Assembly (NCBI GenBank): GCA_000727475.1
Contig: KL647291.1
Location: forward strand, 534,325-598,324
Length of the DNA: 64,000 nt
Direction: 5' to 3'
From: Sarcocystis neurona
Lineage: Eukaryota; Apicomplexa; Conoidasida; Eucoccidiorida; Sarcocystidae
The notes beneath the pieces are model-generated. The model did not search any database, had not been told where the DNA came from, and worked only from the letters and a program-made list of their open reading frames with translations. The stretch's first letter is position 1, and each line of letters begins with the position of its first letter. The position numbers and the translations under genes were made by a program. Positions 1-64,000 of this stretch are shown piece by piece.

Positions 1-1018
1 AATGCTTTATTATCGCTAGAGACTGGACACTTACCGATAGAGTTTCAAAGGCGTCCACCGTTTACGGTGTTTTTCCGACGTGCTTTTTGCATCGTGTACT
101 GTGTCTTTCCGCTGTTCTGCTGCGGTCGAAGTGAGTAGCGCAGCTGATGGTCGTCTGTATGGAGGGCCTTGCCCTTTCTTACTAAACGATGTTTTTTATC
201 TCTCTCTCCTACCAAATACATTCCAACGCACGAGGCCTACCGATGAAGCCAGAGGTCTCAAGACACATGGGATGTTTAGGCAAGGCGACAATGGGAAAAG
301 ACCGAGTACATAACCTCACGGCACATGGGATGTCCAGGCAAGGCGACAATGGAAAAGACCGAGTACATAACCCAGGCGGCCGACGTTAACATCCCCCAAG
401 CTGACGCGACCTTTTGCGCCTCGCGCCACTCTCGCCCTCGTGTGCCTTCCACAAAAGGCGAATCTGCACGCAGTGTCGTGAAACCTTCACGCACTGCGTC
501 TACCACCAAATGCACTTCTTGAGTGTCCATTACAAAGGATCGATTACCACCACCGGTAACCGGCCTGTTGTGCGTTGGATGTGCAGACGGGGGCCACAAT
601 GTGGAAAAAGGTGTTTGCATACCATACTGCAGGCAGTCTCATTTGAGGAAATACTTGCGATGTGCTGGCAGGGCGCGTTGCACACGTTGCTGTATATAAC
701 ATGGTGTCGGCACTGATTGCATATGGCAGACCCGCTGGAGACGGGTATAGGTGGATTCACGTGGGCACCTAAGAACCTCTTTTTGTCGGTGGCCCACACT
801 TCACCCTTTTGCAGGCAGGCAAAAAGAAACAGTCACGTTGTGTAGGCGTCCCCGCGTGCGCGCCCACTCATGAAGTGACACACGATCACCTTTATTTGTC
901 CGCACATCCAATTTGACCGGTGTTCAGCAAAAGGCCGTCTCCCGGGCGTAGGCTTTTTGCAGACGTGGATGCTCACAAGAGAACGAACAAAAGAACGACT
1001 CGGATCTGCGAGGCAGCA
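1..1018. other. No confident gene; unique sequence with one short duplication
   Basis: I see no reading frame with convincing coding character on either strand. Open frames are below 135 codons and overlap each other on both strands. The one structured item is the 58-bp direct duplication at 264-379, annotated separately. The stretch may be intergenic or may hold small exons that cannot be recognised by eye. Confidence 0.4.
264..379. repeat. 58-bp tandem duplication, two copies
   Basis: The unit starting cacatgggatgt at 264 recurs at 322. The copies differ by a few substitutions and one indel (gttt versus gtcc, gggaaaag versus ggaaaag). Both copies end in gaccgagtacataacc. No coding role is apparent. 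Confidence 0.85.
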
Positions 1019-1228
1019 ATGTCTCATCAAGGCTATAATCGTACCTCTCGCAACAAATTCGACTTAGTAGCGGATGACGTTGTGAAGCGACACCCACACA
1101 ACATTCTAAAAAATGCGTACGGCAGTCCACAAAAGCTGGAACAAGTTGCCTCCAGTTGGGCGTCCTTCGCAGCCCGTGAAGACGACAAGTTCTGGGACAG
1201 AGTCTATATCGATAGTCTGCGAATACGG
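1019..1228 (+). CDS. Candidate first exon of an unidentified gene
   Basis: ATG at 1019 opens 70 codons, beginning MSHQGYNRTSRNKF, with mixed charged, polar and hydrophobic composition (for example SSWASFAAREDDKFWDRVY) that looks coding. A plausible splice donor CGG|GTAGGG follows at 1229 in phase 0. I do not recognise the protein. Downstream exons were not located with any confidence; possible continuations exist around 2.5-2.76 kb on the same strand. It could be a chance open frame, since GC-rich DNA here keeps many frames open. Confidence 0.3.
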
Positions 1229-4200
1229 GTAGGGGAAGCCGCTGCTGAACTAACCTTACTACATTTTTACACAGTGCTGCGCGGGGGGGTCAGACTGAGA
1301 TGTGCCCATATGGGCGTCTGACAAAGCAGTGTGCGCTGTCCTTCCTACGAGCCCACAAAGCTACTGCCAGTAGATCTTCGTGCAGCTCCGTGGTGGCCGA
1401 CACATATGCAATACTTCCACGCATCAACCCACGTGCAGAAGCAAAGAGAATATATTAGTGTACTCTCTGCGTCAACGAATACCCGCTTGTGGCATGTGGA
1501 CGACAGGGGTGAGCAAACCGTCGTACTTAAGACCACACCTCTCTGCAGCCCATAACACTTGCTACGGGTCTGCATTGAACACACTGGCAGTCAAGCTTCG
1601 CCTCCGAAGAAGCCCGGCTTCCTGCGGTGCCCACATTGGCCTATTTCAGAGAACAAGGCAAGGAGAGCGTGTTTAAGCAAGATGCTGGTGGGGTTTACTG
1701 GCATAAAGGTATCTTACAGCCTGGCTTTGGATGAAATCGTATGACTCTACGTAGTCTGTTCCACGTACAGGTAGCATTTTAAAAAAAACGCCTCTCTGGG
1801 AGAATGCCTTGCAGGAATCTTCTGCTAAAATGCTGAAAGCATTCCCATTAAGTAGGGAGACGGAGAGCGCAACTGGTGGAAGTCTACTTGCCGTATACAT
1901 CCTCTTTTCAAGCCTGCGCGTCCTCAACTCCGCAAAACACCGTGATATTCACATTGAGTGGATTGAAGTTGCACTGCGCATCAGCTGAACAAGAGACATG
2001 AGAGACACGAAATAGTTACTTTCTCCTTGTGATAGAAGGTGTACGCAGGAAATATTCAAGACACATGAGGACGTTCAGTGATAGTGGCGCACACTGTGAG
2101 CCGAACTCTACCTACATCCTGCGCAATGCAGGTACAGTTTCGCCTTCCCATCTGAGGAATCTACAGAAACAAGTGAGGCGAACCAGCGCCCTCTGTGTCG
2201 CTAAGCATGCACTGAGAAATTCTGCTCCCCGTGCAAGCATCCTTCGAACGTGTACTTTTGCGAGGTCACCAGGCTCAAAAGCGTACTGTAAAGCAATTCG
2301 GTCACCGCGAACACGCTATTATCGCACCCAAGTCCTCGGCAACTGTTTGTCAACGGGACGTCTTTGTGCGCCGTAGGCGAACCAAGAAGAAATGAAAAAG
2401 TCGAAGGACCCTGTGGACAGAGTCGGGAGTAATGTTCGCCGGCGGCTGCAAACCCTTTAGTGGTTGCGTCAGGGGCGCGTTGTTGTGGGGAAGTTTGTTT
2501 TCATAGAAAACTTCCCCCCCTCTTTTGTGCAGAAAATATTTTTTTGATGTTGCCAGCCTGAAACTACAGATACGTGAGTGTTCACACGCTGTTCGAATTC
2601 AGTACGAATTTCTGTATAGGTTAGTGCTACAGCGGTTGCTTCCCGCCTCTTCCGACTATTCACACTTGCAGAAGTTAAACCTAAGGGAGTCTGCGAGGGA
2701 GTCTGCCGCTGCATGGGCTAGCACCGTGCTTAAGAAGGCGTGTTCCGCAGAGTCTTAAATTGCGCACTAGTGTTTCTAAGCGTCTGCGCTTGGTGGCCGA
2801 GGCAATCGATCCACGTCCTTTGACGGGCAAGGCGAGGGTAAAGAGGTCTGATTGTTTCTGTAGTAGGGAGCAAGTTCGATTAGGGTCCTCTCCCAGATTC
2901 TAAAGAACAAGATGCCAACAGGAATGACAATCTAGGCACCCGGGAACTTGAACACGCGGACGTTATGAGGTATTGTGCACGGCCTGGACAGTTACGGAAA
3001 AGCTCTTTGAGGGGAGTCAAGCCTCCCAGAAGACACTCTCCCTGATGACGTTTGCGCGGTGTAGGCACCTGTGTGAACCAACCCGTGACAGGTCAAGGTG
3101 TGCAAGTTGACTGAAGACCACCATCTTAATTTCACATACCGTTTCGCATTCGGGAACTCCTGTTGTTAGCAGCCGCCGAAGCAGTGCACGCAGCCCCTCC
3201 CCATCCGTATCGCGTCTTCACAATACACCCGGCTCCTCAGGTGGGACTGTTCTACATAAGCGGATCCAGAGGATTTGCGCTGTTGCGGTGGATGATTAGC
3301 ACGTACCTGCTGCACAACAGTGTCACGAATTCCCGAATAGTGGGCTCAACAACTAGGCACTGGTGCCCTTAGAAAGGTGTGGCTGGCACGCAAATCACCG
3401 TTCTCAGCGACAGCGTGGTTTGCGCCTAGGAGGCCGCAAGGAGAGGCTGCACGATAGTTTGGGACAATTTATATGGTCTCTTAGACACGTTGCACGACTC
3501 CACACAAAAAACAGCACTATGGACTGCGGGTGTGTGCACTTGGGACAGCGCCACAGGAGCTGTACCACCCAATGGTACGCTGCTGTGTACGGCCGGAAAA
3601 CTGCCTTGCGGAGCTATCTGCCGTAGCGGGCGGACCAGATTCGGCCAAATCGCCCAAGCAGATCTGTCTGAAAACCTGGATTGCTAAGAATCACTTCGTG
3701 TTCCTGGGCATCGAAAACCGCATCAACTGCGGAGGCCGTTGCCGTCCCTTTCTCGCTAGTTTCCTGGTGCCAGTGTATCCGTGGGTATGGTGCGTACTTC
3801 TCTTAAAGGAATAAGGTTCTACGCTACAGAAGACAGCATTCTGAGTGGAGGTGCTTCAACGTGTCAAATCGACGGCACCGCACCACAAGTGCTACACCAA
3901 GTCATCCTTGTGTCGACATGCTTCACAGCTTCAGATCGACAACTACACGCCTGCAAAGCTCAAGCAGACCACTTTTGTGCGGTCGTATTTGATTGCATCT
4001 CGGCTCGAAGGAACGTTGTATGCGTTGCGGGAGGCAGCACTCCAGTTGCAGAATGGACTCCATGCACACACACAGCTTACGCCTTACACAACTTTCTTAG
4101 GCCGCAGCAGGAGTTCGATCTCCCAGTTGCGCTAGATGTCACCGCTGTCAGAACGGGTTATTTGTGTTCGGTCCAATCAGCCGGTAGCAAAAATGGCGTC

Positions 4201-7179
4201 CTAAACAATATCCCACTACGTGTCACTGGCGCACTGCGTGTCGCACGCCTGTACCTTGCCAGCGCCACCTGCCACCGTCCGACGATTCCAGGTGCGCACC
4301 ATGGTCTGCATCTCTGCGAGACCGCAGGCACACAGCGTTGAAAAGATCATCGTCAGCAAATAATCCCTGTGTGCGCGTGTGAGTGTACCATTTTCAATGC
4401 GCTGTCTGTAACCTGAAGGCAGCCTGCTCTGCATAGCCAGCGTATTCCTTCTCTGCAGGAAACATGGTGAAGCCGGGACGCCACGTAATACCTTATCTTT
4501 ATGTTGCAGGATGCAAGCATCGGAGCGCGTCGTGAACCAGGCGGCTGCCCTGCGCAGTTCGCATCTCCAGTCGCAGCAAGCACTGCAGCTTTGGCGTGGT
4601 TGACTTGGCGGTCGCTGATACCCTGGAGTGTTGTGGAGCTGCTCCCGGATTCACTCGGATGCAGTTGTTCCCCTGGCTGCCTCTTTCTGTCACTGTACGT
4701 GCATGGTGGAATGCGCCCAGAAAGCTTTCTTGTGCAACGGCGTTGTCGTGCACTGTCCCGGGCACCGTAGGACGGTGGACCGGCCAGCTCGCCCTCGTAA
4801 GGGCAAAATTTCTGTGCGTGGCCCACAGGTGTCCAGTCTGGTGCGGGAAGACAGGCGGAGAGGAGCCAGTACCTCTTCTGATTGAACAGCACGCCTGTCA
4901 AACCAGTATCGCAGAACGTCGGTTGTCCCACCAGGACATGCGAAGCGACGCCATACGGAAACCTTAGAAACGTAGAGATCACGTGGGGTGTGCGTACCGC
5001 AGCAGTCAACAGATCCACTCCTGCTTGTAGTGGCTGCACACGTACCTGTTGACGAATTTCCTTTCCATTCGGGCAGTGATAACACGTACAAAGAGTGACC
5101 TAGTTCTTTCACGTCTGCTGCATGCGACAAGCTACGGGAATATCTGTCCATTTGAAGTGCAAAAAACTCCGCGCGCGCAGGGTCTGGCCACAAGGGATGA
5201 TCCATCGGTAGTCAATGCATGCACCACATTTACACGTTCAAACTCGTGCGTGCTACGACCAAGGACTCCTTCTTCGTTTGGACGAAGGAAACTGTACTTA
5301 CCAGAGTACTGCTTGCAGTCGGCTGAAAAACGCTTGACTATCCGACCGCCAAAGGCGGAAATGTGTCAAAAAACATTTTCTTCTCTTAGGGGCTTGCACT
5401 GCTGATGGACTACGCAAGAAATGCCGTGACGTAGGCAGGTTCTTTGCAGTCCGAGGTACAAACTCAAGTTTGTTGTCATTCGCACAGATGTCCCAGTGGC
5501 GGATGACTGCGGACTACATCGCTTTCCCGAAAAAGCTACTGGGGGTGCGTCGGGCAACTTACAGCTTCTTGACTGATCGTCGTCTGCATCACGTGGGGGA
5601 AAGTAAGGCCACTGCACGTAGACATCATACGTGTCGCCAGGGAAAATTACGTTGGGTGACAATAACCCGTCGATGATGCACGACACACCTCTACACTGGT
5701 CAAGACACTACTCCATGGGTACACCGTCGCAACGGTCATTCCCGACCCTAGTGAGAACAGGACCTTCAACGCTGATAAAATCGGTAGTTGATCATTAATA
5801 CCCGTAGCAGTCGATAAAACATAACCATGGGATGGAGGCTGGTGCAAGACTTCGGCCAGCCCGTTGGGAACCAGTGTGAATAAGGCTTCTTTGTTGACCT
5901 TCGAGTAGACTCTAGCGGCGTGTATCGTCGCGTCCATATACCTTCCTACTTCTAGAATATGTCGTGTTCCACTCTAGCGACGTGTGTCGTCGCGTCCATA
6001 TACCTTCCTACTTCAAGAATATGTCGTGTTCCACGCTGACAAATCAGCTGCATCGCTTGGCGAATTAAACGCACGCAACCACCACGGTATATGTGGATCC
6101 TCGGTTACAATCCGTTGGCCGCACCTGCGTATCGACATCCAGTCACCCAAGCAACTACCAACTACAGAACGATCGCAGTCTTCGTTTTTGCTTCTCCTTC
6201 GCCAGCAGAATCGCCGCGAAACCAGTCGTTGGTCGTGGTTCTGGAGGATACCGGTCAGAACGGCATTACCCACAAGTTCTCCGTCCTTGCCATTTTGCGA
6301 GCCTTGCCGCACAGTGGTTGTCATTGGTGTTCCTCTGTACTGTTGTTGAAGCTGCTTTACTACCAGTCTGCAAACGATGGTGTGGAACTCAACACTGCGC
6401 TCATCGCGATGCAGGTTCTGCTGAGTAATACGGATGCACAGATTACATTGTTTGGGATAAATGTTTCCTGCGGCGTAGACGGTTTGAACTGTATGACTAA
6501 TCATTTCATCACTACACCCTCCCGAGGCGAATAGTTGCAGACAACTCTGCCAGAGTGTGAAGAGGTGGATGCGCATATGACATACAGAGACTGTGCTAAT
6601 TGCGCCGCCGACTTTCATACACCGCAGCTTCTCCCCGATGCCCCGATGCACCATGCTCCTGGTTACAACGAACAGCTGAGATACTGGAATATCCTACGAT
6701 TTGAGCATCAGCCGAAGAGAGAGGGCCCAACAGCCGGGAGCGCATTAGTCTTCCTGGTCTGAATGTTGTGCAGCTTGACGCAGACAAAAGGTCGCTTCTT
6801 TCTCCAGCGCATGACAGGATGCGGCAGTAGGACGTGTACCCAGCGGCATTCAGACGTGCCTTCAGGCTCGCGCAGCAACACGTGACGGGGCAGCCCCCAC
6901 TACGAGCAAAATGATACCATTAAGGCAACATCGAGTGAGAATCCTTGCTGGCGTGTACCGTATACCTTAAGGCGGGCATGGAAAGCCCATTGGAGCGAAT
7001 AGCATTTCTGATGTTTTTCGATTGGAATGTAGACACGTTGGTTTCACAGCACCCTAAAGACCAAGATTCGGTATGGAAGCTGGGATCGGTGTGAGAGCTC
7101 CTTCAGCTTCCATATCTGTGCCTTTGTTCAATTTCAACTCGGATTCCCCCTGCTTGCGGTCGGGACACTTCACCGGACC
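1229..7179. other. No confident gene; scattered short open frames
   Basis: Frames up to about 228 codons are open on both strands (3781-4341 on +, 4353-5039 and 6013-6654 on -), but they overlap, carry no recognisable domain, and lack a coherent chain of splice sites. The frame at 2525-2758 (+) has coding-like composition (KLQIRECSHAVRIQYEF) and a fair acceptor near 2560, and may be a real terminal exon. I looked for reverse transcriptase, integrase and surface-antigen signatures and saw none. Confidence 0.3.
5910..6034. repeat. 62-bp tandem duplication, two copies
   Basis: The unit starting tctagcg at 5911 recurs at 5973. Both copies contain cgtcgcgtccatatacc and aatatgtcgtgttccac. About four mismatches separate the copies, so the duplication is fairly recent. 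Nothing around it looks coding. Confidence 0.85.
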
Positions 7180-7325
7180 ATGTGTCGGCGACTTTCACCC
7201 TCCGGTGACGTCGGCAGCGTCCTAGTTTTCAACAGGAGCACAAGACGCTTTTTTGCGTCCCTCACCGGTCCACTGAAACCAGTGTACAACCTCTTCAACG
7301 GCCGCCGGAAAGCGCAAGCCAAACG
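7180..7325 (+). CDS. Candidate first exon, presequence-like N terminus
   Basis: The frame from ATG at 7180 codes MCRRLSPSGDVGSVLVFNRS followed by an Arg/Phe/Ser-rich stretch, resembling a mitochondrial targeting presequence. It ends at a good donor, AACG|GTGCGT, at 7326. A strong acceptor (tattttgcag) lies near 7533, but both continuing frames stop within 20 codons. The protein is unidentified. On the opposite strand about 7.45-7.62 kb there is a competing open frame with coding-like composition, so the strand is not certain. Confidence 0.25.
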
Positions 7326-8387
7326 GTGCGTGCTAGCTGCCTCAAGCGCACACGGTTGTGGCTTTAGCTGTGTAGTATGAATTAAGCATGGGCCACACAG
7401 TTAAGCTCCTGTGGCCTGTGGAGACTACTTTCTGAGGTAGCGCGTGCGATTTCCTACACATCCATGCATCGTGGCTTCTATGATGTACAGCAACCGTCTT
7501 GCGCCTCCGTCGGCCATTGTCACCTGTGAATGATATTTTGCAGACTTCCTCCGGTTTGCCGCGCTTCAATTTTAAAGACAAATTTAGTATAGCTAGCGAC
7601 TGACGGAGCTCGGAAGACAAAAAAGCGCTGCGCGTGGACTAACAAACATCCCCGAAAAAAAAACATGTTCCTTCTCATTCCCCAAGTTGCCGACATGATC
7701 GTGGTGCTTCCGCACCCGCATCATGTGTCGCACCGACGCGCTCTCGCTCAGTGGTACCATCAGCATTACACAGTACAAGGGACTAACGTTTCGACAATAA
7801 CCACCCGGGCTGTCGATATTGTCACAACACAAGACCTATGAAGGTGAAGCGTTCAAGTAGTCATGTCCTTTGAGGAATGCCACATGGTTGAAGTCGTGGT
7901 CCACCACATTTTAAGAAATGTGCAACAGCAGCAGGAGCGTAGCTTCCTCCCCATTCCCCGTAATTGGAAAACCTACCACACGCACATATGGCATGTGCGG
8001 TCATAGTGGCAGGGAAGGCTTCTTTTGATTTTTGAACGTCAGTGCGGTCTGTCCTGGTTTAGCATCCGCTCTTGAACAGCAGGCTGTCCTCTCTTAACAA
8101 CCCCCGCGGTGCAACGTACTTGAGAACTTGCTGCGCCGCAACCGGCGAGCCTCTGCGTGCGCGGGGCGTGCAACTTCGGGAGGGTTTTCACGGTGTACTG
8201 CTACAGCTGAATATTGTGTGAATAGCATTTTCCGAAGGCGACCAAACTTTACCGAGGAAAATGTCGCGGTGAGGGAGTGCGTATCCCTGTCGTTGCTGGA
8301 CAAACCCTCCCTTGATTCAGCACATCTGGGTTGGTTTGTACGAATTTCGGCCCCCGTACCGCCCTCCCGCTGAAGTAAAACGGGTAG

Positions 8388-8633
8388 AACGTGGTCTGCG
8401 CGCCATCGGGAAATGCTTCTCTGGAGACGCGTGTCCATGCGCTCTTGTTCAAGCTGTCTGCGAAGAAATATGTTCAAGTTACTCCTTTTCTGCGGCACTT
8501 GCTGAAACCCAAAGACGCGATATCAGCAATCCGCGAGCTTCACGCCGTTCCCTTGCTACGTCGCGTAGCAGGCGCGCCAGCAGTGGATCCAGGGTCCTAC
8601 CAGACTCCTGAGCGTTTGCCTGTGAACCTTTGC
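8388..8633 (+). CDS. Candidate internal exon of an unidentified helical protein
   Basis: An in-frame TAG at 8385-8387 ends in an AG that can serve as acceptor. The frame then runs 82 codons to a donor TGC|GTATGC at 8634, so the exon is phase 0 at both ends. The peptide is amphipathic and helical (HALLFKLSAKKYVQVTPFL, then HLLKPKDAISAIRELHAVPL), which looks genuinely coding. I recognise no family. Neighbouring exons were not found. A minus-strand frame (8094-8498) covers the same bases and is a weaker alternative. Confidence 0.3.
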
Positions 8634-9512
8634 GTATGCACTAGCGTGGGAGGATGAAGGGGCGCACCAGTAGGAGGCGTACCTACATGAATACTTAACG
8701 TACTCATGTGCACATACGCACACATGTACGTGCATGTAATACGTGCACCGGGTCGACACAAGTGCAGAGCATTGCAGACGCCTGCACAAAATCATAGGAG
8801 GCAATAGCGCCGTTGAACTGAGGACTGCAAGGACAGCTCTGACGTTGTTGTCTACCAACTTTCCACCCCAAAGACTCTACGCAAGACGGCCAGTGCTAGA
8901 ATCAGTACGCGTGCCAAGCAGTTCGCTGCAATTAGGTACATTTGCACTCGTTTTCCTGTGTAAACATATTGGGCCAAACTGAAGTGAGCGCTTCAGGATG
9001 GTAGTGCAGGTGTCTACGGCGCACGCGCAGCGGACTCTCCTCTCTTGGGATTACAAGATCGCCGAGATAAGAATCAAACAACAGCAAGCGCCGAACCATA
9101 TCAGCAGCAACCGGTCTTGTGCGACTCTCTCTGCGCGGTCAGAGGAAAGTTATAGACGCTGAATCCGAAGTGTTTATGTGTACAGTTTCTCGCGCGCGCC
9201 GCCTTCTCTGTCGATCTCCCCTGCTTCTGCGATTACTCAAAGGTTGAGGGCCGAATGTGACCCACCAGATACACGTGCTAATGCTACTATTGATGCGGTG
9301 AATAACGCGCCTCTTTGCGTGATAAAGTCGACAGCAGATGGCTCGGTGAAGCCGCCGCCTGCACACGAGTTTGCTAGGTGGAAACGGCACCTCAGCGTTG
9401 AGGGCGGGCGAGCGCCTACGTGTAGCGGTTACAGCACGGTGAGAGTCTAGTTTAGGTTCGCACACCACGAGGCTGAACACGCCCACCAGCCCAATCGCTT
9501 TACTCGAAAGGG
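8634..9512. other. No gene seen; probable upstream region of the SET/HMG gene
   Basis: No frame with coding character was found. A minus-strand open frame (9139-9963) with a hydrophobic stretch runs across the 3' part, but its remainder is Arg-rich and it lies antisense to the better-supported plus-strand exon, so I treat it as a shadow. Promoter elements of apicomplexan genes cannot be read reliably by eye. Confidence 0.3.
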
Positions 9513-9654
9513 ATGCCGAGACTGCGTAAGAAACAAGCGCAAGAAGCGAGGCTAGCAGCAGCAGGAGGCACAGATTGGCAGTATCGTTGCTCGTGTGCAG
9601 GGGGTTCATTGCCTTCCAGCAGCAATTGGCGTGCGCAAGAATCCTGCGTGGACG

Positions 9655-11292
9655 ATGACGCAAAACTATGCTGTAAACTCGAACAACCGCCCCGGCGCCC
9701 GCGATACCAGCCATAGCAGCTGCAGCAACACCGTTGCGGGTAGGCGGCGCCCCTCTTTTCGCAAGTACAGCAGTACCGAGGGGTGGGCTTCCTCTGTGGA
9801 ATTGGCTTGCGATTTGAGTAAGCGGGCAGCGGGTGCTGCAACGGCGGCGCTGCTCTCTGCGTTCTCTCCGTCTTCTCCAGGCAAACCCAACAACAACGGA
9901 GCCGTTATGTGTCTCTCTCTGACTTCGGCTGCGGCGAACTTCCAGGCAGAGGCGCACGTCCATGAGAGATCCACTGCGCAGGTCTGGACAGAGAGAATTG
10001 AGGGGAAATCCCGTGTCCCTCTGCTGACGCTGGAGGAGTGTTCGGCGTCCTTCTCTGTTCCTAATGTCAACTCAAATGGTGCATCATCCGCGGCACGCTC
10101 TGCTGCTGCACCTGGTGCAACAGTGGATGCGGATGTCTCCCAAGTTTCCCCTTGCTCCGTTGTGATTCCATCTCCTCGCACACAGCATGCTGCCGCTGGA
10201 GCTACGACCGCGTCCGGCTCCCCAGATGCTGCTACGCCGTCTTCAACAGCGAGCGTCTCACCAGCAAGGAAACCTTGTAGCACTGCTGGCGTCATGAAAA
10301 CTGCCGAAGAAGACGCACCTCGGACAAAAACACGTGCAACGCCTCCACACTTTATCTCTCCCGTTGTGGACGGGCCCCGCGCGGAAATCGGAGACACTTC
10401 GAGCCACGGAGAAGCCGCTGCGCCTCCAAGAGGGGCAGCTGTCGTAGAAGATACCTCTCCTGCGAGAGACGCCTTTAAAGTACCGCAGACCTCTGGAGAA
10501 AGCGACCGCGAGGACTCTGCACCTTATCATGACGAACCGAAGGCCGACGTTGCAAGTTCCTGTGCCTGGTCAGGAGAACCGAACTCGGCAGAAACTTTGC
10601 AGCTTTGTGTAACAGCTCGTCCAGCCGAGGATCGTCTCACGACACGCACCGCTGGGCCACGCCTTTGCCTATCTCGAGAAGCTGTTGAAGCCGCGGTCAC
10701 TCCGGCTGGGGCAGACGCTGCTTTTGTTGCGCGTGGCATTAGCAGTCGTACAGCTTCGCCTGCCGCTGTAGCAGCAGTCAAACTTACAGCAACGTCTGTG
10801 GTGGGAACAAAGCCTAAAAATGAGGACAGGGCCGGACGGGCAGAACAAGGACCTGGAACACTGCACGAAGGACAGATTGAAACGGACTGCCATAGCGGAA
10901 GCAGTAGCACCCAAATCCAACGCACTGAAGGGGATGCTTTGGCAGCTAGACACGCGCCAACGCAAGTCAAGGACTTAACGTCTGGAAGATCTCAGCAGGC
11001 ACAGATAGAAACGGGCCCCCGAAGTGTCCGCCTGAACGAAAGCGAGGAGGGAGACACAGCGCACTCTTCCGTCCATCAAGGCACAGGGAGGACTACTGAC
11101 GGGACGCAGACAAAGGGCACCAGCAGCGAGCCCGCCATTAGTACGGACACGAAGAAGGGCAAGACGTTACCCGTGGACGAGCGTGCTGGAAGGTTGAGTG
11201 ACAAACTGCGCGCCAAGTTCAAACGAGAGTTCAATCGTAGCTGGGTTGATATTAACAGCGCGCCTTCGTGGCCCCCTATAAAAAAGACAAAG
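9655..11292 (+). CDS. Long disordered N-terminal exon
   Basis: About 546 codons from ATG 9655 are rich in Ala, Ser, Thr, Pro and Glu with no hydrophobic core, typical of disordered regions in apicomplexan nuclear proteins. The last 40 residues turn basic and structured (LRAKFKREFNRSWVDINSAP). The exon ends AAG|GTATTT at 11293 in phase 0. No domain is recognised. A plus-strand reading is preferred because this frame is the longest in the area and has normal amino-acid mixture, whereas the overlapping minus frames are Arg/Cys-rich. Confidence 0.6.
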
Positions 11293-14200
11293 GTATTTTT
11301 TAGACACACTTGTGCTGCGTACTGAACTATTCTTTGCGTGCCTCCGAGGCCGCTTGTGCACTTTCAGAAAGCAAAAATGTTCCTCCGAACCAGCATTCCA
11401 CGTACGCTACGGGAGAAGTGGTTCACGCATGTTTGTGGCTGCCGTGCAAGGCGCTTTACCCACTCCCCGCGAGGCACGAGATGTTAGCTCTTACCACCAC
11501 ACATTTGTCGGGTCGCTACTGTTCTCAAACGCCAGTTCTCGCCGACCAGATTCTGCCGTGGGTCTTTTGAAGTAGAATTATCTTTAATCGGAACAAACTC
11601 GGCAAAACGTGCATCTGGTACTCGTGTGTGAGTGACAACCAGGGCAGTGGCTTTGATTCTGCTGCGGATAAATTTCTCGCCACGAATTTAGATGTTTCGC
11701 ATCACCGTCCCGGGCGAGCACTGCAAGTACCTTGCCCTCCGGCGAATTATTTTTTCCCGTACATATGTTTGTTTACGCTCTTCAGACTTGTTTCAGGCAC
11801 GGCGGTACACGATGTCGAAGAATCTGATGAAGCCCGTTTCACAGTGGCGGCTCAGTGGAGTCAGCGTAACTGCTGTCTATTTTGTCTGGAATGACTAATT
11901 GTCTGCGCTCCGTCGTGTTATCTGCGTCTGCTTGTGGCGCAGTTGCGTGAACTGTACACGTGAGCTCTGCAGTTCTGTGCGACGCTGTCCTGTCGGTAGT
12001 CGTGTACTTGGTTTTTTTTTCCAAGCATACACCTGGGAACTCTGTGGCTGCTAAATTTTCGCCTGCTCGAACGGCAGGTGCACGAGTATTCGTAGAACGA
12101 GCAAGCGGCAGAGGATGTTGTGGCGTCAAGCAACACGTACGTCCAGAGTTCCCGTAGTTTCGGTGGGCTGCTGATACAGCTGTACACCGTGCCCGTGGCG
12201 AGACACTCTTCGCTGCTGCGTATCTGTTTGTGCGTAGTGGCACTCGAAGATACTTGTTTACGTGGGATTTTCAGCGCCGTAGTGTGTGTGTGTGTTGATA
12301 CGCGTGTTCAACATTATGCAGTAGCTGCCCACAACGCCCTCCACTTGTTGAGAATTCAGTGCCAGGGGTCGCATTAGGTGTTAAGCAGCGTTCATATGCC
12401 GTGACGCCCTCTAGGCGGGCGGGTAGCGACGATATTAGTGTCGAGGCAAGCGGCTGCGGATGACTGTACCTTTTACGTGTCTGCTGCAGTACTTGACGAG
12501 CGACTGGAAAATTGTAGACCTGCGGGTCGGGGCTACGCAGCGGCAAGAGAAGAAGAAAAATCGCCTGTTTCTGAACAGTTTGTGCTACTTGTTCGACGGT
12601 GTATACACCCAGAAAAGCACTCTTGGACGAAAAGCAGGTGTGTCTGCCGCCTTCAGCATACCCCAGGCGGAGCTGGAGGAAGGCTACGTTTCACAGTGCT
12701 TGCGCCTGGTGTGGACCTTACCGCAGCAGACACTGCGGGAATATATATCAGCTGCACTCGCGCGCGCAACTGCATAAACAGACACACTCCTACACATTCG
12801 TAAATGGAGACGAAGGATATAACTAGGATCCTCAGAAGGCGTGGTGTCTCAGCCAGTAGGCACGGCGCTTGCGTATTCGGACTGCATCTCAGGTGGACGC
12901 GGGGCGATGCAGAAGAAGGAGGATGCATATTTACCTCTGTGCTCCACACACGCGTTAATCGCTGGTGTGCCTGCGTAGTGCAAGTTTCGCGTAGACATAC
13001 ACGTTAGTGTCAACTCTGAAGCCACCTACTTCCATACATCCACTTATGTATGTCAGAGTTTCGAGTGTCCTAGAGTGCAAGCATCGACCTCGCCTGACCC
13101 CGTGTCTATGTCGACTTAGTTGGGATGGCCCGGAATAGTGACCTTCGACGTATTTGCCGAGGCGGGCAGAAAAAGTGAGGGGGACAAAAGCCGAGAGAGA
13201 CAAATTCACGGCGACGGGCTGGAAAACATGACGCGGAAGAGAAGTTTCGAGTTCGGGAAAAAGAATTTCGCTTTTTTGTACGAGGAGATCGAACAGAACT
13301 GTAGTAGAAACGTATGTGTGTGTATACCTGGTACGGTGGCAGCGCCTGAACCAAAGCTCCTACTTTGCCGCGTTCCACTGCGTTGAAAAAGCGCTGTGGA
13401 CATGCAAACGAGTGGTATCCGCGCTAACACGTGCCGCACGGGTTTCAGACGGCATACGGGTGCATATGTGTGTGCTGAAATGGGTCACTGCAAGACGCGT
13501 ATTAATGACCGTGTATTTGAATATGTATGCACAGAGCAGTAGATCTCCGTAGCCGGTGTGCACGTCTGTGTACGCGCTATCTGAGTGGGTTTCTGTGGAC
13601 CTCTGTGCGTGCCGGTTGGACCACCGCGTTTACTCGTAGTGTATTTACGTACTCGGTCTACCAAATAATGGTACATTACTCGTAGTGTGTTTACGTACTG
13701 GATCTACCAAATAATGAGGTGCGCTGGTTTCTGCGTGCCGCATCTGGGCGTGGTGCGTGAGCGGCCTTTCGAGTTGTAGAACTCAGTCGCTTGTCTTTTT
13801 TGCGTGCGCTGCATGTGCACTGCAGCCCCCGCGCCACTGCAAGTGTCTCGACATTGTTGTCGCCGCACGTACGGAGAGCACCAAAGCCTCGCACCTAATG
13901 TGTGCTTGTGTACACCTGCTTGAAGTCCTTCTTCAGAGGATGGCGCTTGGCGGAGAATCACACAGAGAGCGTCCGTTCGAACATTTGTTTGGTTGTGCGT
14001 CTCGCTATGCCGCAGGCTTGGGGCTCTTCTGCGAGCGACCTGAAGGCTTCCGAAAGGGGCAGATTATTACGGAATTTGTTGGCTGGTTGGTGGATCGCGA
14101 GCAGGCGGAGTCATACCGTAAGCAGCGCGCTGCTTCGCACATTGTAGCCGTGCAGGTAAGCTCTTCCTTGTGGAGGAACTTTTGTAATAACCTGCACGCG

Positions 14201-17200
14201 ACTGGTCGTAGGGGCGCCGCATGGTTCTTTTTTATCTCTTTTGTGGCGTCATTATAATGCCGGTGCGACGACCCTCCTAAACCGAATTAAGAGAAGGTGT
14301 AGCCCAGGAACTGCGAACCTGCAGGAGCTGGTGCGTAGGTCGGGGTATTCAGAGCCCTACACATGTGACGACGCACACGTTTTCGCTGCGACGTTAAAAT
14401 TTGTTCTGCTTTTTCACTCAGAAAGGCTTTCTGTACATCGACGGAGCGAAAGAGCCTACATACGGCATGGGAGGGGGCAGCTTTGCCAACGACGGAAGCG
14501 AATTCCTAGGAGGACCAGGCAACAACGCTCATTTCTATCACTGGTATGTCATCGCGTTCTTTCTATTTCTGCATGTCGGTCAACGGGAAACTTCAGGGTT
14601 GCAGCTCACCCATTGCTGTCGTGAATAAATTACATATGTCTACGCGTCCAAGTTGCAAACCGGTACACACAATCCTGCGGGTCAGGTCTTCGGTAGCAGC
14701 AGCAGCGCTCCCTGTTCGAAGTGCCGGTGTTGTGCTGAGGGAGGCACTTGCTTCCGGCATTTCGCACTCCGTCGTTTTCTGCTGCGTGTTGTCACCGGTT
14801 ATGAGAGCGTGCCGCGCCTCAGTAGTGATCGTCCTGCTGGTGGTACTGCCGGTGCCTCTCGCCTGCCGCTGCTGTTGGCTGCAGCCTTGATGACGAACTG
14901 GGACGGACGCTTCTGCACTCCGTCGTTTCTGCTGCGTGTTGTCGCCGGTTGTGAGCGTGCCGCGCTTGATTAGTGATCTTCCTGCTGGTGCTACTGCCGA
15001 TGCCTTTCCCCTGCCGCTGCTGCTGGCTGCAGGTTCGATGACGAACTGGGACGGACGCGAGTGTTCATTCGTGCAACAGCAGATATCAGGAGTGGACAGG
15101 AAATTTTCGTCCCATACGAACGGACTTACTGGGTGGATAACTTCGAGGAACAGGCAAGTGCATCCGGGGTTGTAACCAACCGGCTCGGGGATTCAGAAAA
15201 GCTGTGGTTTCTCGTGGGACCTGTCCTCAGGCGTCACTCGACCCGATAAAGCGGCCTCCCTTTCCCTTTGTGTGTGGTTTTTCTCGTTTATGAAGTGTAC
15301 TGTGTCGTGGGCGGCACGCTCTGCACACACAGTATAGCCCCCGTCTATTCTGCTTAGACAGGTTCGGAAAATAGTCCTCTTCCAACAAAATATTTTGGCG
15401 TTGCAGCAAGGTGTGTCACATGTCCCGGAGGATACAGCCATCTACCAAACGCCTAGGTATCGCATCCTCTCTGCTTTCCGCTCTGTTGTTTCCATGTGAG
15501 ACAACCTCTCTGTGTGGTGCTGGGTTAGCCAAAAGAGGAAATTCTGTCTGTTGCATATAGTACATCTGTGCTCTCGGAGTTCTCCAGAACTGTTACATCT
15601 TCGCCATTTGGCGCGTCGTGAATGAATTTTAATTAGTACATTCGTCCGGGCGTGGTTTCCTCGTTCCTGCTGAGAAGACCGAGGCGGCATCTCGGTTTCT
15701 GTGTGTGTCTCTTTCTTAGTAGGGTTCCACCGCTAAAAATTTCATTAAACACCTTGGATTTGCCTAGAGGAGAAAAGCCGTGCACAAACGCCTCGTGCTC
15801 CACTCACTCGACTCATCCTTGTGTAAAATGATGAGAGTGCATGTCTGAATTCGCAGTGTTGTAACTCTTGTGCTCTGCGTCGAGAAAAACACGGCAATGC
15901 AGAAAAGAGCGGAAGGAATTTTTTTCTTTCGTGATCGGATAAATCGACGTGTCTTTGTTACCAGACATTATCTTTGCCGCTTTAATGACGATGACGTCGG
16001 GATGCCCCGCTCTAAATTTGAGCGTATGTCTGCCGGGGAGCCTAACTCACTCGTGCGTGAACTCCTGAGAGCTTTAAGGCGACAGAGTAATAAGAGATCA
16101 TTTTTGTTGGCGGTGGTGAGTTGCACTGGCAATCCGACTTGTAGACGATACCGACCGACGCCAAAAACATCAGTTCAGACGAGCCAGGACGCTGTTGTAT
16201 GTGTGAACTGGTATTTATTTGAACGTGACGGACTTTTTTCCACGTGAATGTTCACCTGTTCTGTAGACGTGTTTCTGTGCTTGTGGCAGAGAGCGCAGCG
16301 ATTCACTCTCCAGGTGTGAGCTGCGGCGTGTGCGCAGGCGGAGAACTGCCCGGAACCTTTTCGAAAGAAGAAGCTTGAACAGCTCCGCAAGAAAATACGT
16401 CACGTGGAGGAGTTGCACAAGAGCAGGCTAGCAGCCAACAAACAAAAAGCTTCTTCTTCCGCCGCAGCAACAGTGAGCCATGCGGCCCGCACTTCCGCGA
16501 ATCAAAGAGCTTTGCAGCAGAGGGAGGAGGGGCGTCAGCTGCGGGAGAAAAATAATAGACCGCGCATCAATCTGAAGCGACCGCTCAGTGCATACATGCT
16601 TTTTTCGAAGGAAAGACGGAGAGAACTCTTACTGCAGCACTACCGACCAGCTGAGCAACAGGTTCAGCTGCAAGTGTCTTCAGCGGCACCAGGGGGAGAC
16701 GCAGGCGCTTATTCGGTGTTGTCCCCTAACGAAAAACAGGCCCCTCCGTTGCAGCCGGTGAAAACTCAGCGACACGAGAAACCGCCCACGAAAGACGAGG
16801 ACACGCCGCCGGCGTTAACGTTGGAGGGGCGGCGGCTCGCAGCGTGCGCGGGAACAGCTAATTCTCCACGAGGTAGTGAACTAGAGGAAGGAAGAAGACG
16901 ATTGCGAAGCCGGAAGCTCATCGACAGCTCAGTTGCCGGAAGTGCCGGGGGCGTGGATGCATGTGACCCGCAGGGTGTGGCCTACGCTGTAGTTCAGCAA
17001 CCGGAAAGAGCGGGAATAAGGGAAGAAGGCATGGACACTAGCGCTCTTCACACTCGTGACAGTGCTGCTGCCGGTACCGCTGCTGATGCTGCTGGTGGTT
17101 TCGCAGTCTCTGTGAGGGGCGGGAAGGAAGAAGCGGGAGTGCAAACGAGGCGACGCAGCAATCGACTGAGCCAGGGCGCAGCACCGTCTGCTTGCTTAGA

Positions 17201-19382
17201 GAATGCTGCTGCGGATGAGACTTTGAGCCTAAGCGCGGAGGCTGAGCGAGCAGCAGCAGCAGCACCAACGGGAGCGACACGAAGAAGTAGCGGGGAACTG
17301 GCGAGTGGAAAGCCAGTACGCACGCTAACGGGTGGCGGCACGACGGCAAAGTGGGGAGAAGACGGGAAAGGAACAAGTGAGACAGTGGAAGGGCGAAGAA
17401 GATCTCCCCGGTGGCTGCAGGCCAGCAATCGAGGCCAGTTACCTGCAGCCGCAGCTGGATTGTTAGCCGAGAAAAACGCGACAAGGAGAAACGATGTGCA
17501 AAACAGCGGGACGGGGGAAGACTTTGTTGGCAGGCTTCGGACCTTGGGAACAAAAGCGCGTGAAGCGAACGAAGAGGGGCATCACTCCAACAGGAACATG
17601 GGCATTGTCGATTCCACGCAGTCGGACTACGCGATTGAAAACCGGAAAACTCCACGTGCACTTTCGACGGGGGAGGCCACGTCCAAAACTTGTCCTCTCT
17701 TCACCGCCGCCCCTTGTTGCCAGAAAAGAAAACGCAGCGCTGCAGATGAAGAGAACACGAGGACTGCTGCTGCGGAGGCTTGTACACACGTCGCCGCAGC
17801 GGCCCGTCAGTCACCGAATGCACCGGCGCCAGTAGGACCCAAGGCTGAAGCCATTCTAGAGCAGGAAGCACGAAGCGACGACGAGGTCGAACTTGTGGAT
17901 GAACAGCCTGGTGCATCTAAGTCCCGAGGAGGGGCGGAGGAAGCTCCTCAGGCGGATGCAGTGGCAGTAGACAGGAAGAATGCTGTTCTGCAGCACTTCG
18001 CGTCTGTGATACGTAGAGTTGCAGGCGAGTGGAGCGCGATGCCAGCGCTGGAGCGCCGTCGGTGGGAACGGTTAGCAGCGAAGCAACGCGAACGATACGT
18101 GCTGTTGCGGCAGAGATATACTCCCAAGCAGCCGCGACGCAACACCAAACAGCGTAGTCGCTGCACAAGGAAAAAGCCATTGCCTCACAAGACGAAGACA
18201 GTTCTGCATACCCAGAAGAGAAAGGGCGTGAAACTAACCGGTACGGCCGAAGGACTTTCTGTTCCTGCGAAGGCAGTGCAAAGCACGGCTGCCCCACAAA
18301 AAGCACTGGCAGCGAACTCTGCTGTTGCTGCAGCTGGTGGGACAACCAGAGGAAGTTCTGTAGCACCAGAAGGAGCGGCGGCCGCTGAGCCGAAAGAAGC
18401 CGAGCGTAACACGAGAGCAAGCGCATCGTACAGGTCCGCGGTAGTAACACGAATGGAACTGCAGGCTTCGGAATTCAACGACCACTCTGTAGGAGGAAAA
18501 GAAGGCGATGCAGAGCAAACAGGGGCTTCAAAGGAAGCGAAGTGGCGTCCGATGGGGAGAAAGAGCTGCGTCACACGAGCTGCAAAGCGTGCAGCCGAAG
18601 GTGCAACAGAAAGAAGTTTGTGTAATGTGTCTCAGAAACACACCGTGCGCCACGAGCAGGCGCAGGCTGAGCAGCTGCAGGAAGAACAGCGCAAGCAGCC
18701 GCAGCAACCCCGTGACGCGCGGCACACTGGGGAGGGCCGACACCACTGTCATACGACGCACGCGCAGCAGCCCAAGCGGAGCAGGCGTCACGTAGATATG
18801 GCAGAAACATCCGCGAGGAGTAAGAAGGCAACGCCTGACAGCGTGAGTCAGCAGAAGCCGATGTTGTCCTTCTCGAGCTGGAGTTTCATCAGCAGACTGA
18901 GCTCGTGCTCCACGACGCGCAGTAGCAGCAGCCGCAACAGCAGCCGTGGAAGTCGCGGCCACACGAATACTGACACCAGCCGCAACTGCCAAGTACCACA
19001 CAAAAGAAATAACCTTTCACTGAGTACAGGTGACAGAGCTGACGCTTGCGTGCAAGTCGACAGCGTCCGGCGAATGCGAGAGGGGCAACAGGATGCGATC
19101 GACGCTGAGCGGCAAGGTGCCATGCGGTCCCGACAGCACCAGCGCGAGCAAAAGTCGGAGCAGAGCAAAAGCCTACAGGGTCTTCCAGCGATGCGGCAGC
19201 AACGGCAGTCACAGAGAGGAAGACGTCAGCAACGAGAGAGTGGGGAGAGACCGCAGAGCGGTCCTCGAAAGGAATTTGTCCCGGTGTGTTCAGGAGAGCA
19301 GCGCGCCAGAGGGAAGAGACGGCGATCGTGGTCGCCTTCATGCGCCACGCGTGCCGACCGTGCGTTTTCAGCTACATCATAG
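9655..19382 (+). CDS. SET-domain protein with an HMG box split by a large insertion (multi-exon model)
   Basis: Proposed exons are 9655-11292, a middle exon from 12490, 13120-13311, 13937-14155, 14422-14543, 15033-15153, 15903-16115 and 16338-19382. Apart from the 14543/15033 junction (phase 2, completing a Trp codon) the joins I could check are phase 0. The product would be a nuclear histone or protein lysine methyltransferase with a DNA-bending HMG module. The SET domain lies in 13937-15153. The HMG box lies in the last exon. That exon has no ATG upstream of the first HMG helix, so it must be spliced to something upstream, which favours one fused gene. The alternative is two genes, with an HMG gene starting at ATG 16002. 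The first ATG of the long exon is 9655; another ATG at 9513 is in a different frame and would need a splice. The link between the N-terminal exon and the SET exons is inferred from phase and strand only. Confidence 0.5.
12490..12774 (+). CDS. Candidate middle exon (3' end unsettled)
   Basis: The acceptor tctgctgcag precedes 12490 and opens a phase-0 frame (YLTSDWKIVDLRVGATQR, then NRLFLNSLCYLFDG) that stays open to a stop at 12775-12777. The start phase matches the donor at 11293. A donor is needed before the stop: AGCAG|GTGTGT near 12640 has the best sequence but the wrong phase for the next exon, and CTG|GTGTGG near 12708 has the right phase but is weak. An unseen exon may lie between. The domain is not recognised. 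Confidence 0.35.
13120..13311 (+). CDS. Exon preceding the SET domain
   Basis: An in-frame TAG at 13117-13119 doubles as the acceptor (tcgacttag), and 64 codons follow to a donor AAC|GTATGT at 13312, phase 0 at both ends. The peptide is charged and coding-like (GLENMTRKRSFEFGKKNF, then YEEIEQN). It joins the SET exon at 13937 in phase 0. It probably forms the region just N-terminal to SET; no named pre-SET Cys cluster is visible. Confidence 0.5.
13631..13714. repeat. 46-bp tandem duplication inside an intron
   Basis: The unit starting tactcgtagtgt at 13631 recurs at 13677. Both copies end ctaccaaataatg. It sits in the intron between the exons ending at 13311 and starting at 13937. Confidence 0.8.
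13937..14155 (+). CDS. SET domain exon 1
   Basis: The acceptor ccttcttcag precedes 13937, and the donor GTGCAG|GTAAGC is at 14156; phase 0 at both ends. It codes the first SET strand set: GCASRYAAGLGLFCERPEGF corresponds to the usual G-x-G cofactor-binding start, followed by KGQIITEFVGWLVDREQAE, matching the 'kGeiI.eY.Ge.i...ea' motif of SET proteins. An ATG at 13940 could start a shorter protein, but the upstream exon joins in phase, so an internal exon is preferred. Confidence 0.75.
14422..14543 (+). CDS. SET domain exon 2
   Basis: The acceptor tttttcactcag precedes 14422; the donor TG|GTATGT is at 14544, phase 2. It codes KGFLYIDGAKEPTYGMGGGS, then FANDGSEF and GNNAHFYHW. These match the SET-I region and the N-H-S-like pseudoknot segment; here the Asn of FAND and NNAHF take the place of the classical NHSC-PN motif, a variant known from protist and plant SET proteins. 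The cofactor-binding Asn is therefore plausibly retained. Confidence 0.75.
14761..15059. repeat. 150-bp tandem duplication spanning intron end and exon start
   Basis: Copy 1 is 14761-14910 and copy 2 is 14911-15059, with roughly 85-90 percent identity by eye. The unit holds the polypyrimidine tract, the 3' splice site ggctgcag and the first 27 bases of the following SET exon. Copy 2 supplies the real acceptor (exon from 15033). Copy 1 keeps an equivalent AG at 14883-14884 followed by codons for LDDELGRT, making a decoy exon start. Confidence 0.85.
15033..15153 (+). CDS. SET domain exon 3 (C-terminal part)
   Basis: The first base completes the Trp codon split by the previous intron. It codes FDDELGRTRVFIRATADIRS then GQEIFVPYERTYW, the end of a SET domain: 'rv.i.A.rdI..GeEl..dY...Yw'. 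The Tyr of VPYERTYW is the candidate catalytic Tyr. The exon ends CAG followed by GCAAGT, the consensus of a GC-AG intron; the other frame reading simply runs on to a stop at 15247. Confidence 0.75.
15154..15159 (+). other. Non-canonical GC splice donor
   Basis: CAG|GCAAGT directly follows the SET domain and matches the consensus for the minor GC-AG class. No GT donor lies nearby in a suitable place. Using it keeps phase 0 and joins either to 15903 (preceded by aatgcag) or directly to 16338. Confidence 0.55.
15903..16115 (+). CDS. Candidate linker exon between SET and HMG regions
   Basis: The acceptor caatgcag precedes 15903 and the donor GTG|GTGAGT is at 16116, phase 0 at both ends (71 codons). 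The peptide contains RRVFVTRHYLCRFNDDDVG and MPRSKFERMSAGEPNSLVRE with a helical tail. It could instead be the start of a separate HMG gene, using ATG 16002. No domain is recognised. Confidence 0.4.
16338..19382 (+). CDS. Large exon with HMG box split by a 445-residue insertion
   Basis: The acceptor gtgtgcgcag precedes 16338. A basic coiled segment (RKKKLEQLRKKIRHVEELHK) comes first. Then 16572-16643 codes the first half of an HMG box, with LKRPLSAYMLFSKERRREL matching the conserved 'pKRPlsAYmlFs' start and helix 1. The second half, HFASVIRRVAGEWSAMP followed by ERRRWERLAAKQRERY, lies at 17979-18119 and matches helices 2 and 3. The 1,335 bp between them code low-complexity, charged, Ala/Arg/Glu-rich sequence without a stop or obvious intron. 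After the box come basic and Gln-rich tails of about 420 residues. The exon stops at 19380-19382. It likely acts in the nucleus on DNA or chromatin. Confidence 0.7.
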   Translation, partial: AENCPEPFRKKKLEQLRKKIRHVEELHKSRLAANKQKASSSAAATVSHAARTSANQRALQQREEGRQLREKNNRPRINLKRPLSAYMLFSKERRRELLLQHYRPAEQQVQLQVSSAAPGGDAGAYSVLSPNEKQAPPLQPVKTQRHEKPPTKDEDTPPALTLEGRRLAACAGTANSPRGSELEEGRRRLRSRKLIDSSVAGSAGGVDACDPQGVAYAVVQQPERAGIREEGMDTSALHTRDSAAAGTAADAAGGFAVSVRGGKEEAGVQTRRRSNRLSQGAAPSACLENAAADETLSLSAEAERAAAAAPTGATRRSSGELASGKPVRTLTGGGTTAKWGEDGKGTSETVEGRRRSPRWLQASNRGQLPAAAAGLLAEKNATRRNDVQNSGTGEDFVGRLRTLGTKAREANEEGHHSNRNMGIVDSTQSDYAIENRKTPRALSTGEATSKTCPLFTAAPCCQKRKRSAADEENTRTAAAEACTHVAAAARQSPNAPAPVGPKAEAILEQEARSDDEVELVDEQPGASKSRGGAEEAPQADAVAVDRKNAVLQHFASVIRRVAGEWSAMPALERRRWERLAAKQRERYVLLRQRYTPKQPRRNTKQRSRCTRKKPLPHKTKTVLHTQKRKGVKLTGTAEGLSVPAKAVQSTAAPQKALAANSAVAAAGGTTRGSSVAPEGAAAAEPKEAERNTRASASYRSAVVTRMELQASEFNDHSVGGKEGDAEQTGASKEAKWRPMGRKSCVTRAAKRAAEGATERSLCNVSQKHTVRHEQAQAEQLQEEQRKQPQQPRDARHTGEGRHHCHTTHAQQPKRSRRHVDMAETSARSKKATPDSVSQQKPMLSFSSWSFISRLSSCSTTRSSSSRNSSRGSRGHTNTDTSRNCQVPHKRNNLSLSTGDRADACVQVDSVRRMREGQQDAIDAERQGAMRSRQHQREQKSEQSKSLQGLPAMRQQRQSQRGRRQQRESGERPQSGPRKEFVPVCSGEQRARGKRRRSWSPSCATRADRAFSATS

Positions 19383-19701
19383 AACGTTTCTAAGAAGTGG
19401 AGGTGTTGTCACATTTGTGATTCCAACGGCAGCGGACAACTCCCTCAGTTTCGGTGGTTATGGGGATATGTTCACATCCCTTGACAGCGACACTGAGAAT
19501 GTAAATGGGCAGGGCGATACCGTCGACAGACGCGTCTGCAGTGCCTACACTACGTGGCGCGCTGGCAGTATCATCGAGCAGGGTTTCATGTTTGGTATAA
19601 GTAACCGAAAGAGGGACATCACAGGCGACTGCAGCAGAAGGCAGTGGCACAGACAGCAGAAGCATTCGGCCCTCTTGCAGCCAGAAGAGCGCATGAAATA
19701 A
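19371..19701 (+). CDS. Alternative 3' exon of the SET/HMG gene
   Basis: If CCG|GTGTGT at 19284 is a donor and cgttttcag before 19371 the acceptor (an 87-bp intron, phase 0), translation moves to another frame and continues about 110 codons to a TAA at 19699-19701. The peptide there has balanced composition (GGVVTFVIPTAADNSLSFGG, then DMFTSLDSDTEN). Without this splice the protein ends at 19382. RNA evidence would decide. Confidence 0.3.
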
Positions 19702-19799
19702 TAGGTGTGGCGGCGACTACGAGGGAGGCTGTGATAGCACACGCACAACCCTCTGGACTGCACTACGTTAGAGCTTTTCGTGCTTGATTGTGCGCCAGG

Positions 19800-21827
19800 A
19801 TGGCGAAGAAGGCAAGTAGACGGCACTATCAATTGTGCCGACGTCTTAGAAGATACGTGGTGGTTGCGAAGCACACCTCTTTTCAGGAGAAAAATGTGCT
19901 GCCCGCCTTGGTGCGCCTGCGTCAACGGAAAATGCTTCCACGACTTTCTGCTGCATGCAAACTGTCTGTGGCAGTCACAGCGGTATTGGTACCCATGCAT
20001 ATATTTCAAGAGTATCTGCGTTTGCGTCCCTCACTCGAGACGCAGATGACGTATGCACTCATCGTATCCTGACGCAGTCGCTCTCAGGGCGAGTTTCTGT
20101 GAGCGTGTGCTGCACGGGTAGTGACTGATGTAGTGGAGAAGTTAGCCAGTTCACTCGGGGAGCTGGTATGCCGCAGGGATGCATGGAGACGGGTTGTTTA
20201 CGTTGAGATTCATTTCGTAGATACACTGAGGTCTTTCTAAAAGGCTGTACTGGAAGTAGACCACCTTGCCACGTGTATATCTGCGTGTCTGTGGGAGGGC
20301 TAGCTCGACGCAACACGTTGTCACGGCAACAGGATATTAGACAACCTGTACGTGCGTGTAGCTCTCGTATGACTGCGGAAGCGCACTAGTTTCTGAGAGA
20401 TAAATTTCCCCAGATAAACTGACGCATGTGGAACCCGTAGATGCGTAGTAAAATGCTTTTACGAATCACGTGCAGTCTTTACACGGGGCGCCGTAGGCGT
20501 GCGCAGATGGTTACGTTCTAGGATACTTGGAGGCAAGGTCCAAAAACAACCGCTGTTGAAGAATAGCGAAATACCTGCTAGACTTGCTCTGAACCAGTAG
20601 AGGTTGAATGCAGGCGTTCAAAGGTTTACTGCGCAGCTTCACGTAACTCTGTAGATTTAGTACATACGTGTGCATTCGTAGTATCGCGAAGTTGTGCTCA
20701 CATGCAGACGCCATTATATGATACAGTGGAGAAGGTGTTCAATACACTGCTGAAGGTGGGAAGGGTAGACTAATCATGAGTGTACCCTTACGTTATCACG
20801 CGTGCTTGGAGTTTAGAACCGATCATTGTCTTGTGCTCAGCTCACCCCAAGTTCGGCAGCTGAAAAGTGAGACGCGCAGCCTGAATGCGCAGGCCCGCGA
20901 AGAATTGGAAGCCACGGTTTGTGAGACGCGAAGCATGTGTGCGCATAGACGCACGCACACACATGCATATATGTATATAGACACGTATAGACGTGAATGC
21001 ATTTGTACGTACCACCCCCCGCTAGTAGTGTAAGGGTGCCTTTTCCGGAAAAGACTACGCAGCAGGTGTCAGGTGGCACCGCTGTAACTGCCAGAATGTT
21101 TCACATGTGCAAGGGGGGCTGCACACCCCACATACATCCTTCGGCATCTTCAACCCAGCTCCCTGTTTTCGCAGTTCCTCTCGTGCAGGAAGTCTGCGCC
21201 GTGCTGGCGTCTTCGCAGCCACCGTAAACCCTCCACGCGTTGTCAAATCTACGTGGAACGTGTCCATTTATTCCGGTATCGTTGCTGCAATGGCACCACA
21301 TGCTCCGTCATCCACAACGTACTGATCGGCGCAGGTGCTACTGGTACGGTATTGCCGCTGGGAAGCGTTTCTGCTGTCCGTACTACTGAAATGCTCGGTG
21401 CCCTGGTGCCGTTTTTGGCAATTGTGCAGTCGTGGCTTTGCATTAGATCGCATTGCTGTTTGTTTCTGTGATTTTCGTTGTTTTTTGCCCTGACATTGAG
21501 AGGCTTCTGCTCTGCAGTTAGTGCTGCTGCTTCCGGATCTACAACAACGGGTGGGCGACACAGTAGCTAGTCTCGGGGTTGTGGTGATACGGCCGGCACG
21601 CAGACACTGACGATGTCGCTAGCTCCTGCTGCAGCGGTTTATGTTTTCCGGAAAACGTAGGCGATGCGATTTCTAGCGCAGCGCCGTACATGGGAGACGA
21701 AGAAGACACCTCGCGTGGGACTGCAGCTACCAAATCACTATTATTTCCTGACTGGCATCGTTATGGCGAGTTGCAGGCATTGACTGTCGATGAGTTCAGC
21801 TGGACTGCGTCGGATCCGCTAGTGTGA
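19800..21827 (+). CDS. Unidentified multi-exon gene, small exons
   Basis: Recognisable pieces are a frame from ATG 19800 (MAKKASRRHYQLCRRLRRY, then helical segments, open to 20072), an exon 20841-20916 (SPQVRQLKSETRSLNAQARE; acceptor tgtgctcag, donor ACG|GTTTGT), an exon from 21518 (LVLLLPDLQQRVGDTVASLG; acceptor gctctgcag), and a last exon 21635-21827 (PYMGDEEDTSRGTAATK, ending VDEFSWTASDPLV and TGA). Each reads as coding, and the first three can be joined in phase. I could not find an in-phase join between the 21518 and 21635 exons, so an exon or an alternative boundary is missing. The exons might instead be 3' exons of the SET/HMG gene. No family is recognised. Confidence 0.4.
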
Positions 21828-22658
21828 GCGGCCCCGTCAAGTCAAGACGGGCACGATGTTGAGACGGTCAAGGGGGGGAGTATCGAGAATATTCCTTCCT
21901 CCGCATGTCTGCGGAGCCTGAAATGCCCGGTAGAACGATTCATCCGATGCCGTCTCTTGGTGAATGAGACAGTCTGACTGGTATCCCGCTGGTACTTGTC
22001 GTTTCCGGTTGTGTGCTGCTCCATCTGCTGCTACAGCTGCTCCTCCAGCTACGGCGCTGGTGGCATCTTCCCCAGTGCGAATTGCACGTGATCCCGTTCA
22101 ATGCAGACGCTTTCGCGTCATGTTAAGGCGCAGAGAAAATTTCGCTGTTGTTGTTCTTACCTGCGAAATGAGCCACTCGGTCAATTCTGGTGCCACAGTA
22201 TTGGGTCAGCAACAAGTTAGTTGATTCACGAACGGAGCACGGCAGCGCTGCTGCACACTCGATAAAACACGCCACCGCGCCGCACGAGTCACTTAGCACG
22301 GATTATCAATAGAGGAAGCACCACAGCAGCATGAGCAGATGCAGAATACAAAAGCAAGGCCGTGGCACGGATAATAAGTGAGACAGCAGGGAAGCTGTAC
22401 ACAAGAGACCCGGCGAACAGTGCAGCGCAGACTACCTGAACAGTCAGCAACCGCAGCCGCACTGCACCTGCTGAACAATGTGAGAGAAGCGCGATCACAG
22501 CATCACAAGAAGTACCGAACGAAAACCAGGTGACGCGCCCCTGTTCATCGCTTCCTACCGCCAAACGAGTTTACAGAGCAAAACACGCCACTCTTGGGGT
22601 GAAGCAGCAAGAATGTTCCAAGCACTAGGGGGAAACGTAACGACTGAAATCTAGCATT
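21828..22658. other. Intergenic; upstream region of the next gene
   Basis: No coding frame is convincing here. The stretch is A/G/C-mixed, without microsatellites, and lies between a stop on the + strand at 21827 and the ATG at 22659. It should hold the 3' end of one transcript and the promoter and leader of the next. Confidence 0.4.
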
Positions 22659-25600
22659 ATGTCTAGCATCTCACCAAAAGCGAGTGAGGACCAGAACGCA
22701 GGATATGGCGTGCACCAGGCACACGAGGAGAGCCCTCTTACTGGTGGAATTGCAGAAGAAGCTCGACTGGATCGTGATTTGGATGCTGAACTCGCGTGCC
22801 TCATTGAGCAAATAAACGCCCCGCCACTCGGGACAGCAACAGAATATCGACGGCATACTACAACTTTTTTGAAGGAGAAAAGCAAGGAAATAGAACAGCC
22901 GAGCCTTTCTGAAGCGAGCGCCCCGGCACGCAGCCGCAGCACCAGTAGCAGCATACCAGGAGGCAGAGTGGAGGATGCACTACAGACAAGCTCTGCTACG
23001 TCGTCTGATGTTGTAAAACTGAAAATCCCAGCTAATGAACTCCATACAAGCACCACAGCACGCAGCACCCGCATTAAGAGTGGCGGCGTATCAAGAAGCA
23101 GAAAGGATTCAACACCCTCAAGTTCTACCGCTGTTGCCAAAGTGAGGGTGGCAGCTAACGAAGTGCCGACACAGAGGAAAGATCAATCGACTGGCCAACA
23201 GCGCCAGTCACAAGTAAGTGCAGCTGCAGCGCAGCATTGTAAAAGAGCCCAGAACACAGCGGCGAAGGGTAGAGCTTCTCGTACAGCCACAAGGAAGCTC
23301 TGTGGGAACGAACAAACTCTGCGTGACTCCCGCGTCTCCCAGAGAACAAGCACTACAGTCATCAACAAACTAGCTGCAACAACCTCCTCGGCACCTGCGG
23401 CGCCGCTTCCAGGACCAGGCTCTCCACACCACCGTCTTGTCACTCCAAAAGCTACAAGTCGTGTTGCCGGTCAACGTCGTGAGCACTCCGCTGCTACACG
23501 TGTTCCGTTACCTGTTGCGCGTGCCTCAAAAGGTATTGATGGAACTGTTTGCGCTTCACAGGCTGTTCCTAGTTCAGGCGTCGCAGCCAAACATCCTGTA
23601 GCTGCAGCGATACGCGGTGCCCTCGCCGCGGTTGCCGCGTCTGTGCTTTCCGCAGCAGCAGCATCTAGTGAGCAGTCTGATGTGGTGGCACCTGTCACGA
23701 CCGCAAGCGCAGTCGTTGGTGCTGAGGTCACACCTGCGAAAGATGGCTTTTCAGAAAGGCGGAAGGTGGTTGATCGGCAGATCGAGCGCTGGCAGGTCGC
23801 CAGCGACGCTACAACTGCAGCTCGGCAGCTTAACGGGGCAGCCGGTGCAAGACGTAAACGCGTGATGGCCAGGACAGCATCCTCTCGCACTGGCTCTTTC
23901 TCAAGAAGACAGGGGAAACTGGGAAGCAGAAAGGCCTGGAAGAGAGCTAGCACAGTTGGAGGCGCCAGCGACTTTGGTACGTTGCACACACTCTCCTCTT
24001 GTGAGGGACCGCAGTCACTGCGACTTCATACACGAAAAGGGCGTTCGTGCTGCGCAGCTTTCTTAGCACCCCCTCGTCCAGATAGAGGTCATTTGATCAG
24101 AGGACAGCGCACACTTGTTTGTTAGTATACTGCGTCCTGACCGCTGGAAATGTATCCTCGCTGGAAGCCAGTACAGCCTGTCGTACCCACTACATACTCA
24201 GAGGATGTGCTTTTTTGCAAACTTGTATTTACTGAGAAGCTACGGGCATTACGTCCATGTGTATACGTATCCACACACGTGGAGGTGTTTTGGTCCACAG
24301 AGGCACTTCACGTGATTCTATCTATGTCTGATGTTCACTTCCACAGTTCGCGCGTCGAACTCATACCTCTTCCCCTCGTAGGACTGTGCGGCCATTTTTC
24401 AGTTGTGCACTGAAATGTACCATATCATACTTAAAAAAATATAACCATGAGGGCAGGTTTCTGTGCACTTCACCTGAAACGCGGAAAGCAGTGCTGTGAT
24501 GACTGCCGTGCAAGGCGTGGTCTTAAGGGCGGCAGCGTAGCTGGCGTTCTGGCAGAAGAACACTGCAAACAGGGGAGGGGCGTTCTGCAGAAAGAAGGTG
24601 ACTCCCTATACTGAGTATTCTTCGGCGACTTTGTTCTTTCGTGACGCTTGACACATCAAATAGTTGGTGTGACGAGGGGCTGACGTTCATGTGCACTTGT
24701 TTTACAAGTGCTGAATTCTGCTGCCCCGCTACTGAAGCTGTATAGAGGTGGGAACACTGTTGGTATTTTCCTTCATTTTACACCCCTCGGAGAGAAGCTG
24801 AGCCTTGCACTGCTTACCTTCACACTCCTCTGCGAGTAGCGTAGGTGCTCCGGGTGCTACGGCTGTAGCCTCGTTTGATATACCATACTTAATGTTCCTC
24901 GTCATTTTCAGTAAAGGCGGTGATTTCTTTCTTGCAGATATTGCTTGCTGAAACACAATAGCTCCGCTTCCGTGGTACTCCGGTTACAATTGAACGTCTT
25001 GTTTGCACGTAGGGCCCCCTCCCCGTGTTCACTTCATCGCAGGAGGGACGTGATTTCGACCCTAGTTTGCCCTGCAGTAGTTGCGATGTAGTCGTGTTCC
25101 TGAGTGGGTGTTTCTGCTGCTGTGTTGCAACTCCTTTCCTGCTGCCAGCGTCTCCCATTGAAACAACTTTTTCGCTTTCAGTGGCCTGCGTCTGCTGCTG
25201 GTATCTAGTGAACGTTGGCTTGCTTCTGCGAGAGGTGTGGGTTCGGTCTTCAGGTGACCTCGACTTCAGGTGGGGAATGTATCCGCAGGATCGCCGGTGG
25301 AATGAACGGAACAACTTGCGTTATTCTTTTGTGGAAGTGTTGGACTCCCCCCCTCATCCAGTGTACGCTGGTACCTCTGCATCTGCAGAGTTCGGGCACA
25401 GTGGAGTGGCGAACGATCGCCGCGTCTTGCCTCCAACTCTGAGTTCATCGAATGGCATAGCAAATGCGTTGCCGTATCGGACACTCTACGAACGTCCAAT
25501 GGATTATGTAGTGGGGATGCAATATGATACGCATTACCAGCTACCCACGCTCTCTAGGCTCTTGCATGCGAGACAGCCCGAATTTCTTCAAAATAGCTCG

Positions 25601-26865
25601 GCTGCTGCAAAGCAGGTGAAGAAACAACAGCGACAACATAGTCGTCAGCACAGGAAACAGGAGTCGTGGTCAAGACTTAAGAATATGAGGTATCGGCTAC
25701 GACTGGTGTTCCCACCTGACGCGTGTTGGCCGCCGTTGGAGATTGAAGGCAAAATATCTAGAACTACTTCTGGAACGTACAGTTTTTCCGTCACCTCAGC
25801 AAGACGCATCGCCAGCAGCACCACCAGCCTTCCCAGCAGCAGCGAGATCAGGCGAGACAAGGGCAGCAACGCAGCTGACGCCAAATTAGGTGGCAAGGAT
25901 GGGGGCAGAAGCAACGGTTTAACTGCTGCCACACCAGTGCGTGGTGCTGCCCGAGCAACTGGGCGGCAGTCGCAGGGCAATGGCATTATAAAAAAGGCAA
26001 ACTCGGCGGTCCACCGAGGGGAGGGGAATGAGGAATCTGCGGAAGAGGAGGTCACTGATGCCGGCCATGAGGGAAGAACTCTTAGTAGCGCACAGAGGGT
26101 CGACAACAAGCGACCTCGATACAATTACTCAGCTTGTTTTCCACTTGCTGGCTGGCACACGGAAGCACCTCGCAGAAGGGAGGATTCTTGGTGGAAACCT
26201 GAAATCGAACTCACGGGCCACGTGGAAGGTACGATAACCCTCGCGTGGCCCTCCGCTAAAGGTGGAGCCGGACCCACCCTCCAAAATCAAGGGAGAAAGA
26301 CTCTTTGGTGAAATAACGACTCCGTCGAGAAAGTTTCGATCGTACCAGTGCGCACAGCTGCGAGACGATGCGAAACTTATCCCGACAGAGAGTGCAGCCG
26401 AGTCAATCTTTCTGCTCCACAGGCAGACCCAGTGCAAGACCCGTTGCCACGAGGTGCTGTCTCTGTTGTTCACAGTGCAGAGGCTCCCTGCACAACGGGA
26501 CGGCTAATTCCGTCACGACTCTATGTGTTCGGTAACGTCACGTCTTTCTACGTACTATAGTTTTTGTCACTTCCGTTACTTTCCGAAATACGCAGCGACA
26601 AAGCTTTGTGACAGGCAGTGCGTCAAAAATCAAACGAACCAAATGGCAACGTTGTATGGTTACGCAGGTTTCTAACCGTAAAACCAGATTATACAATTTA
26701 GCTGGAATGGGTGCCTCTGAACAAGCATTGCTAAGTTACTATAAACCTCTTGGTACCTCTAGGAAACTTGAAGGTGGTGCTCCTGCACCCACTGGAGATC
26801 TATTTGGAGCCAGAGTGGATCTCTTGTCGCTCGCGCGCCTTCGGCGCGCAGCGCCGTGTATGTGA
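22659..26865 (+). CDS. Unidentified 847-residue protein, three exons
   Basis: Exons are 22659-23976, 25254-26228 and 26615-26865; both introns (1,277 and 386 bp) are phase 1 GT-AG (TTTG|GTACGT to ggtcttcag; GGAAG|GTACGA to tttgtgacag). The summed length is 848 codons including TGA. The start MSSISPKASEDQNAGYG follows a stop-rich leader. Residues 1-440 are disordered, Ala/Ser/Thr-rich with basic patches, except for an acidic helix near residues 35-50. The second exon has a more ordered start (WNERNNLRYSFVEVLDSPPH) and a segment YRLRLVFPPDACWPPLEIEG. The C terminus includes KIKRTKWQRC and LSYYKPLGTSRKLEGG. I recognise no domain and assign no function. There are no membrane segments or signal peptide. 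Confidence 0.6.
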
Positions 26866-28566
26866 ATGCACGGCATTTGAAGTTTTCCTCCTGCCACGCT
26901 GCTCAAAACTGCGTGTCCGACGGCCTTCATCATTCGACGGAGATCCGCATTTGATCATTCGACGCAGACACGCAGTTATTAAAACAGGAGGGAGGCACCA
27001 CACAGGACAACGTTCCTCATTACAAGGAGATGTAATTTTGGAAGAGGACACCACTTCAGCGGTACCGAGGCATACGCCTACACACGTGAGCGTATATCCG
27101 CACGCTTCTGGGACCCAGTACGCCTTGAAATGCTTACGGAGATACACGTACACATAGGCGGATGCTGCGAGACGTGAGGGCAAGTCTTTTCACATCGCCA
27201 CGCCACACCACAAAAACGTGTGACGCCGCGGGTCACGCTCGTACACGTAAAGCTCCTGCCGCAGCAGCGGCGTCTTCCAGTGCATACTGCAGGGGTTTGG
27301 GGTCGCGGCGCCGGCTGCGTTTTCGCCGTACCACATTGACCCACTGGAAAAGACTCGAGAAGTCTTTAGATGGGGAAGTACGTTCACAGCCTTACGCAGC
27401 AAACCTACATCTATACAGATACACGTGAATCCTACTATACAGAAAACGGAAGAGCACCAGGATGCAGTGAATCTTGTTTTTGCCTCTCCGTGTATGCGTC
27501 GTGAGCATGCTTGCCCCGTGCCTGTCATGTTCAAGAAAGTATTGGATATTTTGTCATATTGATCGCCACGAACAACTTAAACTGTCAAAGAGGGGAGTTG
27601 CCACAAGGAAGCGAAAGAAGTTGGCGGAGAATTTCAAAAGCTTGAGGAGAAAGAGTTGCTTTTGTTTTTGCTGCAGTTGCTCCTGTACATAGCGAATGCA
27701 GCCTCAGCGGCTCGTAGCGTCGCATCAAAATTATCGCCTTCTTCCCACCTGCAGGGCAGTGAAAGCCACACCGTACTTGCTTCTGATGAATTCTAGATGA
27801 TCACAGCTGTATATTGCAAAAGCTTGAAATTCACTAAACATTGGCGTTTGCTGTTAAAGTGAAGTTAACCCACGTGTCTCGCTTCTTTCCCCTGAAGATA
27901 CGTATGCAAGAACAGTGCAGGTGCACCCGTTGTACGCTGCACATCCGTGTTTTCGACGGGTGTATATACGCGTGTACTCACCCAACAACACAGTCACACA
28001 GGTGCCACGAATACAACTGCCCGGAGACGGTGGGTGCAGAAGCACCATGCTTTTTCTCTCTCGCCTTATCTGTGTGTGTCCAGTCACGACGCTCTCCCCA
28101 CCCCGTTACAACTGCGTATACGCATATACACATGTACACAACGTGTGCAATTTGTTATTCACACGCAAGCGATGCGCCAATGAAGGCCATGAAGCACTTC
28201 TGCGCCAGAGCGCGTCCCTAAAAATCCTTACAATCGTTGCAACAGATTCCATCTCTCTACACAAAGACCTTCACGAACCCTTGATGCATGTAAATACGTA
28301 CGTAGAGACAACTACGTAGGTTTACTTGCACGTACAAAGCAGGAGGAAGGGCACTCCTACAATTTGTTCCGCGTCACGCTGAGGAGGCGAGGCAACAGCA
28401 GCACACGTTTTTGTAGTGCGTACCGACTGTGTTTGCTACGCATCTTTCTGCGTGAACGGAAGCACTGTGAAGTTTCGAGATGCCTTAACGACGAGAAAGA
28501 TTTTCTCTACAACATACTTGCGTGATCTGTTGACAACTCAGAGTGCGTCATGCTTCAACTGAACCG
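26866..28566. other. Convergent intergenic region, no confident gene
   Basis: This lies between the stop of the + strand gene and the stop of the large - strand gene. Open frames are short and overlap. One basic frame at about 27560-27650 (KLSKRGVATRKRKKLAENF) might be an exon, but no splice sites support it. Confidence 0.35.
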
Positions 28567-28785
28567 CTAAATGCATTCACACGTGTGAGCCTCTACGTAT
28601 CTGTGCCTGTGCTCGTACGAAAGCATAAACGAGAGTTGGCCGTTAAACAAGTTGACTGAGAGCAACCTACGTCGTGTGAACTGATTCATCGCCCTCCGCA
28701 CTTCTTCGTGCAGCGTCACCGAGGCGGCCTTCGCTGCTACTGTGGCGTTCCGCTGAACCCGCAGCTCGTGCTGCAGTACTTCTGC
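28567..28785 (-). CDS. Terminal exon of the large minus-strand gene
   Basis: A long T-rich acceptor (gtttttttgtag) precedes 28785. The frame AEVLQHELRVQRNATVAAKA continues as a helical, charged segment (LHEEVRRAMNQFTRRR) for 72 codons to TAG at 28569-28567. Phase 0 matches the donor of the exon ending at 28890. This is one of the clearest coding segments of the gene. Confidence 0.55.
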   Translation of the reverse strand, partial: AEVLQHELRVQRNATVAAKAASVTLHEEVRRAMNQFTRRRLLSVNLFNGQLSFMLSYEHRHRYVEAHTCECI

Positions 28786-31700
28786 CTACAAAAAAACACA
28801 ACGCATCAAGTGAAGAGCACAGCACAGTAAAGTCGTGATGTCGTGCCACACGCGCGTATCTGCTATATATATATATATATGAGACGCACGCGCAGGAGGA
28901 GCGCTTCCACGAAGTAAGCTGTCAACGAGATGAACTTAGCGCATCGAAATAGCTCACGAAGCCACCGAGGTACAACACACGCACTACGAGCTACACGCGT
29001 ACATAGCAGCCAAACCTGAACGGGTGCCCGTACGCACGCAGGATCACATACAGTCGAGAAAGAAACCAGGTAATACACGCAATCCGGTGCAGTCTAGGAG
29101 TTCAACGTTTAATTTGCTCGTAAGGTTATAAAGAGCACCTGTGTGCCGTACTCGCTCACTAGCAATCCGCAGCGTCCAAGTTTTCTCGACTTCTAGCCAA
29201 AACACAGAGCTTCACAAATAACACCTGCAGTCGAAGCGCACGCATGAGCGTGTATGACTGTCACATTTCCCAGTGGAACATGCATCACCAGCGCACAATA
29301 TAACGGAGATCTGCGGTATTCACCGCTCCCGGCAACAACGGTCCCGGCAACAACGGCCCGGGGCAATTGTCTCTGAAGAGATACGTGTGGACACCAATAT
29401 CTGTACACGTATATCTACGTTTACAGCAGAGCACACGCTCACGACGACCTTGCTGCAAGAAAGGCTCGCTACGTACACAAGCACGTAGAATTGGAAAGAC
29501 GAATTTCATTAGGATTCTCACGTCTGTATGCCGGTTACAGATGTAGATGAGCCTATGTACATACACACACATATTTATATTATATTCGAACGCGTGATAT
29601 GTGTATATGCACGTGTGCAGGCTGTGCGCGGTACACATTCAGCAGGCCACCTTGCACGACGCAAGAAACGAACAAGTGGGCCTCGGAGCGCCACGCACAC
29701 CAAGAAAGCCACCGGGCATTCTTAAAAACGCAGCTTCGTGAGGCACATCCGCATTAATATGTAAATTTGCACGTGCAGAGACATGCAGGTACGTGTACGC
29801 AGGAACACCTGTACCCACACGTGAATGCGTCAACATACGTACACACGTGCTTAAGCGAGAATGTTTCTACGAACGGACTGCACAGGTTGTAAAAACATCC
29901 GTTAAGAAACTTTATCCAGATAACGAGTCTTCTGAAGGGGCGCGTGGACACTCAAATAGCTGGTATTACATGAACTGCAAGAAATGAATGTGACGGAGGG
30001 ACCGACGTCAGCGTACGATTAGATTCAGAAGTACATTTCTCTTTGGCTGCATCTACTCGAGCGACGGAATTCACGGCGTTACACGAGCGCGCCCTCGCCT
30101 TCTACAAAGTACAGGCATCACCTGTCGTACCCGTCGCCGACGAAACTCAACCCGGATGGCACACGCGTGAGTCGCCAGGTTCGCTTTATTGAAACATACG
30201 TCTACGAAGTAGACGCACCGCTACATATTAACGTACACACGTCTATATGTGTGACCATTCACTCGCATCTCAAGATGGCAAGGACGCATGGACGGGTGGC
30301 ACGGAGATACACTGCCGGAGACTTTGGCTTTGACAAAACCTCCTACGCATTATACACGTTTACGTATGCTGCGTACGAAGCGACACACAGAAGCGCATCC
30401 CCCCAGCCCTTCCCTCCCACCTACGTATTCACACCTGTAGAGGAACACATATATACGTATGTATTATGTATGAACACAGAGACGGCGATATCACCTATAT
30501 ACGCACATATATAGAGACAGATCGAGAGAGCAATACACGTGTCTGTACTGGCATGGAAGGGCGTTTACAGAATACAGATAGACGGGTATAGACGGTTAGA
30601 TAGACGGTTAATACTCGAGTCTTGAGCGGTTCAGGGTAGAGAGACACACATGAATGCGTCAGGCGGAGAGCAGACTATGCGGACCAGAAGATCGGCGCTC
30701 TCCTCAGAGAATACCTTCGCATCAACAGAGAGCGACGTACACATTTCCTCTCTCCCTGTCTTTGCAACTACCACACAAGGACAGCTGGGAAAACCAGAGA
30801 AATTTGCACACGCACGTATGTGGGAAGTAACACGCCGTTATAAAAACGGGTGAGGCTTTCAACAGACGCAGGCAGAGGTGTCCCATAATGATTCCGAGAC
30901 TGTTAGAGAGCGTCACACTTCTCTGCAATCGCCGCACTCTCGCCGTCAGAAAGCTCAGTTATTTGCTTTGACGTTGCCGGGTAATCTCTTCAAAACGGCT
31001 ATGTGCGTCTTTTCCACCTCTTCCACACGCACGCCATCATCACGTGTAGACACATGAGACCCACACCTCGTTCTCCCGTTGCAGATTTCAAAACACGCAC
31101 ACGTGTAGACAGATAAAACCCACGTTTCTGTCTCTTTCTCTCTGCAGATCTGTGCGCGCGTACTTCGTCTTTTCTCTTGACACCAAGCGGGCAGAGATAG
31201 TACGGATGGGTCACCGACAAGTTCTTCATTCGCTACTGCACACTGTCACTCGAGACGCTTGCTTTTGAACAAAGGGCGCACAGGTGGAAAGAGCAGCGTT
31301 GAATAATTTGGTCACGTCGAAAAAAGCAGCGGGACTTACGATGGACAGAGTCAGCTGCGCGGCTGCTTCGCACGTTCCGGATCGAAGATATGCCGACGCT
31401 CCCGCCGCGGTGAGCCCTGCGGAGAAAGGAAAAACGTGCGGGAGTATCTGCATGTCTCAAATCTACACACATAAATGCATATCAGTATGTGCGTGATATG
31501 TGTAAATGCGTATAAACATACATTCATCCGACATATGTATACATACACGTCTGAGTATGCGTCCACATCTACAGACAGATATCCCCCCACGCTACGTAGT
31601 GTGCAGCAGGCCATTGTTCGGAGAGACTCGACGCCCCTACTCGTCCGGTCGGCCCACGTCTCTTCCTTGTGAGTGGGCCAGAGGCGAAAGCATGCGTGTA

Positions 31701-34700
31701 AAAGAATGTGTGTGTGTGTACGTGAGAAAGAGAGAGAAAAAAACCGGCTCACGTCTCTGTCCTGTTGCATCTGCGTGCCTGCAGACAAAACGTCTGTCTT
31801 CTACACAAACCCACATACACGCATGTACCCCCTGGTCTTTTACTTCCTTATTCACCTTCTACCACAAAGAAGTATTTACGTACACGTACGGCGTGCGTGT
31901 GCACGCGTGAATACTACACCCACGCGCGGTGATATATAGCTGGAGAACGTGTACTAGTCGTCAGACTGAGGGCATCTCTACGCTGCGGCCTGCAGCCCGG
32001 GTGGTTTACAGCAAAGCGGTGAGCTGCAAAGTAAACGTTTTGGCTGCTCTCCTTCCGTCGTACAAGTTGGTGTTCACACGCATTCCTACGGACACATACA
32101 GCAGCACGCCTGACGCAGGCGTCTCTTTGTAGCAAAGAAGAGTCCTTTGCCCAAGAGTCCACGCCAGTGCAAGCAAGACGCATACTTCTGGGACTTCGAA
32201 AGTCCAACCCTACAGACATATATACATACGTGCAGATATATAAATATATGCGTGTATGTATGTATCTCTCTTTCTACATGTATAGATATCTATATACACA
32301 CACATATATGTGCGTATATATATATATACATGTATACGCAAATACATATATAGACAGACACGTGCCAGGATGATGTATCTGTATGCGTTGAAAGGTCCTG
32401 ATGCTGGCGGGGCGGTAGCTGCGAACGAAGCGCGGAGACAGCAGCATATGCGCCTCGCAACAGCTGTCTGGGCGACACATGTGTTTGGGAAAAGACTACA
32501 AAAAAGATACTGCTGTTTAAAAGACTACAGCAGCGGTACTGCTCTTGAATTCGTGTTTCACGTCACCGCCCGCACGTTCAGCTGTTTACACCCTTCCTCG
32601 TGGAAAGTCTCTATTCTGTGTACGGTTGCAATGACAGCAGTTTTTTGCGCAGGAGAGGGAACGAAGAGATTTCCTGATCTGTTGTCGACTGGCAGCAAGC
32701 TCCTCAAAGAAACGGTCCGTACAGTTGCTGCTCCTGGGGACGGTCTCGGCTCGTCCTGCATCTCCTGTCGCCGCCGCGAGCTGCTGCTGCTCTGCTGCCG
32801 CAGCGGCGTTTTCTTTGGCTGCTGCCGCTGCTGCACAAAGCCACATAGCGAGACCTTCCACGGCGCAGGCACAGACGCCGGCCATAACGCAGATCTCCAG
32901 CTGAAGCGCAGCACCGCCGCTACTTTCCCAGAAACCTTTGCTGCTGCTGCTGCTGTTTTCGTTGCTGCTGTCGTTATCTGCTCCACACAGTAGCGACTTC
33001 AATATCCACCAGCAGCCGGTCATCCTCTTCCTGGACGCGTCTTCTGCTGCCGCGGCCACCGCACCAGAGCTACTCAAGCCAAAGTCGGTTGTCAGCAGCC
33101 TGCTGCTGCTGCTGGCTTCCCTCGTGCCGCCGTTGCTGCTGCTGAGAACCCCGTCGGAGCCGCTGTTGCTGCTGCTTCTGCAAGAGCTGCGAAGCAGGCG
33201 GTTTGTTGTAGGGTTCTGCTGCAAGAAGAGCAGCAGTTTTGTTGGCAGCAACCCAAACCACCACGGCCACTGCTGTGCAGCCAGCGCCGGGGCAGCCGCC
33301 GCTGAAAGTGCCGCCGCTGCGGCAGCCCCCGCAGCTGCTGCAGCACGCTGCTGCAGCTCTTCCTGCTCCCGCTCACGCACTGCAGACGCTTCCTCCTTCC
33401 TCGTGGACGTGTTGAGGCCCCACCGGCGTCGACGCAGTTCTTCCGCCGCCCTTCCCGCCTCTGCAGCAGCACCCGCCGCAGCCGCAGCCGCAGCATCTGC
33501 TGCTGCCTCCGCCTGCAGCAGCAACACCGCCGTCGCCCCACATCGACTCTTTCTGTCATGTTTCTAATAATTTCTTGACACATCCTGCAAGATGGTTTTT
33601 CCCAACCTCTCTCTCTCTCTGACACATACAGACGCTGGCAACTCAACGACAGTGACACACAAGTACATCGCGACACTACTAGGACGCGTGTAACCCGCCG
33701 TCCCCGCGCAGGGCTCCGCTTGCTCACCATACGCTGCCCAACACACGGTGGGATGCACACACAGATGCAGGGGCATACACACACGCAACTTCTGCATACG
33801 TCCTATGAACACACCTGCCTCCGCCGGGGATACTCTCCACTCCGGTGTATATATACACCTAGGCAGCCTCTTTGAATATGCAGCCCCACGTACACACAAA
33901 AGCACACACACTACGAAACGCTTGTCCCACCCAGAGTCTTTGGGCTGCTCAACAGAAGCATCTAACTCGGTACGCGCGCAGAGAGACAAAGTAGTTGAAG
34001 GAGAAACGACGTTTACATAAGTGCCCAGGCGCACGCAAGGAAGACCACGCACACACCACGTGCACGTGAGCATCCCCAAAGAAATGCAGTCGGTCACATT
34101 CCGAGCCATGCGGAACAACGCGTAGAGCTGCACATGCGTGATACACTTTTGGTCTGTTCGTGTTCAGCGGTGTATGTGGGTGTGAGTATACGCACGTATG
34201 TACACAGTCACTAAAAACACCCACGTATGGGTCTATATATATACATGCATATGTAGGCTAGACTGTAGCTGCGATTTGATGCGGCTCCCTCGGGAAAATT
34301 TGCTGCGGTCTGAGAAAGTACGTTGTTGGGAAGGAAGGAGGTTTGCGCGCGCCGTCCGCAGTTGCGCACTCTTCACGCGTACTCTGCTCTGCTGGGACGG
34401 GGACCACCAGTGCTGTTCCTGCCACTGATGCTGCGCCTATTATTGTTGCTGCTGCTACAACTGATCCTGCGGATGGGACCCCCCTGCTCTGGCTGCTGCT
34501 GCTCCTCCTCCTGTTGCTGCTTCGCTGCTGCTGCTGCTGTTGTTGGTGGCGTTGTTGCTGGTTCTGCTGCCGCTACTACACCCAGTCTCCCGGAAGGGCG
34601 GCCTGCGTACAACGAACAACACGGCTGCGAAGGTGAGAAACTCCTAGCCACCATCTGTTCCTGCCGCTGCAGCTGCTGCAGTCTCTCGTCTCCTGCTTCA

Positions 34701-35861
34701 AAGACCCCGCACAATCCTTACCGTACGCAGTTCTCGGGCAGCTTCGCTTTGCTTCGAAAGTCAGCGTACGCGTTCATACCAGGTGGAACGCTGGAAAACA
34801 ATACCTACCTCTCACCTCGAGCGTATATAGGTACGTACGCAGACATACCTTCGACAAATACACATATATATGTATGTGAAAATGTTTATATATATACACG
34901 TTCTTCCCGCATTTATATATATGTATATATATAGAGAGAGGGAGAGGGAGAGAGACAGGGGTGTACATATCTATGTACGTACGTTCCTCATTCATTCAAA
35001 GTACAACGGAGGAGAACATGACCACTGCACGGGGCACACATATCTCACTAAGTGTACGTATGTATGCATGTGTATAATATGTATGCATAGATATCGGTAA
35101 GTGTATGCGTAGGTGTGTATATATATATATATGTACAAACGTGCACACATTCATATACATATATATATATATACATGTGTATATATATATGTATATTAAG
35201 TATACTTGCATAGGTTCCTGTAATAATGTAGGCGCCACGATGCGCAATCGCGTACTCCTTTGCTTCGAAGCGAAAAAAAAGCAAAGGCAGACCTCCGCGT
35301 GTGAGTTGGTACGGTACAGATGCAGCAGCAGGCGTGCAGGGAGCTCTATGAGTTTCTCACCTTCGCAGCTTCGATAGTTGCTGCTGCTGCCGCAGATTCA
35401 CGTAGCAGCTGTTGCTGCTGTTGCTTCCATCCGCCGCGGGTGCTCGGGAACGGGACGAGCCCCTGCTGCAGCTGCTGCAGCGTGCGCAACAGCCGCATGT
35501 AGTGCAGCAAAGCTCCGCGTACTACTGCTTCGTACGCAGCAGAGAGCTGTTCACAGTCAAAGACGCGCAGCAGTTCAGCAACAGCAGCAGCAGAAGAAAC
35601 AATGCAACGACAGCAGCAGCGTAGCGCCAAGCAGCAACACACACTGCTGGTCTCAGCAGCAGGAGTACACGGAAACGGAGAGCAGCACAGCACATACAAT
35701 CTAGGTGCGACGGGCTGCGGCAGTCACAGCAACAACAGCAAAGCGGCTGCGGCAGCACAAGCGGCAGCGAACCGACAGGCCTGAGGCATGTGCATCAGAG
35801 CCGTAGGAGGCGAGGCACACAGCAGCCACAGCAGCACGACAAGTGGGTGCCGGGCACGCAT

Positions 35862-35892
<31 letters not shown>

Positions 35893-38800
35893 TGCACAGG
35901 CACATGCAGCGGCAGCAACACACGCGGGCACTCGCCAAGAGACCGAGCAGCAGCCGCACCAGCGGCATCTACAAGGGCTGCGCGTTTCGACATACCCGCC
36001 AGCAGAAGCAGCGGCGGACACATCGGCCCGGCGTCCCGCAGCAGCAGCAGACGCCAACACAAGCGGACTGCAGGTATGCTCACAGAGAAAGAGGACAGCT
36101 GTTCGAACCGGGCGGCAGCAGCAGCGGCAGCCGGAGGAGCGAAAAGGAGACACGCCGGCAAGTGCTGCTACAGCAGCTCGCGCAGTGAGACGGTGTACGC
36201 AGAAGCAGCAGCACGTGAACCCGATACACCAGCAGCAGCAGCAGTGAGGATGCTGCGTATTCCCACAAGCAGCAGCGGCAGCAAAGCGACGGCGAACCCG
36301 AAGGACTGTGAACTGCAAGCAGACGAGACGGAGACTCTGCCTGGTACGCAGACGAGAAGACAAGAACACACGTCTCACCGTGCGGTGGGCACATGCATGT
36401 TTGCTGTGGAGATGAATATTCAACCACGGCATTACGGTAACGCACTTTTGTATATATATATATAGACGCAGACATGTGCAGATATCTGTCTATCTGTCTC
36501 TCTACTTTTATACATATGTGTCACATATCCGTATGTATATATGCGTAGACACATACATAGGTGTGGGTATACGTCTGCTCGTGTGTTTACATCCGTATGG
36601 GTATCCTTACATACGTATAACCCGTACGTAAGCGTCAACATGTATATATATATATATATACAGTGACATAAATACTCATGTGCAGCTGCGGATATACACG
36701 TGTATCCCCAGTCTACGTGGATACGGACATGAGCGTATACACCTGGACGGGATTAGGTCTCCGTCCGCACGGCTGTGTTTCTGCGTTAGTATACATGCAT
36801 GCGCATGCGGGCAGGCTCGTGGAGACGAACCAAGCAAGAAAACCCTCGAGACACGTGTCTTCACATGTTCTTCTCGGTGCCCACTTCTAGGTAAATAGAC
36901 AACGTCTGCTCATATTTCTCTATGCATGCCCACACACAGATGTCCGCAACTTACACATGTATGTATGTATGTATGAATGTATGTATGTATGTATACATGT
37001 ATGTATGTATGTGTGTATGTATGTATGTATGCATGTATGTATGTATGTATATATGTATGTATGTATGTATGTATAGATGTATACATGTACTTTTCTTTTG
37101 TTTCTCCGTCTCTCTCTGTCTCCCACTTTCTCTGTTTTTCTCTCTGTATACGCGTCCATCGGAAACAGCGACGTGAGCACTGAGGTGCTTACTGAGAGCG
37201 AGGGGGGGCAGGTCGTTGCGAAGCTGTCGCCTCTTCTGCGGTGCCGCTGCGACAGCATCTGCTGCATGACTACGGCAGCAGCCGTTCTCAGAGACGTGCT
37301 GCTGCTGTCACGGACGTCGAGCAGCATTTGCTGCTGCTGCTGCTGTCGCTGCCGTGCGGCTGCGTCTGTCGCGGCGCGTGAAAGATCCCCCTGCAGCCCT
37401 GCTGGCGCTTGTGTCTGCAACCCCCACCACGGGGAGCTGCTGCTTCGCCTCAACATCGGGAACTTCACAGGCAGGAGCGGGAACCCGGAGCGCGCAGCCG
37501 CTGGGATGAAGAATTCCAGCAGTGCATGTGTTAGCGGCAATCGCTGCATCGCCGGCACACCACCAGAACAGCGGAAGCCGCAGAAAACCACCAGGGAGGC
37601 AAAGGCAGCAATAAGGCCGCGTGGAGAGCAGGAACGGGACAGGGCAGCTGCACCGGCAACAGGCCACACCAGCAGCTGTGGCAGGCAACCGCAGCAGCAT
37701 TGGTCAGCAACAGCGGCAGCAGCAGCGGCAACAACAGCAGCAACAGCAACCGCAGTAGCAGGAGCAGCGGTGGAAACCGGCCCGCAGCGGTAACCACACC
37801 AGCCGCGGCAGACGTGGAAACGAGGAATGTAAACTTTGTAAAATACCCAGGAATCGAGGGGAGCAGCAGTACACCAAAGAAACCGACGCCGCGTCGTGAA
37901 CAGCAGACAGAGAGTCATGCAGCAGCAACCGCCCGTTTTCGGTAGCACCTGCAGTAGCAGCGTGCGCACGGCAGCGCACCAGCACCAGAGAGGCTGCAGC
38001 AGGATCAGCAGCAGAGGGACTGCAGCACCCGCAGTGAGACTGCAGCAACCACACCAGATCCCCCCGCATTTTTCAGCAGGCTCGGGTAAACAGAGACGCA
38101 CGTGTATGTGGAGTAGCAGCAGAGCGCAGCGATGCGTCGTGACCCGACGGGGTTTTAACCGAAGTGATTTGTGAACCGTCCTTTACGAATATATGGGAAC
38201 GACACTTTCCATATACGCGCTAGCCACTGCCGAAGGCTGCCTGCTATCCGCGATCAGTCGTGCTGCGGAAGGTGCGTCGTGCGCTGCAGCACGAGCAGCA
38301 GCTGCAGCCCAAACAGCAACTGCAGAAGGACCCGCAGGCGTTGCAGCACAAGAACAGCAGCAGGAGTAGCAGCGGCACGTGGAGCAGCAGCCCAAGCAAG
38401 CCTCACGAGCTGCACGAGCAAACGGACTCGCAGGAGGAGCAGCAGGAGAGCAGCAAGAGCAGCAGCAGCACCTCATTGATAGCAGACCACGTGGGCGGGT
38501 GTCCCCCGGCAGGGTCAGCAGTCGCCGTCAGCAGCGCTAACCCAGCACTGCGTCTGCGCTCACTGACGTTTCTAGTGTACATACACCCCGCCAGAGGATG
38601 TACAAGACGGGGAACACGCCTGTCTGCTCGGCACGTTCTCCGCCGCCTTCCACTGCAGGGGGTGCTGCACTGCCGGAAGACATGCAAATTTGTACTCATA
38701 TACTTCTTCCTGCACCATACACTGTCAAAGTCCACCTCCAGGTTCGTCTTATTGACGCGTCTTTGACGTATATCGCCAAATTGCATACACATGGAGAGTT

Positions 38801-41800
38801 GCTGCTCTGCGTAGAAGCTGCTGAGTAGTTCCCCACAAACACACACGTGTGTAGTGGCTTGCCTTGCACTATCATACCACAGGAGACACAGAGGCAAAGG
38901 AAAGACGCTTGGTAGCACTCAGACATTCAGCGGCAGCAGGGCATGCGTCTACAGCTCCGCCGTGCTTAAAAAAAAAAACTCAGCAAAAGCCTGCGCGCAG
39001 ACCGCTGTGCATGCGATATGCAAGGTTGACTCATTGCATGTGCTCACTCCACTGTTGCCACGCGTGGCAGCCATGCAGAAACGGAACGCCAACGAGTAGA
39101 AGAAGTACACGCATGCGCACAGAGGCATACGTATATATACACATATATATATATATATATATTTCCACGAGCACGCAGAAAAGACAAGATGTTCTACAGA
39201 GCGACGTGTATATACGGAGAAATGAATCAATAGAGCAAGGTGTGTATAAACACGCCGCTACAAAAGGAGGGATGTGCACATAGTGTATCGGCGTAGCTAT
39301 ATATATGACTCTCTCTCTCCACACATACGTAGGTGTATACAACCACACGTGTACAGATGGCGTAACAGATTTTCTTGTGCATGCATAGACGTCCTCTAAT
39401 ATATACATACGGGCATAGACCGCTCTCTCTCGACGCATGTTCCTTCCTGTCTCTCTCTGTCTTCAGACAGATATAAAAGGCGAGAAAAACGTGAAGAGAG
39501 CGCGCAACAGGGCAACGTAGGCATATATAGCCCTATCTACACATGTGTGTATCTCTCTACATACATGCCCCCCCCACGTACGTATCTATCTGTGTACTTG
39601 TCAGCGTCCAGAGAGAGGCAGCCATGCAAGAAAAGAAGTGAATAAACGCCATCCTGGTGGCTTACATACCTGTCTGCAGGTGGTGGACGCAACGAGCCCC
39701 TTTTGGTGCCACTGCGCGCATGCATCCGCCGACCCTCTGCTGCGAAGGAGGAGGTGCTGCTGGTGTCGCGGCAACGCGGAGGAGGAGAAGCGGCAGCAGC
39801 TGGGAGACGAGACACAAAAAAAGGTGTTTGCATCTATGCAGCGCACGGGCACGTTGCAGAGGTACTCGTCCTCGAGCGGCGTCGCATGCGACCGCGGAGA
39901 CGCGGAAGAGGATGAGGCCCCGCAGCAGCAGCAACAGCAGTCTGCACCTTTCGACGTTGCTGCCGAAGAGCTGTTGCTGTTGCTGCACCCCACGTCCCAC
40001 CAGAGCTGCAGCGCCGACGCGCAGTCGTGCAACCACCGCAGCATCAGGCACTGCAAACAGCAGCACAACTGCTTTTACGCGTTTGTCCCGTTAATGTTGT
40101 TGATATGATAACAGAGGTAGTCTGACACTTTTCACATCTTGCCAGTTTTCACGATATCGCACATACAGGTATACACACGTACATATATATATACACATAT
40201 ACAAATATATACCTGGAATATATTCACATGCGCGTAGTGGTGCACATAAATACACATATTCGATACACAGAGGCGGGTTGATACATTCACGCCGACATGC
40301 ATTTGCAGTGCGTGTGTGTGTCTGTGTCTACACACGTGGATACATATATATGTATATATATATAGATGCATGCAGGCAACTGTGTAAATATATATATATA
40401 TATATATATCTGGGCAGCGGCACCGATGAACGTGCACATATTTTTACATTTATCGGTGTGCTTATGACAGGTATTCGCCAACGTGCTCTAGATACAAACG
40501 CAGACGTCTATCAAAGTGCTAAATATACATATAAAGATATATATAAATATAGCGCACACATGTGCGCTCCTCTTGACTACCCGATACCTGCCTGTACACA
40601 GCTTTGATATCACTGACTACAAGTACACATATATGATTATATGTACACATATGTGATAACACTAATGTACACATACATGACTATAGATAGGTACACATAC
40701 ATTGATATACATATGTACACACGCTTGAGTATATGTACGCGTACATTCTTGATTATGATATGCACACATACGTCATAACTACACGCACACGCATTAAATA
40801 TATATATCCATACGTACACATACATACTTGATTATTATGTGCACACACATAAGTGATCACTATACGTACATATACATGATTATATATATATATATATGCA
40901 CGTACACATACATGATTATTTACACGTACACATACATGATAATTATATGTACGTACACATCATAATGTGTACACATACATACACGATTACCATATGTACA
41001 CACACACACACACACACACACGTACACACTGCTGTGCAGGAGTGTGTTACATAGAGCTTATATGTGTGAGGCGTACGTATGCTGTACAGCAACGAACGAG
41101 ATATATACAGACGCCCATGCACTACTGTAGAAGCGAGTGTTACCTACAACTCACATAGAAGAGGTATGATTTCTTCCCTATGCTCCACACCCAAGTATAC
41201 GACCACACATACACACACACACACATAGACGTGTGGTCGTTCGCCAGTGCTGCAGACGCAGAAGACGCACCTGTTGATCAAACAAAGTTCCTGTGCGCGG
41301 CGGCGAGAACTGGGCGAGGATGTTGCAGTAACAGGTGCTGTTGCTGCTGCTGGGTGACAGCACCATAAGAGGAGAGGAAGAGGTAGAAAACGAAGACGAA
41401 GAGGGAACGGAGAGACGCGGAATTGGTGCACCACTGCAGGCGAGGTACGAAGGCCGCGCTGTTGCTGCTGCTGTTGGCGTTGCTGCTGCTGGCGCTATGG
41501 GCCACGCTCCCCCCAGCGCAGTCTGCGCGCAGGCAGCAGTGACAGCGTTGCAGGTCGTAGGGGCGGTTTGCTGCTGCAGCTCCTGATGGACGTTGAGCAG
41601 CAGCAACAGGAACGCCTGGACGACGCAGCAGCCGCAGACGCAGGCGAGCAGCAAAAAGAGAGAGGAGAAGCAGGACAGCAGCAGCAGCACCACCGCCGAC
41701 GACGCCAAGAGACAGTACCGTGGAACAAACAGGACGAGTGTGAGCAGCAGCTGCAGCCAGCGCAAGAACCGAGCGGCGTATCCCGGCTCCCGCTTCGTTT

Positions 41801-44800
41801 TTCTTCTTCTTCTCCGAGAGGGCAGCTGCTGCTCCTCGCTCGGGAAAAAACGCGGGCCGCTGCTGCGTGCCGCCGAGGCAGCAGCAGAAGCAGGCGAAGC
41901 GAGAGCAGCAGAAAAAAGAGGAGAAAGAGAGGCGTAGACAGAAGAGAAAACCACCGCAGCAGACGGCCACTCAGCAGCAGCCGCAGCAGAGGAGACGCGC
42001 GGACGCCTCGTCCTGCTGCTGCCGCCGCTCACACCGCCCGCGCTGCTGCTGCTGCCTGTATGACCGGACGACGTGGGTAGTGGCAGGGGGGGCGGTGCTG
42101 CTGCTGCCGCGGGTACAAGCAGCGGCAACAGCAGCAGCGTCACCAGCAACGCAGCAGCCACTTCAACAGCAGCAGCAGCAAAAAACTGCGGCAGCAATAT
42201 CGGCCCGGCCGGGACTTCGGGGGAGGACAGCACCAGCAGCCAACGCCGCCGCACCGCAAAGCGGTACGCGTGCAGCAGCCTGCGACGACGCCACCCCAGA
42301 ACAAATGCAGCAGCAACCACTCTATACGGAGACACGCTCCATTTGTCTACGTGTATACATATATATGTGGACGTACAGAGAGGGACCTAGTGAGGCTGTG
42401 CGAAGCAGAAAAGAGACAGAACGGAGAGGAGGATACACAGGAATATTCTTTGTGTGGCAATCGTCGCACGTGCAGACAGATTTTTCTACGTACGCACGTA
42501 GACGTCCGCCTTTCAACAGACACCTGGTCGCGGTCCTGTCCAGGAAGGAGGGAAGACAGACAAGGAGAGAGGAAGATGCAAATATGGAGAACGCCAGAGA
42601 AAACGAGACAGCAACACGCAGAGCGAGAACGATAGAGGACGCGAAAAAAATATAGGGAGCGAGACAGCAAGACAACGCTACAAAGCGAAGAAGACACACC
42701 AAGAGAAATAATATACGGACAGAGTGAGGAGGATACAAAGAGACAGAGAACAACGCAAAAAGAGGGGGACACAGAACTGAAATTAGCCACAGAGAAGAGA
42801 CACAGAGAACGACAGCGGTACGGCAGAGGTACACAGAGGGACAAAAGATAGTGAAAGAGACACAGAGAGAGGGAGACACAGAGAGAGGGATTCAGGAAGA
42901 GAGAGGAGCAGCCGGTGCAGGAGACACACACGGAGACACGGAGACGAATCGATACAGACAGAGGGGCAAAAAGACAGAGACAGACAGTGAAAGAGACGGA
43001 CAAAAGGACTCCGAAAGAGAAGGGAACTGCTGAAGAGGGAGATGCAGCAAGAGGGGAACAAACACGGAGACGGTGACTGAGACGAAGACAGAGACAGAAC
43101 GACCGTGCAGTCTCGCTGCTGTCCACTGTGGCTTGGTTTGGACTTATTGAATATAGTCGCTCTCTGCCTACGTCCTCGCAGAAATACTTGTAGACTGGAG
43201 GAGGTGACTAATTTAGAGAGGAAGAAACAACCGAGCGTCTCCAAATTTCGGAGAATACCCACCGCTGCGACGGTGTCGCACATGTACCCCGTGGACCCCC
43301 ACAACGAACGCCCTTGTCTGCTTGCTCTGGACGAAAATCTTCATACTGACACATTGATACACATATGTTCATAGGTGAAGACGCGCATACATACTTACAC
43401 AAACAATATACATACAACAAGAAGAAAGACGAAAATACACATACGCATACATTGATGAACAAATACACAAATCCATATATATATGGGGCATATAAAGATA
43501 CGTGTGTGAGTATACACAAAGGACATATATATGTGTATATTTCTATAGATATATTTGCGTATGTGTATACAGCTACGTTTGTGTAGAGTCGATCCGCCAG
43601 TGGAAGCGTCCCCTCCTGATGAAAGTGTCGACATGGTTGTATGGTGTGCATACTCGAATCTAGCCCCACTGCGTAATGCATGCACGCATGCGAACGGTTT
43701 GTGTGTGTGCACAGATAATAAATTTAGGCATGTGTACATAGATAATAAATTTACGCGAATCTTATTCTAGTACACAGACGCGTACACTCGCGTGCGTGGG
43801 TGAATAAGAAGCTACACACGTATGTGCTGGTGCACTGTAAAGTACACATGATGCCTTACATATATGTGAACATACGTATATATATGTATATATGGAGAGA
43901 GAGAGACTGAGGGAGAGACGAAGAAAATTTACACGCTGCCACGTGCGCCGAATAAAGACAGCTCGAGGGCCGCAATGGAAATCGACGAGAGCTGTCTTTT
44001 ACAGCGAGGGAGCGCACACGTGCAGAAAAAATTATGTCTCTTGCACAAGCGACAGTCTGCACTAGGCGCAGACGCATCAAGATGATTACCGTGCGCGTAA
44101 AATATATAGACGTTCTCTGTCTCTCTCTACGTACACATACATGTACGTAAGTGCACCCGTGCACGCGTGTACTATGTATATATGCGCATACATCCACAGA
44201 AGCACGGATATATGTACACCTAGGTATACGCACATCTACACACGCAGCAAGGGCCGCAGCATCCTGCGCGAGAAGACCGAGAAATGTATATCTGCGCCCG
44301 CAGAAGATGTGCCGCGGTGTACAGAGATGCGTCGCAACGCGACGTGGGAGATTCTCTCTGCGTCTGAGGAGAAGGAGAACTTGGCAGATACGCCTGCGAG
44401 ACGGAGAGCAACGAACGCCCGTGCGTTGTTGACGCCTTACGCGGTGATGACGGCGAAGGGGTAGACGAAGAAAAATTCAAAGGAAGCAACCAGCGGCTGC
44501 AGCGACGGCCGTCCAGGCAGCAGCAGATGCAGCAGGAGGGTGGACGCAGCAACAGCCGCTGCGGCGTGCAGCACAGCAGCCGTCAGGAGCAGCGGCAGGG
44601 CTCTGCGCGACGTAAACAGCAGCAGCGGAACCGCTGCAGGGCCCTCCGCACCAGCTGCTGCTGCCTTTAGTGCCTGACTCGGCGCTGCAGCCACAGAGAC
44701 ACACCGGCAGCAGGACCTCTGCAGCCGCTCCCGAAGAGGAGCAGCAAATCACCAGGCAGCAACAGCAGCAACACGCCACCAGGCAGCACCAGCAGCAACG

Positions 44801-47378
44801 TCTCCAAAGCGGCACGCTGCACCAGTGCAGCAGCAGCACCAACAACGCAGTTTTGTCGGCGCCAATGACATGATGACGTGCACCAGCAGGAGCACGCAGC
44901 GCGCGTGGAACGACACAAGACGTACGCAGCAGCACCAGGAGCAGCACCAACGCTGCAGCATCTGCAGCAACGCGAGGAAACAGCAGCAGAGTGCTGACTC
45001 GCGGCTGCAGAATATTGTGCGGACTCCGGCACCAACTGCAGGAAAACAGCGACTGAAACGCAATTGCAGCAGTTTCAGCGGAGCTGTTCGAGCCCCGCAG
45101 GAAACAGCAACAGCAGCACCAGCGCACGTGTCTTTATCAGGAAGCACCGCCGAGAGTATGCAACCGCCGTCTTCCTAAGTTGGTTCTCTCCCTTTCTCTA
45201 CACGCACACAAGTGTGTCTAAACACAACGCTTCGAAACATAGTTTTCTACAGACGCTAGAAGGCACACTCTTCTCTGTTTTCCTCTTTTACTGTCTCTCA
45301 TTTCACAAGAAACACACTCTACCCATCTCCGTATACGCGTTCTCGCCCTCTCCCTCTCTCTTTCTCCATACAAACACTTGTAAGCATGCGCACGAGCTGC
45401 GGCAATCGCTCGGTTCGCTCCCTATCTCTCTGTCTGCAGACGCATGCAACTCGCAGCAACGTTCGCGCATCTCCCCCTACACACGTGTACACTTGCATGT
45501 GGAGGCTCGGCATTTCCTGCATGATTTTTGCACCTCTGTGGAAAGGAAGACCCACGCACACATACGGCTGCCTACAGACCACCGTGTGTGTGCACTTTTG
45601 CCGTGTGTCTCCTACGTCAGTGCAAGCATGAGAAGCTCTGCAACGTTCAGGTGTACGTACACCAGGTGAAGGTGTTGGCGACGGCTTACGGGTGAGAAGG
45701 AACGAGCGGCAGACCAGGCAGCCGAGAAACGCAGCGACCGACACAAGCGTAGGGAAGGAAACTGCAGAGTAAGACATCCCAGAAGAAGAACAAAAACAGC
45801 AGCAGCAAGAAACACGTGCAGCAGCAGCAGCAAGAATCGCGTGCAGAGAGACCCGCAGCGGCAACCGAGGAATGCAGCAGAAGTTGCACCGTCGTCGTTC
45901 GAGAAGAGACGGCAGCAGCAGCCCCGCAAAGCTTCCCAGCAAAGTAGCGCGGTCTTCCCAGTATGTACACATCTTTGCATGTCTGCCTCTCGCGGAACGG
46001 TGCCACGAAAAATCCACAAGGAGTATAGGGAAGAAGCAAGACCCACACGCGTGCAAGTATGTGAATAGATACAAGTGTTCCCAGCAAGTCAGCAGCAGCG
46101 CCGCCGGAAGACGGGGATAGAAGACAAATTCACCGAACGGCAGGAAATGCGTGAGGGCTACTGCACGTCCGTCGTGGACCTGTCGCTGCAGGAGAAACGT
46201 GAAAAAGAGAAGCAACACAACGCCTCGAAGAAATGTGCGGAAAAGGAGCGTAGTCAGAGCAGCCTTCTCAGTCGTCAGTCACGCAGACAGAGAAGCGAGC
46301 CAGTAGTTTTTTTCCTGTTGTGTACGTACACCTGATCCAACGACTGCCAACGTTCTCCCTGTGTAGCCCCGACACAGGCCTACACGACAGCAACTGCTGC
46401 CATACAAAGTATCACTGCAGAGCAGGCGTGAGAAAGGCTCCTCTGCGTGTGGACAGTGGAGAGATGTGTGCGGCACACGTATTTGAAAACAGACGCTCAC
46501 AAGTGCTTTCTTCGCTCTCTGTCTGTCTCTAAACATACATGCATACATGTGGAAGGATACACACATGGGCAGGTACACTCGAGTCTACTTCTGCAGAGCT
46601 ACATGTGTCATATAGGTACACACAGGTGTAGAAAGACAGAGAGATAAGAAGAGACAGTAGAGAGTGAGTAGAGCAAAAAACGACGGAGGCAGAGATGTCT
46701 CTGTGGACGGGTGTTACAAAAAAGACATGCACACGCATTTTTGACGACATTCTGTTTCAGAATTCGTTTTTTACCGTCCGCTGCGCGGGAAAGAGGAAGC
46801 TGCTGTGCAGCGATGGCGCAGGCCAGACAAGCGCACACGGTGTACATACACCCCACCACCTGCAGAGGAGGCCAGAGACAACACTGCTTGAAAAACGCCG
46901 TCCATAGGGACACTTGGCTTGGCCAGTTGAAATCCGCTGCAGCAGCAGCCCCGCGTGTCCATCCGCTGTCTCGCAAGAAAACTTCTCTACTGCCGTCTGC
47001 ACCCCACTCTGGTGCGGCCGTTGCAGGCACCGGCGTTGCCGCTGCTGCTGCTGCTCCTCCTCCTCCACCTCCTCCACTTGCTTCAAAGAAAGATGAAGAA
47101 GGCGCCGTTGCTGGAGCAGAGAGTCCCGGGAAAGACATCCGAGGTCCTGCAGCTGCTGCTGCTGCGCCGTGGCTGCTGCGAAGGAAGGCCGGGGAAGCAA
47201 AGGAATCAGCGGTCCGGAAAGAGGCGGGCGGCCGAGACGGGTCGGATGGAGGAAACGATGAATACGAAGAAGAAGAAAGTCGCTCGTCTGGGGGAGGGAA
47301 AAGCTCTGCGCCGTACATGTCCACGCCGCCGACGCAAGAGGCGTCCTCGGGGACGCCCCACAACTGCGAGGCCCTCAT
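28567..47378 (-). CDS. Very large multi-exon gene, Ala/Ser/Leu-rich membrane protein, possibly NDC1-like
   Basis: Best-supported exons, in order of transcription: 47378-46860, about 46046-45690, about 45147-44440, about 42335-41271, about 38101-37193, about 35600-35361, 34790-34722, 33563-32624, 31416-31340, 29015-28890 and 28785-28567. The last four join in phase (0/1/0/0 at their 3' ends). Exons are CTG-rich on the coding strand. Several middle exons code Leu/Ala-rich hydrophobic segments that look like membrane spans; the last third is helical. In the 33563-32624 exon WPWWFGLLPTKLLLFLQQNP and ACAVEGLAMWLCAAAAA resemble, in order and spacing, the C-terminal domain of nucleoporin NDC1 (a run ending in YFF.KHPEA followed by WALEGLSHLVAAS in human NDC1, from memory). 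That is a weak match to a low-complexity protein. Several exons are open in all three frames, so some boundaries and frames may be wrong. Confidence 0.4.
28890..29015 (-). CDS. Penultimate exon of the large minus-strand gene
   Basis: The acceptor acccgttcag precedes 29015 and the donor CGC|GTGCGT follows 28890. Exactly 42 codons, phase 0 at both ends, code a hydrophobic and basic peptide (VWLLCTRVARSACVVPRWLR). Just 3' of the donor lies a (TA)n run. Confidence 0.4.
31340..31416 (-). CDS. Small internal exon of the large minus-strand gene
   Basis: It has a strong acceptor (cctttctccgcag) and a strong donor (ATC|GTAAGT). The 77-bp exon starts in phase 1, matching the donor at 32624, and ends in phase 0. 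The peptide is LTAAGASAYLRSGTCEAAAQ followed by LTLSI. Confidence 0.5.
32624..33563 (-). CDS. Ala/Ser/Gln-rich exon with the NDC1-like segment
   Basis: An in-frame TAG ends at 33564 and can act as acceptor, though its pyrimidine tract is poor. The frame then runs 313 codons: Ala repeats, an Arg/Glu helix, the hydrophobic WPWWFGLLPTKLLLFLQ, Ser runs, and a second hydrophobic helix (ICVMAGVCACAVEGLAMWL). The exon leaves by AACC|GTACAC in phase 1. The plus strand is also open (32938-33567) but gives implausible Leu/Ser/Arg repeats. Confidence 0.5.
34722..34790 (-). CDS. Small exon of the large minus-strand gene
   Basis: It lies between an acceptor tgttttccag and a donor ACG|GTAAGG. The single open frame, VPPGMNAYADFRSKAKLPEN followed by CVR, has normal composition. 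It starts and ends in phase 2, which does not match the phase-0 donor at 35361, so an intervening exon or another boundary is implied. Confidence 0.4.
35361..35600 (-). CDS. Helical exon of the large minus-strand gene
   Basis: A strong donor GCGAAG|GTGAGA follows 35361 in phase 0. The frame reads AELLRVFDCEQLSAAYEAVV then RGALLHYMRLLRTLQQLQQG and a Gln run, clearly a helical coding segment. The 5' boundary is not resolved; the frame is open to 35699. Confidence 0.5.
35865..35892. repeat. (CA)14 microsatellite
   Basis: Perfect CA dinucleotide run. It sits in a CAG/CTG-rich block whose coding status is unclear. Confidence 0.9.
36956..37080. repeat. (TATG)n tetranucleotide array
   Basis: About 120 bp of nearly perfect tatg/gtat units with a few interruptions (gaatg, tacatg, gtgtg, gcatg, atatg, gatg). 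It lies in the intron just downstream of the exon that ends at 37193 on the minus strand. Confidence 0.9.
37193..38101 (-). CDS. Low-complexity exon of the large minus-strand gene
   Basis: A strong donor CTCTCA|GTAAGC follows 37193 in phase 0. The 3' half reads as coding: MQRLPLTHALLEFFIPAAA, a Pro/Ser-rich part, a Gln run, then TSLRTAAAVVMQQMLSQRHR. The 5' half is Cys/Leu/Ala-rich and may be out of frame or intronic. The start of the exon is unresolved. Confidence 0.4.
39673..40068 (-). CDS. Ambiguous CAG/CTG-rich segment, possible exon
   Basis: On the minus strand a donor ACAG|GTATGT follows 39673. On the plus strand the same bases give an acceptor (cctgtctgcag) and a frame with good composition (DETQKKVFASMQRTGTLQRY). 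Strand and frame cannot be settled from sequence alone. The minus strand is preferred only because flanking segments fit that strand. Confidence 0.25.
40610..41010. repeat. Degenerate array of about 35-bp units (ACACATACATGATTA-like)
   Basis: At least ten imperfect units share a core resembling gtacacatacatgattat, spaced roughly 30-50 bp apart and mixed with (TA)n tracts. It lies in an intron or spacer between CAG-rich segments. Confidence 0.7.
41271..42335 (-). CDS. Exon with hydrophobic segments, large minus-strand gene
   Basis: The donor CAACAG|GTGCGT follows 41271 in phase 0. Within about 355 codons the frame has Ala/Ser-rich low complexity, then FLRWLQLLLTLVLFVPRY, a second and third hydrophobic run (LLLLSCFSSLFLLLACV and CCVVQAFLLLLLN), then CNAVTAACAQTALGGAWPIA. 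These look like two to four membrane spans. The plus strand is also open, with Gln/Arg/Lys-rich frames, so strand choice rests on the donor and the neighbours. Confidence 0.4.
42375..43100 (+). repeat. 725-bp purine-rich (GA) strand-asymmetric tract
   Basis: The plus strand is overwhelmingly purine (agagacagag, gagagagg, gaaagaga units) with few pyrimidines; the minus strand is the matching polypyrimidine. It lies upstream of the exon starting near 42335 on the minus strand. The minus-strand frames here read only Ser/Leu/Cys repeats and are not genes. Confidence 0.85.
44440..45147 (-). CDS. CTG-rich segment, probable exon(s) with hydrophobic runs
   Basis: All three minus frames are open over much of this block. 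The 3' part (AAVPLLLFTSRRALPLLLTA, then SFEFFFVYPFAVITA) reads as membrane-spanning and ends at a TAG at 44463-44465, so a donor must lie before it. I cannot fix the boundaries. Confidence 0.3.
45690..46046 (-). CDS. Probable exon with a membrane segment
   Basis: A strong donor CACCC|GTAAGC follows 45690. In the frame phase 0 with it the peptide reads FLLLLLHVFLAAAVFVLLLG then CLTLQFPSLRLCRSLRFSAA. The last motif resembles the 'L.FP.iq..+f.R.+' stretch near the end of the membrane domain in NDC1 proteins (weak). Other frames are also open and hydrophobic. Confidence 0.35.
46860..47378 (-). CDS. First coding exon of the large minus-strand gene
   Basis: ATG at 47378-47376 starts MRASQLWGVPEDASCVGGVD, followed by a Pro/Ser-rich region, Gly and Ala runs, and FNWPSQVSLWTAFFKQCCLW. 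The exon ends CTGCAG|GTGGTG at 46860 after 173 codons, phase 0. Reading on without splicing adds a hydrophobic stretch (CMYTVCACLACAIAA) that could be the first membrane span. The plus strand frame over the same bases is less natural. Confidence 0.45.
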
Positions 47379-48886
47379 CTCTTCTCTCGCGGACGGCAGC
47401 CTCACCTGGTGTACGTACACCCGAAACTGCACGTTCTGAGTCCGTTTTCAGTCAGAAAAAAGGTGAATGCTGCCGCGGAAACGTCAGAGGCCGTCTCCTC
47501 TTCTCCTCATCGTGAAACAAACGACAAACGACTGTCCGTTTGATACTCCGACAATCTACGTAACTAGGCTAGAAGACAAAGCATCAGCGTCCACGTGTCC
47601 CCTGCCGCTCTACCATTTCTCTCCGCCGTTTACAGGAGAAACGCCGATGTTTCCGCTACGCGGTTCCGGGGAGCGGGTCTGTACACTTACACCTGCGCAC
47701 CCATATACTTACAGATGTACGAAAATACATGCATACCTATATATGTATACATATATACATCTATGTTGAGGCACCGCGAGAACCCGGACGTAGAAATACA
47801 AATATAGACACACACACGTGCCCACACACACACATATGTATACAGAAATACGGTACACAGAACAGATGTATATGAATTTACATATTTACACATACACACG
47901 GTCATATATATACATACATATGTATATATCAATACGGTATACATACATGTGTACATATATATATATATATATGTATGAGTATGCGTGTGTCAGTACGGCT
48001 GGTGTATGTGCACATGGATGCAGCGATGGCGATAGACTGTGTGTTCTGTACAGGACGCCTAGAAAGGACTGGCAGCATGAGAGAGGAAATCAGGAAGAAT
48101 TTGTAAAGCTGTCCGAAGAATAGATTGGCAGAACAGCAAATGGTTGTTCGCCGCTGCGCTGCCAGCGAGAGACGACAAAGGGTTCACGAGGAGGACTTCC
48201 GGAGAAGAAGCAGCAAGGGCAGAACAGAGGAGAATGATTTGTTCCCGTCTTGAGAGAAAGATAAGAGTCATCCATACATGTATACACTCTAGTGCAAATG
48301 TGAGGGGGGAACAATGGGACGTGGTGCACCGTTTTGCGTTTGTGCAGAAAGCAGACGATATTGAGCATGTGGCATCAAAACTGTAAAGTAAGGCCAAGAA
48401 ATATTGAAGGTAGCGAGCCGTGGGTCTATAGACACGAACGTTGATGAAGTAGACGCTTGTTCTTATTTGGATATCTGTATTTCGTTGTCCTGGAAACTAC
48501 CTATAAATGTGAGGGAGACTCCCCTCGAATGTATTTGTACACGAATACCCCCATAGATATGTTGATATACTTCACATGTACTCAGAGCTGTTTACTTACG
48601 CCCAGGCACGTAGGGAGATATATGTACAACGTGCATGCGACGCGACGACAAGTTCAAACGAATGGGCACGCCGATTCGCGCTGCTGGAAAAAAACGGGTC
48701 AAGGTCAAAAATGGAAATCACCAGATGCTGGCCAAGCGGTCGACAGATGTTGGGCACTTAAAACGGATGACACCGTATCGTTAGGACAGCAGCATCCGAG
48801 CAAACGCTTGCAGAGAAATGAGAGAAAGCGAAACGAGAAGCCGTGAAGTGGTCATATGCAGTGGGTATTACCACTGGCAATTGCAG
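47379..48886. other. Divergent intergenic region with (TA)n and (CA)n
   Basis: This lies between the start of the minus-strand gene and the first supported exon of the plus-strand gene. It contains TA/CATA microsatellites (47.73-47.98 kb). A frame at 48576-48761 (REIYVQRACDATTSSNEWAR) has coding character and could be an upstream exon of the plus-strand gene, but I could not fix its splice sites. Confidence 0.35.
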
Positions 48887-51800
48887 GATTTTGAATAGCA
48901 TCGGAAAGGCCACCGTACCGCTGCTGGCTGCGTTGTACGGTCACCCGCATCCATACCAGCAGAGGTGGAAAGAGTACGCGAGCTGTAAGTACGTATGTCT
49001 GACCAGCCAGCGGTGAGTACACACGTAGGAAGGTGGTGTGAAACTTCCACTCTCCATACTAACAGCGGTGCCAGTAGTCGTCGCAGTGGTACTGTAGAAA
49101 GTCAACTCCCATGTTGTTTTAGAAAGGGGTCTCCACTGACGTGTGTTCTATCATCACAGTTTTATTAAATAGGAAGAAGCAGGTGGTTTGCCGCAGCCTT
49201 TTTCTGAAGAGACATCGCAAGCATGCGAGAGCAGACATCCGCATGCGCCCGGGGAGAACACGGCGGGACGAGCGAATCGTGCGTGAATGCCACATGATTA
49301 CACACAAGAAACTACGTCCTTTGAAGAGAGCGAGGCAGCTTCGAAAAAATCGCGAGGAGGGAAGGAGGGAGAAAAAGAATTGAAAGTGGAAGTTCGACTT
49401 TAGTCATACCTGGCATGGGTTGTGGGCGGGGGTAAAGCAAGAAAACGGTGAAGCGTGTGTGGTGGAGGAGGGGAAACGAAGAAATGACACGTAGAAAGCA
49501 CAGTAGAAGACCTTCACTTGCTGTTTCCCCGCGGTTGCCGTGGCCATTTTCTCTGAACACAGGCTCAGCAGTGTGTTTCGCATAAAGAGCTGCAGCGCAC
49601 GCAGATGACAAAACTACTGCGGTGTGGGTTGAAAGAGGTGGCTTCCAGCATAGGTCAGCCAGCGGCTAGAGACAGTTCCTGACAATGGTCTAGACAATTG
49701 TCTCTACGAAAACCTATGGCCATGTAGTGGTACTTGAATTTTTCGACCCCTACCGGACACATATACACGCAGATGGATTGAAGACTACATGTTTTCCATC
49801 ACACACATCAACTTCGACCTGTGTATACGTGCATATGAACACTTTTCTTTGGTGGCAGGCACCGCTTACAGAATGGTACGGGAGACTTTTGTGGACACTG
49901 ATGTTTACTGGAAGGGGGCTTCTGCAGATGCCACTCGTGACTCACACATTAGATATGGACACTTGCTTTGCTGAAGCGTTTTTTTCTGGGTGCAGCAGGA
50001 CGAGGAACGCTTCCGTCCTTCACAATTGCATACTAGAAAAACACATCCACAGAAGACACAAGCACTTGAGAAATCCCTCACTGAAGAACTCAGAGAGAGA
50101 GAACAGCTTTGCTATTCAAGTTTGTCCCCTTGTGGATTTTCTATTCGCGCACTGAGGGAACAGTGTTTAATTCTCCTCTCGGTCAAGGGTCCGTGAGCCA
50201 CAACGCAGCTAGGACACATGATGAACAAGCCTCCGCGACAGTTAGGTAACTAAATGTGCACGCGTACAGGCAGATGTTCTCTACACTCACGTGACTTTCC
50301 AGCGCACCTCTCTCCCCCGTACAGAGCAAAAAATGTAGTTTCGAAGAAAATGCTTCTTCTGCTGAACAACTGTGTTTGGCGGGCTTGACCGCGATGAAAT
50401 TACCTGCGTAACTCTAGAACAATCCACGTCTGCGGCGCCGGCTGCATGGTCCAAGCGCTATGCATGAATATCGAAGAGCTCTCCCAAATCACGACCTTCA
50501 CATCACTCCTACATGTACGGGGTTCACGCAAATAATACAGAACTGCATAAGCCCACAGCTACCTATGGTCTTGATTGGACTGTGGGAGATACATTAATCT
50601 ACCTCCCCATACTTGTACTTGGTTATTCGTTAATCACGTGCTACGTGTACGAATACTCAACACGAAGAATCGGTGTTTACTTCACGACCGGCACGAAGAC
50701 GAGGACCTTCTGCCTCGGAAGCGGGAGTTCTGCTTCGTTCCCTTCTGCGGCCTTTCAAGAAGGACATCCCGTGCGAAGCGTAGGACCGGTTTTAAGTGGG
50801 GAAACTGAGTAAGGCTCACCCTGACTACGTATTCTCGTTTCGTGAGTTGTGAGAGACGAAAATTAGGAAGTCTTGACCAGAAAAATTTCTTAATCTGACT
50901 GTTGCGTATGCTTTGGGGTTGGCGGCCGGACTATCACGACGTGAAACTCAAGTGGACGAGAAGAATGAACTCTGCTTTGCTGCATTGCGGCGTGGGCTGC
51001 CACGAAAAGATACACCGTTGCTCTCAAGTGGTGTTACTTTGAGATAAATGACGCTCTTAAATTAATCTGCAAGGTCTGATTTTCACTTTTTTCCTGCCCG
51101 TATCACCTGCAGTGTCTGTCTACAGTGGACGGGATATCACGTTTCTGAAGCTTTGTCTTTAGATTGAACAATGTACCCTGATTCCTAGAGGAAATCTGTT
51201 TTGCGTTTGCTACCGACGTCACCATGTTGCAACAGACAATTAATTTCATATCCGGCCCGCCAAGAAAATCGCCTCTTTGATTCGGTGGAAAAAGGTTGCC
51301 GTTTCCTGGGCAGCTGTACACTCACGTCGTCAAGCTCCTGCTGGTAATTTGCAGTCGACCTTGTCCTTCACCTTGCCTCAGAAGAATCAGGTGTTACTTG
51401 CTCATCCGAATGGACGACCGGCACGCCGAGTGTAAGCGGCCGCATGCAGGGACAACAACAAAGGCGTTGTTCTACTGACCACCTGTTTCCAGATTTTACA
51501 AACGCAGCACTGTATCTTGGTGGTAGGATGGCTCGTTTGTTTTTGCACGGGGACGACCACAGTGTGAGTGAGCGTGCACTTCTCTAACGCGTGAAGTACA
51601 CACTTCACTTTTGTGGACGGTCCTTCTATTGCAACCCCTCCTCAGGTGTGCCCACAATTTTGATTTGCGTATGCTGTCCTATGCCGGCTGGTGAGAACAA
51701 GGGTGCTAACGGAGCGCGAATCAGTCCACCAAGAGACACCATCAATCCCATCCTCAACCGCTTCCGCACGTGTAACAGGGTTCATCCACCAAATTTCACA

Positions 51801-52140
51801 TATCACCGAATAGCAGATGGGCATTCCTGTCAAATTCACACGTATGACGTGCCCACAGAAGAACCGCCAGAGACCGCGGTATATGCAGACACACGCAAGC
51901 AAATGCGTGTGCGTTTTTAAATGATTCACACTAGTGGATTCTCCTTACGGGTATTTGCAGGTGAACGCACAACACAAGAATATGCAGATCCCCTACGCAC
52001 TTCAGCTGCGTCCAAATTGCAGACTCTTTCAGAAGTGGCCATTCACGAATGCATCCGACTGCCAAGACGTCGGTTACGCCCTCCACTGTCTGCGGTGGCG
52101 CGAAGGACTGCGCGGAGGGGCAGTTGAAAATGAGGAATAA
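48887..52140 (+). CDS. Unidentified multi-exon gene
   Basis: Supported exons are 48887-48984 (ILNSIGKATVPLLAALYG then HPHPYQQRWKEYAS; acceptor caattgcag, donor AGCT|GTAAGT), 49183-49278 (GLPQPFSEETSQACESRHPH; donor AATC|GTGCGT) and one from 49859 (TAYRMVRETFVDTDVYWKGA). These three are all phase 1 to each other. Then come 49996-50196 (DEERFRPSQLHTRKTHPQK, then a Glu/Arg helix) behind a tandem NAGNAG acceptor, and a probable last exon 51961-52140 after tatttgcag. The join into 49996 and everything between 50.2 and 51.9 kb is unresolved. In the last exon two frames look coding, one stopping at 52130 and the other at 52140. The 5' end is probably upstream of 48887. No domain is recognised. Confidence 0.4.
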
Positions 52141-52565
52141 CTGTATGCATCTTTTAACAAGAATGCGGTTTCACTCAGATGTTCCCCTTGTGTAATCTGT
52201 TCCCCCCTTTCCTGCTAATTCCTCTGCACACAAAGGGGGCCGTCCTGCACGCAACTGGAAGGACACCGTCCTAAGCGCTTCACGTGCATCTCTTCTCGTC
52301 GAGAGAGCCACCAAACGCAGACGCATGTCTGGTCTGACACATACACCCGATCCTCTGCAGACACTCTGCCTGCGTGAGCCGGAAGAATGAGGGGCGACGC
52401 GTTTACTTGGATACAATCTGCTGCACACACGTCTGTTGACGAAGCCCCGTGTTTAGATGCGTGTCGTTCCAGCAGTGCGTCCGAGATCTGTGCTGCTGTA
52501 GCAGTTTGCTCGGACGGCTGTTGCCGCAGAATTTTTCTGGCGTGCGCTCGCCCGTCTTTCTTGCT
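52141..52565. other. Short convergent spacer between two 3' ends
   Basis: About 425 bp separate the stop of the plus-strand gene and the stop of glyoxalase II on the minus strand. It should hold both 3' UTRs; no apicomplexan polyadenylation signal can be called by eye. Confidence 0.45.
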
Positions 52566-52688
52566 TTACTTGAAGGCGTTCTTCTTCTCGCGCAGCAGTC
52601 GCATCGTTTCGATCGGATCCCCAAGGGCGCCGACAGCTGATTGAACACTATTTGTTTCGGTCCGCATGAACGGATTGTAGCATTTCTC
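52566..52688 (-). CDS. GLO2: GLO2 terminal exon
   Basis: The acceptor cgtgtgtag precedes 52688; 40 codons and TAA at 52568-52566 follow. It codes [11 protein letters not shown] and the [13 protein letters not shown] tail, the C-terminal helical domain of type II glyoxalases that helps bind glutathione. Confidence 0.92.
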   Translation of the reverse strand, partial: EKCYNPFMRTETNSVQSAVGALGDPIETMRLLREKKNAFK

Positions 52689-55600
52689 CTACACACGCAT
52701 GACACAGGTGGATGCAGATAGACCATCTCACGTACAAAGTCTCCGCCCAAATGCAAGTACTAACAGCACTATGGATGCAGGTAGATCATCTCACGTACAA
52801 AGTCTCCGCCCAAATACTAGTACTAACAGATAACTTTTCCATCTGTTAACGCCAAAGAGCGCATTGTGCGCGTCGTGCACGGCTCTACCGCACTGCGATG
52901 TCTACAGGTACGCATACGTGAACAATTGCATCCACTACGACGGGTGTCTCTATTTATCTATCTGTGTGTATATGTTTATATATATATATATATATGCATG
53001 TGACACGTAGACGTCTACGTAAACGGATCCGTTGTCGTTATCTGCGAATACGTAAATGTACTCAAATTGGACTGGGTGCAGATATTCAGGTGCACATATC
53101 GGTTCTTCTGCAGATCGCACGCGTAGTGCTGCCGGCCCACAACGTTTTCTCGTGTCTTTCTCTCTGACACGCCTGCAGCGAGGAACTCGAAGCAGTACAC
53201 AATTTCTCGTGCGGTACAGCTGGTGCAACAGCTGCTGCGTACTCACTCTGGAAACGCATGCAGCAGTCAGGGACGCTGCGGGAAAGATCAACAGCAACAG
53301 TGCTGATCTCGTACGGATACAGACGTGGGCACACGAACACAAGCCAGGTCGGTTAGTAGAGAGGAACAGCAAGTGCAGCATCGGCAGCACAGGCTGCTGC
53401 TCCAACAAACCCGCCTCGAACAGCTGCATACCTTACAGCAGAGGAGATGGGAAGCGCATATACAGAAGAAATAGCAGCAACTGCAGGAAGAAAGGTGGCC
53501 CTTGCCGCAGCAAGGCGCACCTCCGTCGCAGCCCGGCAGAGTGAAAGAAGTTAACAGGCGTCTTGGCAGTTGTGGAATGACGCACGCACTCTCAATTTTG
53601 CAGAAGCAGATGTTCTGACGGTGTCTCGGCTTTTTTTCTGCGTGCGCAGACCTGCCGTTGTTTCTATTAATAGTAGTTGGCATCTTCAGTCAAACACTTT
53701 ATAGAGAGATGCTTACGCGTACTATGGAAGATGTAGAAATCCACCACCTGGGTAACTGCTCTCCATCTGACAGGTAGTGTTTTCGGGCATTCCCTCCGTG
53801 CACCTGTCTCTCGTCGAGCTGGTGGTGCAGCCCTCCACACAGACTTAAGTGTGCATGAGGTCTGCGTATATGAGTAGTCGGAGTGTATTACCTCCGTAGC
53901 TACATTGGGGCAGAAAAGTAGCACACTAGAGAGTCCACGTGTGTAGAGAAGGGAATAGCGATGATGACGGAGAAAAGAGAAAGTACGTGCACATACGCAG
54001 ACACTCACACTGACGGACATATTCCTTCTGAGCGCCTATGCATATACACATGCGTACATGACTCTACTTTTTTTTTGGCGGTGCGCGTGTTGCGATACAA
54101 TTCCCTTGATAATACATATATATATATATACATACGTATATGTATATATATATATATGTATATGTACCTACGTGTATAGGACAGTCCCCTTGAAAATACA
54201 TATATATGTGTATACATGTGTATCTACGCGTACAGTACTACTACTACTACTAATACTGCTACTACTACTACTACTACTAATACTCCTTTTACTCCCACGT
54301 GGTGCTTTGTACTGCGCGCCTGCGGGGGAGGTGTGTTAGCACATGTAGGTGGTACAAGTGCGTCCACGTCTAATGGTGCAGTTACACTCTTCGCAGTGTG
54401 AAGACGCTGTTTTCCGCACGACAATGCTGGAGGATATCCGACCTGTGCAAGAGTAGAGGGAATCGTCGGGAGTCCGCTGCTGCGCTGTTGCTTTGTCCAC
54501 GTATATTTGGCTTGCAAGTCTTCGTTATCGGGTTCTATCGTCAGAGCAAACCTGCAGCAAGACACGCAGAACTGTTAAGCTCCACAATTGTATCGGTGCA
54601 CATAAAACAACTCCAACCTTGGTTCGAGGAAGAAAAGGACCACACACACACATGTATATGTATTTGCGCAGATGCGCACGTATGTATTTAGATTTTTGTA
54701 GGTGGAACAAAGAATACTGGGGTCGCAGAGATACGTAAGTATCACTACGCACGTGCGTACACAAATAGTGAGGAGGAATAGTCAGTCAGTCACGCGCATC
54801 GTCATGGGTGACGCCGCTGAGTGAATGAACCACGGACAGAAGGGAAGACATGTGTACACATACACACACACACAGAGACATCTGTCTACATCGTGTTTGT
54901 GTCTCTCTCTAGCCCCAGCAGCAGCAGGCAATACATGCGCCGCACCGCGCCCGCTGTCGTCTATCGACTCAGGAGACAGGCGTGTTTACAGCAAGATACG
55001 ATACACACACAACGGCGGAAGCACACGAACACGCCGGCTCGCTCTGTGTAACCGTTTCCACGCAGGTACACTGTGTAGGCACATGCGCCTCCGAAGAGTT
55101 TAGCAGGAAAAAAGAGTCTGGTTTGCATTTGCTGCGAAGAGCTGTCGCTGCCGCCTACGCTGTGTAGTGCGTAACACCAGACGGCTTCAACGACGCGGGG
55201 CTGTGCCAGAAAACTGCAGCCGCTCCCGACCGTAAAGCGTCCGCAGTGTCGCTACACCCTGCGGGAAGTGTCACTACACCGCCTGATGACGCATGACACT
55301 GCCCCGCGTGAGGTGTCACTGCAGTTGGACAGCTGGCCGAGCGGGGGGGAGACAAAAAAAAAACAACAAATACGAAATCCACCGACGCGTGCTGCCACGG
55401 GGAAAAGAGAGGGTCTGGAGAAGCACCAGAAGTCCGCAGATTCAGGAAAACAATGCGACCACTGAGCTATGTGTGACCCTCCACATTGAGCGATTCATGA
55501 GAGACGGAATTAGGCACGAGAAATCTACATATACCTTACACATGTAAGCAGGCATCATATTTAAGGATACAGTATACACACATGTAGACACGCACTATCT

Positions 55601-58600
55601 ATACATATATATATATATATATTTCCACATGCATAAGTATAATCTGTATACCACCTACACACGACTCAGTACACATATCCTGCGTATACGTATACACACT
55701 ACGAACACATGTATATACTACGTATACATGTATAGACTATGTCTGACTGTGTACATACTACGCGTACACACTCGATAAACAGTATAAAATATGCGAATAT
55801 ATATAACATGTCTGCAAACAAAATGCTGCACAGATACATCAGAGCACAAATGCCAAGCACAATATTAGCGTGGTGCGGCTTCGCAGCAGAGAAAAGAATA
55901 GGACTTGCGGTCCTCTTGAAGAATTTTTTCGGGCGGAGACGGAGTAACACATTACAACGCCGAAAGGCGGGTGACAGAAATTCGCGCGCCCTGTGCACGC
56001 CGCGGCCGGCCGTGTGCACGTGAGCGCCGCCTTCGCGAGGGAAGGAGGAAAAGCGTAGAAACACACGACTATTGTTCCAGAGAATGACAAGAAGAAAAGC
56101 GAGGAACAAAACTGGCCCTCTTTGAAAACGTCATCGACGTGATTGCTCACGTATGACAACAGGAATGCCCCGCCAGTTCCTTCCTGAACGCTGTTCTTTG
56201 TCTTTGGGATGGACTGCACCCCCCGTATTTAATACGTTTGACCGAAGGAGAGAAAGGGACCGGAAGGCCCGTCAACAGCGCACAGGAAGAAAAAGCACTT
56301 GCTGTAGCAAACAAGTCACTGCCGCCGCTGTGGCAAGTTTCTCTCTCTCTGTGTCTCTCTACAAATGTCTCTCCCCACACACGTCTCTCTATATCTCTCT
56401 CCTAATGTCTCTCCGTGTATATATATATACATCTATATCTCAAAAGATCTCTACATATCCCTCTCTCTCTTTATATATAAATATATCCACACGGGTCTTT
56501 CTATATCTCTCTCTGTATTTATCCCTCTTTCTCTCCGTCTCTCTCTACATACATACATACACACATACATACATACATGTTTGTATATATCTATATATAT
56601 ATATATACACGTATGTATCCATCTCTCTCTTCCTATATATATGTATTTCTGTGCGTATATCTATATCTCTACAACCGTGTATCCATATTTGTATATCTAT
56701 CTATATGTTTCTCTCTGTATCTCTGTCTGTGTATCGTTCCCTAATGGATATCAAGGGACAGAAGCGAAAGTAGGAGACTGTGATGAGACGAACTCGAGGT
56801 TAGCTTTTGTGTATTCGTGGCCGCAGTAGACCCGCGTGTTTGATGGGAGAGCGCCGCAGATGTCGATGAGGGCGTGGTGCATCTGCTGCGCACTTCCTTC
56901 GAAAAATCGCCCGCAGCCTCCGATGAAGAGCGTGTCGCCTGCAGACACGCGTTTTCGTAGACCTGCTAGACATTTATCTGCATATGTATATTTATATGTA
57001 TATATACATTCCACGCGCACACCCGCATTACACACGTACACACCCGCATTACAACTCATGTATACCTGCATGCAAGTGTGGCCGCGTGTGACTATGTACA
57101 TGTACACGGAGACCCAAACAAACAATGTGGAGATAAGCAAACCAGCACGTGCGTAGCTCTGCGTACCCGCGCGTGTGCACATGTGTGTACAGAAAAATCT
57201 GAGAGCATGCACCCGTGTGTACCGCCCCCCGGTCATATAAAACGCCGCTAGACCACTCGAGGATACGCACGCGCGAACACCCACACGCGGGCACCAACAC
57301 GTACGTGCCAAAAAAGAACTCAACTGACACTCCATTGTGAAAAACAGATGGTTATGCTGCAACCTCAGTACACAGACGTCTACCGATACCAATGCGCAAA
57401 AAACCTACCGGGTAACTCTTCATCCCGTATAGGTATAAGTGCAGGTAGACAGACGTATACGCTGGTATATGCGTCTCGACTACCCACGTCGAGAGCTGTA
57501 CAGGTGGGTATATCACTACATACACTGCCGCGCGTGTTACGCGCGTTGGCTCCCCCGTCACGGACGCAAAAACGACGGCATTCGTTTTGTCTCCGTTCCA
57601 ACCAACTTCAGGTGTACAGACACCCCGAAACCCTGCGTGTACACGTGGACGCCCGTATAGCTGCTTGCGCGATCGCTGCAGGACCGCCCGCATATACCTG
57701 CCCTGCAGGCGAGAAAGCCAGAGCGACGCTTCGACGGCGGCTTGTCGGCGAGCATGTAAAGAGGCACAGGCGCCGTCAAACTCTATACTGCGAACACACA
57801 CGTGCAGTTGTGAAGCACTGCTACTCGACACCTGCTTAACCTTGTTCGAACAGACTTCATCTCGCCGCTGCAAAGCGAAACTTCCCAATCCACGCACGCA
57901 AGCGGATGCCTTCCTCATCTACACAGCGCACGGCAAGGAGTCGGCAGCAGACACCTGCTGCATTCACGCGCACGCACGTTCTCGAGCGGCCTCGCAGCTA
58001 ACACAGAGATCCGCTTCATCTGATATACACGCACATGTGCAAATCACAAAGTCCTGCAAGCTGCAGACGCATGCGAGCCCTGGCTTCCTTTTCAAAGTTC
58101 GAAGCTGCCGCTGCGATGCGCGCGCTTTCTCGGCCCCATCCGCCGGGAACCGCGTGGCGGCCATACAGAGAGGCGCATCCAGAGAAGAAACATGAAACGA
58201 GAAAAGTCCGAACCTCCCCCGTACACCGCCGCATGCATTTAGCGTCGTGTGTTCGCATGCAGGTTCACTGCTTGAATCTCAGGACGAATACGGCGACACA
58301 GCTGAAAAAGTATTTTCAGCGTGCTTGCATGCAAAGCTGTGTTTACAGTGTGTGCGTGACAGGCGCACGCCTGCTCCCACGGCCGTGTGCGGGTGCGTGG
58401 AGCGTCACCCTGAGGCGTCCCATCACCTCACCAAAACGCAGACACGCATGCCTGCAGGCAAACATACTGTCGCAAAGGGGAAGGAACAGACGTGCAGGGA
58501 GGCCACACGTGCGCCTCCGGCCTGCCCCAACACACGTGCTTGTGTGCACGCCCGCGCCAGCCACGCGCCGAGCCACAGGTGTAGACATGTTCCGGCTTAG

Positions 58601-61600
58601 CTGCAGCTGCATTCACGACAGCTGCGCCACGTTTCTACGCAGGTTCGGTTCTGTGTGCTGCTCGCCCAGTTAGCTTCAGCGTGTGGACCCAAGTGCTGTG
58701 CTTCCTTGCTAGAAGGGGAAGCCTAGTCAGTCGCCAACGTCGCAGCGAAGCCTTTGTTACACCGGCAGCTACTCGAATCAAAAGTACTGCAGAGACGGGC
58801 TGCGCTTCCTCTTCGCAGAGGCACAGACGGCACGTGAACATGTGCACGTGCGAGACAGCCGGTAACCGCGGCAGACGCACACAGACAGAGACGCAGCAGC
58901 CTGGGCATGCAGGGAGGGTGACAGAGACAACACGTGCTGCGCCGCTACGTACGTGCACCCACATACACCTGCACGAAGATTCTGCGCATGCAGGGACTTC
59001 CTCTCAAACAAGAGGATCGGTGTAGAGGTGCCTTCGAAGAGAAGGCAGCCAAGTGCAAGGAAGAAGTACGAACCCTCTGCGACGAGGATTGAGACGGGCA
59101 AAAATTTCCAAAATGAAATGTATCTCCACGTGCACGCACACACGGATACATGTGTGTGCATGCATGTGTGTGTGCATGTGTGCATGTGTGTGCAGAACAC
59201 ACGAGAGAAGCAACGAGAAAGCAAGTGCGGGACAGGAAGAAGAAAGCCAGTCGGAGAAGGCGAGAGTGAATCCTGTCGAAAAAGGGAAGGACGGCATATT
59301 GAAGGGGGCAGACTTCCATCACCCGAAGACGCACTTTCTACAAAAAGGAGAGAAACACACACCGCTGAAAAGAATTGGGGCGAGAGTAGGATGTCGCGCG
59401 TTCGTGACAAAGTAAAGTAAATGGCCGCTCGTGTGGCAAGGCGCATGCAGCGCTTCGATGCGAAGATCCCCTGCAAAACAGAGACAGATCCAAGTGAAGA
59501 AAAAGGGAAAAGAACACCTGCACCCTTCCCGGGCACACAAGCGAAGAACGGCTTGTAAACAAAAGGAGCAAATTTCGAATTCGCGTTCAAACACGCGCAC
59601 GCAAATATGTTATAAATATCTATCTGACTACCCATATCCACATCTATACAATACACACAAATGCGGTGAGACACGCGCCTACGCGTGTGTGTGTGCGGCA
59701 CTGCGTCACTCTGTCTCTGTATCTCTTATCCTACAAAAGTCCAGACGTACACAGACACACAAGCACGTCTCTATCTGTCTCCACTAATATCTACGTATCC
59801 ATCTATACATCTGCGTGTGTGTCTAGACCTAGATCTGTGTCTAGAGAGAGAGACAGCCAAATACCGACACGCATAAATACGCAGACACGTGTATTAATAC
59901 ATGTCTACATACACAATCTGACGCCAACATCCTACACGCACACACACACATATGTGTGTCTTTCAATATATACATATATATATACACGAATGCGTATATA
60001 TAGTTGAAGAGAGGTGTGTGTGTGTGTGTGTGTGTGTCGTGCAGTGTATACCCACGTACACATGTGTATACATACGTGTGTGTAGCAGGTATCAGTGTAT
60101 ACACATATACACATCTGTATGCGTGTCTGCATGCAGAGACAGGGGCGTGTGTTTGCGCGTGTACACAATCCTGAGCAGAGAAGGACTGGCAATATATTTG
60201 CACGCAGTCTCTACCGCCCTGCGACCCGCGTCTATTTGTAGAGACCTGAGAAAGTAAAAGGAGACTTTTTCAAGAGAAAAATCCGACAAAACGTATACAT
60301 TCGTACACACGTGTACTCATCTCAAGAGCAGACAAATACGCGTCTCAGTCCTCACGCGAGTCCATATACACCGACTCACACACATACCTGTGACCCGCGT
60401 ACATAGACTAATGCAAGCCTTACAACACACATGAAGAAACTTGTACGACCACACACATGCATATATGGATACACGCATATATATATATATATATTATGTA
60501 CACGTACCCGCCCGTCCGCGCATATACATATTTCTACACACAGAAATGTGTATGTATATACACGCATAGACATGTATATACATATATATCCTTATGTACC
60601 CCCACGTCGAGGCTATACGCGAACACACATATATGTATACCTATTTACATGTCCAGGCTGCACGCGAACCAATATACATATAGTGTATACACATAGAGGC
60701 AGACACCTTGGAAGTATTCGACTATGAACTTCTTTGTATACGGACGCGGAGCGGCACGGCACAGAGAAAACACAAGACGAGAATTTGTCTGCAGAAGGGA
60801 AAATTTTTCTTCTCTCTGTCTCTTTATCTCTTTTCTTCGTTCTCCGTGTGTCTCGGCAGCTTATTCTGTTGCACGTGTACGTGTGGGGAAGTGCCTTTTG
60901 AGAAGACAACGACATTTTCTAGAGAAGATAGTCCTATTCCCAGCAAGCTTCACCTTCGTCTTTTTCTCACCCAAGTTCACCGTATCTTTGTTCCTTAAAT
61001 GTTTGTTCACCCCTGGCGTCTCTTCGTACGCGCTTCCAGCAATTTCAATTCCTGGGACTTTCTGTGCAAGTTCCACGTTTCCTCCTGCAACACGGAAATA
61101 CTTCTCACCACCACCTATTAGCGTTGACCATCCTGGCTGCTATTCATCTCTTGTCTATATCTGCCACACAGACGCGTGGGACGCGTCTGTACGTACATCG
61201 CGCTACACATATACATACATATATACATATATATATATATGTATATACACGTATACGTATATACATATAATATATATACACATATGTAGCACTGTGCAGC
61301 GTGCGCGTGTAGGGGCGTATCTTCGTGTGAATACGTATACGCAGCAGGGACAACTAGGTGAAACTCAAGAGAGATGTATGTGCGATGATATATATATATA
61401 TATATATATGTATATAGGTACGTACACGTAGAGCAAAAGACACTGGATAGACACTCGTGTACACATAGAGAGGGGCCGTAGATGTGTATATACATTTGTA
61501 TGTATATATATATATATATGTACGAACGCATATAAGTATTTATACTGCATGTGGACAAGTGTGCCCATACGCGTATGCAGGTACACAGTACACATATACG

Positions 61601-63605
61601 TATACATATATATATATATACCCACATATATGGCTACACTATATATATATATATGTGTATAGGTAAGTTCGTAGAAATATTTTGACTACACGCGCAGAAG
61701 AAGTGGCTCCGCATTTGCTCGAGACAGCGCGTTCCGGTGTTGCGCTGAATCACCACCAGCGCGTGCCATTCACTCCTTTTGCTACTCATAAATGTATTTG
61801 TATTTCTACGTACATCTTTCTGGACAGTACTACGGCACCACACACACGCACGCACATATACATATATATATATAATACAGACACATCACATGGGTATAAA
61901 ATCTGTGCCGAAATAATTCTAGCTGTCGAACTCACCTTCTTATACATATAACTATATGCAAATATATATATGTATATATATATATATACATATGTGTATG
62001 TGTAAATATATGCACATATATATATATATATATATATATGTATACACACATACACGTACACGCATGTATACCTATCTACATAGACGCACGTGTATGTATA
62101 TATATATATATATGTATACACACACGTTAGTACAGATACACACATACACATAGTATATATACATACATGTATATATATATATATATATGCACATGCGCAC
62201 AAGTACCCAAACATACACATACACATCTATACCCACACCTACGTACATATAGATATATACACACATACACGTACGCGTAAATACATACATACATACATAC
62301 ATACATGTTCACATACAATTGCATATTTACCCGTGCACACGTGCACGTCTCTATGTAAGATAAATACGTAGAATGTACATATATACATATACACAAGCGC
62401 TTACTCTACACACATACACAATACACACATACACAATACATATACATATATATATATATATATGCACTTGATCTAGATGTACATACAATACAGACGTAGA
62501 TAACACATACACATATATATATATATATGTACAAAATAGATGGAGGTTCATGTAGCATATGTCACTCACTAGTAGGCAGACATACACTCTTGCTTTACAC
62601 CCGGAGACGAACGTACGCAAAAGAGAAGGAGACGCTTTTTTGGTCGGGCGAGAGTACCTACCTGCGTGGTCGTAGTGTTTGTGCGTACACAGACAAAGAG
62701 AGAGTTCCACGCCCTCTTTGGCCGCTGTGTGCAACACCTGCAAATGTCAGTCACACACAAAAATCCCTGCGTCACGGCAGAAATCGTGTCTAACACACCA
62801 GAGGAATCCACAACACACATATACTCAAACACCACCTACACATATGTAGTGTATATATGTATGTGTGCACGGATATGCGTATTCGCGGACACTACACAGA
62901 TATACACACACACGCTCGCACGTGTACACACCTATATATGGATGTATAGCTGGGCAACGTCCGTACTTATATTTATGTCTACAGCGCGATATACATCCAT
63001 GTAGGTGAGGTACGCACACGTATATGTATGCACACTATATGGATACAGCTGGACACGTGTACAGACACTCACATACACGCTCGCATGTATATATATACAC
63101 CTGGGCAGCACGTCCGTACTTATATTCATGTGTACAACTCGATATATTTACATGTACATATAAGCACGCATACATGTATGTATGTATAATATAGATGGAT
63201 ACAGCTGGGAAGGTCTACCCTTCCATGTGTGGGTACAACTCGCCACATATGTATATCTAATGTTATGCATGTTTATCTCTCTCTCGAAACGGGCTACATC
63301 TATGGACTCGTGTGCGGTGAACCTTCTCTTCCCCGTGTGCTTGCTCTTCTCCTTTATCTTCATGAATAACACACACACACGCAGACCCGCTGCTGCAAAA
63401 CTGCGAAGCACGTGCGTTTCTCGAGCGAGCGCGGAGAAGCCACTTCTCTTTTCTCCCCTTTCCTTTCTCCTTTCTCTTTCGCCTCTCCCTCCCCGTCCCT
63501 TTCCTGCCCCACTTTTCTTTTCTCTTCGAAAAGTGAAGTATCTGCGGTGGTGCAGGTACCTTCTGCGGCTCGGCGGGGTCCACGCATGCAGCCTTCTTCG
63601 TTTCT
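52566..63605 (-). CDS. GLO2: Glyoxalase II (hydroxyacylglutathione hydrolase), 5' end outside window
   Basis: The enzyme hydrolyses S-D-lactoylglutathione to D-lactate and glutathione, the second step of methylglyoxal detoxification. Seven exons (63605-63560, 62737-62662, 61084-60971, 59470-59363, 56938-56794, 54551-54443, 52688-52566) join through GT-AG introns in phases 0, 1, 1, 1, 2 and 0, giving about 240 residues without a stop. The metallo-beta-lactamase metal ligands are all present: THKHYDH, the His of PCHTSGH, the Asp of GDTLFIGG, and the His of YCGHEYT. C-terminal family motifs follow: [16 protein letters not shown], and [18 protein letters not shown] at the end. Compared with human HAGH (from memory) the glutathione-site GCGKFYEG reads GCGRFFEG. 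The N-terminal 20 or so residues, with the start codon, lie beyond the last exon found. No targeting signal can be judged. The gene covers over 11 kb for about 0.7 kb of code. Confidence 0.95.
52711..52828. repeat. 63-bp tandem duplication in the last GLO2 intron
   Basis: The unit starting gatgcag at 52711 recurs at 52774. Both copies contain catctcacgtacaaagtc and end in tactaacag. It lies 22 bp upstream, in the gene's direction, of the last exon's acceptor, so it may have spaced out the branch-point region. Confidence 0.85.
54236..54290. repeat. (CTA)n trinucleotide run
   Basis: Imperfect tac/act/cta repeats with two taat and one tgct interruptions. It lies in the intron between GLO2 exons 54443 and 52688 and is not coding. 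Confidence 0.85.
54443..54551 (-). CDS. GLO2: GLO2 exon
   Basis: The acceptor cttgctgcag precedes 54551 and the donor ACAG|GTCGGA follows 54443. The first base completes the Glu codon of the previous exon. It codes [20 protein letters not shown] and ends [10 protein letters not shown], the linker and substrate-domain segment of the family. Confidence 0.92.
56335..56740. repeat. (TC)n/(TA)n-rich block in a GLO2 intron
   Basis: The plus strand is tctctc-rich with interspersed tatatata and tacatacata runs. The corresponding frames read only Ser/Leu/Tyr/Ile repeats and are not genes. Confidence 0.85.
56794..56938 (-). CDS. GLO2: GLO2 exon with the bridging Asp and last His ligand
   Basis: The acceptor cgtgtctgcag precedes 56938 and the donor CTCGA|GTTCGT follows 56794. 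It codes [19 protein letters not shown] and [13 protein letters not shown], holding the metal-bridging Asp and the His of the second metal site. The exon is 145 bp, starting in phase 1 and ending in phase 2. Confidence 0.95.
59363..59470 (-). CDS. GLO2: GLO2 exon with the CHTSGH motif
   Basis: The acceptor ctctgttttgcag precedes 59470 and the donor AGCG|GTGTGT follows 59363. It codes [20 protein letters not shown] and ends PILFS, with the split Gly codon completed by the next exon. Confidence 0.95.
60014..60037. repeat. (TG)12 microsatellite
   Basis: Perfect dinucleotide run in a GLO2 intron, flanked by TA-rich sequence. Confidence 0.9.
60971..61084 (-). CDS. GLO2: GLO2 exon
   Basis: The acceptor ccgtgttgcag precedes 61084 and the donor TTGG|GTGAGA follows 60971; phase 1 at both ends. 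It codes [20 protein letters not shown] then [17 protein letters not shown], completing HDHAGGN-type continuity with the preceding exon. Confidence 0.95.
61990..62530. repeat. Dense (TA)n and (CATA)n microsatellites
   Basis: Repeated perfect (TA)8-12 blocks (for example near 62016-62040, 62098-62112, 62170-62188, 62448-62463 and 62512-62528) alternate with acacatacacg-like spacers and a (CATA)n run near 62281-62306. All lies in one GLO2 intron. Frames through it read Tyr/Ile/Val/Cys repeats and are not genes. Confidence 0.85.
62662..62737 (-). CDS. GLO2: GLO2 exon with the THxHxDH metal motif
   Basis: The acceptor gacatttgcag precedes 62737 and the donor CGCAG|GTAGGT follows 62662. It codes [20 protein letters not shown] then HYDHA, the hallmark metal-binding motif of glyoxalase II. 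The exon is 76 bp, phase 0 to phase 1. Confidence 0.97.
62935..63250. repeat. Degenerate tandem repeat, about 150-bp period
   Basis: The segment tgggcaacgtccgtactt at 62951 recurs as tgggcagcacgtccgtact at 63102; ggatacagctgg at 63043 recurs near 63191. Shared cores are tatattyatgt and gcgatatacat-like. It lies in a GLO2 intron. Confidence 0.7.
63425..63530 (+). repeat. Polypyrimidine tract on the plus strand (GA-rich in gene sense)
   Basis: About 100 bp of nearly pure C/T on the plus strand. In the sense of GLO2 it is a purine tract beginning about 30 bp after the donor of the 63560 exon. Confidence 0.8.
63560..63605 (-). CDS. GLO2: GLO2 46-nt exon, first one visible
   Basis: The acceptor gcgctctgcag precedes 63605 and the donor GAAG|GTACCT follows 63560. 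It codes [15 protein letters not shown], matching the 'DE.TKEAAIVDPV.P.KV' region near the N terminus. It needs two bases from an upstream exon, which I did not find in 63606-64000. Confidence 0.9.
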
Positions 63606-64000
63606 CTGCAGAGCGCCCACAACACAGCAGGAAGCACACGTTCTGCACAGCAGAAATTCTCTCGCGTCTCCACAGACTGCGACGTTGTGAGTAAAACTCG
63701 GTGAACAGCGCCTTCGTATAGTATGCAGAGGGAGACACACAGAGCGAGAAACAGACAGACAGAGAGCTTTCCTGCTGTTTGATGAACGGACGAAGAAGGA
63801 AGATGGCGCAGCATTTCTCTGAAATTTGTCTTAACATAGAAGAAGAAATGTGTACCGGCACACAAAAGTACTGACGGCTATACGGACGCACATACCTAAC
63901 GTATACATGTGGAAACGCATCCTTATACAGAATCATTAACTGAAGATACACACACACACACACACACGTATGTGTACGTGGAGAGAGAACAGACGAAAGA
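63606..64000. other. Start of an upstream GLO2 intron; (CA)n near the end
   Basis: No frame here codes the expected 'DNY.YL' N-terminal motif of glyoxalase II on the minus strand, so the first exon should lie beyond 64000. A (CA)10 run occupies 63948-63967. Confidence 0.5.

What the first reader, a model, noticed from the sequence alone, without database searches (positions are those of the whole stretch)
16572..18119. HMG box interrupted by a 445-residue low-complexity insertion
The start and first helix of an HMG box (LKRPLSAYMLFSKERRREL) and its second and third helices (HFASVIRRVAGEWSAMP, ERRRWERLAAKQRERY) lie in the same open frame but 1,335 bp apart. The insertion falls at the helix 1-helix 2 turn, where a long disordered loop could be tolerated without destroying the fold. 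Large low-complexity insertions in folded domains are known in apicomplexans, but one six times the domain length inside such a small fold is striking. It also hides the domain from simple profile searches.
Basis: partly seen in the sequence, partly recalled or inferred. Interest (0 to 1): 0.75.

Follow-up and report, generated by a model that had tools for sequence, protein, structure and literature searches.

The report
Giant loop inside parasite HMG box
In a Sarcocystis-type parasite, the small DNA-bending domain of a histone-modifying enzyme is cut in two by a disordered stretch six times its own length; the Toxoplasma version carries a shorter stretch at the same point and the Eimeria version none, and the domain is predicted still to fold.

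Summary
One open frame (16320-19379) carries both halves of an HMG box (Pfam positions 2-23 and 28-68; E 1e-8 together), 445 codons apart. The insert has no stop in frame against 13 expected, and stronger codon periodicity than the three introns tested, so it reads as coding sequence. The ORF is exon 6 of a SET + HMG lysine methyltransferase gene, orthologue of Toxoplasma KMTox. Of 8 orthologues that reach the box, it is contiguous in 3 (Eimeria, Cyclospora, Cardiosporidium), carries 97-142 extra residues in 4 (Toxoplasma, Hammondia, Neospora, Besnoitia) and 437 in an unnamed close relative, against 447 here. A loop at the helix 1-helix 2 turn thus marks the Sarcocystidae sampled and is longest in Sarcocystis-type proteins. 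AlphaFold brings the halves together, and the model matches solved HMG boxes across the insertion. Most likely the box still folds and binds bent DNA; the loop's own role is unproven, and no RNA data were available. HMMER finds the domain on the whole ORF, but each half alone falls below Pfam's cut-off.

The parts
9655..11292 (+). exon 1: long low-complexity N-terminus ending in the conserved FKREFNRSWVDINSAPSWPPIKK block
   Evidence: tblastn of P0002, splice site AAAG|gtattt
12490..12637 (+). exon 2: conserved region before the SET domain
14016..14155 (+). exon 3: first part of SET domain
14422..14543 (+). exon 4: SET domain
15033..15153 (+). exon 5: last part of SET domain, followed by a GC-AG intron
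16338..19382 (+). exon 6: post-SET coil, HMG box in two halves, basic C-terminal tail, stop
16572..16643 (+). HMG box half 1 (N-terminal strand and helix 1)
   Evidence: Pfam profile 2-23; helix 85-102 of the model, exon 6 numbering
16644..17978 (+). 445-codon low-complexity insertion in the helix 1-helix 2 turn, open in frame
   Evidence: only one other match, 38 bp, in the genome
17979..18119 (+). HMG box half 2 (helices 2 and 3)
   Evidence: Pfam profile 28-68; helices 538-567 and 570-594 of the model
16662..17993 (+). hypothetical in-frame GT...AG segment (1,332 bp, phase 0) whose removal would leave a compact HMG box; no evidence that it is used
   Evidence: acceptor good, donor CAG|GTTCAG poor

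Best explanation
The ORF is the last exon of a KMTox-type histone lysine methyltransferase (SET domain followed by a C-terminal HMG box). Within the line leading to Sarcocystidae an in-frame, disordered, basic-cluster-rich segment arose in the turn between HMG helices 1 and 2; in the Sarcocystis-type proteins the segment at that place is about 440 residues long. The segment is translated. Helix 1 pairs with helices 2-3 across it, so an ordinary L-shaped HMG box forms, with the loop protruding beside the start of helix 2. The box tethers the SET domain to bent or distorted DNA, and the flexible basic loop adds non-specific DNA contact, nuclear import signals or partner contacts, or is simply tolerated. 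Shown: two-part box, open frame with coding signal, gene structure by homology, orthology by similarity, position and length of the insertion across species. Predicted: fold assembly and disorder. Inferred: translation in this organism, one origin of the insertion, DNA bending, tethering and any role of the loop.
Against: No RNA or protein data from this organism. P0002's source gives no organism and does not say whether it comes from cDNA or from a gene predictor. Exon 6 after the insert has only borderline periodicity (chi2 15.1, 12 of 500 null runs reach it), much like intron 1 (14.9, 16 of 500), so that measure is not a clean discriminator. Foldseek alone gave no match at E<=0.001, best 0.18 at rmsd 20 A; the models rest on 9-row alignments that include contiguous boxes, with pTM 0.39 and 0.26. 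In Toxoplasma, Neospora and Besnoitia Pfam reports one stretch only, so half 1 there rests on the alignment. Sarcocystis-type loops against Toxoplasma-group loops: 4 of 6 comparisons lie within shuffles (109-189 of 500 reach the score) and the two others are weak (32 and 54 of 500); Toxoplasma against Besnoitia is also within shuffles (196 of 500). So a single origin rests on position alone, and repeated insertion at one permissive turn is not excluded. Cystoisospora's model ends before the box. No tree was built.
Confidence: 0.83

Rival explanations
1. The insert is an intron, or a facultatively spliced exonic intron: GT at 16662 to AG at 17993, 1,332 bp, phase 0 at both ends. Removal gives a compact box with a turn of ordinary length, so two isoforms with and without the loop would exist.
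For: An in-frame GT/AG pair exists at the right place, with a pyrimidine-rich acceptor TGCTGTTCTGCAG.
Against: The donor GTTCAG matches GTRAGT at none of positions +3 to +6, while this gene's five donors match at 2-4 of them (GTATTT, GTGTGT, GTAAGC, GTATGT, GCAAGT; sequences, count made by eye). Zero stops over 445 codons and codon periodicity. The loop stays open and alignable in P0002 at 129/419 identity, and four other species carry an insertion at this turn in their deposited proteins.
Confidence: 0.06
2. The box is decaying: the insertion has destroyed DNA binding, and the remnants persist without function while the SET domain works alone, as in Cryptosporidium KMTox, which lacks an HMG domain.
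For: Besnoitia has Ser and Toxoplasma, Neospora and Hammondia Cys at the residue 11 before the Trp (read), the second DNA-intercalation position of HMG boxes (recalled); Cryptosporidium KMTox lacks the HMG domain (PMC9487757, passage).
Against: Half 1 is 23/23 and half 2 31/45 identical between window and P0002, against 129/419 in the loop, so the halves look constrained; Met and Phe at the two intercalation positions (recalled) are kept in both Sarcocystis-type proteins.
Confidence: 0.08
3. The halves act as two separate modules, for example after cleavage of the loop, rather than as one fold.
For: No direct evidence; a disordered loop this long would be protease-sensitive.
Against: Both halves are kept in order in all 8 orthologues that reach the box and are predicted to assemble; isolated halves of so small a fold are not expected to be stable.
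Confidence: 0.03

Closest known systems
Toxoplasma gondii KMTox (P0003, 880 aa) and the Neospora, Hammondia and Besnoitia orthologues
   Same: SET domain plus C-terminal HMG box, conserved blocks over exons 1-5, insertion in the same helix 1-helix 2 turn
   Different: insertion 97-142 residues over the canonical spacing instead of 447; loop sequence hardly alignable; Cys or Ser instead of Phe at the start of helix 2
Eimeria necatrix, Cyclospora cayetanensis and Cardiosporidium cionae KMTox-type proteins (P0007-P0009)
   Same: SET + HMG architecture
   Different: contiguous HMG box, 21-23 residues between the two anchors
HMGB/HMG-D-type HMG boxes (1ckt, 1qrv, 4qr9; NHP1 2lhj)
   Same: KRPLSAYM-like start, three helices, same fold in the model
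   Different: they have a turn of a few residues where this one has about 450

Membership tests
HMG box (PF00505) | sequence profile above the curated cut-off | tested here: met
   35.9 bits against 25.4, as two stretches; each half alone is below it (20.1 and 23.2 bits)
HMG box (PF00505) | three-helix L-shaped fold | tested here: met
HMG box (PF00505) | contiguous domain of about 70-75 residues | tested here: not met
   445-codon insertion between profile positions 23 and 28; so it is filed as a variant with an inserted loop, not as a typical box
HMG box (PF00505) | binds or bends DNA | not testable with these tools
   needs binding assays
KMTox lysine methyltransferases | SET domain | tested here: met
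   PF00856 25.0 bits against 22.4 on the joined exons (whose first 25 or so residues were later found to be intronic); of the proteins scanned, Toxoplasma, Neospora and Besnoitia score 18.3-20.0 and P0002 22.1, below the cut-off
KMTox lysine methyltransferases | orthology to named KMTox proteins | tested here: met
   83% identity to T. gondii KMTox over 82% of the SET query, E 2.2e-86; 62% over 357 residues of the full model; the only other SET candidate listed in the genome has 39%; no tree was built
KMTox lysine methyltransferases | HMG domain together with SET | tested here: met
KMTox lysine methyltransferases | methylates histones H4 and H2A | not testable with these tools
   reported for the T. 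gondii enzyme in vitro (PMC9487757 passage; original paper not held)

The most novel reading that the evidence does not exclude
The loop is not passive padding. In Sarcocystidae the HMG box of KMTox has become a loop-gated DNA-binding domain: a long disordered segment rich in basic clusters, with RRRS-like sites in the Sarcocystis-type proteins, sits beside the second DNA-intercalating residue and, by charge or phosphorylation (or by in-frame splicing of 16662-17993), tunes how strongly the methyltransferase holds bent DNA.
Probability: 0.12. Interest if true: 0.75.

Novelty: new variant of a known kind. Interest (0 to 1): 0.52.

Why it matters
The KMTox orthologues form a natural length series in one domain (21-23, 117-162 and 457-467 residues between the same two anchors), with intact outgroups. 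That makes a general question testable: how large an insertion a 70-residue DNA-binding fold tolerates, and whether the insertion gains a function. It also warns that half-domain hits below cut-off in apicomplexan genomes can be one split domain.

Tried and rejected
Rejected: an ordinary intron. A transposon or introner: the insert has only one other match, 38 bp, in 123 Mb (that search skips simple repeats). The flanking direct repeat CTGCAGCACT (16632, 17988) looked like a target-site duplication, but other exact 10-bp pairs occur in the same 2 kb (D6-D8), so it is not above background. Two separate genes: orthologues join the halves, and the intron before exon 6 is a GC-AG one at the place where P0002 is joined.

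Led nowhere: homologue search with the raw ORF (7,989 candidates scored, none at E<=0.01; low-complexity words probably swamped it) and with exon 6 residues 1-115 (319 candidates, none at E<=10; the length limit shuts out P0002 and, from the other end, shorter exon-6 fragments, so this negative is weak); viral contigs; Rfam; tRNAs; alignment A1 of the bare 516-residue fragment misplaces the window row and was replaced by A3. Paper searches that could have shown an HMG insertion in apicomplexans listed no report of it in the held library (listings only); some searches were listings on genomes and low-complexity regions. The original KMTox paper and the S. neurona genome paper are not held. T. 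gondii model: SET part poorly predicted (pLDDT mostly under 50), so not used. Clusters of three basic residues are enriched in all six loops; three basic residues followed by S with at most one residue between are enriched in three of six (window, P0002, Neospora), by shuffles; suggestive only.

Full report
What was checked. The window lies in a 123-Mb, 74-contig eukaryotic genome (G000:C4:534325-598324). Its size and closest protein relatives point to a Sarcocystis-type coccidian: S. neurona is given as about 127 Mbp in PMC6381282 (passage), S. calchasi as 113.89 Mbp in 75 contigs in PMC12132954 (passage). The species was not established; 'Sarcocystis-type' for the window and for P0002 is an inference.

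The observation. ORF 16320-19379 (1,020 codons) contains both HMG halves in order. hmmscan gives HMG_box 35.9 bits, E 1e-8, two stretches; the halves scanned alone match profile 2-23 and 28-68. Between them lie 445 codons without a stop, where a Markov null gives 13.1 on average and never zero in 2,000 runs. Base composition by codon position in the insert is strongly periodic (chi2 71.2, 0 of 500 null runs reach it), like exon 1 (98.4). Introns 2 and 5 are flat (3.5 and 1.6); intron 1 is borderline (14.9, 16 of 500), and exon 6 after the insert is itself only borderline (15.1, 12 of 500), so periodicity alone is not a clean discriminator here; introns 3 and 4 were not tested.

The gene. tblastn of the relative P0002 (1,802 aa) against the window gives colinear blocks, which with splice sites define six exons: 9655-11292, 12490-12637, 14016-14155, 14422-14543, 15033-15153 and 16338-19382. 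They translate to 1,737 aa without internal stops; the donor of intron 5 is GC, the other four GT, and all five acceptors end in AG. Exons 3-5 encode a SET domain (PF00856 25.0 bits against 22.4). The best relatives are KMTox of Toxoplasma, Hammondia, Besnoitia, Cardiosporidium and Cystoisospora, HMG-box proteins of Neospora and Eimeria, an uncharacterised Cyclospora protein, and P0002, which has no name (14 proteins at E<=10 among 654 candidates). KMTox is described as a nuclear lysine methyltransferase family of Apicomplexa; TgKMTox has an HMG domain recognising bent DNA, and Cryptosporidium KMTox lacks it (PMC9487757, passages). Of 7 genome matches to T. gondii KMTox, 6 lie in this gene and one is another SET ORF at C22 with 39% identity.

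The comparison. Of the 14 proteins, 8 (P0002-P0009) reach the HMG box; P0010 (Cystoisospora suis) stops inside the SET domain, and P0011-P0015 show no HMG box in the precomputed Pfam column (sequences read, not scanned). In alignment A3 (window plus those 8) the distance between the REL motif of helix 1 and the Trp of helix 2 is 467 (window), 457 (P0002), 121 (Toxoplasma), 140 (Neospora), 117 (Hammondia), 162 (Besnoitia), 23 (Eimeria), 23 (Cyclospora) and 21 (Cardiosporidium). Cardiosporidium is a nephromycid outside Coccidia in the taxonomy, and it, Eimeria and Cyclospora have the ordinary turn, so the contiguous box is most simply ancestral. The insertion then arose in the line to Sarcocystidae (family listing) and is about three to four times longer in the Sarcocystis-type proteins. 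No tree was built, and repeated insertion at one permissive turn is not excluded.

Constraint. Between window and P0002, half 1 is 23/23 identical, half 2 31/45, the post-SET coil 38/69 and the loop 129/419. Toxoplasma against Neospora: 19/22, 32/45, 59/65 and 45/101. The two Sarcocystis-type loops are homologous (global score 250, 500 shuffles mean -15, s.d. 19, maximum 50), as are those of Toxoplasma and Neospora (155 against 50, 0 of 500). Sarcocystis-type against Toxoplasma-group loops: 4 of 6 comparisons are within shuffles and the two best are reached by 32 and 54 of 500; Toxoplasma against Besnoitia is also within shuffles (196 of 500). What the loops share is position, composition (57-72% S/A/G/P/T/E/Q) and clusters of three basic residues, enriched in all six (observed 4-7, expected 0.5-1.6).

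Mechanism. Established HMG-box knowledge (recalled): the primary intercalating residue is on helix 1 (Met13 of HMG-D) and a second lies at the start of helix 2, 11 residues before the Trp (Phe37 of HMGB1 box A). Here these are the Met of SAYMLF and the Phe of QHFASV, one in each half. DNA bending would therefore need both halves assembled, and the loop leaves from beside the second site. The most economical reading is a normally folding, DNA-bending box whose turn has been stretched, in an enzyme that uses it to sit on bent DNA. Whether the basic loop adds DNA contact, nuclear import or regulation is open.

Intron or exitron. One in-frame GT...AG pair (16662-17993, 1,332 bp, phase 0) would leave a compact box. 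Its donor GTTCAG is poor next to the five donors of this gene, and coding signal and conservation argue against constitutive removal. P0002 shows an aligned loop in a spliced-form protein, but its source does not say whether cDNA or gene prediction underlies it, so facultative splicing stays possible (about 6%).

Detectability. On the ORF, HMMER passes the cut-off by summing the two stretches. In a six-frame genome search each half is scored alone, below cut-off, and is missed at default. The three HMG boxes above cut-off in this genome are contiguous (profile 1-69, 1-68, 1-69; such counts are lower bounds).

Noticed in passing
15154-16337: Intron 5 has a GC donor (ACAG|gcaagt) and joins the SET domain to the post-SET coil; P0002 is joined at the same place.
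   Followed up: partly
19383-19700: P0002's C-terminal 1715-1796 aligns to 19435-19680 in another frame beyond this gene's stop at 19380-19382 (about 36% identity), so the C-terminus may differ by a frame change or an unrecognised 3' intron.
   Followed up: partly
14764-15058: 148-bp tandem duplication (2 copies, 88% matches) in intron 4 that runs about 26 bases into exon 5, so the acceptor region of exon 5 is duplicated.
   Followed up: no
G000:C22:600317-600724 (L008): Second SET-domain ORF (1,045 codons open, 39% identity to T. gondii KMTox), possibly another apicomplexan SET family.
   Followed up: no
L001, L002, L003: Three other HMG boxes in the genome, all contiguous; L001 is a short HMGB-like ORF of 126 codons.
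   Followed up: partly
L015: Very weak match to HMG_box 31-67 (15.1 bits, E 3.6) in a stretch rich in glutamine-coding ORFs, probably chance, though a box split by an intron is possible.
   Followed up: partly
22641-24122 and 25013-26308: Two long forward ORFs downstream of KMTox with no Pfam match at E 0.01.
   Followed up: partly
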